From assembly GCA_944324245.1 (NCBI GenBank), contig CALUVO010000031.1, positions 1 through 64,000 on the forward strand: a DNA stretch of 64,000 nt, read 5' to 3'. The notes under the pieces are model-generated. The model ran no database searches and had not been told where the DNA came from. It saw nothing but the letters and a program-made list of their open reading frames with translations. A program made the translations under genes and the position numbers. This DNA comes from Candidatus Gastranaerophilales bacterium. GTDB taxonomy: Bacteria > Cyanobacteriota > Vampirovibrionia > Gastranaerophilales > Gastranaerophilaceae. This document shows positions 1 to 64,000 of this stretch, piece after piece; position 1 is the stretch's first letter, and each line of letters begins with the position of its first letter.

Positions 1-178
1 TATTCTGCTGAATAATTATATCTTCTTTTTGTTTTGTTTCGTCGATTTTTTCATTTATGGCTTTGGTTTCCATCTGTACATTTGAAATTTTTTTGCTTAT
101 TAATCCAATGTATTCAGGTGAAATATATCCTTTAAAAGAAAGATTCCTTTGAACGGCAGTGTTTATTGGTCTTATCAT
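1..178 (-). CDS. N-terminus of an uncharacterised protein (runs off the window)
   Basis: This is a partial reading frame whose start codon is the ATG at 176-178; only the first 59 codons lie inside the window. An AGGAG Shine-Dalgarno sequence sits a few bases upstream, which supports the start. The protein begins MIRPINTAVQRNLSFKG and continues into a lysine/glutamate/glutamine-rich stretch that looks like the start of a helical or coiled-coil region. The VQRN...FKG signature is shared with the small protein at 17506-17901, so it probably belongs to a lineage-specific set. I do not recognise a family and propose no function. Confidence 0.7.
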   Translation of the reverse strand, partial: MIRPINTAVQRNLSFKGYISPEYIGLISKKISNVQMETKAINEKIDETKQKEDIIIQQN

Positions 179-303
179 ATCTTCTCTTCTCCTAAATTTA
201 TATTATTTAGATTTTAATATGTTACAATTTATTTTTATATAAGAAAAATATTTTTATTTACACTTCTTAAATTTAGTGGGTATGTATTTTTTATATTTTT
301 TTG

Positions 304-309
304 TATAAT
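304..309 (+). promoter_or_regulatory. Probable -10 box of the ferredoxin promoter
   Basis: A perfect TATAAT lies about 54 bases before the ferredoxin start in an otherwise very AT-rich spacer. No convincing -35 box is seen at the usual spacing, so only the -10 element is called. Confidence 0.45.
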
Positions 310-362
310 AAAAATGCAGGGTGGTTCCTGTATTTTATAAATTAATTTAAAAGGAGAAAGAA

Positions 363-542
363 ATGAAAGTAAAAATTAATGATGGCTGCATAGCTTGCGG
401 TGCTTGCGAATCAGTTTGTGATGCAGTATTTTCTATTGAAGATACAGCTGTAGTTAATGAAGCTGCTGTTGCAGGCAATGAAGATTGTGTTAAAGAAGCT
501 GCAGAATCTTGCCCGGTAGGCGTTATCGAAGTTGAAGAATAA
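363..542 (+). CDS. Single-cluster [4Fe-4S] ferredoxin
   Basis: A 59-residue acidic ferredoxin, a soluble one-electron carrier for anaerobic redox enzymes. Cysteines 9, 12 and 15 form the CIACGAC motif, and Cys50 followed by proline supplies the fourth ligand of one [4Fe-4S] cluster. Cys19 and Cys42 sit where Thermotoga-type monocluster ferredoxins carry a disulfide in place of a second cluster, so the same is likely here. The length matches that family. The start is fixed by an AAGGAGAAAG ribosome binding site. The gene is monocistronic, with a -10 box upstream and an intrinsic terminator just after the stop. It is too short for many gene finders, but the motifs are unambiguous. Confidence 0.93.
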   Translation: MKVKINDGCIACGACESVCDAVFSIEDTAVVNEAAVAGNEDCVKEAAESCPVGVIEVEE

Positions 543-564
543 TTAATTGATTTTTTCAATATTC

Positions 565-598
565 AAAAATCCTTGAGGTTTTACTTCAAGGATTTTTT
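565..598 (+). terminator. Intrinsic terminator after the ferredoxin gene
   Basis: TCCTTGA (570-576) pairs with TCAAGGA (586-592), extended by flanking A/T pairs and followed by a run of T. It lies 23 bases after the ferredoxin stop and ends just before nth. Confidence 0.85.
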
Positions 599-614
599 GT
601 TGTAATAATAGCGT

Positions 615-1259
615 ATGAAAGATAGTAAAAAAAATATAGATAAAATTATAAAAGGCATAAAAGACGCAAATCTTCCCCAGCGTGATTTTGTAAAGTTGAT
701 GGAAACTTTTCATGACCCTTTTAAGGTTCTTATATGTTGCATTTTAAGTCTCAGAACAAATGATTTGACAACTTATCCGTGTTCTCTCAGAATGCTTGAG
801 TTGGGTACCAAACCCGAGGATTTTGTAAATATGGATGTTGATACACTTGCAAAAGCTATTTATCCTGTAGGGTTTTACAGAAATAAGGCTCAGCAGATTG
901 TAGATATTTCAAAAGAACTTGTTGAAAAGTATAACGGCAAGGTTCCAAAATCAATAGATGAACTTGTTAAGTTTAAGGGTGTGGGAAGAAAAACTGCAAA
1001 CCTTGTCATGGCAAAAGGTTTTAATGAGCCGGCAATATGTGTGGATGTGCATGTGCACAGAATTTCAAATCGCCTCGGGTGGGTAAAGACAAAAACACCA
1101 GAAGAAACAGAAATGGAGCTTAGAAAGCTCCTTCCTGTGAAATATTGGCTTGATATCAACACAATTCTTGTGACTTTTGGACAAAACCTTTGTAAACCGC
1201 AAAAGCCTATGTGTAATATCTGTCCTGTTAAACAATATTGTAAAAGCTATAAAGACTAG
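615..1259 (+). CDS. nth: Endonuclease III (base excision repair DNA glycosylase/AP lyase)
   Basis: A 214-residue Nth family protein that removes oxidised pyrimidines from DNA and nicks the abasic site. The helix-hairpin-helix motif GVGRKTA carries the catalytic Lys126, and the following VDVHVHR carries the catalytic Asp144. The C-terminal iron-sulfur loop has the exact C-x6-C-x2-C-x5-C spacing (Cys193, 200, 203, 209). These positions are offset by six residues from E. coli Nth, so the protein is full length. No strong ribosome binding site precedes the ATG. The stop codon shares the palindrome CTAG with the stop of the convergent gene at 1256-2080. Confidence 0.96.
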   Translation: MKDSKKNIDKIIKGIKDANLPQRDFVKLMETFHDPFKVLICCILSLRTNDLTTYPCSLRMLELGTKPEDFVNMDVDTLAKAIYPVGFYRNKAQQIVDISKELVEKYNGKVPKSIDELVKFKGVGRKTANLVMAKGFNEPAICVDVHVHRISNRLGWVKTKTPEETEMELRKLLPVKYWLDINTILVTFGQNLCKPQKPMCNICPVKQYCKSYKD

Positions 1260-2080
1260 TACAATTTGTATCTGATAACAGTATTATTGCCCTGTTCCGT
1301 TATGTACATATTATTGCCTTTTATAATCAGATAATATGGGTTTGTTATTTTGTCCATAAACGTATAAACCTGCCCTGCTTTGTTTATTTTTAAAATATTA
1401 TTTTTAGCATAGTTTGCAACATAAAGATTGTCCATTGAGTCAAATGCAAGACCTATAGGACCACCCAGCAGCGGGCTTTTTGAGTAAAGTTGAGATTGTC
1501 CGTTTGGCATAACTTTATATATGCAGTTATCTGTATAACTTGCTACATATAATATACCTTTTGAGTCGATTGCCAGACCAGTAGGCCCTGAAAATTTATC
1601 AATAATGCTTTTATTTTGAGGTAAAGCGGAATTTGCTGTAGATGCTTTTTGTGAATAGCTCACAATCTGTTTTTTTAAGTTTTGTGCTTTGCTGTACAAA
1701 TCATCAGTCTCGGCAATTTTATTTACATAAAATAAAGCTCTCTCTGTATTGCCGACTTTATAGTATAACTCGGCTAGTTTATAAACTGTTTCTTTGTCAT
1801 TAGGATCAAGCTGATTTATTTTTGAATAAGAAGCAATTGCTGATTGATAACTTTTTAAAAATTCAAACAGAGCCCCCATATTATAATATGCGTCAATAAA
1901 ATCAGGGTCTTTTGCCACTGCATTTTTAAAAGATTCTATTGCTTTTGCGTATTCTCCTCTTGAATACAGATCAAGACCTTCATTGTAATACATTGCGCCT
2001 TCTGTTGAATAAGCAAATGCACTGTTTGCTGCAGAAGTAAGAAATAATGTCAGTCCTAAAATTACAAGTATCTTTTTCAT
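1256..2080 (-). CDS. Exported TPR protein with an NHL-like beta-propeller segment
   Basis: A 274-residue secreted protein. Residues 1-23 form a signal peptide ending near ANSAFA. Residues about 28-130 contain three or so tetratricopeptide repeats, a protein-interaction scaffold. The C-terminal part (about 155-274) has repeated GPTGLAID / LYVA / IYKV blades typical of NHL or SMP-30-like propellers, but only about three blades, fewer than a closed propeller. An AGGAGAAAAG site precedes the ATG. It lies 24 bases after gatA on the same strand and is probably cotranscribed with it. Ligand and partner are unknown. Confidence 0.75.
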   Translation of the reverse strand: MKKILVILGLTLFLTSAANSAFAYSTEGAMYYNEGLDLYSRGEYAKAIESFKNAVAKDPDFIDAYYNMGALFEFLKSYQSAIASYSKINQLDPNDKETVYKLAELYYKVGNTERALFYVNKIAETDDLYSKAQNLKKQIVSYSQKASTANSALPQNKSIIDKFSGPTGLAIDSKGILYVASYTDNCIYKVMPNGQSQLYSKSPLLGGPIGLAFDSMDNLYVANYAKNNILKINKAGQVYTFMDKITNPYYLIIKGNNMYITEQGNNTVIRYKLY

Positions 2081-2104
2081 CTTTTCTCCTGTTTCTATTT
2101 TTTA

Positions 2105-3568
2105 TTACAGATTTGGTTCTCTTTGTATATCTTTTACGGCCTGTTCAAAATTATAAGCCATATTAAATAATTTTTCCTCCTGCAATGCAGGTGCAAGTAT
2201 CTGAAGTCCTATAGGCATACCGTCAGAGTCATATCCGCACGGTAAACTCATACCAGGTATACCTGCTAAATTTGCCGTTATTGTACCGATATCCGTTAAA
2301 TACATACTAAGAGGGTCTTCTATTTTTGAACCTATTTCAAACGCAGTATTAGGGCAAGTTGGTGAAATAAGGATATCCGCTTTTTCAAAAGCTTTGTCAA
2401 AATCAGCTTTTATTAAGCTTCTGAGCTGCTGTGCCTTTTTGTAATATGCATCATAATAACCGGCGCTGAGTGCATAAGTACCGAGCATTATTCTTCTTTT
2501 TACTTCATCACCAAAGCCTTCTGCCCTTGTTTTAGTATACATTTCAAGAAGATTTTTTGCATCTTTTGTTCTGTAACCGTATTTTACACCGTCAAATCTG
2601 GCAAGATTAGAGCTGGCTTCTGCTGTTGCCAGAATATAATATACACCGATTGAATATTTAAGAAGAGGCAATGAAATTTCTACGATTTCTGCTCCCAGCT
2701 CTTTATATGTTTGAATAGCTGCTTCTATTGATTTTTTGACGTCAGGTGAAACACCTTCTGCAAGCAGTTCTTTTATTACACCTACTTTTGAACCTTTAAT
2801 ATCCTTGTTTAATGCTTTAGAAAAAGCAGGAACAGGAATATTCAATGATGTTGAATCGTGCGTATCATGGCCGCTGATTGCTTCTAATAACAGTGCACAA
2901 TCTTCCACGCTTCTTGCAAAAGGACCAATCTGATCTAATGAAGAAGCAAATGCAATAAGCCCGTATCTGGATACTCTGCCATACGTCGGCTTCATTCCGA
3001 CAATGCCGCAGAAACTTGCAGGAAGTCTGATACTTCCACCTGTATCAGAACCGAGTGCAAGAGCTGATTCATACCCTGCAACAGCAGCAGCAGAGCCGCC
3101 TGAGCTGCCACCCGGTACTTTATTCGTATCCCATGGGTTTCTTGTAATTTTAAACGCCGAGTTTTCTGTAGAAGAACCCATTGCAAATTCATCAAGATTT
3201 ACTTTCCCGAGAACCGGTATAAAATTTTGTTTAAGCTTAACAGATACAGTTGCATCATATGGGGATACAAAATTTTCCAAAATTTTGCTTGATGCAGTTG
3301 TTTTTGTGTTTTTAAGATTTATATTGTCTTTCAATGCAAGAGGAATACCTGCAAGTGGCGATAATTCTTCATTTGCTGCTATTTTTTTATCTACTTCTTT
3401 TGCTGTTTCAAGAGCTTGTTCTTTGCATAAAGAATTGAATGCGCCCAATACCCCGTCAACTTCTTCTATTCTTTTATATTCAGCATTAACAAGTTCAACA
3501 GCAGAAATTTCTTTATTCAAAAGTGCTTTTTTTTGTTCAACTGCAGTCTTTTTTAATAATTCTTCCAT
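2105..3568 (-). CDS. gatA: Asp-tRNA(Asn)/Glu-tRNA(Gln) amidotransferase subunit A
   Basis: A 487-residue GatA, the glutaminase subunit that releases ammonia to convert misacylated Glu-tRNA(Gln) or Asp-tRNA(Asn). The amidase-signature triad is complete: Lys80 in ALKDN, cis-Ser155 in GGSSGGS and nucleophile Ser179 in GSDTGGS. These match known GatA positions within one residue, and the length is normal. gatB and gatC are not in this window, so the complex is encoded at separate loci. An in-frame opposite-strand reading frame at 3003-3587 is only its shadow. The TPR/propeller gene follows on the same strand. Confidence 0.97.
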
Positions 3569-3650
3569 AATACTCCCGTATTTTTAGTGATTTTATAAAT
3601 TTACTATTCAATATATATAATTATAATCTAAAAATAACTCAGTAGTTCCA

Positions 3651-3755
3651 GAAAATTTTGCGATAAGTTACATGCACAAAATTTTTAAATGTCATTTAAA
3701 AAAGTAAACATGCTTCGGCTGGGCGCAGCCGGCGGTAAGTGCGATATAGATTAAA
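3651..3755. repeat. Short copy of a GC-rich dispersed intergenic element (copy A)
   Basis: This spacer element (within the 306-base gap 3569-3874) shares three blocks in the same order with the reverse complement of 59759-60011: GAAAATTTTGCGATAAG (3651-3667), a block from ACAAAATTTTT through GTCATTT (about 3675-3699), and GCCGGCGGTAAGTGCGA with trailing ATAGATTA (about 3728-3752). Between the latter two lies CGGCTgggcgcAGCCG, a small hairpin. It is more GC-rich than the surrounding sequence. The rest of the gap is AT-rich and shows nothing else certain. Copy A lacks the internal insertions seen in the longer copy. Confidence 0.7.
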
Positions 3756-3874
3756 TATTTAACAGGTTTTTATTTTTTACAAAAATTGTAAATATTTGTT
3801 AATAATTAGAGCAAAATCTTAAAGAATTGATTAATCTTATCCGATAACTTATTTGTAAAAAGGAGTATCAGATT

Positions 3875-4552
3875 ATGGGCATGTCAGCTTCACAGGCGCG
3901 TTACCTGTGTTTAACAGCTAGAAAAAACAATGTCGAGTTTCAAATCCAGCAATTGACCCAGCAAAAATTAATACTGGCCAGCCAAATGGATAATGAAGCT
4001 ACTTTGTGGAGCGATGGAATGAATATCCAGCATCTGTATTATTCTGCGGATGGTTCAGGCGGATCTGTTACATCTGATTTACCGAGGTTATCTTATTCGA
4101 TTGTCACAAAGTCTATGGGTGACGGTGGTATGGGGCTCAAGGTCAGAGACTCTTATGGTCGAGAAGTTGTACCGGAGCTTCCAGAAGTTTTGCCAGAAGG
4201 TAAGACCGTTGCTGATTATGTTATTGAACCATATTGTCATCAGGCAGATTATTTTGAAAACAACATAAAAACCGGAAACTGGGCAATACAGTCTTATGAT
4301 GAACAGGGTAATCTAGTTGATATGTCTATAGAGGGCAGCTCTTTCATTTATCAAGGTGTTGACTCCGGTGATTATGCTGTGGCTAATGCTGAATATGAAA
4401 GAAAAGTTGAAAATCTTGAAAGAATAGACAAAAGATTTGATACACAAATTCAGCAGCTTTCAACAGAACAAAAAGCTATTGAAACAGAAATGGATTCAGT
4501 TAAAAAGGTAATCGATAAGAACATTGAAGAAACCTTCAAAACATTCGGTTAA
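3875..4552 (+). CDS. Uncharacterised protein with an SASQARYLxLTARK N-terminus
   Basis: A 225-residue soluble protein of unknown function. The first 40 residues carry an SASQARYLCLTARK motif followed by a glutamine-rich helix. The middle (about 60-150) is mixed with no recognised fold, and the last 60 residues form a strongly predicted coiled coil. AGGAG nine bases upstream supports the ATG at 3875 over a second ATG two codons later. The N-terminal motif recurs, as far as I recall, in uncharacterised proteins of related uncultured gut bacteria. That is memory, not a search. Its stop overlaps that of the asparaginase gene within a TTAA palindrome. Confidence 0.7.
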   Translation: MGMSASQARYLCLTARKNNVEFQIQQLTQQKLILASQMDNEATLWSDGMNIQHLYYSADGSGGSVTSDLPRLSYSIVTKSMGDGGMGLKVRDSYGREVVPELPEVLPEGKTVADYVIEPYCHQADYFENNIKTGNWAIQSYDEQGNLVDMSIEGSSFIYQGVDSGDYAVANAEYERKVENLERIDKRFDTQIQQLSTEQKAIETEMDSVKKVIDKNIEETFKTFG

Positions 4553-5544
4553 AAATTTGTTTTAATCCAGTTATTTAAACTGTCAGATAAAATATATTTA
4601 CCTACAGGTTGTTTTTTTTCAGTTATAACAATATTATTTAAAGAGTTTTTAAGGAGATTTTCATCTATGGAATTTTTATTAATCCAACCAAGTCTTAACA
4701 TAGCATCTATTGCAACTATTTTTCTTGCTCTCATATCTGCATCCATAACTTTTATTGTTAATGCTTCATTTGTTTCTGTATTAACAATGCATAAAAGACC
4801 GCCTGCTCCTGCTTTTGCAATCAATCTGTGATTCATTTGCATAATCTGAGTTTCCGGTCTGCCGTTTCCTCCCATAAGATAAGGATTTTTTATAACCGCA
4901 TATTTTATGTCAGGATAGTTGTTAGTACAAAAAAGATTATAAAAACCTTTTGTCAGTCCTTCCAGTGAAGTTGCATAGTTTGGCGCTGTACAGCCGTCTA
5001 ATGTATATGGAAGTTCTTCCTTTTGCTCGCATAATTCTTTTATTTTTGAATAAATCATTTTTTGAAGAGGATGATTCTTTTCAAGATAAGTCGTTATATC
5101 CCATCCCATTTGTCTGCATACAGCAAGCATAAGAGTATGTTTGCCTGAACAGTTGTTGTGCAGCTTTGAATATTTTGTGTGTTTTTTTTGTTCCTCTATA
5201 CTGAGCGGTTCAATAGCTGGACATTGTAAATCATCTTCTGTTAAATTTATTTTTTTTAAAATATTTCTTAAAATTTCCAGGTGCAACGGTTCTCCTGTAT
5301 GAGATGCACAGCATACAGTAATCTCTTCATCGGTAAGATTAAAAAAATCTTTTGTTTTTAAGTCCTGTATAATACTTGCCTGCAAAGGTTTTGCGCAGGA
5401 GCGATGAAAAAACGGATAACTGTCTGTCTGACCGAATGTCGTTATTTTTTTATTTGCACTGCAATGTACAATATAGCCGTAAAACAAAAGTTCTGTCAGG
5501 CTGTTTCTCTGCTCATATAGTAATAATTCCGGTGTTAGTTGCAT
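4549..5544 (-). CDS. L-asparaginase II family protein
   Basis: A 331-residue protein of the asparaginase II family (Rhizobium etli AnsA type, Pfam PF06089), which hydrolyses asparagine to aspartate and ammonia and is unrelated to E. coli asparaginases. Visible family signatures are FHRSCAKPLQA (about 47-57), ASHTGEP, HNNCSGKHTLML and DGCTAPNYA, in the expected order. Length is typical and there is no signal peptide, so it should be cytosolic. It begins two bases after the stop of the 259-residue gene upstream, which implies cotranscription. Substrate specificity cannot be read from sequence alone. Confidence 0.88.
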   Translation of the reverse strand: MQLTPELLLYEQRNSLTELLFYGYIVHCSANKKITTFGQTDSYPFFHRSCAKPLQASIIQDLKTKDFFNLTDEEITVCCASHTGEPLHLEILRNILKKINLTEDDLQCPAIEPLSIEEQKKHTKYSKLHNNCSGKHTLMLAVCRQMGWDITTYLEKNHPLQKMIYSKIKELCEQKEELPYTLDGCTAPNYATSLEGLTKGFYNLFCTNNYPDIKYAVIKNPYLMGGNGRPETQIMQMNHRLIAKAGAGGLLCIVNTETNEALTIKVMDADMRARKIVAIDAMLRLGWINKNSIDENLLKNSLNNIVITEKKQPVGKYILSDSLNNWIKTNF

Positions 5545-5546
5545 AC

Positions 5547-6326
5547 TTACTGTTTATTTTTATTTTGTATATTAAATATTGCTCTTAATTTGTCTTTTAA
5601 CAGGTTATTTTCCGCGGCAAGTTTTTGATTCAGTGCGGTCAATTCTTTGATTTTTGTTTCATAATCAACAGAGTGCTGCGAAATTGCAGCAGGTTGTTGA
5701 GCAGATTTTTGCAGATTTGAGAGGATAAATCTTTTTTTAGCTTCTTCTTTTGTATAAAGGATTTTATCTATATCTTTGTTTGCAACATAGCCCATGCTTA
5801 TCATAATTTCACCGGCTTTTAGTCTTTCTTCCGGATGTTCTTGATTATGCTGTTTTTGCTGTCTTAAAACATTATCAAGCTCTTCTACATTAATTTTATT
5901 CAGTCTTTTTACATATTCTCCAATTCTTATTTCACCTGCAAGATAAAAAATAGAAGCACTTAATACTAAGTCAGCCGGTGCTTTTATAAACTCTCTTTTA
6001 ATACATTCTGCAAGATAGCGGGAAGATTCTTCCAGCGTCCAGAAATTATTCAGGGTTATATCTATAACTCTTAGATTCTGAGCTGCCGCAGCCAGATATT
6101 TGTATATATTGAAATCAAGATTGTTGTCATGTGTTTCCAGTTCTTTTTTTCCTTTGAAAGTTAACTCAGGAATATATACAGGATAAATCACTCCGTTTGT
6201 GTCAGGCATTGTGACAGATGCCAGCTGTTCTTTTAATTTTTGTTTTATATCAAGATATATTACCTCCTGAACCCATACAGGTGCGTCAAAAATTGTGTTC
6301 AAAAGCATATCAAGATTGTTTTTCAC
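5547..6326 (-). CDS. Uncharacterised protein with a C-terminal coiled coil (GTG start)
   Basis: A 259-residue protein beginning at a GTG codon (6324-6326) preceded by GGAG eight bases upstream. Residues about 165-195 (LKAGEIMISMGYVANKDIDK) resemble the small helical N-terminal domain of type II secretion/type IV pilus ATPases (MshEN type), where LGEILVxxGxIs patterns are common. This is a weak similarity. Residues about 220-255 are a coiled coil. There is no membrane segment or signal peptide. It shares a transcription unit with the asparaginase gene. Function unknown. Confidence 0.65.
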   Translation of the reverse strand: MKNNLDMLLNTIFDAPVWVQEVIYLDIKQKLKEQLASVTMPDTNGVIYPVYIPELTFKGKKELETHDNNLDFNIYKYLAAAAQNLRVIDITLNNFWTLEESSRYLAECIKREFIKAPADLVLSASIFYLAGEIRIGEYVKRLNKINVEELDNVLRQQKQHNQEHPEERLKAGEIMISMGYVANKDIDKILYTKEEAKKRFILSNLQKSAQQPAAISQHSVDYETKIKELTALNQKLAAENNLLKDKLRAIFNIQNKNKQ

Positions 6327-6423
6327 TGCTAAACTCCACTACATCCTCTATTCAAATAAATACAATTGTATATTATAATATCATATATAGTTTATTAATC
6401 AAAATTCTTAATAAGAGGCAGAT

Positions 6424-6885
6424 ATGGGTATAGATGGTTTTTCAATGTCCAATCTCGGATTAAACAGGAATTTAACATCGGCTCAGTTGGCCAATGAAGC
6501 AGAAATGACGGCTAATCAGGCACTTGAAAATCAAATTGCCGATGTAGACGGGGTTGGAAAGAAGGAAAAAGCAGGAAGAAAAGATCCCGATGCTGCATTT
6601 AACGGCACAATTCCTTTTATTGCTGAACCAAAGGAAGATGAAGAAAGTGATACTCCTGAGCAGCAAGAAGAAAGTGATGCTGAACAGTCTCAAAATTTAG
6701 CCGAAGAAGCTGATGAGGATGATGAAGGCGACCAGTATCATTTTAAATTAAATGAGCAGGGGTTAATTGAAGTCTGGGATGCTTCTACAAACAGTGTTGT
6801 AAAAACAATATCTCCGGAAGATGCGACAAATACTCTTTTACATATATCCAAAGTACCCGGAATATTTGTCAATAAAGAGGTCTAA
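6424..6885 (+). CDS. Small acidic protein with a FlaG-like C-terminal segment
   Basis: A 153-residue protein. Residues 1-60 are polar, residues about 68-105 are extremely acidic and low in complexity (E/D/Q), and residues about 108-145 contain YHFKLNEQGLIEVWD...VVKTISPED. That tail resembles the FlaG family pattern (strand, turn, strand, xxIPPEE), but the match is short and no flagellar gene is nearby. The ATG is preceded by AAGAGGCAGAT, an acceptable binding site. The stop overlaps the rqcH stop by four bases on the opposite strand. Call the function unknown. Confidence 0.65.
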   Translation: MGIDGFSMSNLGLNRNLTSAQLANEAEMTANQALENQIADVDGVGKKEKAGRKDPDAAFNGTIPFIAEPKEDEESDTPEQQEESDAEQSQNLAEEADEDDEGDQYHFKLNEQGLIEVWDASTNSVVKTISPEDATNTLLHISKVPGIFVNKEV

Positions 6886-8573
6886 TCAACAATAATTTCT
6901 GTTTCATTTTTGTAAACAACAAATCCTGATTTTGTATTGTTAGGACGTTTTATATATTTTCTCATTGTGTATACAACTGCTGTTTTGCTTGAATTTTTTG
7001 CTGTTGAAAATTCTTTGGCAAGCTGTGCTGCTTTTAAAATTATATTGTCAGGTATTTTTGTTGATGAGTTCGGGGCTTTGACAATAATATGCGACCCCGG
7101 TGTATTCAGTACATGGAACCACATGTCATTTCCCGAAGATATTTTTGAATAAAGGTAATCGTTTTGCTTGCTGTTTTTACCTATGTATATAGTAAAATCC
7201 GAAAAATTTAGTTTTGTTATATTTATTGTTGTTTCTTTTTTGTTATTGCTTTTGGTGTTCTTTATACTTTGGGGTTCAATTTCGGCTGCCGTATCTTTTA
7301 ATTCCTGCAGTGTTTCGCTTGTATCTATGTCATACAAAAGCTGTTTATAATACATAATTTCTTCATTTGTTTTTTCAATCATTTCCTGAGCAACTGTATA
7401 GGCTTTTTTGTTTTTGTTATACAGAGCAAAGTATTTTTTTGCGTTGTCTATAGCGCAAAGACTTTCATCAAGATTAATTTCAATGTTCTCATTGGATTCA
7501 TAATCATAAAGCGTAACATATTTTAAACCGGTTTCTATTTGATATGCATTTGCTGTAAGCAAATTGCCTTTTGTCATATACATTTTTGCTTTGTCTTTTT
7601 TTTCAAGCTGTTTTTGCTGATTTTTATAAGTATTTTGCAGTTTCTTTAATTCTTTGTTAATTTTTGTTCTCAAGTTTAGCTTCAGATTTGCTACAAGATT
7701 TTTTTCTATGTTGTATGAAAAATAATCGTCAATAAGAGAATTTATACTGTCGTATTCTCTTTCCTGCTTATTTATACAGGAATATTTTGAATATTCTTTA
7801 TCAACAGTATATGTACGTTCATTGTCTAAAAATTCGTGCAGCTGTACGAAAAGAATCTGTGTCTCCTGTTCTGATATTTTATCTGCTTCTTTAGACGGGT
7901 CAATTCCGCTTTTAATACAGAGTTCTTCAACAACTGCCTGAGATAAAGAAAAATATCTGTCAGAAATGCTTTTCTTTATAGGTTTATCAGACTTTTTCAG
8001 TGAAGAAACAAACCAATCATATCTCGTTTGCAGCAGATTTTTTTTGTTCTGTTTTGGCGGATAAATATAAGGCAGTCCTCCTGCCAGTTCTCTTTCTTTG
8101 CTTTTTTCGGCGCCTATATTGTGAGCACAGCCGAGAATAATATTGTTATCTGTATTGTACAGTACAATGTTGCTGTGTTTTCCCATTAATTCAATTGACA
8201 GGCACTCTTCTATCCTGTCACCCAGTTCATTATAGTTTTCAAAGGTCAGTTCTATAATTCTTTCAAAATCCGGTTTGGTGATTTTTAAAATTTTTGCCCC
8301 TTCCATATGTTTTCTTAAAAGCATACAAAACATAGGCGGTTGTTTGGGAATTTCTATGTTCCTTCTTGCTTCATTTTCTTTGCTCATAAAGCAAATATGA
8401 TAAAAGTCTGGGTTTATATTTATGTACAGCTTTTTTGATTCTGATTTGTTTCTCAGATGCAGTATTACTTCGCGTCGTGTAGGCTGTTGTATTTTCTGTA
8501 CACGCGCATTTACAAAAAAATCTTTGTTTTCATTGTAAAAAGCTTCAAGAAGGAGCGAATCAATATGAAGCAT
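6882..8573 (-). CDS. rqcH: RqcH/Rqc2-type ribosome quality control factor (NFACT protein)
   Basis: A 563-residue NFACT-family protein. In bacteria RqcH binds stalled 50S subunits carrying peptidyl-tRNA and directs C-terminal alanine tailing. The order is complete: NFACT-N (about 1-200, with the LLRKHMEG signature and ER pair at 104-105 near the position of the conserved acidic-Arg pair), a helical/HhH region, a coiled coil (about 300-330 and 385-420), and the C-terminal NFACT-R domain (about 455-550, IYIGKNSKQNDYL and WFHVLNTPGSHII). Start overlaps the preceding cyclase-like gene by 14 bases on the same strand, so the two are cotranscribed. Confidence 0.93.
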   Translation of the reverse strand: MLHIDSLLLEAFYNENKDFFVNARVQKIQQPTRREVILHLRNKSESKKLYININPDFYHICFMSKENEARRNIEIPKQPPMFCMLLRKHMEGAKILKITKPDFERIIELTFENYNELGDRIEECLSIELMGKHSNIVLYNTDNNIILGCAHNIGAEKSKERELAGGLPYIYPPKQNKKNLLQTRYDWFVSSLKKSDKPIKKSISDRYFSLSQAVVEELCIKSGIDPSKEADKISEQETQILFVQLHEFLDNERTYTVDKEYSKYSCINKQEREYDSINSLIDDYFSYNIEKNLVANLKLNLRTKINKELKKLQNTYKNQQKQLEKKDKAKMYMTKGNLLTANAYQIETGLKYVTLYDYESNENIEINLDESLCAIDNAKKYFALYNKNKKAYTVAQEMIEKTNEEIMYYKQLLYDIDTSETLQELKDTAAEIEPQSIKNTKSNNKKETTINITKLNFSDFTIYIGKNSKQNDYLYSKISSGNDMWFHVLNTPGSHIIVKAPNSSTKIPDNIILKAAQLAKEFSTAKNSSKTAVVYTMRKYIKRPNNTKSGFVVYKNETEIIVD

Positions 8574-10713
8574 CGTTTCGGCTGTCCCAATCAGTGTAGT
8601 TCTCAGATGATTTTAACTCAAATATTTTTATTTTGCTGCCCGTGCTTTTTAAAGTTACCTGTCCTATGTATTCGGCCGGTATTTTAACATCCAGCTGGTC
8701 GAGTGTATTTTGGGTAACAATTATATCCTTGTTGAATTCATTTCCGATATCGGAGATTCTGTCAATAACATCAACGGTATCACCCATGACTGTAAAATCC
8801 GAAACATTTGAAGAACCGATTTGTCCTATCAGTGCATCACCCGTATTTATTGCTATTTTTACATTTATAGAATATTTTTCTTCTGCTTTAAAGCTTTGTT
8901 CATCGTAATTGTCAAAATTTATATCTTTTAAATTTAAACTTGTATTAAACTCATCAATTTTTTGTTCTATTTCCAGTGCCGCACGAATGGCATTTTCACT
9001 GTCTTTTCTGGAGTGAATAGGGTATCCCCAGTATACAAGAACGGAATTGCCGACAAATCTGTTAATTGTTCCGTTGTATTTAAAGATAATTTTTTCTATT
9101 GCATTAAATACATTGTTGATAACCGAAACATATTTTTCAGGCGTCATATCTTTGGAAATTTGAATATTATTATATATATTGCACGACATCACAGTAACCT
9201 GCTGTACGGAGGATTTCAGATTAAGCCTGTGAGGTTTGTTTACAAGCTGTTTTAATACATTTTCTGAAACAAGATTACCGAATATGCATTCAATTTTCTT
9301 TTTCTTTTTGTATTCATGATGAACTTTTAAAACAAAAGATATTAAAAACAGAGAACAAATCCAGTATAAAGGCATTGCCATATCTATTATTATTCTGAAT
9401 TTAGGATGGCAGAACAGTAATATACTAAACAGAATATAGACAAGAATTATCATTAATCCGTTTATAAAAGCCAGTGTCATATTTGTGGCAATAAGCATTA
9501 CAACTATAACTGCAAGACAAAATGCACAGGTTATTATTGTTCCTTTGTACGGGGTAATTTTCTTTAGAAACGGTCTTTTGCATTTATTGGTAATATCGGA
9601 ATCATTCAGATAATTGTCTATGATAGTTGCTTTTATCTGTGCATCTGTTAAATCTTTTGCAACAGGGGTATTGTGGGTTTCTGTTGCCGTATAAGTCTGG
9701 GTTACAATAACAATTTTGTCTTTAAAGAAACTGAGAGGATATTTTGTTTTGTCATATTCAAAATAATCAGTACCTCTTACCATGCTGAGGAGTATTGAAT
9801 TTATGGGTATGTCTGTGTATGCATTACCGTGAGCGTGCCAGTTGATGTATACCTGCCCGTTATCATCAAGTCTTATTCTGTGTTTTCCGACTTTTAATAT
9901 GTTGTTTTCAATAGGAATTTCTTCCGCCAATTTGCCGATTCCTTCTTTTTTCATCAGCGCAGCCAGTGCAAGAGAGGGGATATAATATTCTTTGTTCCCT
10001 TTTATTAATTTGTATACGGGCTGTGAAAATTTGACATTTTCTTCCCTGTTTTTGTAAGTAACAAGGTTTGTTACACCCATTGTTGTGCTGTTTGTAAATA
10101 TATTCGGGATAGGAGTATGTGAGTAGTAAGCAATATTTTTATCCAGATTTTTGTTGTCAATATACATGTTTAATGTATTACTTGCCGGATTGTACGGATT
10201 TGCAAAATTATCCAGTATTTTGGCTGTATTAACGTTTTCCGTTTCACTGTAAGGAGTTCTGAGTGCTGTTGATAAAACGATATTGTCATAATATGCAAGA
10301 GTATTGGCAAGAATCATATCAGGAGAAGTATAGTTCCTTGACAAATCTTCGTAATTTGAAAAATTTAAATCAACAATAAGAACTCTCGGTTCCTGCTTTT
10401 CCAAAAAATTAATTACTTTGGCCCATACTTCTCTTGACCAGGGCCAGTGAGTGAGATTTAACTCAGACGAGTTTGCTGCTTCGTATTGAGACAAATCATT
10501 AACCGATATGATGATTATATCTTTATCTGCACCAGCAAATTTGTTTGAAAACAAACCTCCGTCCGTACTCAAACTGCTTCTTAAATCGATAAATTTGCTT
10601 TCAAAGTAGTTAAAAAAATCTTTGAAAAAATATGCAAACACAGATAATAAAATCAGCAGGATGACTGTTAACGTTATTTTTAATTTGTTAATATACTCAA
10701 CTTTAAAATTCAT
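8560..10713 (-). CDS. CHASE2 sensor with degenerate class III adenylyl/guanylyl cyclase domain
   Basis: A 717-residue membrane receptor. A first transmembrane helix (13-30) precedes an extracytoplasmic CHASE2 domain (about 40-375), three further membrane helices (about 390-475) and a cytosolic class III cyclase domain (about 500-700). The fold signatures are recognisable, but catalytic positions are changed: the first metal Asp (FADI) is Asn512 in MSCNI; the second (GDxxM) is Asn556 in FVGNSV; the substrate Lys is Arg552; and the transition-state Asn is Asp648 in GDTVDV, with Arg652 kept. Expected outcome: a receptor that binds rather than cyclises nucleotide. The alignment was made by eye. 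It sits directly upstream of rqcH. Confidence 0.9.
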   Translation of the reverse strand: MNFKVEYINKLKITLTVILLILLSVFAYFFKDFFNYFESKFIDLRSSLSTDGGLFSNKFAGADKDIIIISVNDLSQYEAANSSELNLTHWPWSREVWAKVINFLEKQEPRVLIVDLNFSNYEDLSRNYTSPDMILANTLAYYDNIVLSTALRTPYSETENVNTAKILDNFANPYNPASNTLNMYIDNKNLDKNIAYYSHTPIPNIFTNSTTMGVTNLVTYKNREENVKFSQPVYKLIKGNKEYYIPSLALAALMKKEGIGKLAEEIPIENNILKVGKHRIRLDDNGQVYINWHAHGNAYTDIPINSILLSMVRGTDYFEYDKTKYPLSFFKDKIVIVTQTYTATETHNTPVAKDLTDAQIKATIIDNYLNDSDITNKCKRPFLKKITPYKGTIITCAFCLAVIVVMLIATNMTLAFINGLMIILVYILFSILLFCHPKFRIIIDMAMPLYWICSLFLISFVLKVHHEYKKKKKIECIFGNLVSENVLKQLVNKPHRLNLKSSVQQVTVMSCNIYNNIQISKDMTPEKYVSVINNVFNAIEKIIFKYNGTINRFVGNSVLVYWGYPIHSRKDSENAIRAALEIEQKIDEFNTSLNLKDINFDNYDEQSFKAEEKYSINVKIAINTGDALIGQIGSSNVSDFTVMGDTVDVIDRISDIGNEFNKDIIVTQNTLDQLDVKIPAEYIGQVTLKSTGSKIKIFELKSSENYTDWDSRNDASY

Positions 10714-10793
10714 AGGTGTATTATAATTAATATTTTTTTCTTGTGCAATGAAAAAATATTAGCGGATATTTCTCATAATTAGAAATTAACAAT

Positions 10794-10821
10794 TTGCACC
10801 CCTGCTTGTTTATGCTAAAAT
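10794..10821 (+). promoter_or_regulatory. gyrA promoter
   Basis: TTGCAC (10794-10799) and TAAAAT (10816-10821) are separated by 16 bases, and TG one base before the -10 makes it an extended -10 promoter. Transcription would start about 30 bases before the gyrA start codon. Confidence 0.6.
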
Positions 10822-10856
10822 TCTTGTATAGATAGTATTAAATTAGGGGTGGAGAA

Positions 10857-13436
10857 TTGAGCCAGCAAAATTTATTTGAAGACGGAAAAATAGTTCCTGT
10901 AAATATAAGAGATGAAATGAAACGTTCTTACATTGACTATGCAATGTCAGTAATTGTAGGGCGTGCACTTCCTGATGTAAGAGACGGACTGAAACCTGTT
11001 CACAGACGTATTTTGTTTGCAATGAACGAACTCGGTATGACTCCGGACAAGCCCTTTAAGAAAAGTGCCAGAATCGTAGGTGAAGTTCTCGGTAAATATC
11101 ACCCGCACGGTGATTTTGCTGTTTATGAATCATTGGTTCGTATGGCTCAGGATTTTTCTACCAGATATCAAACAATTGACGGGCATGGAAACTTTGGTTC
11201 TGTCGATGGCGACTCCGCAGCTGCTATGCGTTATACAGAAGCCAGAATGCACAAAATTACACAATCCATGCTTGCTGACATTGATTGTGAAACAGTTGAT
11301 TTTACACCAAACTTTGACGGTTCTCTGCAAGAACCTGCTGTGTTGCCGGTAAGGCTGCCAATGCTTTTATTAAACGGTGTATCAGGTATTGCAGTTGGTA
11401 TGGCTACTAATATTCCTCCTCATAACCTTTGTGAGGTAGTGGATGGAACAATCGCTTTAATTGACAACCCTGATATTACAGTTGAAGGTTTAATGGAACA
11501 CATTAAAGGCCCTGATTTCCCGACTGCAGCGACTATTGTAGGGCTGCATGACATAAAACAGGCTTATACAACAGGAAGAGGCTCTATAAAAATGAGAGCT
11601 GTAGCCCAGTTTGAAGAAATTCCGGGCGGCGGCGGACGTCAGGGCAGAACGGCAATTATAGTTACAGAGCTTCCATATCAGGTAAACAAAGCTTTGTTGA
11701 TTGAAAAAATTGCAGAACTCGTAAGAGACAAGAAAATTGACGGTATTTCTGACCTGAGAGATGAATCAGACCGTGAAGGTATGAGAATCGTTATTGAACT
11801 CAAACGTGATGCAAAACCGGAAGTTGTTAAAAACAATCTGTTTAAATATACACAGTTGTCAACTACTTTCGGCGTAAACATGGTTGCACTTGTAGGCAAA
11901 CAACCTCGTTTAATGAACCTTTATGAAGTTTTGAATGAGTTTGTTGAACACAGGGTAGAAGTTGTCACAAGAAGGACAATATTCTTCCTGAAAAAAGCAA
12001 AAATCAGAGCTCATATATTAGCAGGTTTAATTATTGCTTTAGGCAGTCTGGATGAAGTAATTGAACTTATCAAAAAATCTAAAACAACAGATGAAGCAAG
12101 AGTCGGATTGATGAGCAGATTCGGTCTGGATGCTGATCAGGCTAATGCGATTCTTGAAATGCAATTGAGACGTTTAACAGGTTTGGAACAGGACAAAATC
12201 AAATCTGAATATGATGAACTCAAAAAGAAAATTGCTGAATATGAAGCTATTCTTGCAGACAGACAAAAAGTTTTAAACATTATTAAAGACGAATTAAGAG
12301 AAGACAAAGAAAAATACGGCGATGACAGAAGAACACAAATAGTTCCTGAAGCAGATGAGATGACAATCGAGGATTTAACACCGAATGTTCCTATGGCTGT
12401 ATTTATCACCCGTCAGGGATATTTGAAAAGAATTTCCTTAGATACCTTTGAACGTCAAAACAGAGCTACACGCGGCAAAGGCGGCATAAAGACTAAAGAA
12501 GATGACGATGTAGAACACTTCTTTACTGCAATGATGCATGACAAGGTATTGTTCTTCTCTTCTAAAGGTACGGTATACAGCTTGAATGTATACGAATTTC
12601 CTGAAGGCGGCAGACAGGCAAAAGGTCTTCCGATTATTAACGTACTGCCGATTGAGCAGGATGAACAGATTACTGCAGTTGTGCCGGTCAGCGACTTTAA
12701 AACAGCATCAAATCTTATTATGCTTACACAAAAAGGATATATTAAGAGAATTTCTCTTGATAACTTCGAAAACATTAGAAAAAGCGGCATAATAGCTATA
12801 GGTCTTGAAGAAGGAGACACGCTATGCTGGGTAAAACAGGCACAGGACAATGATGAAGTTATCATAGGCACATCCTGCGGTATGGCAATAAGATTCCCGA
12901 TTAATGACCTGAGACCTTTGGGAAGAAGTGCAAGAGGAGTTAACTCAATGAAGCTTCGTTCAGGCGATAAGCTTATAGGATGTGATATAGTCCCGAGAAG
13001 CTATGATGCAGATTTACTCGTTGTAACATCAGACGGTTTTGGTAAACGCTCTAAATTATCAGAATTCAGACCTCAAAACAGAGGAGGTATAGGGCTGATT
13101 GCAACAAAATTCAAATCTTCTTCATCCAGACTTGTTGCTTTAACAATTGTTGAGGAAAATGATGAAATCATGGTTGTAACACAAAACGGTGTTGTATCAA
13201 GAATAAAAGCAGACTGTATTTCACGTCAGGGCAGGCCGGCTACAGGTGTAAGAATCCAAAATCTCAGTGACGGAGATATGGTTTGTACAATTAACAAAAT
13301 AGTTGACCCCGACACTGATGAAGATAAGTCTGATGAGTGCAATATCCCTGTTGACGGTGAGCCAGCAGAAGCAGAAACTTCTGTTCAGCAGAGTATGCTT
13401 GACAGCTTAACAAATAATGAAGAAAATAATGAGTAA
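10857..13436 (+). CDS. gyrA: DNA gyrase subunit A
   Basis: An 859-residue GyrA, the breakage-reunion subunit of the type IIA topoisomerase that supercoils DNA. Translation starts at TTG (10857) behind AGGGGT. The catalytic tyrosine is Tyr126 (AAMRYTEAR). The quinolone pocket reads [10 protein letters not shown]: Phe87 replaces the usual Ser (E. coli Ser83) and Glu91 replaces Asp87. The C-terminal domain has beta-pinwheel blades and, in place of the QRRGGKG box, the [10 protein letters not shown] form that I recall from cyanobacterial GyrA. A variable acidic tail ends the protein. ycf23 follows 23 bases later, probably in the same transcript. Confidence 0.97.
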
Positions 13437-13459
13437 TATAAAAAAGAAAGGTTTTTAAG

Positions 13460-14218
13460 ATGAAAAGAATTAATTTATTCAAAAAAGATTTAGAAGCTAA
13501 AAAAGCGGTAAAAATCATCGCCGGTATTGATAACTTTGATATAGACAGAGTAAGAAGTGTTGTAATAGCTGCTGACAGAGCTGGTGCTTCTGCAGTTGAT
13601 GTTTCTGCAAACGAAGAAATTATCAAAATGGCTAAAGAAACAACTTCTCTTCCTGTTTTTGTATCTTCAATTGTTCCTGAGGATCTTGCAATGGCAGTAA
13701 AAGCAGGTGCTGATGCTATTGAAATCGGCAACTTTGACGCTCTGTATAAAAAAGGTATGAGAATGTCTGCTATGGAGATTCTTGATATTGTAAAAGAGAC
13801 ATTAGCATTAATTGGTAAATCAAATGTTTTTGTTTGTGTTACAGTTCCGGGGCATATTGATGTGGCATCACAAATTGCACTTGCAAAAGAATTGGAAGAA
13901 TTGAATATTGATTTAATTCAAACAGAAGGTGCTGCTACAGTCGAAGCACAATCAGAAGGCGCAAGAGGTCTTTTAGAAACCGCTTCTGTTTCTATTGCAA
14001 ATACAATTGAACTTGCAAGAAATGTTGAAATCCCTGTTATGACAGCTTCCGGACTTACAACAACTACTGTTCCTATGGCATTTGCTGCAGGAGCTTCTGC
14101 TGTTGGCGTAGGTTCTTGCGTAAATAAACTGAAATCAGAAATTGAAATGATTGCAGCAGCAACTGCAATTGTTGAATCTGTAAAAGGTGCAGAAACTACA
14201 TCAGAAGTACTTGCATAG
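13460..14218 (+). CDS. ycf23: Ycf23/DUF561 family TIM-barrel protein
   Basis: A 252-residue protein matching the Ycf23 (DUF561) family in length and motifs: KIIAGIDNFD near the N-terminus, LPVFVSSIVPEDL, AGADAIEIGNFDALY, VCVTVPG, DLIQTEGA, IPVMTASGL and ASAVGVGSCV. The GxxxxxIGNFD and late glycine loop are those of a TIM-barrel phosphate site. The family is found mainly in cyanobacteria and in red-algal-type plastid genomes and has no assigned reaction. It follows gyrA by 23 bases and ends at a strong bidirectional terminator. Family assignment rests on recalled motifs, not on a search. Confidence 0.85.
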   Translation: MKRINLFKKDLEAKKAVKIIAGIDNFDIDRVRSVVIAADRAGASAVDVSANEEIIKMAKETTSLPVFVSSIVPEDLAMAVKAGADAIEIGNFDALYKKGMRMSAMEILDIVKETLALIGKSNVFVCVTVPGHIDVASQIALAKELEELNIDLIQTEGAATVEAQSEGARGLLETASVSIANTIELARNVEIPVMTASGLTTTTVPMAFAAGASAVGVGSCVNKLKSEIEMIAAATAIVESVKGAETTSEVLA

Positions 14219-14233
14219 TATAAAAATAAGCAT

Positions 14234-14267
14234 AAAAATACCGCCAATAAATGTTGGCGGTATTTTT
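14234..14267. terminator. Bidirectional intrinsic terminator between ycf23 and the GT5-like gene
   Basis: A perfect 14-base-pair stem (14234-14247 with 14254-14267, core ACCGCCAA) and six-base loop, with A and T runs on either side so that it can work in both directions for the two convergent genes. Confidence 0.92.
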
Positions 14268-14282
14268 GTTCTTAAAGAATAT

Positions 14283-17183
14283 TTAAGCAGATTTCTTTAA
14301 GAATTCAGGATTAATAACTTTAAGCTTAGCCAGCAGATTCAGATACTGGTCAATAGGGCCGTCTTTAACAAGCCAGCCATGGTCAGCTTCGAGTGAGGCT
14401 TTGAGCATTTGCGCAAATTTAGGTTTATCTTCATAAATTTTTACCGCTTTTTCAAATATCTTTCCTAGATTCTCTCCGTTAATCTTCACTGCATCTATAC
14501 TCGGGTCAAATCTGTGCTGGAATTTAACAAACAAAGCATTTATTTCGTCTGTAAGATTTGCTGTCAGGCCGCCTACTTCATTGGTAATAGGAATTGAACC
14601 GTTGAATTTTGCATTTTCTTTATGAACTAAACCAAAAGGCTCAAACCAGCTTGGCATCGGTGTAAAGTCTGCCATCATTTTACATCCGTCATATCTGCCG
14701 GGTTCTGAGAATAGTCCTGCTGCTACCATTCTTTTTGCTGCATCCGGATTTGTTTTTGCTACTTCACTTTTTGCATCAAGGAAATATTTCATATACTTAG
14801 GATCGGCACCTATCCCCTGTATATAGAAAACAGGATAGTTTGTACCTTTATAGTTTTTATAAAACTCAAGAATACCTCTTGCGTATATGTCTACGCCTTT
14901 CTGGTCTTCTATTCTTCCTGCCAGCGCAAATACCGGTGTGTCTACGGTTACTCCGCTAAGGTCAGTAAGCTCCGGCATGTACAATTTAAGCGGATTATCT
15001 TTTCCTGCAGATTTTTTTGCAAGTTCTATTTCTTTTACTACTTTATCTACAAGGTATACACCTTTGTTATGGTTATGCCAGTCAAGAATATTCGCATTTT
15101 GGGAATAAGGAATAATCGAATTTTCCGGTAAATGCAGATTGCGTTCCATTGCTTTGGCAGCCTTTTGAGACAATATATTATTTGATGTGTCACATCCGTT
15201 ATTTATGCCTACAAGGGTTTTATCTGCATTTACTAATTTAGTATCAAGATTATTTTTTAACACAATACTTTTGATATAATCCAAATCTGCAAATTCAAAC
15301 ATTCTTGCTCTCATTTTGAATATATCGTGCAGAGTGCTGCCATACCCGCTATGCGTTGCTATTTCTTTACCATACTGTTCGGAAACAGGTACAAGAATAT
15401 CAGAGTAGCTGGCCGCCATCATTTGCGGATTTATATCACGACCTGTCATCATTGCATTCCACAGATGCTGAGGCAATCCTTGCTTGCCATTTACTACCGC
15501 AATATCTGGCATAAATGCATTTTCTACAATTTTTGCAGCATGTTCACCAAACATAATATTGAACATTCTTTCCTGACTAAAATTGACGCTGCCTTTATAT
15601 TCTACATTATGTAAAATAGTCATAATCGGCAAATTTTGCAGCTTATCTGCCTTTTGAGGATCCATTCCGTAATATTTTTTGACAGTAGAAAGTTGTCTTA
15701 AGATTGCTGATATAGGTCCTGTATGCCAGTCATTGCCGATTATTGCATCGGCGCCCAGTTTTATAAGCTCTTTTTCTGCTTTATTTGTTTTCGGATTAAT
15801 TATGACATTACCATTATCGTCAACTTTATCCAACGCTTTTAATACAAATTCACTTTCATCTGAATGATATAATTGTTCCGTAAAAAATTTTGAAAAATAA
15901 GTCATTCTCTCAGTTTCACCTGATGATAATGTATCATTGCGATAAAGATTAAATTTTTCTCCATCATTGAGCTTTCTGGCAGAAAGATCGAATTTATTTG
16001 AATCATATAGAACTGTTCGATATTTTCCGAAAGCTTCAATCTCTTTTGTATCAGGATTCTTTGCTATTCTGACAAAATCAGTTTCATAAGCAATACCTTT
16101 TTCAAGAGCTTTTGTGACCTGTTCTCTGATTTCTTTAGTAAGTCTTGGTTCTAACGTATTATAGTCAACAGGTGCTTCCATCATATCCGTAATATACACA
16201 TTTACTTTTTCTTGAATAATATTTTTTTCCGTGTGAATAGGTATGACCATTTCTTGTACTTTGTTTAAGGTCGCCAGAGTTTCTGTTTTTGTTTCTATAG
16301 GGCTGATAATTTTTCTTATATATTCATACTGACCTTCAAACTTTCCTGTTTCCGGTGATATTTTGGCAATTTTTTCATAATACTGATTTTGTGATACCTG
16401 ACCGACATACATAGGTGTGTCAAGAATCATAGCACCTTTTTGATGTCCGTTTAAAACTGCAGCAAAATTAGAAGCAAGATCTTTTGGTATTACGGCCATT
16501 CCTCCGGCTTTGCTGAAAGGAACAAGCTCAGAGGTGGGCATTCTTACAACCGAATATTTGGGTGGTTTGTTGTTTCTTTCTACAAGACCCAAAATACGTT
16601 TTGTAGATTCAGTTCTTAAGAGATTTCTCATCTCTTCTTCTACTTTACCTGTTATCTCGCTTACTATTGTACCGAGATTCATTTCGAGTCCCATAATATT
16701 AACTTTTCGTGTCTGGAAAATTCCTGGGACTTCAAAATTCAATCCGGCCAATCCGTCGATTCTTGTATTCACAGTTCTTATTGAATTTTCTGTATTTTTG
16801 CATATATTCTCGGAAACCTGTGATATCTGTTTATTTACATCTGATTTTACACTGTTTATTTGATTTGATACATTTTCTGTTAGATTTTTAATTTTATCTT
16901 TTACTTCTTCTGTATTTTTTGTAAAGTTTGTTATTGCTTTTTTCAAATTACCATTTGCTTTAAAATTCTTGCGAAGTGCAATTCCTGCTATTCCTAAAGA
17001 GGCCAGTGCTATTACAGAACTTGCATAGGTATAAGTTTTTAGCATTTTTTCCTGTTTAATATCGTTATTTTGTTGAACCGTGGACGATTTGTTTGCAGCT
17101 GTCGACTGATTTGGAGAAAAGGTCATTGCTGTAAATTTACCGAAAGGTTCTCCTGAAAATGCAATTCTTTTGATAGCACACAT
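14283..17183 (-). CDS. Membrane-anchored glycogen/starch-synthase-like glycosyltransferase
   Basis: A 966-residue protein from the ATG at 17183, which has AGAGGGA upstream; an in-frame ATG 18 codons earlier lacks a binding site. After an N-terminal FSGEPFGKF segment, residues 53-70 form one membrane helix and about 78-142 a coiled coil. Then comes a GT5 glycogen-synthase fold: PFSKAGGMAVIP (about 222-233, like SKVGGLGDV), GNDWHTG, LHNVEYKG, VSEQYGKEI, GINNGCD, FALAGRIEDQKGVD and PSWFEPFGLVH...EVGGL. These are the ADP-glucose and glucan binding motifs in family order. Ordinary GlgA is about 480 residues and soluble, so the membrane anchor, coiled coil and internal insertions are unusual. Polymer product unknown. 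Confidence 0.85.
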   Translation of the reverse strand: MCAIKRIAFSGEPFGKFTAMTFSPNQSTAANKSSTVQQNNDIKQEKMLKTYTYASSVIALASLGIAGIALRKNFKANGNLKKAITNFTKNTEEVKDKIKNLTENVSNQINSVKSDVNKQISQVSENICKNTENSIRTVNTRIDGLAGLNFEVPGIFQTRKVNIMGLEMNLGTIVSEITGKVEEEMRNLLRTESTKRILGLVERNNKPPKYSVVRMPTSELVPFSKAGGMAVIPKDLASNFAAVLNGHQKGAMILDTPMYVGQVSQNQYYEKIAKISPETGKFEGQYEYIRKIISPIETKTETLATLNKVQEMVIPIHTEKNIIQEKVNVYITDMMEAPVDYNTLEPRLTKEIREQVTKALEKGIAYETDFVRIAKNPDTKEIEAFGKYRTVLYDSNKFDLSARKLNDGEKFNLYRNDTLSSGETERMTYFSKFFTEQLYHSDESEFVLKALDKVDDNGNVIINPKTNKAEKELIKLGADAIIGNDWHTGPISAILRQLSTVKKYYGMDPQKADKLQNLPIMTILHNVEYKGSVNFSQERMFNIMFGEHAAKIVENAFMPDIAVVNGKQGLPQHLWNAMMTGRDINPQMMAASYSDILVPVSEQYGKEIATHSGYGSTLHDIFKMRARMFEFADLDYIKSIVLKNNLDTKLVNADKTLVGINNGCDTSNNILSQKAAKAMERNLHLPENSIIPYSQNANILDWHNHNKGVYLVDKVVKEIELAKKSAGKDNPLKLYMPELTDLSGVTVDTPVFALAGRIEDQKGVDIYARGILEFYKNYKGTNYPVFYIQGIGADPKYMKYFLDAKSEVAKTNPDAAKRMVAAGLFSEPGRYDGCKMMADFTPMPSWFEPFGLVHKENAKFNGSIPITNEVGGLTANLTDEINALFVKFQHRFDPSIDAVKINGENLGKIFEKAVKIYEDKPKFAQMLKASLEADHGWLVKDGPIDQYLNLLAKLKVINPEFLKKSA

Positions 17184-17394
17184 AATTTTTTCCCTCTTTG
17201 TCTTAGTTATAAACACACCCGAAAAACTTATACGCATATTAACGTATAAATCTTTCTTTTATATAATCAGATGCCAAGCATCTGTAATATGCAGTAATAA
17301 AAACACACAGCCGAGTTTTACTCAAACCTTCAGTATTATAAAAAAACTATAACTTCATGTCAATAGATATTTTTATTAAATTTCGATAAAAACA

Positions 17395-17465
17395 AGGTAT
17401 AGGATGTTCTTTTTGAGTGCTTTTGTAGGACGAAGTCAGCACAAAAAAAGAAATATTCTATACCT
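17395..17465. repeat. Long imperfect inverted repeat
   Basis: Arms of about 26 bases (17395-17420 and 17439-17465) share AGGTATAG at the tips and GTGC at the loop side, with a few mismatches and an 18-base loop. It lies between two divergent-origin transcripts, about 40 bases downstream of the 131-residue gene. It could be that gene's terminator, a processed RNA hairpin or a remnant of a small mobile element. Confidence 0.65.
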
Positions 17466-17505
17466 GCTTATAAAAATATTTTTTAAATGATAAATTTTTT
17501 ATAAC

Positions 17506-17901
17506 TTATAGTAACGATTTTATTTTCTCTTGGTCTGACTTCGAAAGTCGATTCCATTCTTGTTTTGTGTAAGGCAACGTCTTGCCTCTGGTTGTAGAAC
17601 GGCTATCTGTCCCTGCATATCCGCCTGTAGAATCAGGGTCGTAAGAAATAAAATAATTGTTTTCTTTTAAAACTTTTTCTATTTCTGCCTCTGATTCATT
17701 TTTAAAAGGATAGTAAATATACGATGCATAAGAATCATAACCATCATAATTTCCATCAATGCTGCTGCCGCTCGGACAACCTTTGTAACTCCACTGCTCA
17801 CTGCTTTCATCGATAGATTTAAATATACCTTTAAAGTTGCTTTTACTTCTATTTTGACTCATTAAATAATTGCGTTGAACGCCAATTGCAGAAATTTTCA
17901 T
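17506..17901 (-). CDS. Small lineage-specific protein with VQRN...NFKG N-terminus
   Basis: A 131-residue protein with an excellent AGGAGGT binding site eight bases before the ATG. The N-terminus (MKISAIGVQRNYL...NFKGIF) shares VQRN and FKG with the partial gene at 1-178. The middle is rich in Ser, Tyr, Gly and Asp, and the C-terminus has a LPYTKQEWNRLSKSDQEKIKSLL-like helical tail (split here: LPYTKQEWNRL, then SKSDQEKI). No signal peptide, membrane helix or known family is visible. Monocistronic. Function unknown; the shared N-terminal signature hints at common localisation or processing. Confidence 0.7.
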   Translation of the reverse strand: MKISAIGVQRNYLMSQNRSKSNFKGIFKSIDESSEQWSYKGCPSGSSIDGNYDGYDSYASYIYYPFKNESEAEIEKVLKENNYFISYDPDSTGGYAGTDSRSTTRGKTLPYTKQEWNRLSKSDQEKIKSLL

Positions 17902-18059
17902 ATCATATACCTCCTGTGACCACTGGTATATTATATTATCCTTAATTTTAAATTACTATACAATATTAAAAATAATTTACATCATATGTGTAAGCTTTAC
18001 TAATATTTATTTTTTTAAGAGAATAGAAATGTAAATCAGGATAGAAATCGAGGTGTATT

Positions 18060-19265
18060 ATGAAAAAATCAGTTCACGATTTAGGCGACATTAAAGGAAA
18101 AAGAGCTCTTGTTCGTGTAGATGTAAATGTTCCTATGGACGAAAATAAAAATGTTACTGATGATACAAGAATCAGAGCTATTTTGCCTACAGTTCAATTT
18201 TTAAAAGATAAAGGTGCAAAGATTATTCTTATGGCTCACCTTGGCAGGCCAAAAGGAGAATGGAAAGCTGAAGAGTTTTCTTTGGAACCTGTTGCAAAAT
18301 ATTTGTCTAAAGTGCTCGGAGAAGATGTTCTGTTTGTAAAATCACCTGTTGGTGAAGGTGCAGATAAAGAACTTGAATCTTTAAAAGACGGTCAGGTTGC
18401 TTTGCTTGAAAATATCAGATTTTATAAAGCAGAAGAAGCAAAAGATGACGATATGACTTTTGCTAATGAACTTGCAAAACTCGGTGATTTCTATGTAAAT
18501 GATGCATTCGGCGCTGCTCACAGAAACCATACATCAACTGCTAAACTTGCAAAAGTTTTAAAACCTGCTGTTTCCGGCTTATTGATGGAAAAAGAAATCA
18601 GATGTTTATCTCAGGCACTAGACAATCCGACCAGACCTTTCACTGCTGTAGTTGGCGGAGCTAAAGTTTCTTCTAAAATTGGGGTTTTGGAAAACCTGCT
18701 TGATAAAGTTGATAATATGATTATAGGCGGCGGTATGGCTTATACATTTGTAAAAGCTAACGGTGGCAAAATCGGCAATTCAATTTGTGAAGATGATCAG
18801 CTTGATGTAGCAAAAGCTATTGAAAAGAAAGCTGCCGACAAAGGTGTAAAACTTGTTATGGCTACAGATGTCCTTGTTACTGATGATTTTTCAGGCAACG
18901 GTACAAATAAAATTGTTAATGTTAATGAAATACCTGACGGTTTTGAAGGTGTTGATGCAGGTCCTGAAACTCAAAAAGCGTTTGCTGATGTAATTAAAGC
19001 CTCAAAAACTATTTTGATGAACGGTCCTGTAGGTGCATTTGAAAATCCTGCATTTGCAGAAGGTACAAAAGCTGTTTTAAAAGCGATTGTAGAAGCAACC
19101 AAAAATGGTGCAGTTTCTGTAATTGGCGGTGGTGATTCAGTTTCAGCTGCAAAGAAATTCTGCAATGCTGAAGACTTTACTCACGTATCAACAGGCGGAG
19201 GTGCTTCTTTAGAATTTATCGAAGGTAAAGTACTTCCTGGAGTAGATGCTTTGGACAATAAGTAA
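18060..19265 (+). CDS. pgk: Phosphoglycerate kinase
   Basis: A 401-residue glycolytic enzyme that transfers phosphate from 1,3-bisphosphoglycerate to ADP. Family signatures are all present: RVDVNVPMD (about 20-28), AHLGRPKG, DAFGAAHRNHTST, GGAKVSSKIGVLENLL, IGGGMAYTF, NGPVGAFE and the ADP loop GGGDSVSA followed by STGGGASLEF. Length is standard for a bacterial monomer. GAGGT upstream supports the ATG. It is a single-gene unit closed by its own terminator; gap is not adjacent, as it often is elsewhere. Confidence 0.98.
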   Translation: MKKSVHDLGDIKGKRALVRVDVNVPMDENKNVTDDTRIRAILPTVQFLKDKGAKIILMAHLGRPKGEWKAEEFSLEPVAKYLSKVLGEDVLFVKSPVGEGADKELESLKDGQVALLENIRFYKAEEAKDDDMTFANELAKLGDFYVNDAFGAAHRNHTSTAKLAKVLKPAVSGLLMEKEIRCLSQALDNPTRPFTAVVGGAKVSSKIGVLENLLDKVDNMIIGGGMAYTFVKANGGKIGNSICEDDQLDVAKAIEKKAADKGVKLVMATDVLVTDDFSGNGTNKIVNVNEIPDGFEGVDAGPETQKAFADVIKASKTILMNGPVGAFENPAFAEGTKAVLKAIVEATKNGAVSVIGGGDSVSAAKKFCNAEDFTHVSTGGGASLEFIEGKVLPGVDALDNK

Positions 19266-19300
19266 TAAGCTGTAATAATTTTACTTATATATACAAAATG

Positions 19301-19328
19301 ACCGTCTGAAAAATAAGGCGGTTTTTTT
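19301..19328. terminator. Intrinsic terminator after pgk
   Basis: ACCGTCT (19301-19307) pairs with AGGCGGT (19316-19322) including one G-U pair, followed by seven T. It separates pgk from the convergent aroE. Confidence 0.85.
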
Positions 19329-19347
19329 GTATGTTTTGCTTTTATAA

Positions 19348-20199
19348 TTATTCAGCAAGTTCTTCCAGTGCTGCTATTTTCATTATGTCAGGTTTTGCCT
19401 TTTGTCCTGTCCAAATTTCAAAAGCTTTTGCTCCCTGATAAACCAGCATATCAAGCCCCGTAATTGTTTTGTAACCGTTTCTGTTTGCAAGTTTTATAAA
19501 TTCTGTTTTCAAAGGATTGTATACAATGTCATAAACAGCTGCGCCTTCAGGCAGGGTTTTTATTATATCTTCATCAACAGGGCTTATACCTGGAGCCTTG
19601 CCTTTCATTCCTATGGGCGTTGAGTTTACAAGCATTTTTGAATCTGACAAATCTCTCAGGTTTTGCATTTGCTTAAGATTGAATGTTATATCAGAAAAAC
19701 TTTCCCTTAAAAAATTCACCATATTGCTTGCATTAATTATATTTCTTGCATAAAAATCTATCTGAGATACACCAATGTCACAAAGAGCAATCGATGCCGC
19801 TCTTGAAGCGCCTCCTGTGCCCAGTATAGAAACTTTTTGTCCTTTTAACTCTTTCTGAAACTCAGGTGTTATTGCCTTTTGAAAACCGTATATATCGGTA
19901 TTGTATCCGTACAAGGTTTTATCAGGCATGATTTTTACTGTATTGGCGCATCCTGCAAGATCTGCAAGTTTGTCACATCCGTCTAAGAAAAGCGTAATAG
20001 GCACTTTATGCGGGATTGTTACATTAAAACCCATATATCCCTGTGATTTTAATTGTTTTATCCTTGTAACAAGATTTTCGCTCTCTGTGTCTAAAAGTTC
20101 ATAAGTGCCTTCGATACCAAGGTCTTCCAACATTGCATTGTGCATAACAGCAGACAATGACTGTGTCAGAGGATGTCCAATAAGTGCAAATTTAATCAT
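19348..20199 (-). CDS. aroE: Shikimate 5-dehydrogenase
   Basis: A 283-residue AroE, which reduces 3-dehydroshikimate to shikimate with NADPH in aromatic amino acid synthesis. The substrate site is intact: SLSAVMHN near residue 14, catalytic Lys65 in NVTIPHK and Asp102 in NTDIYGF, exactly the E. coli numbering. The dinucleotide loop is GTGGASRAA, and the C-terminal LDMLVYQGAKAFEIW motif is typical. The start overlaps the end of topA by eight bases, so aroE is translated from the topA message. Confidence 0.97.
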   Translation of the reverse strand: MIKFALIGHPLTQSLSAVMHNAMLEDLGIEGTYELLDTESENLVTRIKQLKSQGYMGFNVTIPHKVPITLFLDGCDKLADLAGCANTVKIMPDKTLYGYNTDIYGFQKAITPEFQKELKGQKVSILGTGGASRAASIALCDIGVSQIDFYARNIINASNMVNFLRESFSDITFNLKQMQNLRDLSDSKMLVNSTPIGMKGKAPGISPVDEDIIKTLPEGAAVYDIVYNPLKTEFIKLANRNGYKTITGLDMLVYQGAKAFEIWTGQKAKPDIMKIAALEELAE

Positions 20200-22534
20200 T
20201 AGAGCCTTCTTCCTGTTCTAATGGCTTTGAAAAAGAACATTCATTGTTGGAACAAACAAGCTTTGATTCTTTTTTTGTAATCTTTTTAACAAGATAAGCA
20301 CCGCAATCAGGGCATTTTTCTTTTACAGGTTCATTCCAGGAAACAAAATCACAATCAGGATATTTGCTGCAGCCGTAGAATATTTTCCCGTATTTCGATT
20401 TTCTCTGGATTATTTCGCCTTTGCCGCATTTTGGACATGTAACTCCTGTTGAAACAACAAGACGTTTGCGGTGTTTGCATTCATCATTTGTGCATTGCAA
20501 ATATCTGCCGTATGGACCTGTTTTTATAATCATTTCAGCGCCGCATTTTTCGCATTTTTCATCACTTTTTTCTTCAACCGGTGCTGCGGTGCCGTCTTTA
20601 TTTAAAGGCATCATTGTTTTACATTCGGGATATCCTGAACAGCCCAGAAACTGCGTTCCGAAACGGCTTGTTCTTACTATCATTTTTTTACCGCAATTAG
20701 GACAAACAATGTCAGATTCAATTAAAACTTTTGGCATGTTCTGTTTTGCAGAATTTACAGTATCATTAAACGGTGTATAAAATTCTTTTAAAACGTCTGT
20801 CCATACAGCTTTTTCTTCTGCAATGTCATCAAGCTTTGTTTCCATCTGGGCAGTGAATTGATAATTCATTATATCCGTAAAGTATTTAACAAGCTCTCTG
20901 CTCAAGGTTCTGCCAAGTATCGTAGGAGCAAGAGCTTTGTCAAGTTTTTCGACATAACCTTTTTGTTGAATTTTTGAGATAATCGGAGCATAAGTAGACG
21001 GTCTGCCGATTCCGTATTCTTCAAGCGCTTTTACAAGCGAAGCTTCCGTATATCTCGGAGGAGGCTGTGTAAAGTGCTGCTTTGGATTAATTTTTTGCAG
21101 TTTTATTTCATCACCCTGCTCAAGATCCGGAATTTTGCTGGAATCAGGCTCATCCTCATTTTCATTATAAACTTTTAAAAATCCGTCAAAGACAACTTTG
21201 CTTGTACCTGTTTTAAACAAATAATCTCCGGCCGTAATATCAACGGAGGTGTTTTTTACTTTTGCATTTTCCATCTGAGACGCAATAAACCTTGCCCAGA
21301 TGAGTTTGTATAAACGATACTGTTCTGATGTCAGATACTGCTTTATGCTGTCGGGCGTTCTTTCTATGTACGAAGGTCTGATTGCTTCGTGTGCATCCTG
21401 TACGTTTTTTCCGCCTTTTACATAATTGTTTGGAGTTTTCGGGTAATAATTATCTCCAAAATTCTGCGTAATATAGTCTTTTGCTGCAGTCTGTGCATCG
21501 TCAGAGATTCTGACAGAGTCTGTTCTCATATAAGTAATTAAACCGACAGGTTCACCGCCTATTTCAATACCTTCATACAGCTTTTGTGCTATCTGCATGG
21601 TCTTGGAAACGCCGTAGCCGAGTTTGCTGCTGGCTTCTCTTTGCAGAGTTGAAGTTATAAACGGAGCCGCCGGCTTTCTCTGGGTGTCTCTGAACGTTAC
21701 TTTTGAGACTTCATATTTCAGCCCTTTTTTATTTAGTTCGGAAACAATTTTGTCGGCTTCTTCTTTATTCTTTATTTCAATTTTTTTATCTTTATATTTT
21801 GTAAGCTCTGCGCTGAAAGGAAGTTTGCCTTTTAATAAATCCGCAGTAATTGACCAGTATTCGACAGGTTTAAACGCATCAATTTCATCTTCTCTTTCAC
21901 ATATCATGCGAAGCGCAACACTCTGCACTCTGCCGGCCGAGAGTCTGTAGTTTCTCATTTTTTCCCACAATACAGGGCTGATTTTATAGCCTACAAGTCT
22001 ATCAAGAATTTGTCTTGTTTGCTGCGCTTTTACCCGCTCCATATCAATTTGTCTGGGGTGCTCTACCGCATTTTTTATTGCTTTTGGAGTAATTTCGTTA
22101 AATTCAATTCTGTTTATTTTGTTATCGGGTACATCAAGAACCTGTCTTACATGCCATGCAATTGCTTCTCCTTCACGGTCAGGATCGGATGCAAGATATA
22201 TTTTATCCGATTTTTTTGCAAGTTCATTCAGCTTTTTTACAACAACTTTTTTTTCAGGTATGACAATAAATGACGGTTCAAAATTGTTTGCAACATCAAA
22301 ACCCAGTACTTTGGGAGGAAAATCTCTGATGTGCCCGTAACTTGCTTCAATCTGATAGGAATCTCCAAGAATCTTTTTTATGGTTTTAGATTTTGCCGGA
22401 GACTCTACTATAACAAGCGCCTTTTGCCCTTTTTTAGACTTTTGCGCTGTTTGAGATTTTTCTTTTTCGGATTTAGTTTTTGCTGCCTTTGTTTCTTTTG
22501 TTTCAGGCGCTTCTTTAGTTTTTGTTCTTGCCAT
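20192..22534 (-). CDS. topA: DNA topoisomerase I
   Basis: A 780-residue type IA topoisomerase that relaxes negative supercoils. A lysine/threonine/glutamate-rich N-terminal extension (about 1-37) precedes the TOPRIM domain (VIVESPAKSKTI, then SDPDREGEAIAWH at 116-128). The active-site tyrosine is Tyr335 in GLITYMRTDS. The C-terminus has four cysteine-quartet zinc ribbons, beginning CPNCGKKM, CEKCGAEM, CPKCGKGE and CPDCGAYL. The basic low-complexity N-terminal tail is additional to the common core. First gene of a topA-aroE unit. Confidence 0.97.
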   Translation of the reverse strand: MARTKTKEAPETKETKAAKTKSEKEKSQTAQKSKKGQKALVIVESPAKSKTIKKILGDSYQIEASYGHIRDFPPKVLGFDVANNFEPSFIVIPEKKVVVKKLNELAKKSDKIYLASDPDREGEAIAWHVRQVLDVPDNKINRIEFNEITPKAIKNAVEHPRQIDMERVKAQQTRQILDRLVGYKISPVLWEKMRNYRLSAGRVQSVALRMICEREDEIDAFKPVEYWSITADLLKGKLPFSAELTKYKDKKIEIKNKEEADKIVSELNKKGLKYEVSKVTFRDTQRKPAAPFITSTLQREASSKLGYGVSKTMQIAQKLYEGIEIGGEPVGLITYMRTDSVRISDDAQTAAKDYITQNFGDNYYPKTPNNYVKGGKNVQDAHEAIRPSYIERTPDSIKQYLTSEQYRLYKLIWARFIASQMENAKVKNTSVDITAGDYLFKTGTSKVVFDGFLKVYNENEDEPDSSKIPDLEQGDEIKLQKINPKQHFTQPPPRYTEASLVKALEEYGIGRPSTYAPIISKIQQKGYVEKLDKALAPTILGRTLSRELVKYFTDIMNYQFTAQMETKLDDIAEEKAVWTDVLKEFYTPFNDTVNSAKQNMPKVLIESDIVCPNCGKKMIVRTSRFGTQFLGCSGYPECKTMMPLNKDGTAAPVEEKSDEKCEKCGAEMIIKTGPYGRYLQCTNDECKHRKRLVVSTGVTCPKCGKGEIIQRKSKYGKIFYGCSKYPDCDFVSWNEPVKEKCPDCGAYLVKKITKKESKLVCSNNECSFSKPLEQEEGSND

Positions 22535-22700
22535 AACCTTAACTTAAATAATTACAATAGATAAGCCTAGATATAATAACATTGAGAAAATTTTTACGCA
22601 AATTTTTTCGAATTTGGTATAAAAAGAGGATTTTTTTTATAAAAGTTAAACTTCTTAATTTTTTCTCCGATGTCTTTAAAGACATGAGACTGAGGTAGGC

Positions 22701-24383
22701 ATGATAGAGCAACACAAAATGGACAACGTTGGAGATATAGAAAATATTGAAGATATAAAGAGCAGAAAAGAAGCTGCTATTAAAACGCTTGAAAAAGCAA
22801 GGGTATATCATGAAAAGTACTTGCTGAGAAGCAATAATTCAGATTTGGAAAATGCTGTTAATTATTATATCCAGGCAATAAAACAGAATCCGGAAATGCC
22901 TGAAACATACTACCGTCTTGCATGTCTTATGTTTGAAAACGGACAAATTTCACTTGATTCTGCAATAGAACAGTGTAAAGTTGCTGTAAACATCGATCCT
23001 AAAAACACTAATGCTCATTTGTATACTGGTTATTTTTTAAAGCTTGCTAGGGATTTTGATGCAGCTGAAAAGGAATTTAAAAGCGCAATAAAGATTAATC
23101 CTCTTAATGCTGCTCGTCCGAGAATTATTCTTGCGTCCATGCTTTATGAAAAAATCAATAAAGTAAAGCCGACATTTACTGATTTTCTAAGAATGGTCTA
23201 TTATGCCTGCTCGGGATGTCTTTCTTTTTTGTGGGATTTTGCCTCTTTGAAAATGATGTATAAAAATATTTCTGATGATGCGATGGTGTTCATGTATAAA
23301 ACCTATGGCAATTTTCTCGAAAAAATTAAAGATAGTACAGGTGCAGTTGCCGCGTATGATGTGGCTGCAGAAACTACCGGACGTGATGAATATTTTTATA
23401 ACAAAATAGGCGATATTTGTATTAAAGAGCATGCTCCTGAGGTTGCTCTTGAAGCTTATAAAAAAGTTCTGCAATCAAGCCCGTATGACAGGACTGCGCT
23501 CATAAAGCTTGCAACATTAATACAAACGCATTTCCCTGATAATCAGGATGATGCTATTGATTGTTATACAAAACTTCTGGAGATTGAGCCGGATAATGAC
23601 AAAGTTTACTATGAACTCGGACATTTATACCTTCAAAAAAATGAGAGTCTGCCGGCTGTGAATGCTTTTTCTATGGCATTAGAAAAGGACGAAGAAAATC
23701 CCTTTTATCACAACAGCATGGCTTTTGCTCTTGTTCAGCTGGAGCAGTATGATGATGCAATAGAACATTATCAAAAAGCAATTAATATAAATCCTGATCC
23801 ATACTGGACATCTATTGTCTGTCAGGCATTGGGCTCAGTTTATATGGAAATAAAAAATAATCCTGAAGCAGCAATTGTTTTGTATCAGACAGCAGCAGTT
23901 CTTAATCCTGAATCCGAAGAAAGCCAGATTGCTATTGGAGATACTTATTTTTCTGTCGAAGATTATGATAATGCAATAAAAGCTTATTGTGATGCTATAA
24001 AAATTAATCCTGAAAATGCAAAAGCTTATTGTAAATGCGGCATGGCTCTGTGGGAAAAAGATTATACAGAAGAAGCCATTGTTGCTTACAACAAAGCCAT
24101 TAATCTCAACCCCGAGTATGCAATAGCATATAATAATCTTGGTGTAATATATCTTGATGATATAGGAAATACAAGAGAAGCAATAGAGCTTTTTGAAAAG
24201 GCTGTTTTATCAAACAGTAATTATGCTCTTGCTTATTTTAATCTGGGAAGAGCTTATGCTATTCTGGGTGAGAACACAAGAGCTGCAAAGTATTTTCAGC
24301 AGTCTTTGGATTTAAATTCTTTAACAAATGAACTTGATGAAGAAGATATCCTTTACAGATTACACAAACTTTTTGAAGTTTAG
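22701..24383 (+). CDS. TPR repeat protein
   Basis: A 560-residue protein made almost entirely of tetratricopeptide repeats (at least ten), with recurring A-x-Y-x-x-A-I-x-I-N-P-x-N consensus. A more hydrophobic stretch near residues 160-185 (YYACSGCLSFLWDF) interrupts the array and might contact membrane. There is no signal peptide. GAGG upstream supports the ATG. TPR solenoids bind protein partners; nothing here names the partner. It is divergent from topA and followed by the DUF262-like gene, 56 bases on. Confidence 0.8.
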   Translation: MIEQHKMDNVGDIENIEDIKSRKEAAIKTLEKARVYHEKYLLRSNNSDLENAVNYYIQAIKQNPEMPETYYRLACLMFENGQISLDSAIEQCKVAVNIDPKNTNAHLYTGYFLKLARDFDAAEKEFKSAIKINPLNAARPRIILASMLYEKINKVKPTFTDFLRMVYYACSGCLSFLWDFASLKMMYKNISDDAMVFMYKTYGNFLEKIKDSTGAVAAYDVAAETTGRDEYFYNKIGDICIKEHAPEVALEAYKKVLQSSPYDRTALIKLATLIQTHFPDNQDDAIDCYTKLLEIEPDNDKVYYELGHLYLQKNESLPAVNAFSMALEKDEENPFYHNSMAFALVQLEQYDDAIEHYQKAININPDPYWTSIVCQALGSVYMEIKNNPEAAIVLYQTAAVLNPESEESQIAIGDTYFSVEDYDNAIKAYCDAIKINPENAKAYCKCGMALWEKDYTEEAIVAYNKAINLNPEYAIAYNNLGVIYLDDIGNTREAIELFEKAVLSNSNYALAYFNLGRAYAILGENTRAAKYFQQSLDLNSLTNELDEEDILYRLHKLFEV

Positions 24384-24439
24384 TTTGTTACAATCTTAAC
24401 AGTTTTGTCTTTTTGAAAAAATTTTTATAAACTTTTACT

Positions 24440-25117
24440 ATGGATAGTTTGAGTAAAAGTTTTAATGATCTTTGTGAAGTTTCAAAAATCAGATTTTTTG
24501 TTGCTTCTGATTTGAAAAAGTCAAATCTTCGTGACCTGTACGATACATACTGGCTGGAGATGGAAAATCGTTTTCTCGATGCATCAGAAAGAGTCAAAGA
24601 AAATTTGTTTGAAAAATTTTTGATAGATTATCTGACTATTCAAAGAAACGCTGTAATTCCTCAAAAAGACAGTTTATTTACAGAGTTTATTGATTTTTAT
24701 AAGAATATATCTAAGTTTCAGCAAAAAGAAATTATTATTAAGAATATTTTTCGTTATTCTGTTTACTATTTGAGAATTTATTTTGCGGATTTAAAAGATG
24801 ATGAAATAAGAAAAAAGATTAAATTAATAAACGCTCTTCAGGCTTATGACTCTTATCCGTTTTTAATGGAAGTATTTGAAGATTACGAGTTTGCACATAT
24901 AAACAGAAGCATGCTTCTTGAAATTTTAGATACGGTGCTGCACTTTATAGATGAGAGAAATTCTAAGAAGCCTTCTCAAATTGCGTTAACATTTGCAGGT
25001 CTGAGCAATGAAATTAATAAAATGCTTATTCTGAAAGATTATACGCCTAAATTCGTTATTGATGAGGAGGAAATTTCTAATAAGTATGAAACAATAAACT
25101 CTATTACTGCTGTGTAA
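24440..25117 (+). CDS. Possible stand-alone middle domain of a DUF262/GmrSD-type protein
   Basis: A 225-residue all-helical protein. Its motif order LYDTYWLEMENRF, FLIDYLTIQRN-x-IPQKDSLFTEF, YSVYYLRI, YPFLMEVFEDYE and ILDTVLHFIDER resembles the helical region of DUF262 (GmrSD-type) restriction proteins, where the reading is IP-x-x-x-x-IYxEF / AYPFLLxLxxDYE / IESYLxRR. The ParB-like nuclease N-terminus and the HNH C-terminus of that family are missing. An in-frame stop just upstream of the ATG excludes extension. It may be a decayed fragment or a domain reused alone. Similarity is from memory and modest. It ends seven bases from the convergent HNH gene. Confidence 0.55.
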   Translation: MDSLSKSFNDLCEVSKIRFFVASDLKKSNLRDLYDTYWLEMENRFLDASERVKENLFEKFLIDYLTIQRNAVIPQKDSLFTEFIDFYKNISKFQQKEIIIKNIFRYSVYYLRIYFADLKDDEIRKKIKLINALQAYDSYPFLMEVFEDYEFAHINRSMLLEILDTVLHFIDERNSKKPSQIALTFAGLSNEINKMLILKDYTPKFVIDEEEISNKYETINSITAV

Positions 25118-25124
25118 TCGCAAA

Positions 25125-26534
25125 TTAGTCTTTTTTTCCGTGTCTGCGGTAAGTCCCTTTAGCGATTTCAATCTGCGGTTTGTGTTTTTCCTTTTCTTCA
25201 TATTCCTGCAGGCGTTTGATTCGTGAAGCTTTAGCTTTTTGTATATCAAGTTTTTTTGTATCTATAAAAATACAGCCTTCAGATTCAAGACCAATAGGCG
25301 TTTTTATATCATTCGGCCAGGTATCATAGTCTGCAAGTATGCCGTTATTTATATATTCGATAATTTCATCAATCTGCTTTTGCGTATTTTCAGGCATTTG
25401 CGGGTTTTTGTGTATTATATCAAAGTAACTTTCCGTATTCCTTTTATGATTGCATTTGCCGCACAGGCTCAGATAATTTTTTTTGTTGCTCTGTCCTTCA
25501 TCACCTTTTCTGTGTTCGGGTTTTACGTGGTCATTAGTGTTGCGAAGCCTCTCTATTAATATTTTAGGAATAGCGTTTTCATTCTTTCTTGCATATTTGA
25601 CCATAAAAGCATTCACATCGTTTTTTGAATCAGGCAGTTTATCAAGCTTTTTCATTATCAAGTCAGAGACTGCTTTATCCTGTTTTGTTGCATTATTTAT
25701 ATCAGTAAAGGCATTTTCAAATTTTTCTATAACCCTTGTCCGTTTATGAATAATATCTGTACTTTCCGTATTAAAAATTTTGAAAGATTGCATTAATGCA
25801 GATTCGGCTTTTTGTGAATATTCGGGACTAAGCTGCTGAATAAGCGGTGTTACCTTTTTTAGTCTTGAATTTTGTTTGTTTTGCAGCTTTTTCAAATAAT
25901 GTTCTTTGACTTCAGGTTTGTTTAAAATACAGTGAATAGTCTCTGTCGGATACAGTTTAGACAATATTTTTAAATTTTGGAAAATAATTGATTCGGTTTG
26001 TTGAAAATCCGGATTTAATTTTTCTATTTCATCAACAATATATTGAGATGAATGGCTCACTCTTTTACATCTGCTTTTTAGTTCATCCAGAGCAGCTATT
26101 ATACTGTGGTCAGCTTTTTTTATATAATCCTGTACTTTTGGGGTATTCAAAAGTTCTTCTATATTCAAATTCGGATTTTGTGCGGCTTCTTTTTTTATAA
26201 AATTGTATGCTTTTTGCATATTTTCCGGCTGGTCTTTTATTTGAAAATTTTGCTCATAAGTTATTCTTTTAAGAGCGGTGTTTGCAGGTAAATAGATTTT
26301 TGTGTTTATAAATTCATTTACAGCACTGTTTTTCAGCATTAATTTTCCGCAGCAAGCGCAATGCAAATCGAGTTCTCTGGTATCGTAAATAAAAGGAGTG
26401 TTTTCTTTTTTATTTTGTTTTTTAAATGATACTGTATCAACTTTATTTGTTGATATAAAACTGTAATTAGCCGTATTTGTATGCGAAATAGCTTTTGTGT
26501 ATAGATTTGTGTATGTTAATGTTTTTATTCTCAT
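25125..26534 (-). CDS. HNH-like endonuclease with a 270-residue insertion
   Basis: A 469-residue protein. A CACC zinc knuckle (Cys59-Cys62 in LHCACCGKLM) is followed by about 270 mainly helical residues, then a typical HNH core: DHVKPEH (Asp335, His336), Asn350, Asn353, LCGKCNHKR (Cys358, Cys361, Asn362). In ordinary HNH proteins the two halves are about 25-40 residues apart, so the helical block is an insertion within the zinc-bound fold. The tail is basic. The N-terminus (about 1-40) contains a VSFKK segment. No good binding site precedes the ATG. DNA target and role are unknown. Nuclease activity is inferred. Confidence 0.7.
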   Translation of the reverse strand: MRIKTLTYTNLYTKAISHTNTANYSFISTNKVDTVSFKKQNKKENTPFIYDTRELDLHCACCGKLMLKNSAVNEFINTKIYLPANTALKRITYEQNFQIKDQPENMQKAYNFIKKEAAQNPNLNIEELLNTPKVQDYIKKADHSIIAALDELKSRCKRVSHSSQYIVDEIEKLNPDFQQTESIIFQNLKILSKLYPTETIHCILNKPEVKEHYLKKLQNKQNSRLKKVTPLIQQLSPEYSQKAESALMQSFKIFNTESTDIIHKRTRVIEKFENAFTDINNATKQDKAVSDLIMKKLDKLPDSKNDVNAFMVKYARKNENAIPKILIERLRNTNDHVKPEHRKGDEGQSNKKNYLSLCGKCNHKRNTESYFDIIHKNPQMPENTQKQIDEIIEYINNGILADYDTWPNDIKTPIGLESEGCIFIDTKKLDIQKAKASRIKRLQEYEEKEKHKPQIEIAKGTYRRHGKKD

Positions 26535-26589
26535 AATGATTTAATAGTTGTGATAAAAATTTTTTGTTATTTTGTACAAATTTTTGTAC

Positions 26590-26620
26590 AAAAAAGGATG
26601 CCAGATGAGCATCCTTTTTT
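26590..26620. terminator. Intrinsic terminator after the activase gene
   Basis: AAAAAAGGATGC (26590-26601) and GCATCCTTTTTT (26609-26620) form a perfect 12-pair stem with a seven-base loop; it ends minus-strand transcription from 26630 before the HNH gene. Confidence 0.92.
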
Positions 26621-26629
26621 ATTTTAATA

Positions 26630-27634
26630 TTATGATATATCCCATCTTCCGCAGGTGCCGCCCCATCTTGCGATGATGTTGCCTTTGATATCTTTAATAT
26701 CTTTGGGGTGTACTTGTGGCATTTCACCTTCAACAATGGTAATAACTTCACAATTGTTTGAGCAGCCGGTGCATTGATTTGTAATAGAGTTAAAATGCAT
26801 ATTACCGACTTCCCAGCCTTTAAATTTAGTGGGGTTTTCTGTATATTGATGATTTTCCATTGCAAGTAATGCTGCACCTATTGCACCCATTGTCTGGTGA
26901 TTTTCCGGTACTACTACTTTTGTTTCAAGCGCTTCTTCAAAAGCTTTAACCATACCGGAGTTTGTCGCAACACCACCCTGGAAAGATACTGTCGGCAGCA
27001 GCTCCTTGCCGAGGGCAAGGTTGCTAAGATAGTTTCTTACAAGTGCCTGACAAAGACCGTATAAAAGGTCTTCGACAGGATAACCGAGCTGCTGTTTATG
27101 TATAAGGTCACTCTCTGCAAAAACTCCGCATCTGCCTGCAATTCTGGCGGGATTTGTTGATTTTAGAGCCGTCTCTCCAAATTGTTCGATAGGAACATTC
27201 AGCCTGTTAGCCTGCTGGTCAAGAAAGCTTCCGGTACCTGCCGCACATACGGTATTCATCGCAAAATCAGTAACTATGCCGTCTCTTAATATAATAATTT
27301 TGCTGTCCTGTCCGCCTATTTCAAGAATAGTCTGAACACCCGGAACATAGGTGCTTGCCGCAACTGCGTGAGCAGTAATTTCGTTTTTTATAACATCAGC
27401 ACCGACAAGTGCACCTGCAAGATTTCTTCCACTGCCTGTTGTACCAACACCCTGAATATTATATTCACACAAGGCTTTTTTTAAGAGTTCTCTCATACCC
27501 TCTTGAACTGCCAGAACAGGTTTACCTGCAGTTCTTAACATATAGCTGTCAACATATTTGCCTGATTCATCAACCAGTGCAAGTTTTGTTGTTACTGAAC
27601 CTACATCAATCCCTAAATATACATTTAATGACAT
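26630..27634 (-). CDS. CoA-substrate-specific enzyme activase (HgdC/BadF family)
   Basis: A 334-residue ASKHA-fold ATPase of the type that injects an electron into 2-hydroxyacyl-CoA dehydratases or benzoyl-CoA reductases. Motifs: GIDVGSVTTKLALVD (phosphate 1), LEIGGQDSK, TVCAAGTGSFLD and GRCGVFAESD, whose cysteines bridge a [4Fe-4S] cluster between two subunits, then QGGVATN and GAIGAALLA. A C-terminal extension has five further cysteines (CTGCSNNC, TCGRW). No dehydratase subunit gene is nearby, so its target is unclear. The gene is monocistronic, with a strong terminator downstream. Confidence 0.9.
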   Translation of the reverse strand: MSLNVYLGIDVGSVTTKLALVDESGKYVDSYMLRTAGKPVLAVQEGMRELLKKALCEYNIQGVGTTGSGRNLAGALVGADVIKNEITAHAVAASTYVPGVQTILEIGGQDSKIIILRDGIVTDFAMNTVCAAGTGSFLDQQANRLNVPIEQFGETALKSTNPARIAGRCGVFAESDLIHKQQLGYPVEDLLYGLCQALVRNYLSNLALGKELLPTVSFQGGVATNSGMVKAFEEALETKVVVPENHQTMGAIGAALLAMENHQYTENPTKFKGWEVGNMHFNSITNQCTGCSNNCEVITIVEGEMPQVHPKDIKDIKGNIIARWGGTCGRWDIS

Positions 27635-27759
27635 ATTAACCTCACTCTTTTCTTTTTATAGTAAATAAAACACACAGTAAGTTCAAACTTTATTTTTATT
27701 AATATTGGCTCTATAATAGTTTTATTGTTTCTGTGCAGTTAATACAAAAGAGGAGTCTT

Positions 27760-28353
27760 ATGGATTTTTCAAAAGGTGTTTTATTTGATCCGGGGTATTC
27801 AAAGTATACGCTTCCTTTTTCATCAAATATAGATGCAGCATACAATATGTTGTTTACGATAAAATCTCCTCATCAGAGAAAATTTAAATTCCAGATGCTC
27901 TATCCTCAGCTTTTAAAGCTTCTGGAGCATACCGTTTCTTTTTATCTCGGGTGTTTGTTATGGGCGTCTTTTATTTCAAATAATTTTGCAGATAATCCGA
28001 AAGGTATTCTGGAAAATTCTTATATCGGAAAAACTGTAAAAGAAGATGAAATGCTTTTTGAAGTTAATTATGCAATCAGTTATATAGAGAAGCTTAAAAA
28101 AGATTGCAAATATTATCTCGGTAAAAATTGCAATATCCCTGAAAATTGGTCAAAAGTATTGTCTGTTTATAAGGATTTTTTGACTTTAAATGAATTTTTG
28201 ATAAATGCAAAAACAACTGCAGACTTAAAATTGCCGTCAAGCTTGATAAAACCTTCTCAGGAAGATTTAAATGCCATTCTGGCTATAATAGAGTCTGTTG
28301 TGTCTTCTGGAAATTTGCCGGAGTTGTTTAACGCTCAAAAATTTATTTTGTAA
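27760..28353 (+). CDS. Uncharacterised helical protein
   Basis: A 197-residue protein starting at the ATG at 27760, which follows GAGGAG; an ATG nine codons upstream has no binding site. It is mostly helical, with a hydrophobic stretch near residues 65-85 (LEHTVSFYLGCLLWASFI) that might be one membrane helix. A KxxKxDCKYYLGKNC patch holds its notable cysteines. No family recognised. It stands alone between two minus-strand genes. Confidence 0.65.
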   Translation: MDFSKGVLFDPGYSKYTLPFSSNIDAAYNMLFTIKSPHQRKFKFQMLYPQLLKLLEHTVSFYLGCLLWASFISNNFADNPKGILENSYIGKTVKEDEMLFEVNYAISYIEKLKKDCKYYLGKNCNIPENWSKVLSVYKDFLTLNEFLINAKTTADLKLPSSLIKPSQEDLNAILAIIESVVSSGNLPELFNAQKFIL

Positions 28354-28457
28354 TCATAATATTAGGGATTTATATATTGTTCGAGAAAAATTCTTTCACG
28401 TCATTTCATTCTTTATCTGAATTTTCTCTGGAAAAATTTTACATAACAAATATTTAA

Positions 28458-29483
28458 TTATTTTATTTTATTTAGAATTTTATTGAAGTCAAAGACGCAC
28501 TCTAAAGATTTATTTTGTATAGATTTAGGCTGTAATAGTTCTAATTTTTTAAATATTGATTCTAAATTTTCCTGTTCACATAACTCTGAACAAGGCAAAT
28601 CAAACCTTTCGGCTAGTTTTTTAACTTTAGCATCATAGCTTAGAGCGAGTGTTGGTATACCGTATTTTAAAGCAAGAAGACAGGCATGGTATCTCATCCC
28701 TATCAGAAAATCCAGATTTGAAAATGACTCAATAGTTTCATCTATGCTCATTGCATTTATTAGCTCGGTCTTTATATCAGGCTTTAGCAGCTTTAACTGA
28801 GCTTCAAAATGTTTGCATATATCTAAATCAAGAGTATCTTGAAATGAATATATATAAATTTCTTTATCAGAAAAATGTTCAACAACCTTATTTGCCAGAT
28901 TAAACAAAAATTTTTGCGATAACCCTTTCCAGCTTCTCAGCTGTATACCTATTCGCCCAAGAGGATTATATTGCGTTGTTTCAATATTCCACACAGGGTC
29001 TGATACAAGCTCTGGATTAAGTTTCCAGCTTCTTAACAAAAAAAGACTTTTTTCGTCACGCACGGTTATATATTTACATTTTTTTAACGCAAATTGTGTC
29101 AGTACTCTTCCAAAAATATTTTTTATCGGACCTATACCCTGCGCAAATATAATTACATCTTTTTTAAAAAATTCAGCACATAAAATTACAAAGATATAAT
29201 ATATAAGACTCTTTAAACTGGTTGAATCCTGTAAAAGGCTGCCTCCTCCGCTTATTAGCGTATCACAATTTTTGAGAGTTTTTATTATTGACTTTATATT
29301 AAATGTATAAACAGAATTTACTCCAAGATTAAGACCTGTTTTTTGTGGGTTTTTAGAAAATACTGTTATATAAAAATTATTTTTTTTTAATTCTTTTGTT
29401 AGAACATTTAAAATTGCTTCATCACCAAAATTGTCAAATCCATAATAACCGGAAACTGCAATATGTTTTGATTTACCAGACAT
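28458..29483 (-). CDS. csaB: CsaB-type polysaccharide pyruvyl transferase
   Basis: A 341-residue protein of the polysaccharide pyruvyltransferase family, which puts pyruvate on wall-linked sugars; in some bacteria and cyanobacteria this modification anchors SLH-domain proteins. Motifs: GYYGFDNFGDEAIL (12-25), ISGGGSLLQD, FAQGIGPI, VRDEKS, GIQLRSW and GMRYHACLLALKYGIPTLALSYDAKV, all in family order. It follows the PfkB kinase gene by 15 bases on the same strand. No SLH protein is in the window. Confidence 0.9.
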   Translation of the reverse strand: MSGKSKHIAVSGYYGFDNFGDEAILNVLTKELKKNNFYITVFSKNPQKTGLNLGVNSVYTFNIKSIIKTLKNCDTLISGGGSLLQDSTSLKSLIYYIFVILCAEFFKKDVIIFAQGIGPIKNIFGRVLTQFALKKCKYITVRDEKSLFLLRSWKLNPELVSDPVWNIETTQYNPLGRIGIQLRSWKGLSQKFLFNLANKVVEHFSDKEIYIYSFQDTLDLDICKHFEAQLKLLKPDIKTELINAMSIDETIESFSNLDFLIGMRYHACLLALKYGIPTLALSYDAKVKKLAERFDLPCSELCEQENLESIFKKLELLQPKSIQNKSLECVFDFNKILNKIK

Positions 29484-29498
29484 AATTAATAATACCTG

Positions 29499-30437
29499 CT
29501 ATTGACCGTAGTATGATGCATATACCTGCTCTTTATACGGAGTAGACTTGATTGCACCCATCCCTCTACACTGTATTGCTGCATCTATTGCTGCAAGTTT
29601 TGCTGCTTCGAATGCAGTCATACCGGAATTTAATCCGTGTAAAAACGCTCCATTAAAGGCGTCTCCTGAGCCTGTTGAATCAACAATTTCTTCTGTCTGG
29701 AACTTAACAAAAGTTATATCGCCTTCAAAACCGACAAAATAGCCTTTATCTTTAGCTGATTTTACAACAACTATCTTTATGCCTTTATCCCACAGGTATT
29801 TTATGCATTTGTCGGGTGAGTCTATTTCAAAAAGTTTTATACAATCATGTTCCAGACTCAAAAATATAATACCTATGTAGTCAGAAATTTCATCAAACGC
29901 ATCTTTTGCGTCCTGTATGCTCCAGAGTCTACAATCAAAATTTGGGTCATATGCGGTTGTCATATTATTGTCAAAAGCAATAAGAAATGCTTTTTTTACA
30001 GCTTCTTTAGCACTAAGAGAAAGTGACTGGGTAACACCTGTTGCATAAATAATATCCGCATTGAGTATATACTCTTTTGAAATGTCGTCAATTGATAGTT
30101 TTGTAGCAGCAGTTTTTTTTCTGTAATAAACAAACTCTTTTTCTTCGTTTTCCGGATGTCCTATAAAATATACACCATTGAATCCATCAATCAGTTTTAC
30201 CTGTGATATGTCCAGCCCCTCTGACTGCCACGCATCCATAAGATATTCCCTGAATGGATCATTTGCAACACGGGAAATATATCCTGTCTTTGAGCCTAAT
30301 CTCTGCGCTGCTACAGCAGTAGATAGAGTATCCCCTCCATAATATTTATCCAGTGTTTGTGAATAAGCAAGACTAGTCGGACTGGATAGTTCAATGAGAC
30401 TTTCACCTATTGTTATAATATCTAATTTTTCGCCCAT
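29499..30437 (-). CDS. PfkB-family sugar kinase
   Basis: A 312-residue ribokinase-type kinase. The ATG at 30437 is preferred because AGGG lies eight bases upstream; the frame is open for 16 further codons without one. Signatures: GESLIELSSP at the N-terminus, YYGGDTLSTAVAAQRLG (substrate site), YDPNFDCRLW and the anion-hole/catalytic motif DSTGSGDAFNGAF. The pattern is closest to 2-keto-3-deoxygluconate kinases, but specificity is not certain. It leads a two-gene unit with csaB and diverges from the coiled-coil protein gene. Confidence 0.87.
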   Translation of the reverse strand: MGEKLDIITIGESLIELSSPTSLAYSQTLDKYYGGDTLSTAVAAQRLGSKTGYISRVANDPFREYLMDAWQSEGLDISQVKLIDGFNGVYFIGHPENEEKEFVYYRKKTAATKLSIDDISKEYILNADIIYATGVTQSLSLSAKEAVKKAFLIAFDNNMTTAYDPNFDCRLWSIQDAKDAFDEISDYIGIIFLSLEHDCIKLFEIDSPDKCIKYLWDKGIKIVVVKSAKDKGYFVGFEGDITFVKFQTEEIVDSTGSGDAFNGAFLHGLNSGMTAFEAAKLAAIDAAIQCRGMGAIKSTPYKEQVYASYYGQ

Positions 30438-30511
30438 AATATTATCCCTAGAAATGACAATATCATAAGCTGTGTAATAGGGCAAATTTTAATGTTAAGA
30501 AATATTAAGAT

Positions 30512-30551
30512 AGTATATACTAAAATAGCAATTTTTTGCAAAGTATATACT
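30512..30551 (+). promoter_or_regulatory. Paired AGTATATACT palindromes (operator candidate 1)
   Basis: Two perfect copies of the ten-base palindrome AGTATATACT lie at 30512-30521 and 30542-30551, exactly 30 bases centre to centre, about three helical turns. They lie 36-76 bases before the gene at 30588, overlapping its likely promoter (TATATATA follows at once). The same palindrome occurs before the sigma factor gene at 40276 and the small gene at 62996. Confidence 0.65.
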
Positions 30552-30587
30552 TTATATATATACAAGGACAAGATTGAGAGAACGAAA

Positions 30588-31538
30588 ATGAGCGGTAACA
30601 GTTTACAACAATATAGAGATGGCGTAATTTGTTCGAATACCAACAAAGGCTGGCCCCAAGTAAATCAGTCAACTGATAACACAGGTAATCCAAACAGAAT
30701 GTATTCGACAAATGTTGGTACTATTCTTAACGGACAAAACACACCGACTATAAACTGGAACAGTCCTACAGTTCCCGATAGAATTCTTGCTACTAATGGA
30801 CTTTATTCACCTGTATCGTCTTCAAGCTCTTCATCAGGCAAAAACGGCTGGGCGATTGCTGGCATGGTTTTGGGCGGTGTAGGCGCTTTAGGCAGCATTG
30901 CACTTCCATTAATTTCTTTATTTAAATCAAAGAATGAAAATGCACAAAATGCTGGCTTTTCTAAATCAGAAAGAAAAGAAATATCAAGGAATACACAAGA
31001 TTCCGAAGATTCAATGACCGCACTGAATTCTTGTATAAGTACAGCAAGTAGTGTTGATGAAAATACGTCACAGGATACTCTTTTGAATATTAATAACAAT
31101 TTAACAAATGCAATTAATACTGCTGAAGCCCAAAAAAGTGCTGCATTAAGAAATGCAGAAACAGCAAAAGCTACAAAAAATACAAAGACACAGGCATTGC
31201 AAAGTGAACAGTCTGTTATGGACGGATTACTTAACCAAAAAGCCAGTATATCAGCTCAAATAGATAATTTGGAAAAACAAGATACATCAAATATGACTGA
31301 TGAACAAAAAGCTGAATTAAAACAAAAAATTTCTGATTTGAAAAAGCAGTTAAAAGATGTAGAAGATAATATTGATAAAAGCCAGAAAAAAATTGATGAC
31401 TTGCAGGCAGCTATTGATGTACAAGACGAAATTATAAATCAAAATACACAAACAGCAAGTGCAATTGAGGCCAGATTAAAATCAGCAAGAACAGCTGCTG
31501 CTAAAGTAGATAATATGATTAACAATAAAGATAATTAA
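30588..31538 (+). CDS. Uncharacterised membrane protein with a long coiled coil
   Basis: A 316-residue protein from the ATG at 30588, after GAGAG; an upstream in-frame ATG would place the start inside the promoter palindromes and is rejected. Residues 1-75 are Asn/Thr/Ser-rich, about 80-90 a serine run, and about 85-110 a glycine-rich membrane helix (IAGMVLGGVGALGSIALPL). Residues about 195-300 form a strong coiled coil rich in K, Q, D and E. No family recognised. The paired AGTATATACT sites upstream suggest specific regulation shared with two other loci. Confidence 0.72.
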   Translation: MSGNSLQQYRDGVICSNTNKGWPQVNQSTDNTGNPNRMYSTNVGTILNGQNTPTINWNSPTVPDRILATNGLYSPVSSSSSSSGKNGWAIAGMVLGGVGALGSIALPLISLFKSKNENAQNAGFSKSERKEISRNTQDSEDSMTALNSCISTASSVDENTSQDTLLNINNNLTNAINTAEAQKSAALRNAETAKATKNTKTQALQSEQSVMDGLLNQKASISAQIDNLEKQDTSNMTDEQKAELKQKISDLKKQLKDVEDNIDKSQKKIDDLQAAIDVQDEIINQNTQTASAIEARLKSARTAAAKVDNMINNKDN

Positions 31539-31655
31539 TAAAATTTTATAACAAATTGCAACATTCAATTACAAATAATTGTATTTGATAGATATTTCAT
31601 ATATCCTTTTATTATAGACCTTCGGGGGCAGTTTTATTTTAACGGGTTAAAGGAT

Positions 31656-32882
31656 ATGGAACTAAATACCAGATACATTATAGATTTGACACATGCAAAT
31701 ACACCTGCTGATGTCGTTTTTGAACTCAGCAATATCATAGAAAAGCCGGAAGCAGCAAATAAAAGAATATGGCTGAAACTGGGAGATATCACTCTAAACC
31801 AGTCTCAGCTTTTAAGTATTAATTCTCTTATAAGCAGTATAAATTCTACTCTGTCACTGATTGAATCAGAATCACAACAAACAGAGCTTGCTGCAGCAAC
31901 TCTTGGTATTAGTACAAAAGATGTTGAAGAAGAACTTCAGGAAGAATTATCTGCACTTGAGCCGGAGGGTCCTGCAGATGAACCGTCGGAACAGTATATT
32001 CCGATGATAGATCATATTGAAGAAAGTGCTGAAAACAAATCAAATGATGATTCACATAATAGTAGTTTAGAAATTCAATCTGCAGCGGACGAACCTGAAA
32101 AAGCCGAAACTGCTGAAGAAGGAGATAAAGAGATTTCTTCTTTTTCTCTTACAGGTATTTTAGAAGATAAGGAGAAAAAAATAACAGAAAACACATCTGA
32201 AAACAAAAATGAAACTTTTTCTTCTTTGGTCGAAGAAGCTAATTCCGAGGCTGATACTAAATTAGAAAATACAAATGAAGATAACGAATCAAAATCTGAA
32301 CTGCACAATGATTTTATCACACCTGCTGCTGAACCTATGTCAGAAGAAAAAGAAGAAGAAATACAGGAACAGCTTGATAGTATCTTTGATTCAGAAGCAA
32401 AGCTTGAGAATATATTAAGTGAAGAAAAAGAGCTTTCTGATATGAAGAACTGGCCTATGACAAAAGAAGCCGATGACTTCTTTGAAATACCGGATGAAGA
32501 AATGACGGATGAAGATTATGAAATTCTGCAAATGAACACACAGTATCATAAACAAACTGTTCGTTCTGGTCAGGTTATAAAGTCAAACGGAAATGTTGTT
32601 ATTATAGGTGATTGCCACCCCGGATGCGAAATCCATGCGGCAGGCGATATTACCGTATGGGGTATTTTAGGAGGTATTGCACATGCAGGATGTAAAGGCA
32701 ATACAAAGGCAAGAATCAGAGCGTTGACCCTTAATGCTATTCAGTTAAGAATTGCGGATTCTTACGCAAGAAGGCCGGATCATATAAAAAACATTTATGT
32801 TGAAAAATCAAATTCATTCACGCCGGAGGAAGCAAGAAACATAAACGGCAGTATTGTAATTTTGAAGATTAATGATAAGTAG
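31656..32882 (+). CDS. minC: Septum-site determining protein MinC with a long acidic linker
   Basis: A 408-residue FtsZ-assembly inhibitor. Residues about 1-90 correspond to the N-terminal domain, and about 300-405 to the C-terminal beta-helix that binds MinD (VRSGQVIKSNGNVVIIGD, GCEIHAAGDITVWGILGGIAHAG, ARIRALTLNA). The roughly 200-residue linker is very rich in Glu, Asp, Ser and Asn, against a short linker in the usual protein of about 230 residues. AAAGGAT precedes the ATG closely. First gene of minC-minD-minE, with minD 26 bases downstream. Confidence 0.93.
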   Translation: MELNTRYIIDLTHANTPADVVFELSNIIEKPEAANKRIWLKLGDITLNQSQLLSINSLISSINSTLSLIESESQQTELAAATLGISTKDVEEELQEELSALEPEGPADEPSEQYIPMIDHIEESAENKSNDDSHNSSLEIQSAADEPEKAETAEEGDKEISSFSLTGILEDKEKKITENTSENKNETFSSLVEEANSEADTKLENTNEDNESKSELHNDFITPAAEPMSEEKEEEIQEQLDSIFDSEAKLENILSEEKELSDMKNWPMTKEADDFFEIPDEEMTDEDYEILQMNTQYHKQTVRSGQVIKSNGNVVIIGDCHPGCEIHAAGDITVWGILGGIAHAGCKGNTKARIRALTLNAIQLRIADSYARRPDHIKNIYVEKSNSFTPEEARNINGSIVILKINDK

Positions 32883-32908
32883 GGATAAGATAAAGGAGCA
32901 CATAAGAG

Positions 32909-33736
32909 ATGACAGGTAGAGTAATAGTAATTACTTCCGGCAAAGGCGGTGTAGGTAAAACTACTACCTCTGCCAATATAGGTACTGCGCTTGCAAAAAG
33001 CGGTTCCAGTGTAGTACTGGTAGATACTGATATAGGGCTCAGAAATTTGGATTTGCTTCTGGGGTTAGAAAACCGTATCGTATATACACTTGTTGATGTA
33101 GTTGAAGAACGCTGCAAGCTTAAACAGGCACTTGTAAAAGACAAAAAGAATCCTAACCTCTGCCTGCTTGCTGCTGCACAGACAAGAGATAAATCCGCAG
33201 TAAGTGCTCAACAGCTGAAATCTATCTGTGAGCAGCTGCAAGAAGATTTTGACTTTGTACTCGTTGACTGCCCTGCAGGTATTGAAGAAGGTTTTAAAAC
33301 AGCTATATCCGGTGCAACAGAAGCAATTGTCGTTACGACTCCTGAAATGTCTGCAGTAAGAGATGCAGATAGAATTATTGGACTTCTGGAAGCAAAAGAA
33401 GAGATAAAATCTTACAAACTTCTTATAAACAGGGTGCGTCCGAATATGATTCAATCAAATGATATGATGAGTGTAGAGGATGTATGTGATATTTTATCGA
33501 GTGATTTAATCGGTGTGATTCCTGAAGATACAGGTATTATTACTTCTACAAACAGAGGTGAACCGATTGTAAATGTAGAGGATTCACCTGCCGGTCAGGC
33601 TTATATTAATGTAGCCAGAAGAATCAAAGGCGAAGATGTTCCTTTTATGGATATAAATCAGCCTACAGGTTTTGCTGCAATCCTTGATAAGATAAAAAAA
33701 TTCTTTGGTATAAAAGCCAAACCGGACAATGAATAG
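32909..33736 (+). CDS. minD: Septum-site determining ATPase MinD
   Basis: A 275-residue ParA/MinD ATPase that binds the membrane in its ATP form and recruits MinC. The deviant Walker A is GKGGVGKTT (11-19), switch I DTDIGLRNLD, Walker B LVDCPAGIE and a RVRP loop. The C-terminal amphipathic membrane-targeting helix is FAAILDKIKKFFGIKAK. Length and all motifs are normal. A good AAAGGAG site precedes the ATG. It lies between minC and minE with spacings of 26 and 15 bases. Confidence 0.98.
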   Translation: MTGRVIVITSGKGGVGKTTTSANIGTALAKSGSSVVLVDTDIGLRNLDLLLGLENRIVYTLVDVVEERCKLKQALVKDKKNPNLCLLAAAQTRDKSAVSAQQLKSICEQLQEDFDFVLVDCPAGIEEGFKTAISGATEAIVVTTPEMSAVRDADRIIGLLEAKEEIKSYKLLINRVRPNMIQSNDMMSVEDVCDILSSDLIGVIPEDTGIITSTNRGEPIVNVEDSPAGQAYINVARRIKGEDVPFMDINQPTGFAAILDKIKKFFGIKAKPDNE

Positions 33737-33751
33737 GAAGGAGGCAGGACA

Positions 33752-34372
33752 ATGAGTGAAAATATTTTCAGCAATTTATACAACAGAGTCTTGAGCTTCT
33801 TTCAAAAAGACAGAATGCAAGATGAGGAATCTTCTAAAGATACTGCAACAAACAGATTAAAGCTTGTTTTGATGCAGGACAGATCTAATCTTGACGGTGC
33901 TACAATGCAAAAAATGAGAGAACAGTTGATTACTGTTATTTCAAAATATATTGAAATTGATCAGGAGGCTCTTGATTTGAATCTGGAAGCAGACGGAGAT
34001 GAAATTGCTCTTATGCTCAATATCCCTGTTATTAGAGCCAGAACTAAAGAAGAAATTGAAGAGATTGAAGCTAAAGAACAGGAAGCACTCAAAGCATTAA
34101 AAGAAAACTCTGATGACTCAGATTCTGACAAAACCGAAGATGAAGCAGAAGAATCGAATAACACAGAAGCTGACGAAAATGATTCATCTGAATCTGATGA
34201 TAAGCAAAATATAGACGACTCAGATGAAACGCTAAATTCTCAGGATGAAAATACGCCAGATTTAAATGAAGACGAATCACAACCTGATGAACACAGCGAA
34301 GAATCAGAAACGGATTCAGGAGAAAATAAAGAGCAAAAAGCTAAAAAATCAAAAAAAGACCAAAATAACTAA
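33752..34372 (+). CDS. minE: MinE with a 100-residue acidic C-terminal extension
   Basis: A 206-residue protein whose first about 100 residues are a normal MinE: an amphipathic N-terminus (IFSNLYNRVLSFF), the MinD-binding segment ATNRLKLVLMQDR (about 33-45), and the beta-strand dimer domain LITVISKYIEID. MinE is usually 85-110 residues. The remainder (about 105-190) is almost only Glu, Asp, Ser and Asn, ending in a short Lys-rich tail (KAKKSKKDQNN). GGAGG precedes the ATG. The tail has no known counterpart that I recall; MinC of the same operon carries a similar acidic linker. Confidence 0.92.
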   Translation: MSENIFSNLYNRVLSFFQKDRMQDEESSKDTATNRLKLVLMQDRSNLDGATMQKMREQLITVISKYIEIDQEALDLNLEADGDEIALMLNIPVIRARTKEEIEEIEAKEQEALKALKENSDDSDSDKTEDEAEESNNTEADENDSSESDDKQNIDDSDETLNSQDENTPDLNEDESQPDEHSEESETDSGENKEQKAKKSKKDQNN

Positions 34373-34417
34373 AAATTTGGTATAATATTTTTTGTTACCA
34401 AATACAGGATTATATTT

Positions 34418-34900
34418 GTGTCATACGATGATAATAGTGAATCAAGAATAAGAAGAGCCGTACCGAAGAATATAAGCTACGGCTCTTCTTCAAATATAGA
34501 ATTTGGATATGATACGGAAAAATTAAAGAAAGAAAACAGATATCGTGTTAAAGGCCAGGCTTTTCCAACAAGAATCAACAGCTTTAACTGGGCAGCATGT
34601 ATAGTGACTCCTATATGGGGGTTATTTAATAATACACCTATTGCTTGTCTGGCATTTATACTTCCGTTTATTCCATATGTAGGATGGCTTTTGTCAATTT
34701 TATTTTCTTTGTACTGCGGTGTAAAAGGTAATGAATGGGCGTGGGAAAATAAAGAGTGGGAGAGTATAAATCAATTTCATGCTGTTCAGCGAAAATGGGC
34801 ATTTTGGGCGCTGGCGATAGAAACAGGCATAATAATTGCCCTTGTTAGTGCAGGAAGTTATATTTTTAAATATTTAACACAATATATAATGGCTTTTTGA
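34418..34900 (+). CDS. Small membrane protein (GNEWAW-motif family, GTG start)
   Basis: A 160-residue inner-membrane protein starting at GTG. After about 40 polar residues there is FNWAACIVTPIWGL, a hydrophobic hairpin (about 65-105), then VKGNEWAWENKEWES and KWAFWALAIETGII, with a final membrane helix. The FNWAA-x-x-x-x-PIWG and KGNEWAW-x-NK patterns occur in a widespread but uncharacterised membrane family related to DUF2628. TATAAT (34381-34386) lies within an inverted repeat (34375-34382/34396-34403) just upstream, giving a short leader without a clear ribosome binding site. Confidence 0.72.
   Translation: MSYDDNSESRIRRAVPKNISYGSSSNIEFGYDTEKLKKENRYRVKGQAFPTRINSFNWAACIVTPIWGLFNNTPIACLAFILPFIPYVGWLLSILFSLYCGVKGNEWAWENKEWESINQFHAVQRKWAFWALAIETGIIIALVSAGSYIFKYLTQYIMAF
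34450..34490. repeat. Perfect 13-base inverted repeat inside a coding start
   Basis: AAGAAGAGCCGTA (34450-34462) and its exact complement (34478-34490) flank a 15-base loop, within codons 11-24 of the 160-residue membrane protein gene. The position suggests an RNA hairpin early in the message. There is no T run after it, so it is not an ordinary terminator. Confidence 0.75.
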
Positions 34901-34980
34901 TATTAATACTGTCTGAGGCGGTCTCGTTTGTACCCGTGTGCATCCTGATGCATGCGGATTTATAATTTTTATACTGCACG

Positions 34981-35088
34981 CAAAAGCTTCGCTTTTGACT
35001 TAGCCCTCTCATAAAAGCAACATTTAGTTGCTTTTATTCGGCAGAGACTCAGTGCGAAACGTGCCTGTGGCACCTTTCGCACTAAGTC
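34981..35088. repeat. Nested hairpin cluster in the spacer 34901-35258
   Basis: Within a 358-base non-coding gap there are three strong hairpins: CAAAAGC-ttc-GCTTTTG (34981-34997); a perfect 11-pair stem, ATAAAAGCAAC (35011-35021) with 35027-35037; and AGTGCGAAA/TTTCGCACT (35051-35059/35075-35083) with inner GTGCC-tgt-GGCAC. GACTTAG (34997-35003) and CTAAGTC (35082-35088) close the last two into a branched structure. The block is more GC-rich than its flanks. The rest of the gap is AT-rich with no reading frame. It may be a structured RNA, a repeat unit or a compound terminator. Confidence 0.75.
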
Positions 35089-35258
35089 CTTGAGCCTTAA
35101 GTTGAAATTAGTTGTTTTAAAAGCGTAATATCCGGATTAGAAATAAAACTTTGCTGTGCTCAATTGTTACAAATATTTTTTTACATAGTAAATATTATTA
35201 ACAAAAAAATGAACATTTTTATTTTTGATTCGTTATAGTATATGTAAGGAATAAAAAA

Positions 35259-35615
35259 ATGAAAGAAAACAACACAACAAACTGTAACGGATATGAAGCA
35301 ATGTTCACCTTCTTAAGTGACGAGGATTTTCAAAAACACCTTGAAACTTGTGAAGAATGTGCAGCAGAGCATGCAAAAATGCAAAGAGTATCAGAACTTA
35401 TACAGGAAGCTAAACCCTATATAAAACAAAAGAAAAAACAATGGAAGGTTCTGGCTACTGCAGCGGTATTTTTTGCAGCGGTTTTTGCAACACTGAGCGT
35501 TCCTTTGTGTATGGTAGGGGTTGATGTGTATGACAATGTCGTTGCACAAAATACCTATGATGCGCAAGAACTCGGACTGCCTGTAGACGAATACGGCTTT
35601 TTATATGTAGAATAG
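35259..35615 (+). CDS. Putative zinc-finger anti-sigma factor
   Basis: A 118-residue single-pass membrane protein. HLETCEEC gives the H-x3-C-x2-C pattern of zinc-associated anti-sigma domains (about 30-37), followed by a lysine-rich stretch and one transmembrane helix (about 62-84), leaving about 30 residues outside. It lies three bases upstream of an ECF sigma gene, its probable target. Gene order (anti-sigma first) is the reverse of the common rpoE-rseA arrangement. AAGGA upstream supports the ATG. Confidence 0.8.
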   Translation: MKENNTTNCNGYEAMFTFLSDEDFQKHLETCEECAAEHAKMQRVSELIQEAKPYIKQKKKQWKVLATAAVFFAAVFATLSVPLCMVGVDVYDNVVAQNTYDAQELGLPVDEYGFLYVE

Positions 35616-35618
35616 AAT

Positions 35619-36116
35619 ATGGATATAAAAACAATAATTAAGAATCACGGTGCAACCGTGAGGAATATCATAAAACGCATTACAAATGAACAAAATGAAG
35701 ACCTTGAACAGGAGGTCTATACAAAGGTTTGGAAAAATGCAGATAAGTATCAGGAAAAAGGTACTTTTAATGCATGGATAAGAACAATAAGCGCTAACTT
35801 ATCCAAAGATTACCTAAAATCTTCACAAAAAAAGATATCGGATAATTCTACAGGGGACGAAACTGTTCTTTCTCTCGTGCAGGATTCCAAAGACACACCG
35901 GAATCTCTTTTATTAAAAAGAGAACGGCAAAGAATGATTTCCGAAGCTATTAACAATCTTAAACCCAAGTTTAGAGAAGTAATTATGCTGTACGAAATCG
36001 AAAACCAATCGTACGAAGAAATTTCACAAAAATTAAAATGTCCTATAGGTACTGTAAAATCACGTTTATATAATGCAAAAAAAGAACTGGCGACTGCCTT
36101 GCAGGAGCTTATGTAG
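35619..36116 (+). CDS. ECF-family RNA polymerase sigma factor
   Basis: A 165-residue ECF sigma with only regions 2 and 4. Region 2 contains EDLEQEVYTKVWKNADKYQ and FNAWIRTISANLSKDYLK, the -10 recognition helix area. Region 4 (about 110-160) has LKPKFREVIMLYEIENQSYEEISQKL and GTVKSRLYNAKKEL, the -35 helix-turn-helix. The neighbours are a membrane zinc-finger anti-sigma protein upstream and a Spy/CpxP-like periplasmic protein 14 bases downstream. The set therefore reads as an envelope-stress module, probably autoregulated. Confidence 0.93.
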   Translation: MDIKTIIKNHGATVRNIIKRITNEQNEDLEQEVYTKVWKNADKYQEKGTFNAWIRTISANLSKDYLKSSQKKISDNSTGDETVLSLVQDSKDTPESLLLKRERQRMISEAINNLKPKFREVIMLYEIENQSYEEISQKLKCPIGTVKSRLYNAKKELATALQELM

Positions 36117-36130
36117 AAAGGATATTAATT

Positions 36131-36682
36131 ATGAAAAAATCACTTTTAATTGCAGGGATTACTGCAGCTGTTATGATGTCTTCTTCATTGACTTATGCGG
36201 CTACAACACCACAAACCGATAACAAACAACAGCCTACATGCCAAAAACAATTACCTTCAAAGAATTGCAAAGATTTTAAAGGTAAAAAACATGCTAAAGC
36301 TCAAAGACCGAATCTTGATGATCGTTTAAAATTAACAGAAGAACAGAAAAAACAGGCTCATGAAATTAGAATGCAGGGCCATGAAAAGATGAAACCTGTC
36401 TTTGAACAAATGAAGGCTAAAAAAGCCGAAATCAAAAAAATAGCAGATAGTAATCTTTCTCAGGCTGAAAAGGAAAAACAAATTGCTCCTTTAAAAAATG
36501 ACCTAAGAGAACTCAAAAAAGAAGCAAGACAAATAAGAATGGATAACACAAAAGAGTTTGAAGCTATTTTAACTCCCGAACAGAAAGAAGAATTTGTAAA
36601 AATTAAACAGGAAGCAAGGGAAAATGCAAGAAAACATCATCAAATGAAAAAACAAAAACATCCATACCCGACAAAAAAATAG
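36131..36682 (+). CDS. Spy/CpxP-like periplasmic protein
   Basis: A 183-residue exported protein. Residues 1-23 are a signal peptide (ends LTYAA). The mature part is highly basic and helical and carries two LTxxQ motifs (LTEEQKKQ about 74, LTPEQKEE about 155), the signature of Spy/CpxP/ZraP proteins, which act as periplasmic chaperones or stress sensors. The tail is Lys/His-rich (RKHHQMKKQKH) and could bind metal. It is the last gene of the anti-sigma/ECF operon and ends at a strong terminator, so it may be both effector and readout of that system. Confidence 0.85.
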   Translation: MKKSLLIAGITAAVMMSSSLTYAATTPQTDNKQQPTCQKQLPSKNCKDFKGKKHAKAQRPNLDDRLKLTEEQKKQAHEIRMQGHEKMKPVFEQMKAKKAEIKKIADSNLSQAEKEKQIAPLKNDLRELKKEARQIRMDNTKEFEAILTPEQKEEFVKIKQEARENARKHHQMKKQKHPYPTKK

Positions 36683-36707
36683 TCACTATGCTTTAATTTA
36701 CAATGCG

Positions 36708-36736
36708 CCCCGATTACTTAGTATCGGGGTTTTTTC
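36708..36736 (+). terminator. Terminator of the ECF sigma operon
   Basis: CCCCGAT (36708-36714) pairs with ATCGGGG (36723-36729), followed by six T; 25 bases after the Spy-like gene. Confidence 0.9.
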
Positions 36737-36797
36737 TTTACAATTATTATTTGTTACATACGTGATTTAATTTTTTATATAGGGTAAAATTTTTAAT

Positions 36798-37964
36798 ATG
36801 AAAAAGATTGTTTCATGCATATTAGTGTTAGTAATGACATTTTTGTATACAGAAATTGATATTGCAGCATACTGCGCAGTCAATCCTGTACATGAAGCTG
36901 CAGATAATGCGCTAAATTCGGATGATGTGTTTAAAGGTCGTGCTGAAATCAATGATAAGCTGGAGAAAGAGAATAAAGAACTTTTTACAGGAGAAATTGA
37001 CCAGCTTGATACAAAAGATGTTATAAAAATGACTGTATCTCAGGTGCTGACGTCAGGTATAACTGAGGAAGGCGATGAATTTTTTGCTGAAATCACAAGT
37101 GAGGTAGAAGGAGAGAAGGGGGTTATTCTTCCTGCCGGAACTATAGCTCATGGCAGTGTAAGAGAAATTCAGGAATCTAAAAGATTCGGGCGCGATGCCT
37201 GGATAGAGGTAAATTTTGATTATCTTATTACTCCTGACGGCAGGGAAATTCCTATCGAAGGTAAAATGAGCACAAAAATGAATCCTGTTGTGGGAACTTC
37301 AAAAATGATTGCAAAAAGTGCCGGTTATACTGCTGCAGGCGGTGTTGTAGGAGGATTTCTTGCATTGAATCTGTTCGGACTTCCTGCTGCAGTTGCAAGC
37401 CAGGGCTATACTCTGGCAGGCGGAGCTGCTCTTGGCGGTGCAGTCGGGCTGGGTATGGCTCTTTACAAGAAAGGAAAAGATGTTTTAATCTCACCCGGGG
37501 ATGAAATAAGAGTTAAAGTAACAAAAGAACTTGAGCTCCCCGTATTTAAAAATGAAGCATTAAAACAGGAGGAATTTACCTGCGACGGTTTGAATGTGAA
37601 AATTACAAATATAAATTTTGAAGAGGATCCTTTTGGTGAACTAAATACAATAACAATAGCTCTTGTTATTACAAATTTGACAGATAAATATTTTACGGGT
37701 TTTGATATTTCACTTGTAAATGATTTAAATGCTTCTTTTTATCCTTCGGTTTTTGGGGATACAACAATAATGTTTTCTAAAATTAAGCCAGGTGACAGAA
37801 CCTCGGGCAGAATTTCTTTTTCTGTAGATAATATAAAAAGAAAACACTGGCTTGTTTTTTATGATAGAATGCAAAGAAAAGAAATAGCAAAACTCTCTAT
37901 AGATAATGCTTATAAAGATATTCAAGCCAAAAAGAAAAAATCTAAAAAAAAGAAAAAAGCATAA
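36798..37964 (+). CDS. Exported protein with a TrbI/VirB10-like core
   Basis: A 388-residue exported protein with an N-terminal signal segment (about 1-25). The centre, VILPAGTIAHGSVREIQ...DYLITPDGREIPIEGKM followed by a glycine-rich hydrophobic stretch (about 170-220) and VLISPGDEIRVKV, resembles the beta-barrel core of TrbI/VirB10-like proteins (LPAGT, LPDG and a late glycine helix). No conjugation gene is nearby. A C-terminal beta-domain (about 250-370, ITNLTDKYFTGFDISL) looks immunoglobulin-like, and the protein ends in a lysine run. Role unknown; an outer-envelope location is inferred. Confidence 0.65.
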   Translation: MKKIVSCILVLVMTFLYTEIDIAAYCAVNPVHEAADNALNSDDVFKGRAEINDKLEKENKELFTGEIDQLDTKDVIKMTVSQVLTSGITEEGDEFFAEITSEVEGEKGVILPAGTIAHGSVREIQESKRFGRDAWIEVNFDYLITPDGREIPIEGKMSTKMNPVVGTSKMIAKSAGYTAAGGVVGGFLALNLFGLPAAVASQGYTLAGGAALGGAVGLGMALYKKGKDVLISPGDEIRVKVTKELELPVFKNEALKQEEFTCDGLNVKITNINFEEDPFGELNTITIALVITNLTDKYFTGFDISLVNDLNASFYPSVFGDTTIMFSKIKPGDRTSGRISFSVDNIKRKHWLVFYDRMQRKEIAKLSIDNAYKDIQAKKKKSKKKKKA

Positions 37965-38014
37965 AATAAAAAAAATAGGGCATTTAATATATAATAACAA
38001 AAAAGGATAATAAG

Positions 38015-38767
38015 ATGAAAAATTTTTGTTCAAAAATTAAAGCGTTTACTCTTTCAGAAATGATTATTTCGCTCGGGATTATTGCTGTCATTGCTGCACT
38101 GACGTTGCCTTCTGTTACGTACAATGTAAATAATCGTGCAAACTCTGCATTATTGAAAAAGGCCGTTATTAAACTGAATGACGTGATTGAATTGTCAATG
38201 GCAGAATCAAAATTTCAGCCATATCCAAAATGTTTTTACAGTAAGACTTCAAATGATAAGCATGAGTTTGATCAGTGTTCTGAATTGTATACCTTTATCA
38301 AAAATAATTTAAGAACTGTAAAAATTTGTAATTCAAATGGCGTCGCTGAAGGTTGTATACCTCAATATAAAGGTAAAGATACCGTGTTTAAAGAACAAAA
38401 TCCGCCGCCGGGTGACGATGCAAGTCAGGCAGATAAAGATAAATATCAGCAAGATGTGGATAACAATATTAAGGGCTGTGAAGGTTGGTCTTATGAAAAT
38501 ATGAAAAACAAAGCAGCAATAGTCACTTCTGATGGTATTACTTTGATTCCTTATTTGAACGATTTTTCAGCATATCCTATTTTCGCTGTGGATGTTAACG
38601 GTAAAAAAGCTCCCAACAGATTTGGATATGATGTTTTCTTTCTTGTATTAAGTGGAGATCATGGGCAAATTCCATCCTTTGAAGCTGCATATTTCTGTGA
38701 ATATGTTGAAAAAGGCGGTTATACAACACAGGAAATGATGAACTTTACTAAAGAAAGATTTGAATAG
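38015..38767 (+). CDS. Type IV prepilin-like protein
   Basis: A 250-residue pseudopilin/pilin. The short basic leader MKNFCSKIKA precedes the cleavage motif A|FTLSEMIISLGIIAVIAA; Phe1, Glu5 and the hydrophobic helix of class IV pilins are present, while Ala rather than Gly occupies the -1 position. The globular part holds six or more cysteines (YPKCFYS, FDQCSEL, KICNS, EGCIP, KGCEGW, AYFCEY), which could form disulfides. AAAGGATAATAAG precedes the ATG. It would be processed by PilD and used by type IV pili or a related secretion machine; pilT lies 4 kb away. Confidence 0.85.
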   Translation: MKNFCSKIKAFTLSEMIISLGIIAVIAALTLPSVTYNVNNRANSALLKKAVIKLNDVIELSMAESKFQPYPKCFYSKTSNDKHEFDQCSELYTFIKNNLRTVKICNSNGVAEGCIPQYKGKDTVFKEQNPPPGDDASQADKDKYQQDVDNNIKGCEGWSYENMKNKAAIVTSDGITLIPYLNDFSAYPIFAVDVNGKKAPNRFGYDVFFLVLSGDHGQIPSFEAAYFCEYVEKGGYTTQEMMNFTKERFE

Positions 38768-38776
38768 ATTATGAAT

Positions 38777-38804
38777 AAAAGTCGGCTCAATACAGCCGGC
38801 TTTT
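38777..38804. terminator. Bidirectional terminator after the prepilin gene
   Basis: AAAAGTCGGCT (38777-38787) and AGCCGGCTTTT (38794-38804) form an 11-pair stem with one G-U; serves both the prepilin gene and the convergent DUF2400 gene. Confidence 0.88.
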
Positions 38805-38814
38805 ATTTTAAAAA

Positions 38815-39573
38815 TTAATTGTTTACTCCGTACCCAAACATTGCAAAATCGTATTTTACAGGGTCGTTATAATCAAACTCTTTTAATTTTTTTGTAAGTT
38901 CCTGTACTGCTTTGTAATCATTCTGGCTGCGTGTTAACAGATTTAGACTACGGGAAATCTTTGCGACATGTACATCTAAAGGTATCAATAGTTCTGATTT
39001 TGGCATAAAGTTCCAGATACCTAAATCAACTTTACCATCACGCACCATCCATCTTAAAAACATGTTTAAACGTTTACACGCACTACCCTTTGCAGGATTT
39101 GGCAAAAGATGATAAAACCCTTTTGTTACAGGAAGCGTAATTCTTGCGTAGAAATAATCAATAGCTGTTTTCAGCATTCCTTCAACAGTTCCGGTATTTT
39201 TCCAACCGTATGAAAATAATGATTCAAGTGATTCGCCTGAATTATACAATGCTTTTAGTATTAGTACAATCTGTTTAATATCAATACCTACAGAAAATCT
39301 GTAATCAAAATCATCAAGAGAGTTATTATCAATGCTAAAGGTTTTTATAAACTCATATGGTTGATTATTCATTTTTTCAAAAAGTATACTTAATTTTTTT
39401 ATAAAAACTTCTCTTTTTCCGTATGCGAATATTGATGCAAGAAATCCTGCTATTTCGATATCCGTATTGTTTTTGTATCTATGCGGAAATTGTATCGGGT
39501 CATCTTTTATAAAATCAGCAGTCTCATAGGTCTCAACAAGCCTATCCATATACTGTTTTGTTTCAATATCCAT
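38815..39573 (-). CDS. TIGR02757/DUF2400 family protein
   Basis: A 252-residue protein of the DUF2400 family, which structurally resembles helix-hairpin-helix DNA glycosylases but has no proven activity. Signatures: DPIQFPHRY (about 25-33), DIEIAGFLASIFAYGKRE, NPAKGSACKRLNMFLRWMVR, and IPLDVHVAKISRSL, where the Asp of the LDVHV segment occupies the place of the glycosylase catalytic Asp. Length is normal. Its ATG overlaps the tadA stop by one base (TAATG), so translation is coupled to tadA. Confidence 0.88.
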   Translation of the reverse strand: MDIETKQYMDRLVETYETADFIKDDPIQFPHRYKNNTDIEIAGFLASIFAYGKREVFIKKLSILFEKMNNQPYEFIKTFSIDNNSLDDFDYRFSVGIDIKQIVLILKALYNSGESLESLFSYGWKNTGTVEGMLKTAIDYFYARITLPVTKGFYHLLPNPAKGSACKRLNMFLRWMVRDGKVDLGIWNFMPKSELLIPLDVHVAKISRSLNLLTRSQNDYKAVQELTKKLKEFDYNDPVKYDFAMFGYGVNN

Positions 39574-40010
39574 TATTTGTCTCTCATTGTTTTGAAATAA
39601 TTATCTAAAAGAAGCTTGCACTCCAACTCCATTATACCTCCTTTAAAATTCAGTTTCGAATTTGCATGTCGTATAATGTCCGGATTTGTACTGATTGCAC
39701 CATATACTGTGTCATATGCTCCAAAATATAGATTATTTATTCTGGCTTGCAAAATTGCCCACATGCACATAGGACATGGTTCAAGCGTTACATACATATC
39801 ACAGTCATCGAGCCGCCAATTGCCTAAATGCTTTGACGCTTTTCTTATAGCTAATATCTCTGCGTGTGCTGATACATCATTGTCAGCTTCTTTTTGATTG
39901 TGAGCTAAAGCAAGAATTGTGTCATTTTTTACAATTACTGCGCCAACAGGTATATCTTTACCGGAATTGTTCGCATATTCAATAGCTTTGTGCATGTATT
40001 TAGTATTCAT
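39573..40010 (-). CDS. tadA: tRNA-specific adenosine deaminase
   Basis: A 145-residue TadA, which deaminates A34 to inosine in tRNA-Arg(ACG). Zinc and catalytic residues are present: HAE (His and Glu in SAHAEILAI) and PCPMC in LEPCPMCMWAI. IPVGAVIV and NWRLDDC are family landmarks. Length is standard. It is the first gene of a two-gene unit with the DUF2400 gene. Confidence 0.95.
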   Translation of the reverse strand: MNTKYMHKAIEYANNSGKDIPVGAVIVKNDTILALAHNQKEADNDVSAHAEILAIRKASKHLGNWRLDDCDMYVTLEPCPMCMWAILQARINNLYFGAYDTVYGAISTNPDIIRHANSKLNFKGGIMELECKLLLDNYFKTMRDK

Positions 40011-40095
40011 ATAGATTTTAATATATTACAAAATATTACAAAAATTGTATTTTTTTTAGTTTTTTTGTAATATTTCTTCACAAAAAGCTTGCATT

Positions 40096-40128
40096 TGTAT
40101 ATACTAAGTGATATATTAAGTATATACA
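40096..40128 (+). promoter_or_regulatory. Paired TATATAC palindromes (operator candidate 2)
   Basis: TGTATATACT (40096-40105) and AGTATATACA (40119-40128) lie 23 bases centre to centre and are near-copies of the AGTATATACT palindrome seen at 30512-30551. They are about 150 bases upstream of the sigma factor gene at 40276 and 90 bases upstream of tadA on the other strand, so either could be the target. The rest of the 265-base gap is AT-rich without a reading frame. Confidence 0.55.
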
Positions 40129-40275
40129 TAAGTTGTGCAAATTTTTTGTTTTGTTCCCGTAGTTCGCTTTATTTATCAGCAAAATCAAGCAGATAGATAT
40201 TTCTATACTGTGCAATTTTACTGCGAAAAATTATTGTATAAATTAGGATATTAATAATAAATTAGGAGTAAGTGT

Positions 40276-41196
40276 ATGTCAAAATCTTCAGTCTCACAAA
40301 AAGCAGTATCAACAAAACCTCATTCAAACAATGTAGTACCGTCAGATTCGTGTGATGATGCTCTAAACATTTATATTCGAAGGATTTCTTCTTATCCTGT
40401 GTTATCTGCAGAAGAAGAAAGAAAAACGGCTCAAATTGCTCATGAAGCTGATGAGAAGCAGTCATTGGAAGCAAAACAAAAACTTGTTAAATCAAATCTT
40501 AAACTTGTTGTAAATATTGCAAGAAAAACTGTCCAGGTTTCTCATCTGCCCATGATTGATTTAATACAAGAGGGCAATCTTGGTCTTATGGTTGCGGTCG
40601 AAAAATTTGATTACAAATTGGGCTACAGATTTTCCACTTATGCGGCATGGTGGATTAAACAGGCTATTTTTAAGGCAATTTCTGAACAGTCTCACTGTGT
40701 AAAAATTCCTGTATATATTCAAGAAACGCTGTCAAAATTTTCAAAAGTAAAAGCTTCACTAGAACAAAAATATAATACTCAAGTTAAAAATGAAGATGTT
40801 GCAAAGCAGATGAATATTTCGGCAGAAAAAATCGATACATTTTTGGGTGCATATACAAAATCATTATCTCTTGATGCATCTTTTGAATTGAATTCAGGAA
40901 ATGAAGTGACTTTGTCCGATATTATAGAAGATCCGAATGCTTCTGCTTATGCAGATATTGAATATGAAAATCTAAAAAAAGATATCAATACAGTCATATC
41001 CCAGCTTAAAGAAAGAGAACAGGCTGTTGTAAGGATGCGATTTGGTCTCGGTGAATTCAGCAGAAGAACTCTTGAAGAAATAGGTAAATTGTACGGTGTA
41101 ACAAAAGAATGTATAAGACAAACAGAAAATAGAGCGCTAAAAAAGCTGAGAGCTCTATCTATAGAAAATAATTTATTGAGTTGTTATATGTTTTAA
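40276..41196 (+). CDS. Sigma-70 family factor (RpoD-like, group 2)
   Basis: A 306-residue sigma factor lacking region 1.1. Region 1.2 (NIYIRRISSYPVLSAEEE), region 2 (NLKLVVNIARK, DLIQEGNLGLMVAVEKFDY, RFSTYAAWWIKQAI), region 3 and region 4 (REQAVVRMRFGLGE, TLEEIGKLYGVTKECIRQTE) are complete. The -35 helix reads TKECIRQTENRALKK instead of the usual TRERIRQIExxALRK, so promoter preference may differ slightly. AGGAG precedes the ATG. The paired TATATAC palindromes upstream suggest the gene is itself regulated. It is closed by a very strong terminator. Confidence 0.93.
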   Translation: MSKSSVSQKAVSTKPHSNNVVPSDSCDDALNIYIRRISSYPVLSAEEERKTAQIAHEADEKQSLEAKQKLVKSNLKLVVNIARKTVQVSHLPMIDLIQEGNLGLMVAVEKFDYKLGYRFSTYAAWWIKQAIFKAISEQSHCVKIPVYIQETLSKFSKVKASLEQKYNTQVKNEDVAKQMNISAEKIDTFLGAYTKSLSLDASFELNSGNEVTLSDIIEDPNASAYADIEYENLKKDINTVISQLKEREQAVVRMRFGLGEFSRRTLEEIGKLYGVTKECIRQTENRALKKLRALSIENNLLSCYMF

Positions 41197-41197
41197 T

Positions 41198-41235
41198 TGC
41201 AAAAAGGATAAGTTTTTATAAACTTATCCTTTTTG
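41198..41235. terminator. Bidirectional terminator after the sigma factor gene
   Basis: A perfect 17-pair stem (41198-41214 with 41219-41235, core AAAGGATAAG) and four-base loop, between convergent genes. Confidence 0.93.
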
Positions 41236-41236
41236 C

Positions 41237-42049
41237 TTAATTTGCTGATGCAAGCTGTACGATTTGTTTAACTTTATTATCTAAATAATTTACCTGATCA
41301 AGATTTACTGCATATCTCGTTGCTTCATTATATTTTTGAGTTGCATAAACAAGATTTAATTCTGATAGTGATTCAGGATTGTATTTATATTTATTATTTA
41401 GTTCTTTTTCTGTTAAGCGCTCTTTTTGTTTTATTTCTTCACGAAAAGCTTTATCAAAGCAAAGTCTGTATCTGAAAACTTCTGCATCGGCCTTATCAAT
41501 ATTTGCTTCATACAAATAGGAAGAATTTTTAGGAAGAAGAGTCAAATAAAGATTTAGAAAATCGTTTCTTTGATCCAGATCTGTTTCACTTGCAGCTTTT
41601 TTGAACTTAATTGCTTTATCTTCGCTGCTAAATTTGACAAGAAGTGCATCTAATTCTTTTAAATCGATTTGAGTTTTAAATTGAGGATGGTTTTCAACAA
41701 TCCTGTAAATATTTTCGTACGCTTCAGGTTCAATATCTTGCAGCAGCAATTTTACATATAATTCCAGACTTTTACCGTAGTCCCTCATTCTTTCATAACA
41801 GATAGCTCTTTTTTCAAGATATTTTTCATCATTTTCTAATGAATCAAGGTATTCGTAATCAATTAAAGCATTTTTATAATCTTTTTCCTGAAAGAATACT
41901 TCTGCACGTGAAAAATAAGCTTTTTTCATTCCGTTATCTGATTCTATAGCTTCTGTGTAAAAATATATTGCTTCATCAAGTTTATCTTGTGCTTCAAACT
42001 CTTTTGCTTTATTGAAATAATCTTCTGCACTCCAAATTTTTTCTGTCAT
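41237..42049 (-). CDS. TPR protein
   Basis: A 270-residue protein with two to three tetratricopeptide repeats in the first 110 residues (AEDYFNKAKEFEAQDKLDEAI, KAYFSRAEVFFQEKDYKNAL) and a helical remainder. The ATG at 42049 is chosen because GGAG sits eight bases upstream and the ATGA overlaps the stop of the preceding gene; in-frame ATGs six and two codons earlier are less well placed. The coupling suggests that it and the 129-residue protein function together. Partner unknown. Confidence 0.75.
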   Translation of the reverse strand: MTEKIWSAEDYFNKAKEFEAQDKLDEAIYFYTEAIESDNGMKKAYFSRAEVFFQEKDYKNALIDYEYLDSLENDEKYLEKRAICYERMRDYGKSLELYVKLLLQDIEPEAYENIYRIVENHPQFKTQIDLKELDALLVKFSSEDKAIKFKKAASETDLDQRNDFLNLYLTLLPKNSSYLYEANIDKADAEVFRYRLCFDKAFREEIKQKERLTEKELNNKYKYNPESLSELNLVYATQKYNEATRYAVNLDQVNYLDNKVKQIVQLASAN

Positions 42050-42435
42050 GTACATATCTCCAGACAATTTTCAAATTCTGCATCTATATGTGTTTTAATA
42101 CTTCTATACAAGACATAGACGGTTGCATCGTTCTCTATAGCTTCAGGAATTATCTGTAATAAATCTGTAGTTATTTGTTTTAATATACTTTCTGCATTTG
42201 TCCAGTCTTGATTTTTATCTGTTTGAATAAAGTTTTTAAGGATGAATTCCACATATTTTTTTGTCAGACCTATCTGTAAACCGTATGTGACTTTTGTACT
42301 TTTTTCAGGTAATTTATCGAAAAATATTGTAGCATACCGCAAGAAAATCTGTTCATAAGCAACTGGAGGCTGCTTTAGTTCGGATAGATTTTCTCTCAAT
42401 ACTTCCGCTATTATTTCTTCAATAATTTTTCCCAT
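42046..42435 (-). CDS. Uncharacterised small helical protein
   Basis: A 129-residue, helical, soluble protein without signal peptide, cysteine motif or recognised family. It ends in an ATGA overlap with the TPR gene downstream and begins about 80 bases after pilT on the same strand, so it may belong to the pilT transcript. A role in pilus function is only a guess from position. Confidence 0.65.
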   Translation of the reverse strand: MGKIIEEIIAEVLRENLSELKQPPVAYEQIFLRYATIFFDKLPEKSTKVTYGLQIGLTKKYVEFILKNFIQTDKNQDWTNAESILKQITTDLLQIIPEAIENDATVYVLYRSIKTHIDAEFENCLEICT

Positions 42436-42514
42436 TTTGCATCCTTCATTAATATTTTTTATTTTATGTCTAAATATATAAGACTGCTCTCATACTGTAT
42501 TAGGCGGCTTTGTA

Positions 42515-43591
42515 TTAGACGTAAACACCTCTTAGCATTTTACTCATTTCATTTTTTTCACCTGAGCTGTTCATAGCTTCATCCGGCGAAATTAAGCCCT
42601 CTTTAACAAGTTCTGATAATGATTGGTTTAACGACATCATACCTTCTGATGCATTATTGGAAATGAGTCTGTAAATCTCATCAGTTTCTTCTTTTAAAAT
42701 GTAATCTTTGATAGTCGGGGTTACTATCATAATTTCACACGCAGGGAATCGTTTGTCTTTTTCTTTTGAATAAACAAGTTTTTGTGCAACAACAGCACGT
42801 AATGTCTCTGCGACACGTTTTCTAGCAAGTTCTCTATTGCTTTCATCAAATAAATTTACTATTCTGTTAACAGTTTGTATTGCATCATTTGTATGCAGTG
42901 TAGCAAGAACCAGATGACCTGTTTCTGCAGCTTTAAGTGCTGCATCCATTGTCTCTATATCTCTGATTTCGCCGATGAGAAGAACATCTGGGTCCTGTCT
43001 TAGTGCATATTTTACACCGCTTGCAAAAGATAGTACATCTGGTCCAAGTTGTCTTTGAGAAACCATAGATTTCTTACTATCAAATATATATTCAATAGGA
43101 TCTTCAATTGTAATTATATTTTTATTTTCATTTGAATTAATTTCATTAATTATAGCTGCAAGTGTAGTACTTTTGCCGCTTCCTGTTGGCCCTGTAATAA
43201 TAACAAGACCGCTCGGGAATTTTGAGAAAGAATTAATTATAGGAGGCAATCCAAGCTGCTCTACTGTAGGTATGCTGTATGGTATATTTCTTGCTACAAT
43301 TGCAGGATTACCCAATCTTCTGCTGTAATTGATTCTAAATCTTGATACACCCGGAATTTCATAAATAAAATCAATATCTTTTTCTGTATTGAATTGCTGA
43401 ACTATATTTTGCGGCGCAATTTCCAAAAGCAAGTTTGCTATGTCTGTTCTTTTTATCGGATCCATCACAACCCTTTTCATAAAACCGTTTACTCTGACAA
43501 AAGGCGGCTGTCCTACTATAATATGTTCATCTGATGCACCTAGAGCTATTGCTTTTTTTAGAAATGTATTAATAGAAAATGCTTCTGTCAT
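42515..43591 (-). CDS. pilT: Type IV pilus retraction ATPase PilT
   Basis: A 358-residue secretion/retraction ATPase. The ATG at 43591 has GAGGA upstream; an ATG five codons earlier overlaps that site. Walker A is GPTGSGKSTT, the Asp box follows as TIEDPIEY, Walker B is DVLLIGEIRD, and the His box ATLHTNDA is present. The N-terminal KAIALGASDEHI corresponds to the PilT GASDLH motif. PilT powers pilus disassembly and twitching motility. Lacks pilB/pilC neighbours here, so the pilus genes are scattered. A prepilin gene lies at 38015-38767. Confidence 0.94.
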   Translation of the reverse strand: MTEAFSINTFLKKAIALGASDEHIIVGQPPFVRVNGFMKRVVMDPIKRTDIANLLLEIAPQNIVQQFNTEKDIDFIYEIPGVSRFRINYSRRLGNPAIVARNIPYSIPTVEQLGLPPIINSFSKFPSGLVIITGPTGSGKSTTLAAIINEINSNENKNIITIEDPIEYIFDSKKSMVSQRQLGPDVLSFASGVKYALRQDPDVLLIGEIRDIETMDAALKAAETGHLVLATLHTNDAIQTVNRIVNLFDESNRELARKRVAETLRAVVAQKLVYSKEKDKRFPACEIMIVTPTIKDYILKEETDEIYRLISNNASEGMMSLNQSLSELVKEGLISPDEAMNSSGEKNEMSKMLRGVYV

Positions 43592-43692
43592 ATTTATTAT
43601 CCTCATTTATTTTTCTAGCAAACTTATTTTATTATATGTTTTTTGGGATATTTCAAAAATCATCTGATAAGCTTATTTTTATTTAATATCAA

Positions 43693-43962
43693 TTACGGGC
43701 AGATACTTTCCCAGTCAATGTCATCATCATTGTCTTCTCCTGGTTCAGGTATTCTTTCACCGTCTTCCAGCATAATTTGCAGCATCAATTTAAGCTGATT
43801 TTTGTAATTTGCCAGTGCAATCTCTCTTGTCTTTGCACAAAATGCAAAGCTCGGAAATTCTTTTATTTCTATATAGTGGTATGGATTCCCGTTAAAGTCT
43901 AAGTCTGTACCTTCAATAAGAGTCCAATCCAAATTTAAATAGTAATCTAAATCTTTATCCAT
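43693..43962 (-). CDS. HicB-like protein without a HicA partner
   Basis: An 89-residue acidic protein with the HicB-type RNase H-like pattern: YHYIEIKEFPSFAFCAKT, then REIALANYKNQLKLML, then EDGERIPEPGED. The early strands usually read GCxxxGxT, which is altered here (FAFCAKT). No C-terminal DNA-binding domain and no HicA-sized basic toxin gene adjoin it. Its start overlaps the GerMN gene by eight bases. It may therefore be a solitary HicB-fold protein rather than an antitoxin. Confidence 0.7.
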   Translation of the reverse strand: MDKDLDYYLNLDWTLIEGTDLDFNGNPYHYIEIKEFPSFAFCAKTREIALANYKNQLKLMLQIMLEDGERIPEPGEDNDDDIDWESICP

Positions 43963-44566
43963 CTAACGAATTCTCTTTTAGCGGTTGTGATATCATAATA
44001 CCTTCACCGCCCAATACTTCTGCCTGTTTACCGTCTATATATAAGTATATCGGTTTATTCGGACTGTTTATAAGTGCCGTTTTAATAAACTGCTTCATTC
44101 TGCTGTACAGGCTGTCTGCACCCCCTCCGGTCTGTATATTGCCTGTAACATCAATAATTATTTTCTTATCGCTTTCAATGATTCCAAGTATTTTTACATC
44201 TTTTGGCACTTCGGAGTATACACCAACACTTTTCTCATATTGTGTAGGGCCTGCGATTAATTGGTTGAGGGCAAATTTCAATTTTGTCTGTCCTGCAGGA
44301 AGTTCTCTTTTTACTTTTTTAAATATACTTGTATCATTTTTATCCATACCTAAAAAGTAAACCGTTACATAAGTTTTTTCTTTTTTAGGTGTTTGTGTTT
44401 TCTTTTCTGCTGTTTGCGGCTGTTTTTTTACAGGTTCAACAACCTGTTCTTCAGTAATGAGTTTTTTTTCTACTTTAGTATGCTGCGTATCAAAAAAGTT
44501 GACTTTTACATAGAAAAAAGCCAGTGCAGCAAGTGCTAATATAACCAGTTTTGACCAGAATCCCAT
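43955..44566 (-). CDS. Membrane-anchored GerMN domain protein
   Basis: A 203-residue protein with an N-terminal membrane anchor (about 5-24), a charged Lys/Gln/Thr linker (about 28-68) and a GerMN domain (about 75-195) recognised by LKFALNQLIAGPTQYE, VGVYSEVPKDVKIL and IIIDVTGNI. GerMN occurs in spore proteins but also in cell-surface and peptidoglycan-linked proteins of non-sporulating bacteria. Part of the truB-downstream cluster, overlapping the HicB-like gene by eight bases. Confidence 0.85.
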   Translation of the reverse strand: MGFWSKLVILALAALAFFYVKVNFFDTQHTKVEKKLITEEQVVEPVKKQPQTAEKKTQTPKKEKTYVTVYFLGMDKNDTSIFKKVKRELPAGQTKLKFALNQLIAGPTQYEKSVGVYSEVPKDVKILGIIESDKKIIIDVTGNIQTGGGADSLYSRMKQFIKTALINSPNKPIYLYIDGKQAEVLGGEGIMISQPLKENSLDG

Positions 44567-44596
44567 ATAACAAAATTTCCTTATTATAATAATCTT

Positions 44597-45475
44597 TTAA
44601 TTATTATAATAGTTTTTGGGAACAATAACCAGTCCTTTTATATTAATTTTATTATTCTCAATTTTAACGTCTTTTATTTCAATAATGCTGTCCGGATTGT
44701 TGAGTATTCCAGCATGGATTACAAACGGGTTGAGTTTATTTATTACTGGCAGTATAGAATTTAAATTTACGGATGATAGACTCGGTGTTATTTTTATATC
44801 AGTAAAAACAAATTTTCCGTCCTGTACATCCAGACCCATTTCTGTAGAAATCAATTTGGGTTCGTTAAACGTCAATGGCGAAGACACCCGAAGTGAAAAT
44901 ATAAGTTTGTCGTTTTTTATTTCTGCTTTTGGGGAAAATATTTTAAATAATGATATATTTCCAAAGCTTACATTCATAGAGTTTATGAGCTTTGTGTATT
45001 CAGGTGTTGAAATGGATTTTTGTAAATCTTCTGATGTTATATTTGCGCTGAAGCCAAGCAGAAAATTTTCATTTGTATAAACCTGACCGTTTTTGTAGAT
45101 AAAATGATTATAACCGCAAAGAGATTCTGCGGTTATATTTGATAAATATATGCCTTCTGTGTATGCGGAATCAGCCTGAAAACTGATTTTTTTGAATTTA
45201 CCTTCAAGCATACTCTTGGCGCCAAAAGGTGTAATTTCAACTTTAAAATCAGCATTCAATGCTTTATTTATCTGTTTTCTTACCTGCGACTCCAGTGTTG
45301 CGGAAATTATTGCATTCATACCGGTAACTTTACTCAATACTGCGGAAACAAGGCCGTTTACCTGTGGTACGGCTGGGCACATTGATTTATTTTCATCCAT
45401 ACAATTTTGTGCAGATACGGATGATATGTTAAACAGAATAATAATACATGTTATTAATGTTTTTAAGCTTTTCAT
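44597..45475 (-). CDS. Exported DUF2993/LmeA-like lipid-binding protein
   Basis: A 292-residue exported protein with a signal peptide (1-22, ends SVSA). The body has repeated amphipathic strands (FKKISFQADSAYTEGIYLSNITAES, quoted in parts: FKKISFQAD, GIYLSNITAES; GLDVQDGKFVFTDIKI; KIENNKINIKGLVIVP) typical of DUF2993/LmeA proteins that bind phospholipid in the periplasm. An N-terminal CMDENKSMC pair could form a disulfide. Its ATG overlaps the truB stop (ATGA). The family call is moderate. Confidence 0.72.
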   Translation of the reverse strand: MKSLKTLITCIIILFNISSVSAQNCMDENKSMCPAVPQVNGLVSAVLSKVTGMNAIISATLESQVRKQINKALNADFKVEITPFGAKSMLEGKFKKISFQADSAYTEGIYLSNITAESLCGYNHFIYKNGQVYTNENFLLGFSANITSEDLQKSISTPEYTKLINSMNVSFGNISLFKIFSPKAEIKNDKLIFSLRVSSPLTFNEPKLISTEMGLDVQDGKFVFTDIKITPSLSSVNLNSILPVINKLNPFVIHAGILNNPDSIIEIKDVKIENNKINIKGLVIVPKNYYNN

Positions 45476-46350
45476 GATACAAATACCTTTTGAATTTTAA
45501 GTTTGTTTGATTCCGGCATTTTTTGAGCAACCGCACACAGATTACTGTTAAAAATAAGACAGATATATTGGGATTCATTAAATTCTTCATCATTTTTAAT
45601 TTCTATGCCCTGTCCATGCCTTATCTTTTGATACTCAAATTCTGATAATGAATAACATTTATATGATAGAACATCAAGAGGATTAATCAAATGTTTTTCA
45701 ACCTCTTCAATATCTGTTAGAGCATCTAATTTTACGGAATTTTCGATTGTAAACAAGCCCGATTGTGTTCTTGTCAGTGCTGTCATTATTGCGCCCGTTT
45801 TCAATTTTTGCCCGATGTCATTTATTAAAGAGCGTATGTATGTTCCTTTAGAGCATTTGACATCAATTTTTGCTGTTTGTTGTTCATAATCAAATTGAAT
45901 CAAATTAAGTTTTGTTATTTGTACTGTTCTTTTGGGAATATCGTCGGGTATAATACCTTTTCTTGCCAGTTCATACAGTCTTTTGCCATTATAGTGCAGA
46001 GCAGAAAATGCAGGCGGGGTCTGTGTTATTTCTCCTTTAAAATTGTTTATGGCTTCTAAAAATTCTTTTTCTTGTATTTTTTTATTGCTTACAACTTCTA
46101 CAATTCCTTCTGAGTCGTATGTATCTGAAATTTTGCCAAGTTCCAGCTCCGCAATATATCCCTTATTCTCTTCCAAATATTCAATGAGTCTTGACGCTTT
46201 TCCGATTGCTACAGGCAAAACACCTTGTGCCATCGGGTCAAGAGTCCCAGTGTGGCCTATTTGCTTGATTTTTGTAACACGGCGTAAAACTGAAACAACA
46301 TCATGCGATGTTATTCCGACAGGTTTATTTATATTTAAGAAGCCAAACAT
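45472..46350 (-). CDS. truB: tRNA pseudouridine-55 synthase
   Basis: A 292-residue TruB, which isomerises U55 of tRNA. The catalytic Asp38 lies in GHTGTLDPMAQGVL. GFLNINKPVGITSHDVV at the N-terminus, PAFSALHYNGKRLYELAR and KGTYIRSLINDIG are the other family motifs. A C-terminal PUA-like part follows. Five bases separate it from rbfA, and an ATGA overlap joins it to the DUF2993-like gene. Confidence 0.96.
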   Translation of the reverse strand: MFGFLNINKPVGITSHDVVSVLRRVTKIKQIGHTGTLDPMAQGVLPVAIGKASRLIEYLEENKGYIAELELGKISDTYDSEGIVEVVSNKKIQEKEFLEAINNFKGEITQTPPAFSALHYNGKRLYELARKGIIPDDIPKRTVQITKLNLIQFDYEQQTAKIDVKCSKGTYIRSLINDIGQKLKTGAIMTALTRTQSGLFTIENSVKLDALTDIEEVEKHLINPLDVLSYKCYSLSEFEYQKIRHGQGIEIKNDEEFNESQYICLIFNSNLCAVAQKMPESNKLKIQKVFVS

Positions 46351-46355
46351 GGTGA

Positions 46356-46709
46356 CTATATTTCCCCTTTGGAAATTTTGTCAATCAAATCCATGACCTT
46401 TGTGCCTCTTTCTAAAGAGTCATCCGGTATGAACCTTAATTCCGGAGTAAGGCGCAGACGGATTCTTTTACCTACCTCGTAACGTATTTTTGATACATTT
46501 TCTTCTAATGCGTCAATTGTTTTTTGTTTTGTTTCGTCATTAGTTGTAAAAACAGAAAAATAAACTTTTGCAAAGGAATTATCATGAGCAAGCTCTATAT
46601 CAGTAATTGAAATAATACCGGAAATACGCGGATCTTTGATATCCTTTTGTATAATATCGGCTATTTCTTTCATCAATGTTTTTCTGACACGTTCATTCCT
46701 TAAAGACAT
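46356..46709 (-). CDS. rbfA: Ribosome-binding factor A
   Basis: A 117-residue KH-fold protein that assists 30S maturation and 16S 5' end processing. RNERVRKTLMKEIADIIQ, KDPRISGIISITDIELAHD, AKVYFSVF and the AxG-like kink before RLRLTPELRFIPDDSLERG match the family. Length is typical. It lies between infB (48 bases) and truB (5 bases). Confidence 0.95.
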   Translation of the reverse strand: MSLRNERVRKTLMKEIADIIQKDIKDPRISGIISITDIELAHDNSFAKVYFSVFTTNDETKQKTIDALEENVSKIRYEVGKRIRLRLTPELRFIPDDSLERGTKVMDLIDKISKGEI

Positions 46710-46757
46710 AAATCTCTCCTTGTTGTATAACTTAAATTTATATCATTTACTTTTATG

Positions 46758-49217
46758 TTATACCAGTGCCTGTCTTTCTATTTCTTCGGTTGTTGATACT
46801 TCTATGATATCGCCTTCTTGAATATCATTGAATTTTGCAAAAGATACACCGCATTCAAACCCTGTTGCCACTTCTTTAACATCATCTTTGAAACGTTTGA
46901 GCTGGTCAATTGTTCCTGTAAAGATAGTTTCTCCGTTACGTATAAGTTTGGCTGTTTTACCTCTGATAATCTTACCTTCCGTAACATAGCAGCCGGCAAT
47001 TCTTCCTGTTTTGCCAACGGTAAATACTTGTCTGACTTCTGCTTTACCGAGTTCGACTTCTTTGATTTCCGGTTGAAGAAGTTGCAGCATAGTTTTTTCT
47101 AAATCTTCAAGTATTTGATAAATAATATCAAATTTTTTGATAATAACGCCTTCTCTTTGGGCTGCAATTTCCGCATTGTGGTCTTCTTTTACTGTGAATC
47201 CCAATATTATTGCTTTGCTTGCTGCCGCCAGCATAACATCGGCTTCAGAAATATCTCCTACACCTACGTGTATTAATTTTATGATTATTTCATTTGACTT
47301 AAATTGTCCTATTGCCTGAGACAGAGCTTCTGCAGAACCGTTTGTATTTGCCTTAATAATCAAATTTAAATGCTGGAAGCCGTCTTCGTTTTCTCCGACT
47401 ACTTCGTTTCTTATATGAGCCGGAAGCATTGCTTCAAGCCTGTTTGTTCGTTCTTTTTCTTTTCTTTCGGCAACAATGGCTCTCATTGTCTTTTCGTTTT
47501 CAACAACTTCAAACTTGTCGCCGGCTTGAGGCACTTCTGTTAAGCCTAAAATCTCTACCGGTGTAGATGGTGTGGCTTTTTTTACCCTTTCACCCGAATC
47601 GGAAAGAAGAGCTCTTACTTTTCCGCAAACATTACCTACAACAACACAATTTCCTGTTTTTAGTGTTCCGTTTTGTACAAGAAGCGTTGCGACAGGTCCT
47701 TTACCTTTATCGAGATTTGCCTCAATTACAACGCCTGAAGCCGGTGCATCTGGATTGGCTTTTAAATCCTGCATTTCTGCAAGAAGCAGAATGTATTCCA
47801 ATAATTCATCAATACCTGTGCCTTGCAGCGCACTGACTTTTACACAAACAGTATCTCCGCCCCATTCTTCCGGTACAAGCCCGTGTTCTGTTAACTGTTG
47901 GAGTATTTTATCAGGATTTGCATCAGGTTTATCGCATTTATTTACAGCTACTATAATTGGTACATTTGCTGCTTTAGCGTGGTTTATTGCTTCAATTGTC
48001 TGTGGCATTATGCCGTCATCCGCAGCTACAACAAGGATTGCAATATCAGTAGCCTGTGCACCTCTTGCTCTCATTTCCGTGAAAGCTTCGTGACCGGGAG
48101 TGTCAATAAATACAATCTTTTTGCTGTTAAGATAAACTGTATATGCACCTATAGACTGGGTAATACCGCCTACCTCAGTTGAAACTATTTTATGTTTGGA
48201 AGCACGAATTGAATCAAGAAGAGTTGTTTTCCCATGGTCAACGTGTCCCATAATACTTATAACAGGCGCTCTTCTTTTTAGAAGTTTTGGATCAATTGCA
48301 GCAAGTTCTTTTGCTTCTTCTTCTTTTTGCAGTTCTTCTTCTATATAAGCATCAAGGTCTTCTTCCTGAACTTCTATTGAAAAATTTTCACAGACTTTTT
48401 TTGCTGTGGTAACATCTATAACCTGATTAACGGTGGCAAGTATACCTTCCATCATTAGAAATTTAACAATTTCTGCCGAGGCTTTATTGATTTTTTCTGA
48501 TAATTCACCTACGGTAAGCGGCTGATTAATTACTACGCTTTTTACTTCTTCAACAGCTTCTTCTACATGTGTTCTTTTTTTGTGCTTTTGAGCATTTGCC
48601 TTTTCAAGGCTTATTCTTTCCTGCTCTTCTTCTTTTGATTTATATAATTTTTCCTTTTTCTTAGAACCTTTTTTCTTGGATGCACCTTTTGTCTCATATA
48701 TTTCCTGAGGAATAATATGACGCTGTATGGGCTTTTTCTCCGGTTTTACTGCTGTTGGTGCTGATGATTGCTGTTTTTTATCATCCTGTGTTTCTTTTTC
48801 CTCTGCTTTTTTGTCAGCCTCTTTATTTGTAGGTTTAGCAGGTTTCAAAGTTTTTTTAGGAACAACGGGTTCTACCTTTCCTAATTTTACCCGGGGAACA
48901 GGTACAATTGCCGGTTGTTCTACTTTACCGAGTTTAACTTTTTCTGTGGTTTTAGGTTCTGCAGGTCGTTCTTCTTTTTTTTGTTCGGGCTCATCTTTGG
49001 GTTTTGCTTTTTTTACTATAAAAGCCTTAGGCTTTTTTACCTGATCAGCCTTAGGCTCTTTTAAAACTTCTTTAAATTTTTTTGCCTGTAATTCGGAGAT
49101 AACACTTGAATGTGACTTAACTTTTATGCCAAGTTTTTTGTCCAGCAATTCGATTACTTCTTTGTTGGGCAGGTTAAGTTCTTTTGCTAAGTCATAAACT
49201 CTTATGGTATCTGTCAT
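46758..49217 (-). CDS. infB: Translation initiation factor IF-2
   Basis: An 819-residue IF-2 that brings fMet-tRNA to the 30S subunit. An IF2_N module (1-50), a long Lys/Glu/Pro-rich linker (about 50-230), a second IF2_N module (about 235-285), then the GTPase domain: GHVDHGKTTLL (about 325), switch/G2 VGGITQSIGAY, DTPGHEAF, NKCD and SAL. Domains II-IV follow to the C-terminus. The gene sits in the usual ylxR-infB-rbfA-truB order. Confidence 0.97.
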   Translation of the reverse strand: MTDTIRVYDLAKELNLPNKEVIELLDKKLGIKVKSHSSVISELQAKKFKEVLKEPKADQVKKPKAFIVKKAKPKDEPEQKKEERPAEPKTTEKVKLGKVEQPAIVPVPRVKLGKVEPVVPKKTLKPAKPTNKEADKKAEEKETQDDKKQQSSAPTAVKPEKKPIQRHIIPQEIYETKGASKKKGSKKKEKLYKSKEEEQERISLEKANAQKHKKRTHVEEAVEEVKSVVINQPLTVGELSEKINKASAEIVKFLMMEGILATVNQVIDVTTAKKVCENFSIEVQEEDLDAYIEEELQKEEEAKELAAIDPKLLKRRAPVISIMGHVDHGKTTLLDSIRASKHKIVSTEVGGITQSIGAYTVYLNSKKIVFIDTPGHEAFTEMRARGAQATDIAILVVAADDGIMPQTIEAINHAKAANVPIIVAVNKCDKPDANPDKILQQLTEHGLVPEEWGGDTVCVKVSALQGTGIDELLEYILLLAEMQDLKANPDAPASGVVIEANLDKGKGPVATLLVQNGTLKTGNCVVVGNVCGKVRALLSDSGERVKKATPSTPVEILGLTEVPQAGDKFEVVENEKTMRAIVAERKEKERTNRLEAMLPAHIRNEVVGENEDGFQHLNLIIKANTNGSAEALSQAIGQFKSNEIIIKLIHVGVGDISEADVMLAAASKAIILGFTVKEDHNAEIAAQREGVIIKKFDIIYQILEDLEKTMLQLLQPEIKEVELGKAEVRQVFTVGKTGRIAGCYVTEGKIIRGKTAKLIRNGETIFTGTIDQLKRFKDDVKEVATGFECGVSFAKFNDIQEGDIIEVSTTEEIERQALV

Positions 49218-49270
49218 TATATGTAATTTTCTCCAAATTTATTCTGTCGCTACTATATTTTTAACACAAT

Positions 49271-49531
49271 CTATTTCTCAAGTACAGCCCTGATTTTTTC
49301 TTCCAGTTTTTTATCGGGTTTTATCTTTAGTATTTTGTATATTTTTCCTTTTTTGAAAGCATTTTGCATGCAATCATTGTTTTTGCAAATATATATAGAA
49401 TGCCCGAAAAATTTTGAATCAGGCATAACCGCTATTTCTTTGTTTTTGTTAATTGTTATCTTTATAAGATTGTTTCTGTTTTTTAAGCTGTTGCAGGCTA
49501 TACATTTTCTTATTATCTTTTTTTCTTCCAT
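49271..49531 (-). CDS. ylxR: YlxR/RnpM family RNA-binding protein
   Basis: An 86-residue DUF448 protein. RKCIACNSLKNRNNLIKI and GHSIYICKNNDCMQNAFKKGK match YlxR, described in Bacillus as RnpM, a modulator of RNase P. Placement directly before infB is conserved across bacteria. Its ATG follows the purD stop after one base. nusA, the usual upstream neighbour, is missing. Confidence 0.92.
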   Translation of the reverse strand: MEEKKIIRKCIACNSLKNRNNLIKITINKNKEIAVMPDSKFFGHSIYICKNNDCMQNAFKKGKIYKILKIKPDKKLEEKIRAVLEK

Positions 49532-49532
49532 T

Positions 49533-50798
49533 TCAGCATCCTATAAAGATGGTTTTTCCTATATCTTTGCGGTATTTCATTGTGTCAAAGTTAATTAAAG
49601 CAACGGCCTCATACAGTTTGTTTGATGCCCTTTCCAGAGTTGATGCATTTGATGTTAGCACTATTGTTCTGCCTCCGGCCGTGACAAAGCTGCCCGTGTT
49701 GTCCTTTATTGTGTTAAAATGTGCAATTTCACATGATTCTGAAGTTTCTTCAAGACCATGAATAGGACATCCATATTTACCTTCAGACGGGTAATTTCCT
49801 GCGCTTAGTACAACTGATGCACTGTATAACGGCTTTGTGTTAATTTCTGTATATTCATCAACAAGAGAACCTGTAATTGCTGATTTCATTATATTTGTTA
49901 CGTTTTCTTCAAGCAAATTTAGAATACACTGAGCATCCGGTTCTTTGAAAAAAGGATTGAATTCTATCACATTTAAATTACCTGTTCTGTCCAGAATTAT
50001 ATCAATTCCTAGTATACCTATATACTGATTGCCATTTTTCGATAATTCATCCAGTGCGGGATATACAATTTGTTTAAAAATTTTGCTTTCAAGATTCCTG
50101 TCTATCATATAGAAAGGGGAATAAGCTCCTAAACCAGAGGTTATTACTCCGCCGTTACCTTCTAATGTGCCTTTGTATGTAACAGCAGACCCCAGCGGCA
50201 TTGCGTTATAACCGTCTGTAATAACATAGTAAGAAAATTCCTGACCTGCGATAAAATCTTCAATCACGACTTTTTTCTGTTTACTAGAAAACAAATCTTC
50301 AATTATTCTTTTAGCAATTTTAAAATTATCACAGATGTATACATTTTCTCCGTGAGCATGTTCATCAGTCTTTACAACCAGCGGATACTTGGATTTTCTG
50401 GCATAGTCTACTGCCATATTTTCTCTGTCAAAAATTCCGAATTTTGGTGTCGGAATTTTTGTTTTGTACATAAATTTTTTGCTTACGGACTTATTTGTGG
50501 TTATTCTTGCCGCATCAGAAGAAGGTGCAAATATCATAAGCCCGTCTTCGTTAAATCGTTCTGCAATACCTGCAGCAATAGCTTTTTCCGAGCAAGCTAT
50601 CGTCAAATCTATTTCATTGATTTTTGCAAACTCAGCAAGGTTTTCCGTATCATCGGCATTTATATCTATACAGTTTGCAAATTCATCTATGGCTGCATTT
50701 CCGGGGGCAACAAACACTAATGATGTGTTTTCGTATTGTGAAATTAATTTTGCAATAGTGTGCTCTTTTGCCCCCGAACCTACTATTAAAATTTTCAT
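49533..50798 (-). CDS. purD: Divergent PurD-like ATP-grasp protein (GAR synthetase family)
   Basis: A 421-residue protein with the whole PurD outline, which makes glycinamide ribonucleotide in purine synthesis. Key motifs are altered, though: GAKEHTIAKL for GGREHALAW; KTDEHAHGENVYI for KADGLAAGKGV; SAVTYKGTLEGNGGVITSGLGAYSP for DHKR..GDxGPNTGGMGAYSP; and FNPFFKEPDAQ for NxRFGDPExQ. The ATP-grasp core and ligand residues may still work, or the protein may have another ligase role. It heads the ylxR-infB-rbfA-truB cluster where nusA normally sits, and no other pur gene is near. Confidence 0.82.
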   Translation of the reverse strand: MKILIVGSGAKEHTIAKLISQYENTSLVFVAPGNAAIDEFANCIDINADDTENLAEFAKINEIDLTIACSEKAIAAGIAERFNEDGLMIFAPSSDAARITTNKSVSKKFMYKTKIPTPKFGIFDRENMAVDYARKSKYPLVVKTDEHAHGENVYICDNFKIAKRIIEDLFSSKQKKVVIEDFIAGQEFSYYVITDGYNAMPLGSAVTYKGTLEGNGGVITSGLGAYSPFYMIDRNLESKIFKQIVYPALDELSKNGNQYIGILGIDIILDRTGNLNVIEFNPFFKEPDAQCILNLLEENVTNIMKSAITGSLVDEYTEINTKPLYSASVVLSAGNYPSEGKYGCPIHGLEETSESCEIAHFNTIKDNTGSFVTAGGRTIVLTSNASTLERASNKLYEAVALINFDTMKYRKDIGKTIFIGC

Positions 50799-50848
50799 AA
50801 ATATTACCTTTTTAACTGATAATTTATTATACTATACTAAAGAGAACT

Positions 50849-50881
50849 AAAAAAGCTCTTACAATCAGTAAGAGCTTTTTT
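50849..50881. terminator. Terminator after the Met/Gly-rich protein gene
   Basis: A perfect 14-pair stem (50849-50862 with 50868-50881, core AGCTCTTAC) and five-base loop, ending minus-strand transcription from the gene at 50916 before purD. Confidence 0.92.
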
Positions 50882-50915
50882 GTGGTTAGTTTGTTATGAA
50901 TTTGAGAAATTATTT

Positions 50916-51803
50916 TTATGACATAAACGCACCTATAATACCTGCTACAGCACCGACTCCGGCACCTATTACGGTTCCCACTACCGGACAGATAAGTGTA
51001 CCTACACCTGCACCGGCAAGAGTTGTTGCTGTTACGCCGCCGACTTTGCCAATTATCTTTTTGGAGGCTTCTGACTTCGGTGGTTCCGAACCTTCTATAT
51101 GAGCAATAACTTCTTCGGCTGAGTATGTTTGTGCATTGCCGAAAGAAATTGTATTCCAGAATGCATTTACAAGTGAACTATCGCAGTTTTGCTGAATCAT
51201 TGCTTTGAGATCCTGACCCGTTACTGCCTGGAATTGTTCTTTTGCACAATTTCTCAATGTCATTTCCAGTCTTGTCGGATCATCTTTGAATTCTGACTGT
51301 AATCTGGTATATAAAGGAGAATGTCTCAATGTATCTACAATTCTTTCAAACTGAGTAACTATTTGATCGGACTGACCTTCTATAATAACTGTCTGTAATG
51401 AATTGCAGGCTTCTCTTATTGAACCCGTCAAACCATCTGTTGCTGATGCATAATTTTTAGATGCTTTGCCTTCATTATATTGAGTTTCTCTTGCTACATT
51501 TCTAAGTTCAGCATCATATGCAAGACGTTCTTTAAAATCCATGTTAAGGTATTCTAAATATCTTGGAGACATCATCTTATATGGATTGTACATACCCATA
51601 CCGTACATACCCATGCCCATGCCGCCATACATACCGCCAAAGCCCATACTTACATCTATAGGCAAGTTATAAATCGGTGCTGTTCCTAATCCGAAATCAC
51701 GGGCATAATCAGCATTTAGCTGAGCTAAACCGGCTCCTGTCGGACTTGCAGTCACCTGGAATTGGCTTGGATAATATCCGTAAAATCCTGAAATTCCGTT
51801 CAT
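50916..51803 (-). CDS. Uncharacterised protein with Met/Gly/Tyr tract and C-terminal glycine zipper
   Basis: A 295-residue protein from the ATG at 51803, which has GGAGG seven bases upstream; an in-frame ATG 11 codons before has none. Residues about 50-75 form a striking tract of Met, Gly and Tyr (GGMYGGMGMGMYGMGMYNPY). The middle is helical with four or so cysteines. The C-terminal 40 residues (VGGVTATTLAGAGVG, then VVGTVIGAGVGAVAG) are a glycine-zipper membrane segment of the type found in pore-forming and membrane-inserting proteins. No signal peptide is seen. Family not recognised. Confidence 0.7.
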   Translation of the reverse strand: MNGISGFYGYYPSQFQVTASPTGAGLAQLNADYARDFGLGTAPIYNLPIDVSMGFGGMYGGMGMGMYGMGMYNPYKMMSPRYLEYLNMDFKERLAYDAELRNVARETQYNEGKASKNYASATDGLTGSIREACNSLQTVIIEGQSDQIVTQFERIVDTLRHSPLYTRLQSEFKDDPTRLEMTLRNCAKEQFQAVTGQDLKAMIQQNCDSSLVNAFWNTISFGNAQTYSAEEVIAHIEGSEPPKSEASKKIIGKVGGVTATTLAGAGVGTLICPVVGTVIGAGVGAVAGIIGAFMS

Positions 51804-51966
51804 AACTAACCTCCAAATTTGCCCTTGCGGGTACATAACCTTTTTATCTAACCTTACTTATATAAAAACAATCTATGAAGCAAAATTGCTTTTTGAAAAA
51901 TATTTTCTTAACATTTGTTAATATTTTCTACTTTTTTAAATGTTAAAATTGTTATGGGAGTATGGC

Positions 51967-54900
51967 ATGTTAATACAGGGTAGCACTGTTTCTGACAGAA
52001 CGGATTATTTAGTAAATGCATATATCAACCTTTTAAATAAAGGAGTTGATGCTTCAGAAATTCTTGTTCTCTGCTTGAATTCTTATAAAAAAAACTTGTT
52101 TTTAGACGAATTACATAAAAAGCTGCGGATACTTCACTATGAAAATCCTAAAATTTATACATTTTATGGTCTTGTGTATAACACAATAATGAATTACTGG
52201 CCGTTAATTGAAAATACAATAAATAACGGAAATCCTGCTATAATTCCTAATCTTTCTGGTCTTGAGATATCTCAGATATTTTTCAAAAGTGCAATTAAAG
52301 AGGTTGGTTTTAAAGACTACAACTCAAAGCTTAATCTTATACATCAGCTGTTTAGAAGATATTCTCTGATAATGAATAATAATCTTACCGATAACGATGT
52401 AGAAATCCGTTCCAGAATATTGGGGGAACAATTTGCTTTAGATGCTAAAAAATCTATAGATATTTATAAGAAAAAAACTCTTGAATTTAGAGCTTTTGAT
52501 TATATAAGACAGCTTGGACTTTTCCAGTATTTATATCAAAACAGCAGTGTCTTTAAAAATATAAAATATCTGATTCTTGATGATGCAGATGAGATTACTC
52601 CTTTTGAGTTTGATTTTATAAAATACATAAAACCGCTGTTGAAAGATGTTTATATCGCCTATGACTTTAGGGGCGGCAGTCGTCTCGGATTTTTAAATGC
52701 AGATATTGATGTTGTAGAAAAGATAGAAAAGCTTTTTAATACAGAGAAAATAACAGTACTTGATAATATAGAAACAGCACAGGCTGATATGGTGCTGCTG
52801 TCTTTTTCAAGACGTCTCGAAATGATAAATGAAGTGTTAAAAAATATAAATTCATTGATATCATCAGGTGTATCAGCCCGTGATATATCTATAATTACAC
52901 CTGTTATTGACAAATCTTTAAAATTTGCAATATCAGAAGCTTTTGATTCAAAAGATATCAGTTATCAGTATTTTTCAGGCAGTGAAAAATTGGTTTCAGT
53001 TCCGATTGTAAAAAATATTTTATTTTTATTAGACATTGCAGCAGGTTTAACATTGGATGTCTATAAAATTCGCTCGATTGTTATTGAAATATTAAAGATT
53101 CCTCTAAAATATTGTATGAAGCTAGTTACTTCTTTAAAATCAGGAATATCTATAGAAAGCATTGATTTGGGAGTTAAAGAGTACAATGAGCGTTTAAATA
53201 AGCTATTAAATGTCATTAACAAAATAAAATCCGCAGATATGCTTTTATCGGAAAAAATCTTTTATATTTACAACAATCTTGTACATCTTGAACCATCCGA
53301 TATACCACAGCTTCAGTTGCTAAATTTCTTTGTTAAACAGATAGAAGATTTTGAGTCAGTATTTACGGAATATAATCTTAATCCGGCATTTCAAAAAACT
53401 TTTTTAACGCAGCTGGAAAATTCTATTGTTTCCGAGAATCCATCTTCTGCACCGGAAATAAAGGAAAATGCTATACGAATAGGTACTGCTCAAAAAATCA
53501 TAGATTATTCTCTAAAAACAAAATATCAGTTCTGGCTGGATGTTTCTTCAAACGAGTGGATTAAAGATGATTTTGGCATGCTTTATAATGCCTGGGTCTT
53601 TCAAAAATCATGGAACAAAAATGAATTTACTTATGAAGACAATATTGCATTGACTGATTTAAAGATAAAAAAACAGTTGAGAAAACTGTCTCTTTTGTGT
53701 TCAAAAAAGATTTATGCTTATTCGAGCCTTTTTGATATGGAGGGAAATGAAAACTTTCAAGGTATAGAAGATTATCTGGCACAAAAAAATGAGAATAAAA
53801 ATACTGAAATTGATTTTAAATTTGTGCCCAGAGAAGACCAGAAGGAGGTGCTTGAATATAAAGATGGAAAACTTTCGGTATCGGCTGTCCCTGGAGCCGG
53901 AAAAACTACAATTCTGCTTGCTTTGATTATAAAGCTTATTCAATCTGGTGTAAAAAGTGAAAACATATTTGTGCTGACTTTTATGGATTCTGCTGCAAGA
54001 AATTTCAAAGAGCGAATCAAATCAGCCTGTCCTTCTCTTGAAAAAATGCCGAATATTTCGACAATTCACGGTCTTGCTTTACGAATCCTGAAAGAAAACT
54101 CAAATTTTGTTAAGGCAGGTTTAAATGAGGATTTTGAGGTTTGTGACGATAATCTCAGACAAAAGATAATCAGAGAAATTATGTATAAAATGCAGCTTGA
54201 TTCTGATGATTATGACAAATATGAACGCGCTGTATCAATGTTAAAACTTTCTGAAATCAAAAAAGTTCCTTTTGTAAAAGATAATGAGGTTGGCCAGTTT
54301 TTAAAATTTTACACAGCATACAATCAGTATCTCAAGAATATGAATATAATTGATTATGATGATATGCTATGCTATTGCGTAAAAATACTTGAGGAAAATA
54401 AAGATATAGCTTTTTATTATCAATCTTTGTGCAGCTATTTGATTGAAGATGAAGCTCAGGATTCATCTTCAATACAACAGAAATTGCTGGCTATATTGAG
54501 TGCACGCAGCAAAAATCTTATCCGTTGCGGGGATATAAATCAGGCAATTACAACAACTTTTACAAATGCTGATTTAGAAGGTTTCAAAAAATTTATAAAA
54601 ACATCACACAACGTGACAATGAATCATTCACAAAGATGCGCCAAAGAAATATATTCTTTGGCAAATGATTTGATTGATTATTCTTTAACTGACAAGAATT
54701 TAAACAACTCATTTTTCAATATAAAAATACAAGGTATTGAAGACAAAAATCCTCAAAATCATGATTCTGTAGAAGCTTGTATTTTCGAAGATTATAAAGA
54801 AGAAAGAGCTTTTATCCTAGAAAAAATAAGAAAAATATTTTCTATAAATCCAGATGCTTCAGCGGCTATACTTGTTCGTAATAACTATAACATTGAAGAT

Positions 54901-55803
54901 TATGCACAATTCTTCACAAGTTACGGATACAATGTCATTACAAAGAATGATACACTTTCTTCGCAGCCTGTATTTTTACTGATATATTCAATTTTGAAAT
55001 TTTGTGCTCATCCCTGGCAAAATGCCATGGTTGTTGATGTATGTGAAGTACTAAAGAAACAGCATCTTGTTTTATTTTCAAAAGAAGAAACCGCATTTAT
55101 AAAAAATCTTGACAAACCTTTTATTATGCTTTCAGAGCAGGAACTTTCATCCAAAAATCTTGTGCAACTTTTGTGGGATTTAAATTACTGGCTAGAACAG
55201 TCAAGTCTTGATATAGAAGAATTTGCAATAAAAACTGGCTGTTACTATTACTCTTCTGAAATAGAAAAATCAAATGTATATATGATTTCTCTGCTGCTAA
55301 AAAAACTTTTCTATCAATATAAAGACAGAGACATTCTGCTCGAAAGGCTGGAAGAGTTTTCTCAAAAGCCTGTTTTGAGTAAGTATAAATTTTTTAATGA
55401 TAATGAAGCACACAAATCATATAATAAAGGGCAAATCCTTATAATGACCTATCATAAATCAAAGGGTGATGAGTTTGATTATGTATTTATACCTCAATTA
55501 TGCGAGGAGATTTTACCTTTTGATTTGAAAAATATAAAAATTAAATCAAAAGAACGGTTTCTGGAGTCAGTAAAAGCGTTAAAATCTAATTACAAAAGAA
55601 AAGATGAATATCAGCTAAAGCGTTTTATTGCTGAAGAGAATATGAGACTTTTGTATGTTGCTGTTACAAGAGCAAAACAAAAACTTTATATTACCTGCGC
55701 AAAGAAATATAAAAAATATTCCAAGCTAAAAGAAGCAAAAACGTCCATAATATTCGAAAAAGTCTTGAGTAATAGCGGAGTTGTGTTGAATGACAAGCGA
55801 TAA
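51967..55803 (+). CDS. Tandem UvrD-like helicase: degenerate N-half, active C-half (AddB-AddA-like)
   Basis: A 1278-residue protein; the ATG at 51967 has GGGAG six bases upstream, better than the in-frame ATG nine codons earlier. The N-terminal half (about 1-630) follows an SF1 helicase layout: LIQGSTVSDRTDYL where Walker A should be (no GKT), YLILDDADEITPF as a Walker B echo (about 203) and a UvrD-type 2A region. The C-terminal half is an apparently active UvrD-like helicase: AVPGAGKTT (about 640), YLIEDEAQDSS, RCGDINQAI, IMTYHKSKGDEFD and VAVTRAKQKL (about 1230). Inactive plus active helicase is the AddB plus AddA pattern. Expected role: end-processing in double-strand break repair. Confidence 0.85.
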   Translation: MLIQGSTVSDRTDYLVNAYINLLNKGVDASEILVLCLNSYKKNLFLDELHKKLRILHYENPKIYTFYGLVYNTIMNYWPLIENTINNGNPAIIPNLSGLEISQIFFKSAIKEVGFKDYNSKLNLIHQLFRRYSLIMNNNLTDNDVEIRSRILGEQFALDAKKSIDIYKKKTLEFRAFDYIRQLGLFQYLYQNSSVFKNIKYLILDDADEITPFEFDFIKYIKPLLKDVYIAYDFRGGSRLGFLNADIDVVEKIEKLFNTEKITVLDNIETAQADMVLLSFSRRLEMINEVLKNINSLISSGVSARDISIITPVIDKSLKFAISEAFDSKDISYQYFSGSEKLVSVPIVKNILFLLDIAAGLTLDVYKIRSIVIEILKIPLKYCMKLVTSLKSGISIESIDLGVKEYNERLNKLLNVINKIKSADMLLSEKIFYIYNNLVHLEPSDIPQLQLLNFFVKQIEDFESVFTEYNLNPAFQKTFLTQLENSIVSENPSSAPEIKENAIRIGTAQKIIDYSLKTKYQFWLDVSSNEWIKDDFGMLYNAWVFQKSWNKNEFTYEDNIALTDLKIKKQLRKLSLLCSKKIYAYSSLFDMEGNENFQGIEDYLAQKNENKNTEIDFKFVPREDQKEVLEYKDGKLSVSAVPGAGKTTILLALIIKLIQSGVKSENIFVLTFMDSAARNFKERIKSACPSLEKMPNISTIHGLALRILKENSNFVKAGLNEDFEVCDDNLRQKIIREIMYKMQLDSDDYDKYERAVSMLKLSEIKKVPFVKDNEVGQFLKFYTAYNQYLKNMNIIDYDDMLCYCVKILEENKDIAFYYQSLCSYLIEDEAQDSSSIQQKLLAILSARSKNLIRCGDINQAITTTFTNADLEGFKKFIKTSHNVTMNHSQRCAKEIYSLANDLIDYSLTDKNLNNSFFNIKIQGIEDKNPQNHDSVEACIFEDYKEERAFILEKIRKIFSINPDASAAILVRNNYNIEDYAQFFTSYGYNVITKNDTLSSQPVFLLIYSILKFCAHPWQNAMVVDVCEVLKKQHLVLFSKEETAFIKNLDKPFIMLSEQELSSKNLVQLLWDLNYWLEQSSLDIEEFAIKTGCYYYSSEIEKSNVYMISLLLKKLFYQYKDRDILLERLEEFSQKPVLSKYKFFNDNEAHKSYNKGQILIMTYHKSKGDEFDYVFIPQLCEEILPFDLKNIKIKSKERFLESVKALKSNYKRKDEYQLKRFIAEENMRLLYVAVTRAKQKLYITCAKKYKKYSKLKEAKTSIIFEKVLSNSGVVLNDKR

Positions 55804-56461
55804 CCAAATATATACACTAAATAAATTACAAATGTACGATGAGTGTCCGCAGAAGTATAAACTCTGTTACATTGATAAAGCACATGTCATTGAGCCTATT
55901 TCCAAAACAAAAAGCGGGAATAATCTACACAATCTTATTAATTACTATTTAAAGGGAATGGATGTTTCAAAACTTATAGATGTTTTGACCCAATCTGAAA
56001 AACTACTCTGGTACAATTTTAAAAACAGTGATATTTCAAAACACAAATGCTATGCAAGTGAATATGCTTTCAATGTGAAAATTGATGAATACTGGCTTAC
56101 CGGCAGAATAGACGCATTGTTTGAAACAAATGACGATTGCTATATTATTGCAGATTGGAAAACAGGTGATAATTTTTCTCCTGAAAATGTTAAGTTTCAG
56201 ACCTCATTTTATCTTTTATGTATGTATGAAATTCTGAGGTCAAAAAATCTTATTAAAGAGCCGGATCAGCTTTCATTACACTATATAGATCTTGCCTCAG
56301 ACAGTGTTATAAAAATCAAATTTGATGATGACTTGTACAGGCAGTATAAATCTTCGATTTTATCTGTTATCAACAAAATCAATGAAAACAAAACATTTTT
56401 CTGCAATAAATCTGATAAATGTAAATATTGCAAATATTACAGAGTCTGTCCTTATTATTAG
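55790..56461 (+). CDS. Fe-S PD-(D/E)xK nuclease of the AddB/Cas4 type
   Basis: A 223-residue nuclease. Active-site residues: His47 (NNLHNLI), Asp108 (GRIDALF), Asp122 and Lys124 (ADWKTG), followed by the QTSFYLLCMYE helix. Four cysteines form the iron-sulfur clamp: Cys19 (YDECPQKYK) and the C-terminal C211-x2-C214-x5-C220, the exact spacing of AddB and Cas4; Cys205 is extra. The start overlaps the tandem helicase gene by 14 bases, so the two are translationally coupled and probably form one complex. No cas genes are present, so Cas4 function is unlikely. Confidence 0.87.
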   Translation: MTSDNQIYTLNKLQMYDECPQKYKLCYIDKAHVIEPISKTKSGNNLHNLINYYLKGMDVSKLIDVLTQSEKLLWYNFKNSDISKHKCYASEYAFNVKIDEYWLTGRIDALFETNDDCYIIADWKTGDNFSPENVKFQTSFYLLCMYEILRSKNLIKEPDQLSLHYIDLASDSVIKIKFDDDLYRQYKSSILSVINKINENKTFFCNKSDKCKYCKYYRVCPYY

Positions 56462-56485
56462 TGGTTTAAAGCTATCTTGATAAAA

Positions 56486-57055
56486 TTAATCCAGATAAAA
56501 AGCCGTTATAACTTTATGAGATTCTTCAGCATACTCAATAGCTTTGTGCAATGTATTTGATGTGTGAGACAGGAAACAAATCAACTGCTGACAGTCATCA
56601 ATAATTTCACGGTTACAAATACGGCTTGCATCAGCAAGTGTCATCATAGCTCTGTCAGCATGTTCAATAATATTCGGTACACCGATAAGCTGATCCTGTA
56701 CATCAGAAGGCTGCTGACCGATTGTTTGCGGAAGGATAACTTTCAACTTTTCAGGGTTTGCTTTCATTGCACCTCTGATAGTTGCAGCATTAGTACCTGA
56801 AGAACCGCCTGATGTGATTACTGTATTACCTTGAGAAACCAATGCAAAAGAAAGTGTCTCAATAATTTGCTGATGAGTAATAGGCAAGTTTCTGCTGCCG
56901 ATTATTGCTATTCTTTTTTCTGACTGCTGAATTGTAGCAAGTTCCATTGCGAGCTGATCAACAGTATTTGCGTCATCTTCAGAGACTTTGTCCAAATCAT
57001 CAATAGGAACCATAATTGATGATTGTTCTTGAATTTCTTTGTTTTCTTCTGACAT
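56486..57055 (-). CDS. SLOG/DprA-like Rossmann protein (cyanobacterial type)
   Basis: A 189-residue protein. After an acidic N-terminus comes KRIAIIGSRNLPITHQQII, VSQGNTVITSGGSSGTNAATIRGAM and KLKVILPQTIGQQP, a SLOG-superfamily nucleotide-binding fold related to DprA and LOG proteins. NREIIDDCQQLICFLSH and KVITAFYLD complete it. It matches closely, as I recall, a cyanobacterial family annotated as DNA recombination-mediator-A-like. It is half the size of DprA and lacks its DNA-binding additions. It lies convergent to the nuclease gene and divergent from pcrA, which is a DNA-repair setting. Confidence 0.83.
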   Translation of the reverse strand: MSEENKEIQEQSSIMVPIDDLDKVSEDDANTVDQLAMELATIQQSEKRIAIIGSRNLPITHQQIIETLSFALVSQGNTVITSGGSSGTNAATIRGAMKANPEKLKVILPQTIGQQPSDVQDQLIGVPNIIEHADRAMMTLADASRICNREIIDDCQQLICFLSHTSNTLHKAIEYAEESHKVITAFYLD

Positions 57056-57195
57056 TGCTTTATCCTAATTAAAAATATATCTACAAAACGTTACATATAA
57101 GATTTTACTTAAAATATTTTTTTGATTATCATAATAATATCATAAATTGACAAAATTGAAAGAGTTTTTTATTAAACACTACGGAACTTGGGGAA

Positions 57196-59715
57196 TTGGA
57201 AGAGTTATTATCATCATTAAACGAACAGCAAAGAGAGGCTGTTGAAGAAAAAGAAGGCGCACTACTTGTTCTTGCGGGAGCAGGCAGCGGCAAGACTAAG
57301 GTTTTAACTACACGCATAGTCAACCTTGTTAAAAACGGAGCTAAGCCTCATAACATTCTTGCTGTTACATTTACAAACAAAGCCGCAAAGGAAATGCGCG
57401 AGCGTCTTTCAAAAATGCTTGGAGAAGATGTTGTTAAAAAAATGTGGGTGGGTACATTTCACAATATCTGCGGGAGAATACTTCGTTTTGATATAGAAAA
57501 TTACAAAAGTCCTGACGGTAAGAAGTGGGATAAAAATTACGTAATTTATGATGAAACTGATTCTAATACCATTATTAAAAATGCAATAAAAAAACTGAAT
57601 CTCGATGAAAAAGTATATGCTGTAAAACTTGTTAAAGCGGCTATAAGCAATGCAAAAAGCAAGATGCAGGATGCATACACTTTTTCTACACGGGCAAGAG
57701 ATTACAGGACACAAAAAATCTCTGAAATATATGAGGAGTATGAAAAACAGCTTCTGTCCAATAATGCTATAGACTTTGACGATATGCTGCTTTTAACTGT
57801 AAATTTGCTCTCAACAAATCCGGAGGTACGCCAAAAATACCACGAGAGATTTACTCATATCCTGGTTGATGAGTTTCAAGATACCAATATAAGCCAGTAT
57901 ATGCTTATAAAATATCTCTATGCAAACGGCAAAACAGAAGAAGAGCTGAAAGGCAGAAGCCTTTGTGTTGTAGGCGATGTTGACCAGTCCATATACAGCT
58001 GGAGAGGTGCGGATTACAAGATTATTCTTAATTTTCAATCGGATTTTAGAAATTCAAAACTCGTTAAACTTGAAAAAAACTACCGTTCTGTAGCGACAAT
58101 TCTTGAAGCGGCAAATGCTATTATTGTTAACAATACTGAGCGTGTAAGCAAAAATCTTTATTCCACAAAAGGTCAGGGCGAAAAAATAGATATTTATGAG
58201 GCACAGGATGAGTCGGACGAAGCTTATTATATTGCCTCAAAAATTAAACAATATGCGCGAAATCTAAATGATTATGCGGTTCTTTACAGAACAAATTCAC
58301 AATCCCGTGCAATAGAAGAAGCTTTGATTTCAAAAGGTATCTCTTATCGTATGGTCGGCGGGTTAAAGTTCTATGACCGTAAAGAAGTAAAGGATATTAT
58401 TGCTTATCTTAAAGTTCTTTATAACAGGCATGATTCCCAGAGTTTGAAAAGAATTATAAATGTCCCGAAACGTTCAATCGGAGATACAACCGTAAAAAAA
58501 ATTCAGGATATTGCAAATCAAATGGATTATTCCTTCTATGATGTTTTAAAAAATATAGAAGAATACGATGATTTTTCTGCAGGTGTAAAAGCAAAACTGA
58601 AAAATTTCTGCGATTTGCTTGATAAACTTGATAAAAATAAAGATTCTCTGCCACTGCCTGAGTTTATTGCTTTTGTAATAGAAGAATCTCTATATCTTGC
58701 CGAGCTGAAACAGGAGGATACGGAAGAAGCGGAATCCCGTATAGAAAACCTGCAGGAGCTTGTAAATGTAGCCAGAGACTTTACTCCTGATGAAGAGGAT
58801 AATGTACTAGGTGAATTTCTCGCGCAGGTAGCTCTGGTCAGTGACCTTGATGAAACACCGGATGCTGAAAATGCAGTGACTCTGATGACTCTGCATGCTG
58901 CTAAAGGTCTTGAGTTTGAAAATGTATTTCTTGCAGGTCTTGAGGAAGGAATATTTCCTCACAGCCGGTCTTTAAACAGTAATACAGAAATGGAAGAAGA
59001 ACGCCGTTTAATGTATGTAGGTGTAACAAGAGCCAAGCAGAAATTGTACATTTCTTATGCAAAAAGACGACAGATGTGGGGTGAGACAAGATACTATACT
59101 CCGAGCCGTTTTCTTGCAGAAATTCCGGAAAACTTGACGGAAAGAAATATTGCAGAGGATTCTGTCTCCTATAATAAGGGAGGAACCTTTAAACAGGCTG
59201 TTAATAAAATAAAAACAGACAGAAGCGGTTATGTTGAAAAAAGCACAAGTTTCGGCAAAGGTTTTGTTGCTCCGTCAGCAGGACTTTCAAATGCACAGAA
59301 TATAAGTAAAGTAGTGAAGAAAAAGCCTGTTTACAATAGTGAAAACTATAATACAGTGTCTTCTTACAAGCCGTTATCTTCAACAAAACAGAATAACTTC
59401 GTAAAAAGAGAAGCGTTTGTTGTTAAAAATGCTCAGAATCAGGCAAAAGACGAAGAAAAAATTAAAAAGCTTCTTGAGGACAATCCGATAAAAAGAATGC
59501 TGGAAGAAAAGAAAGCAAAAGAAGCTGCTGCCGCTGCAGCCACTGAAAGTACATCTGACTATGCAGTAGGAGACAGGGTATTCCATGGCAAATTCGGCAT
59601 AGGACATATCAGCGAGATTAAAGAAATCGGCTCTTCAAAAATGTATATTATTGACTTTGGCAAACAGGGCAAAAAAGCTGTAGATGCGCTTTATGCCAAT
59701 TTAAAGAAGTTTTAA
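57196..59715 (+). CDS. pcrA: ATP-dependent DNA helicase PcrA/UvrD
   Basis: An 839-residue SF1A helicase for nucleotide excision repair and clearing of DNA of protein. Start is TTG (57196); the frame opens at 57160 and no ATG is available near the motif Q. Motifs: LNEQQREAV (Q), AGAGSGKTKVL, TFTNKAAKEMRERL, VDEFQDTN, VGDVDQSIYSWRGAD, KNYRS, MTLHAAKGLEFE and YVGVTRAKQKL. The linker (about 660-775) is low in complexity, and the C-terminal VGDRVFHGKFGIGHI...IDFGKQGKK is the Tudor-like RNA polymerase-binding domain typical of PcrA. Confidence 0.97.
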   Translation: MEELLSSLNEQQREAVEEKEGALLVLAGAGSGKTKVLTTRIVNLVKNGAKPHNILAVTFTNKAAKEMRERLSKMLGEDVVKKMWVGTFHNICGRILRFDIENYKSPDGKKWDKNYVIYDETDSNTIIKNAIKKLNLDEKVYAVKLVKAAISNAKSKMQDAYTFSTRARDYRTQKISEIYEEYEKQLLSNNAIDFDDMLLLTVNLLSTNPEVRQKYHERFTHILVDEFQDTNISQYMLIKYLYANGKTEEELKGRSLCVVGDVDQSIYSWRGADYKIILNFQSDFRNSKLVKLEKNYRSVATILEAANAIIVNNTERVSKNLYSTKGQGEKIDIYEAQDESDEAYYIASKIKQYARNLNDYAVLYRTNSQSRAIEEALISKGISYRMVGGLKFYDRKEVKDIIAYLKVLYNRHDSQSLKRIINVPKRSIGDTTVKKIQDIANQMDYSFYDVLKNIEEYDDFSAGVKAKLKNFCDLLDKLDKNKDSLPLPEFIAFVIEESLYLAELKQEDTEEAESRIENLQELVNVARDFTPDEEDNVLGEFLAQVALVSDLDETPDAENAVTLMTLHAAKGLEFENVFLAGLEEGIFPHSRSLNSNTEMEEERRLMYVGVTRAKQKLYISYAKRRQMWGETRYYTPSRFLAEIPENLTERNIAEDSVSYNKGGTFKQAVNKIKTDRSGYVEKSTSFGKGFVAPSAGLSNAQNISKVVKKKPVYNSENYNTVSSYKPLSSTKQNNFVKREAFVVKNAQNQAKDEEKIKKLLEDNPIKRMLEEKKAKEAAAAAATESTSDYAVGDRVFHGKFGIGHISEIKEIGSSKMYIIDFGKQGKKAVDALYANLKKF

Positions 59716-59719
59716 AAAT

Positions 59720-59752
59720 AAAAATGATTCTTAAAATTTAAGAATCATTTTT
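59720..59752 (+). terminator. Terminator after pcrA
   Basis: A perfect 15-pair stem (59720-59734 with 59738-59752, core ATGATTCTTAA) with a three-base loop and trailing T run, four bases after the pcrA stop. Confidence 0.9.
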
Positions 59753-59758
59753 TATTTA

Positions 59759-60011
59759 GTATATCTAATCTAGTGTCGCAGTTGCCGCCGGCTCTCTTGT
59801 AATTCCTTCCCGCTCGTTGCTGCCGCTGACTACGCTTCGCTGCCGTCAGCTTCGCACTCGCTCACCGGGTTTCACCCGTCCGGAATTCCGCTCACCGCAG
59901 CCGGCACCTGCTCACCTTTTCAAATGACACTCAAAAATTTTGCTCTTCCCGTCCATTTTGACTTGACATTTAGTCAACTCAAAACGGAGTCCTTCTTATC
60001 GCAAAATTTTC
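59759..60011. repeat. Long copy of the GC-rich dispersed intergenic element (copy B)
   Basis: The whole 317-base gap after pcrA is filled by this element. In reverse orientation it carries the same ordered blocks as 3651-3755: GAAAATTTTGCGATAAG (59995-60011), GCAAAATTTTT...GTGTCATTT (about 59919-59943) and GCCGGC with the following TGCGACACTAGATTA (59763-59792). It contains two insertions relative to copy A: about 50 bases at 59946-59994 and a GC-rich block at about 59793-59890 with hairpins CGGGT-ttc-ACCCG and GCTGAC...GTCAGC. No reading frame is credible in it. Confidence 0.78.
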
Positions 60012-60032
60012 TCGGACATTCTATTTTAATCT

Positions 60033-60713
60033 CTATGAGAAAAAGTGTCCTCTTTTTGAGTTGAGTGTAATTTTGTCAAAAGAGTATAGTCTTGCAGGTC
60101 TTTTTGAGCCTGATTTAGTGTATTCATCAAGCTCTTTTAAAATTGCAAGAGAAAGGAATTTTTTTCTGAAATTTCTTTTATCCAGCTTTTTCATCAATAT
60201 CATTTCATAAGCTTTTTGTAATTCTGTTAACGTGAATTTTTGCGGCAGAAGCTGGAAAGCAATAGGACAAAATTCCAGACGTTCTCTTGTTCTCTTTAGA
60301 GAGTATTCAATAATTTCTTTGTGGTCAAATGCCAGAGCCGGAAGGCTGTTGACAGGATGCCATTTTACTTCGGTGATTTCCGTGTTTGGCTCAAAGGATA
60401 GCACAATGTCATCAGAACGTATGAGAGCAAAGTATGCACAGGTTATTACACGTGAATTAGGGTGACGAAGCGGGTCGCCAAAAGTGTATAACTGCTCAAG
60501 ATAGATGTTCTGTACGTTAGTTTTCTCCTTGAGTATACGCAATGCTGCATCATCAAGTGTTTCTGATATTCGAATATAACCGCCTGGTAACGCCCATTTG
60601 CCTTTGAACGGCTCATGTGCACGTTTAACCAACAGTACCTTAAGTTGATCATCTTTGATAGTAAAAATAACTACGTCTGTGGTGACCTCATGGGTTTTTG
60701 TCTCTTTAAACAT
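60033..60713 (-). CDS. NrtR-like regulator: Nudix domain plus winged helix
   Basis: A 226-residue protein with a Nudix fold (about 10-140) followed by a winged-helix DNA-binding domain (about 150-220, FTLTELQKAYEMIL and DKRNFRKKFL). This is the NrtR architecture, a repressor of NAD metabolism genes that senses ADP-ribose. The Nudix box reads GGYIRISETLDDAALRILKEK: the catalytic RE-x-x-EE has become RILKEK, so hydrolysis is unlikely. No NAD biosynthesis gene is in the window, so the operon controlled is elsewhere. Confidence 0.88.
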   Translation of the reverse strand: MFKETKTHEVTTDVVIFTIKDDQLKVLLVKRAHEPFKGKWALPGGYIRISETLDDAALRILKEKTNVQNIYLEQLYTFGDPLRHPNSRVITCAYFALIRSDDIVLSFEPNTEITEVKWHPVNSLPALAFDHKEIIEYSLKRTRERLEFCPIAFQLLPQKFTLTELQKAYEMILMKKLDKRNFRKKFLSLAILKELDEYTKSGSKRPARLYSFDKITLNSKRGHFFS

Positions 60714-60774
60714 AAATCCTCGGCTTGTTTCGAACTCTTATTATTAATATTTTATTCCAAACAGATATTAAATA

Positions 60775-60822
60775 AAAAAGCATTTTGTATTATTTTGAGA
60801 AAAATTTACAAAATGCTTTTTT
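60775..60822. terminator. Terminator after the lytic transglycosylase gene
   Basis: AAAAAGCATTTTGTA (60775-60789) and its exact complement (60807-60821) form a 15-pair stem with a 17-base loop; downstream of the minus-strand gene ending at 60836. Confidence 0.88.
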
Positions 60823-60835
60823 AAATTTTTACGAA

Positions 60836-61444
60836 TTAAATTGCACCTGATAAAGTAACAATAGGAAGGTTTTCAAAGTAATTTCCTTTTAAAACATTAT
60901 TTTCTTTATCAATGGTAAGAGCTTTGTTTACTGTAGCCGCTGTTCCTTTTTCCTGATATTTTATGATAGCGGGATCAGGATTAGCTTTTTGTGCATAATA
61001 TTCATTCATAATCCCTTTTACAAAGCGTTTTGTCTCTGCAAAAGGCGGTACGCCTTTGTACTTGCTGACGTTACCGGGGCCTGCATTATAAGCGGCAAGT
61101 GCAAGTTCTATAGAACCGAATTTTTGGTACATCATTTTGTAATACATTAATCCGCCTCTAATATTGTCGCTTAGATAATACGGGTTGTAGCCTAATTTTC
61201 TTGCAGTTGACGGCATTAATTGAAATACGCCCACCGCACCGAAAGAACTTTTCTTTTCATGGACAAAGCCTGATTCCATCTTTGCAATGCTCAAACCCAG
61301 TGCAGGATCAACGCCCATTTCCAAAGAGTGTTTTACAATGTAATCTTTGACTGTGGCTTTTGAAGTTTCTGCTTGTACTTGGTTTGGATTTAATAAAATG
61401 CAAAGAATGAATAGTAAGGTTAGTGTTAGTAACTTTCTAATCAA
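60836..61444 (-). CDS. Lytic transglycosylase (SLT family)
   Basis: A 202-residue exported enzyme that cleaves peptidoglycan glycan strands. Start is TTG (61444) with AGAGGA seven bases upstream. Signal peptide about 1-25 (ends VQA). The lysozyme-like SLT domain shows catalytic Glu in AKMESGF (about 57), GAVGVFQLMPSTARKLG and ALAAYNAGPGNVSKY. A 50-residue tail follows with no known domain. A strong promoter and a 148-base leader with predicted structure precede it, so regulation at RNA level is possible. Confidence 0.92.
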   Translation of the reverse strand: MIRKLLTLTLLFILCILLNPNQVQAETSKATVKDYIVKHSLEMGVDPALGLSIAKMESGFVHEKKSSFGAVGVFQLMPSTARKLGYNPYYLSDNIRGGLMYYKMMYQKFGSIELALAAYNAGPGNVSKYKGVPPFAETKRFVKGIMNEYYAQKANPDPAIIKYQEKGTAATVNKALTIDKENNVLKGNYFENLPIVTLSGAI

Positions 61445-61592
61445 TGTTAATCCTCTGTTTTGTAACTTGATACGGAACGGACATTTATAAGACTTGCTCT
61501 TATGTGAATGGGCGAACCTTTTATGCCCTCCCGCAGAACTCTTTTTCTCATCTGATTGCTTTGACTTTCACAATGATTTTGAATCCGAGTTC
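61445..61592 (-). promoter_or_regulatory. Structured 5' leader of the lytic transglycosylase gene
   Basis: If transcription starts near 61592, the leader is about 148 bases. It contains a long-range pairing AGAACTC/GAGTTCT (61587-61593 with 61535-61541), a GGGC/GCCC hairpin (61510-61513 with 61525-61528) and a hairpin at 61487-61503. It also has the GCGGGAGGGC-type purine-rich joining segment often seen in riboswitches, but it matches no class I know; the ydaO c-di-AMP consensus was looked for and not found. The remainder of the gap, to 61766, holds the promoter and an AT-rich start region of the opposite gene. Confidence 0.45.
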
Positions 61593-61598
61593 TTGTTT

Positions 61599-61626
61599 AT
61601 AATACTTCATAAAGATAAAAAGTCAA
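61599..61626 (-). promoter_or_regulatory. Promoter of the lytic transglycosylase gene
   Basis: On the minus strand TTGACT (61621-61626) and TATTAT (61599-61604) are 16 bases apart, a near-consensus sigma-70 promoter pointing toward the gene at 60836-61444. Confidence 0.7.
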
Positions 61627-61766
61627 GCCCTGAGACATTTTTGACCTTTTATTCCCTTGTGCAGTGCGTTTTTTGAGAACAATTTCATTCTTTTTCAAAG
61701 TGTAATTTTTGTTAATTGGATGACTCAATATTCATTTGTGATAATATAGAAATGAGGGAGATTTGA

Positions 61767-62705
61767 ATGCCAAGGAAAAAATGTATTGAAATTGTTCTGG
61801 ATGTAGAGACGACAGGACTTGATTATAAAAAAGAGAAAATTATTGAATTTGCTGCAGTAAGACTGGAAAACGGTGTTATAAAAGACAGCTATGAGACCAT
61901 GATTAATCCCAAACAGCATATCAGAAAATCGAGCATGGCTGTGCATGGTATAACTGAGGATATGGTTGCTGACAAACCTACAGAAGAAGAGGTTATGCCC
62001 AAAATACTCGAGTTTATAGGTGATTATCCGATTGTGGCTCACAACGCAATCTTTGATTATAATTTTATTAACGAAGCGTCAAAACGTTTGTATGGCAAGC
62101 CTATTGAAAACCAGAGAATTGATTCACAGTTTTTATTTAAGGAAGTTTATCCCGAGTTTGAGTCTCACGGGCTTGAAAATTTGATGAATAAATTCGGGGT
62201 TGAATTTGATACAAGACACCGTGCAATGGCCGATACAATAGGTCTTGCACAGGCTTACCCGAAACTGAAAAAATTGTATGAGAAAAAATATGACTGGCAG
62301 ATGAAACAGATTGACAATATCGATTATCTGTTTGAAAGATTTCTGCGCATACAACAGGCAGTGCAGACCATGCAGTCAGAGCTTCAGGATTTAAAATCAA
62401 TATTTAAATTGTATTTTGATGAAGGCGGAAAACCGGTAACAGCTACTACCGGCGAGACTCTTGTTTATCAATCTAAACAGTCTTATTCATACGACTTTGT
62501 ACAGATTAAAGATATTCTTGATGAAATAGGTGCTCTGCCAAAGGCTGTAAAGCTAAACAATGGTTTTGTTGACAGGCTGGTTAGCGGTCACAGTCTGGAT
62601 GAAGAAACCAGAGAGAAAATAAAAGCTGCCAGATGTGATTTTTCTGAGACAAGAAATATTCAGGTTATAAAGCCCGATAAACATCATTGCGATTGTAATA
62701 AGTAA
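61767..62705 (+). CDS. DnaQ-like 3'-5' exonuclease (DEDDh)
   Basis: A 312-residue protein. The first 170 residues are a DnaQ-type exonuclease: LDVETTGLD (Asp12, Glu14), IVAHNAIFDYNFI (third Asp) and THRAMADT, written here as RHRAMADT, with the His and last Asp. The C-terminal 140 residues, with a coiled coil (about 190-215), are not a known polymerase or helicase domain. It could be a proofreading subunit or a repair exonuclease; no dnaE is near. GAGGGAG precedes the ATG. Confidence 0.9.
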   Translation: MPRKKCIEIVLDVETTGLDYKKEKIIEFAAVRLENGVIKDSYETMINPKQHIRKSSMAVHGITEDMVADKPTEEEVMPKILEFIGDYPIVAHNAIFDYNFINEASKRLYGKPIENQRIDSQFLFKEVYPEFESHGLENLMNKFGVEFDTRHRAMADTIGLAQAYPKLKKLYEKKYDWQMKQIDNIDYLFERFLRIQQAVQTMQSELQDLKSIFKLYFDEGGKPVTATTGETLVYQSKQSYSYDFVQIKDILDEIGALPKAVKLNNGFVDRLVSGHSLDEETREKIKAARCDFSETRNIQVIKPDKHHCDCNK

Positions 62706-62708
62706 AAA

Positions 62709-62736
62709 ACCTGAACATCTGTTCAGGTGATTTTTG
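62709..62736 (+). terminator. Terminator after the DnaQ-like gene
   Basis: ACCTGAAC (62709-62716) pairs with GTTCAGGT (62721-62728), followed by GATTTTTG; just after the stop codon. Confidence 0.85.
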
Positions 62737-62807
62737 AATAGTCTAGTAGCCTTTATGTCATTATTTTATTAAATAGTTAGTAGAAAATGATTGTTTTTTT
62801 TATTTTA

Positions 62808-62996
62808 CTATGCAATGAAGTTAGTACCGAATCTTGTTGCACCCAACAAAACGCATTCTTCAAGCATTGAATCGAGACTTCTGTAGATTTTTTTTGCAGG
62901 TTTTTTTTCTGCTTCTTCAATACCTGTTTTTATTTCATTATACTGCGCTGCGATTGCTAAAGTATAGTTTGCAAATGGATTAGTTGCGTTAATCAT
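62808..62996 (-). CDS. Small uncharacterised protein
   Basis: A 62-residue protein, helical in the middle (AQYNEIKTGIEEAEKKP) with SLDSMLEECVLLGATRFG toward the end. Not recognised. The case for its being real is the clean start context, the AT-rich promoter and the AGTATATACT palindromes upstream, shared with two other loci. A GAGGTCAGAG stretch before the ATG is a modest ribosome binding site. Confidence 0.6.
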   Translation of the reverse strand: MINATNPFANYTLAIAAQYNEIKTGIEEAEKKPAKKIYRSLDSMLEECVLLGATRFGTNFIA

Positions 62997-63040
62997 ATAT
63001 CTCTGACCTCTTTTTTGCTTACATATATATAAAGTAAAAA

Positions 63041-63071
63041 AGTATATAAAAATTGCTCAAAAGTATATACT
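63041..63071 (-). promoter_or_regulatory. Paired AGTATATA palindromes (operator candidate 3)
   Basis: A perfect AGTATATACT (63062-63071) and a partial AGTATATAAA (63041-63050) lie 21 bases apart, upstream of the small gene ending at 62808. On the minus strand the order of elements (palindrome, AGCAATTTTT, TATATAC-like, TTTATATATAT) closely follows that before the gene at 30588. Confidence 0.6.
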
Positions 63072-63125
63072 TTGCTTAATATTTCTTTACATATAGCCTG
63101 AAACACATATATAGCGTCATGTATT

Positions 63126-64000
63126 TTAAAGAATTGTTAAGCATTCATTGAAATTTATTGCGCATACATTGTAATTTTTATCCCAGTAAATTTTAGAATT
63201 TTGTTTATTAGTATATGAAATATTTGTTGATGCCATAGAGACTGCTGTCTGTAAGTCCAGCATTTGTTCTTTTACAAGACCCTTTATTATGTCAGCAACA
63301 AATGTTGTGCTGCCTGCCATTGTGCCGTTTGCATCTACTGCTTTGCCGTCTTTCATAAATACTGTTTTGTTGCAAAATTCCATAGACGCTTTACTACTGT
63401 GTGTAATAGGCAAAGCATCGCTTATAAGTATAATTTTGCTCAATGGCTTTGTTCTAAATGTTATTTTTAATACATCTTTTTGCACATGTTTAAAATCCGC
63501 AATAAGTTCGGCTGCTATCCTGTCATCAGCCAATGCTGCAACGACTGTTGAATTATTTTTGTGAGAAAATTCACCCATTGCATTGTACAGATGTGTAACC
63601 TGAGCAACATGACTTAAATCGGTTGCAAGACAGTGACCTGCAGAAACTCTTACCCCTTTGCTTTTCAGATATTTGCATAGTGCGTAATTCTCATCAAGTT
63701 CCGGTGCCAGTGTCACTATTTTTATTATTTCGTCTTCAAGTTGAGAATAATTTTCAATAGTTGGTGCAAGCAGTTGTTTTTCGTCATGAATTCCTTTTTT
63801 GGCGGGATTTATAAAGCAGGCTTCAAGGTGCACACCGGCAATTCTTGCCATAGCTGTTGTTTCGGGTTCTTGCATTTTTATAGCTTTTTTTATTCGGGCA
63901 ATCTGCTTTTTTAGATTGTCTGTGCTATCTGTTGCAAGTGTCGGGAAGAAAGTGCATACGCCATATTTGATTATTTTTTTTGAAAATTCAATAAATTCAT
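63126..64000 (-). CDS. nagA: N-acetylglucosamine-6-phosphate deacetylase (5' end beyond window)
   Basis: A partial gene; the frame stays open to the window end, so the N-terminus (roughly 80 residues) is missing. An internal ATG at 63875 is not the start: upstream codons read GVCTFFPTLATDSTDNL, the NagA GVTxFxPT motif. Also present: GVHLEACFINPAKKGIHD (usually HLEGPF), VSAGHCLATDL, VTHLYNAMG, LISDALP (catalytic Asp) and GTMAGSTTFV. It removes acetate from GlcNAc-6-P in amino-sugar recycling or catabolism. The EAC for EGPF change next to the metal-binding Glu is uncommon. Confidence 0.9.
   Translation of the reverse strand, partial: EFIEFSKKIIKYGVCTFFPTLATDSTDNLKKQIARIKKAIKMQEPETTAMARIAGVHLEACFINPAKKGIHDEKQLLAPTIENYSQLEDEIIKIVTLAPELDENYALCKYLKSKGVRVSAGHCLATDLSHVAQVTHLYNAMGEFSHKNNSTVVAALADDRIAAELIADFKHVQKDVLKITFRTKPLSKIILISDALPITHSSKASMEFCNKTVFMKDGKAVDANGTMAGSTTFVADIIKGLVKEQMLDLQTAVSMASTNISYTNKQNSKIYWDKNYNVCAINFNECLTIL

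Follow-up and report, generated by a model that had tools for sequence, protein, structure and literature searches.

A fused two-helicase chain and a separate Fe-S nuclease in Gastranaerophilales as a candidate three-part DNA end-processing system of Cyanobacteriota

Introduction

Cyanobacteria are widely engineered through homologous recombination, yet many of those outside Prochlorococcus and marine Synechococcus are without recBCD (PMC5101192), and studies of how Synechocystis repairs breaks have been described as lacking (PMC11063404). A pair of overlapping genes from a Candidatus Gastranaerophilales bacterium, which belongs to a non-photosynthetic, gut-dwelling group of Cyanobacteriota, raises the question of which helicase-nuclease serves in such organisms. 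The pair lies in a stretch of 64,000 nucleotides (the window; contig C31 of a 2.04 Mb assembly that is 85% complete) and encodes a long helicase chain followed by a small nuclease. The first-pass annotation, made from the letters alone, had read it as an AddAB-like machine in which the nuclease of AddB had been cut off and that of AddA lost. Here we ask what kind of enzyme this pair represents, how far it extends across the phylum and how it compares with the known end-processing machines.

The helicase chain

The helicase gene runs on the forward strand, as do all features of the pair described below, from 51967 to its stop codon at 55803 and encodes 1278 residues. An upstream ATG at 51940 is also in frame; the start at 51967 was preferred because homology among relatives begins there (MLIQG) and a Shine-Dalgarno-like GGGAG sits 6 bases upstream of 51967. 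The C-terminal half (C-half, residues 625–1278; 53839–55803) is a UvrD-like SF1A motor with a complete motif set, as seen from motif conservation and from its matches to the Pfam families UvrD-helicase (PF00580, E = 1.9e-48) and UvrD_C (PF13361, 4.2e-20) over residues ~632–1255. The Walker A sequence AVPGAGKT (53884–53907) and the motif II sequence DEAQD (54448–54462) are invariant in 16 relatives, across which motifs I, II, III (GDxNQ), V and VI vary little or not at all. According to Pfam, the C-half reaches its end at residue 1278 without a nuclease domain.

The N-terminal half (N-half, residues 1–613; 51967–53806) was assigned through its predicted structure. Its first 630 residues match no Pfam or NCBIfam family, and a PDB search with the single sequence gave no match; a profile of the N-half picks up UvrD with an E value of 9e-5. 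The AlphaFold2 model, built from 23 homologues (mean pLDDT 86.8, pTM 0.83), has UvrD and AddB at the top ranks of a Foldseek search, and its alignment with VIA-align, covering residues 1–609, gives Z values of 28.8 for UvrD, 23.9 for AdnB (570 residues at 5.0 Å) and 22.6 for AddB (563 residues at 5.7 Å). As modeled, the N-half is a whole SF1A helicase fold of the UvrD/AdnB/AddB kind and not an unrelated fold, the outcome that the first-pass annotation had named as counting against its reading. Its description of the 1278-residue chain as a degenerate helicase half joined to a complete UvrD-like half agrees with Pfam, motifs and fold alike.

In an alignment of 27 N-halves the ATPase site of this half looks dead, the P-loop being decayed in the genus of the host and the DExQ of active SF1A motors gone everywhere. 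The window carries GSTVSDRT at the place of the P-loop (51979–52002) and DDADE at the motif II position (52579–52593), where the catalytic Glu of DExx is missing, and the Gln of motif III is absent. An intact P-loop (GxxxxGK[ST]) is seen in 14 of the 27 N-halves, including those of basal families and photosynthetic cyanobacteria, and relatives that belong to basal families or to other orders retain GPxxSGKT. The proposed lack of a Walker A in the N-half holds for this chain, but as a general trait it does not, the loss being specific to the lineage. DExQ occurs in none of the aligned N-halves, even those with an intact P-loop, and the dead helicase is visible at successive stages of P-loop decay. 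Where measurable, dN/dS is ~0.05–0.17, with values for the N-half (0.11–0.17) comparable to those of the other parts; this half is under constraint and appears therefore to be kept for a function other than ATP hydrolysis. AddB and RecC have SF1-fold domains without most or all of the helicase motifs, and these domains recognise Chi (PMC4824097).

The Fe-S nuclease

The second gene (55790–56461) encodes a 223-residue PD-(D/E)XK nuclease of the Fe-S type (PF12705, PDDEXK_1, 6.6e-18). Its ATG at 55790 against the helicase stop at 55803 confirms the separate nuclease gene with a 14-base overlap that had been noted. The active-site residues extend from D108 (GRID) to D122 and K124 (DWK) (56111–56161), and the CX2CX5C element is formed by C211, C214 and C220 (56420–56449), which together with C19 (55844–55846) are the expected Fe-S ligands. 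H47, E91, D108, D122 and K124 are invariant in 21 relatives, as are C19, C214 and C220, and C211 is found in most of them. The best fold matches of the AlphaFold2 model (pLDDT 90.8) are the AdnA nuclease and Cas4-like nucleases, with similarity also to the nucleases of Dna2, ExoV and MGME1, and the profile of the nuclease finds AdnB (7e-8). The cysteine spacing had been called AddB-exact: it is indeed there, but it is not specific to AddB, since the local AddB proteins, the helicase-nuclease fusions and one AddA nuclease (G039) have the same or similar terminal cysteine sets and a related Fe-S module is present in Cas4 (PMC5704561).

The nuclease matches end before the CX2CX5C region in ten genomes (G024, G042, G057, G238, G249, G271, G289, G314, G322 and G341), and in their genera the Fe-S cluster may, to judge from the matches, have been lost. 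The photosynthetic nuclease gave no match in the PDB at 1e-3; entries 9iab and 9iac, tried as its orthologue, were dropped, being titled as Argonaute-associated Cas4.

Gene architectures and distribution

Nearly all Gastranaerophilales sampled have the helicase gene at full length, with the nuclease gene adjoining it in most; this adjacency and the low dN/dS point to more than a chance neighbourhood. The fused helicase gene also occurs in a second group of Vampirovibrionia (L048, L050). Deep non-photosynthetic lineages have three overlapping genes in the order N–C–nuclease (L074, L106, L107, L109, L111, L119), and photosynthetic cyanobacteria have N (666–798 residues), C (750–811) and nuclease (about 257–318) as stand-alone genes at scattered sites. 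Photosynthetic status was checked in 57 genomes through a reaction-centre family, which is present in all 42 presumed photosynthetic genomes and absent from those of the deep lineages and Vampirovibrionia. The nuclease is a separate gene in every architecture seen, and N–C–nuclease is the order of seven unfused loci, plasmid pSR56 of Salinibacter among them (see below). The N–C fusion of the window is probably a derived state. The fusion and the seven unfused loci argue that the parts act together, and the fusion in Vampirovibrionia suggests, by extension, that the separate photosynthetic N and C proteins work together. The helicase-nuclease plan is here split into its smallest parts.

Across 292 Cyanobacteriota (cut-offs of E up to 1e-20 for N and up to 1e-4 for the nuclease), N was found in 243 and the nuclease in 245. 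Both are present in 239 genomes and neither in 43, with 10 discordant, some weak nuclease matches being possibly cross-matches to AddB. Four N-positive genomes have no detected nuclease. Two genomes of genus g68 (G261, G309) keep the full helicase gene, and the system nuclease was not detected in them. Neither the N-half, the system nuclease nor RecC was found in family f12 (G086, G091, G096, G303, G307).

Distribution of RecC

RecC (PF04257) occurs in 40 of the 292 genomes: all 35 of family f40, four of family f17, and G142. When the two lists were combined by hand, N and RecC were found together in 5 genomes, N only in 238, RecC only in 35 and neither in 14. The coexisting cases are the f17 members and G142, and the RecC-positive, N-negative genomes all come from f40, in which there is no N, no system nuclease and no strong match to the C-half (best values of about 1e-22 to 1e-26, the level of an ordinary UvrD). 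As f40 is one clade, it counts as approximately one event and not 35, and the complementarity may therefore be a single replacement. The f40 genomes are photosynthetic, measure 1.6–3.7 Mb and probably represent the Prochlorococcus/marine Synechococcus family; recBCD is reported in these two groups and is patchy or less conserved in other cyanobacteria (PMC5101192). The RecC family has no match in the genome of the host, whose assembly is 85% complete, and there is no recD neighbour in the 64-kb window.

Genomic context

Just 3′ of the nuclease gene and on the same strand, recJ is found in the deep loci L106, L107, L109, L111 and L121, and also in L114 and L122. Of 20 photosynthetic loci taken from the top of the nuclease ranking, many of them belonging to one family, 12 have recJ in this position, at distances of up to 2.1 kb, and the other 8 have none nearby. 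Within the window recJ does not adjoin the pair. The Vampirovibrionia tested have recJ, yet not adjacent, and none was found in the incomplete assembly of the host. Beyond the phylum, plasmid pSR56 of Salinibacter ruber M8 (Rhodothermota; L139, NC_014028.1, 10001–17884) carries N (717 residues, E = 2e-103), C (772 residues, 4e-94), nuclease (294 residues, 2e-40) and recJ in a row, the sole copy seen outside Cyanobacteriota in a sparse sampling of other phyla. This unit with recJ is among the strongest context evidence. An Ilyobacter match (H2), considered as a further outside copy, was rejected as it has no system neighbours.

The neighbours of the pair in the window are housekeeping genes that include infB, truB, rbfA and pcrA. 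A truncated DprA-like protein (SLOG fold) is encoded on the reverse strand at 56486–57055 and matches PF02481 just under the family cut-off (E = 7e-7). A DprA-like gene adjoins the pair in the genus of the host; in L074 and L068 it is found close to genes of the system, and in G027 it stands beside pcrA; its linkage to the pair is not constant.

Origin and coexisting end-processing enzymes

All C-halves form one clade (100/99) in a tree of 47 motors, separate from PcrA, local AddA and helicase-nuclease fusions, and the system nucleases group together (91/86; 99% of bootstrap trees) in a tree of 38 nucleases, apart from the AddB nucleases of the same genomes, both trees having few outsiders and leaving out actinobacterial sequences. 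A second helicase family of many Gastranaerophilales (L125–L128, L133–L135) has a single chain of ~1000–1035 residues, in which the UvrD motor is intact and an Fe-S nuclease makes up the C-terminal part, and forms a clade of its own.

A canonical addAB or recBCD elsewhere in the genome, with the pair as a defence or plasmid system, had been named beforehand as counter-evidence. Its first part is borne out for addAB, as contig C40 (L011, 3525–8562) carries recA followed by an addB–addA pair, but the pair of the window is chromosomal, belongs to the core of the order and has no defence-like neighbours within the 64 kb. The AddB-type protein of C40 (843 residues) has a nuclease with CX2CX5C and no N-terminal P-loop region; the AddA-type helicase (836–854 residues) is without a nuclease domain, although the AddA of G039 does carry one. 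The pair is therefore not the sole such machine in its own genome. The suggested survey of relatives gave a divided result: the pair is common in the order and no AddB-type match was found in eight near-complete Gastranaerophilales, G027, G028, G031, G038, G043, G048, G050 and G056 (99% complete), but the AddB type is present in 12 of 12 tested genomes of the host's genus. In the eight AddB-less genomes the single PDDEXK_1 match is the system nuclease, and these genomes may have no other enzyme of this type.

Discussion

These observations are probably best accounted for by a helicase-nuclease of three parts that prepares DNA ends for RecA by resection, in the manner of RecBC or AddAB. By analogy with those enzymes, the C-half motor would burn ATP and unwind DNA from the broken end, presumably in the 3′-5′ direction. 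The N-half would ride alongside the motor and guide, split or read the opposite strand, as the dead domains of AddB and RecC do. In the putative complex the Fe-S nuclease would dock on N and C and trim the unwound strand so that a 3′ tail remains, onto which RecA might be loaded. RecJ and RecFOR would probably finish the work, and some Chi-like control may be envisaged.

The alternative that survives best, and one that we consider unlikely, is a helicase-nuclease of DNA repair or replication with substrates other than double-strand breaks, such as a Dna2-like processor of flaps or gaps that partners RecJ at stalled forks or during natural transformation. The recJ neighbour would suit it, as would the likeness of the nuclease to Dna2, ExoV and MGME1 and the DprA-like gene that adjoins the pair in the host's genus and occurs close to genes of the system in L074 and L068; yet a dead and a live SF1A helicase with one RecB-family nuclease make up the inventory of RecBC, and in f40 the absence of the system coincides with the presence of RecC. 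Less probable still, by a clear step, is a Gabija/GajB- or Cas4-like defence system that destroys invading DNA. The near-universal presence of the parts, their tree-like inheritance across the phylum, the low dN/dS, the housekeeping neighbours, the absence of a phage match and the recJ linkage all fit repair instead; in favour of defence are the plasmid location of the sole copy seen outside the phylum and the best PADLOC models, GajB for the motor and Cas4 for the nuclease, but these models describe UvrD helicases and Fe-S nucleases in general, and no GajA-like partner was seen in the vicinity. That the pair is a rearranged AddAB, its AddB nuclease detached and its AddA nuclease lost as initially proposed, is hardly credible: AddB does rank high among the structural matches of the N-half, but UvrD and AdnB are at least as close, motor and nuclease form clades apart from local AddA and AddB, the nuclease is already separate in the deepest lineages and on pSR56, and the NCBIfam AddA equivalog scores 111.9 bits, below its cut-off of 707.65.

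As for the standing of the proposed three-part end-resecting enzyme, the chances are about even that it constitutes a fourth class beside RecBCD, AddAB and AdnAB, with three subunits, ancestral to Cyanobacteriota, acting as the main resection enzyme in RecBCD-less model cyanobacteria and partly fused in Vampirovibrionia. There is a real chance that the system, as an unrecognised class, answers what resects breaks in cyanobacteria without RecBCD. No account of such a three-part system was found in the literature covered, in which subscription journals and preprints are thinly represented. With three candidate genes named per genome, the dead helicase outside any Pfam or NCBIfam family and the other two within generic families only, the question of break resection in cyanobacteria becomes directly testable.

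Comparison with known systems

The joining of two helicases in one chain beside a free nuclease differs from AddAB, RecBCD and AdnAB, as the first-pass annotation had recognized. With Gabija GajB and the Cas4 family the set shares matches to generic profiles of UvrD helicases and Fe-S nucleases; it is unlike them in its core-gene inheritance, in that neither CRISPR nor Argonaute features accompany it in the window, and in the lack of a nearby GajA, no such ATPase-nuclease partner being found on reading the neighbouring ORFs of the window. The nuclease comes closest to AdnAB, to AdnB in profile (7e-8) and to AdnA in fold, the N-half aligns with AdnB, and both systems have UvrD-like motors; however, AdnA and AdnB each hold motor and nuclease in one chain, whereas here one nuclease is free and two helicase halves are fused.

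AddAB (RexAB) likewise has an inactive helicase partner, an active SF1A motor and an Fe-S nuclease of the RecB family, and in the present set the SF1 helicase domain of the partner is apparently inactive, judged from its fold and motif states at the sequence level. AddA joins helicase and nuclease in one chain, whereas the C-half of the window has no nuclease domain; AddB joins an inactive helicase and an Fe-S nuclease, whereas here the nuclease is always a separate gene. Further differences are that there is just one nuclease, that the motor is not of the AddA type and that the helicase halves are fused; the NCBIfam AddB model has no match to the pair.

RecBCD shares with the set one dead helicase, one live motor and one nuclease, which is the inventory of RecB and RecC. 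Unlike in RecBCD, there is no RecD in the set and no RecC family member in the host's own genome, the nuclease is not joined to the motor, and the dead helicase is without a dead nuclease domain. The three-part set may be an overlooked counterpart of RecBCD, occurring mostly where RecBCD is missing.
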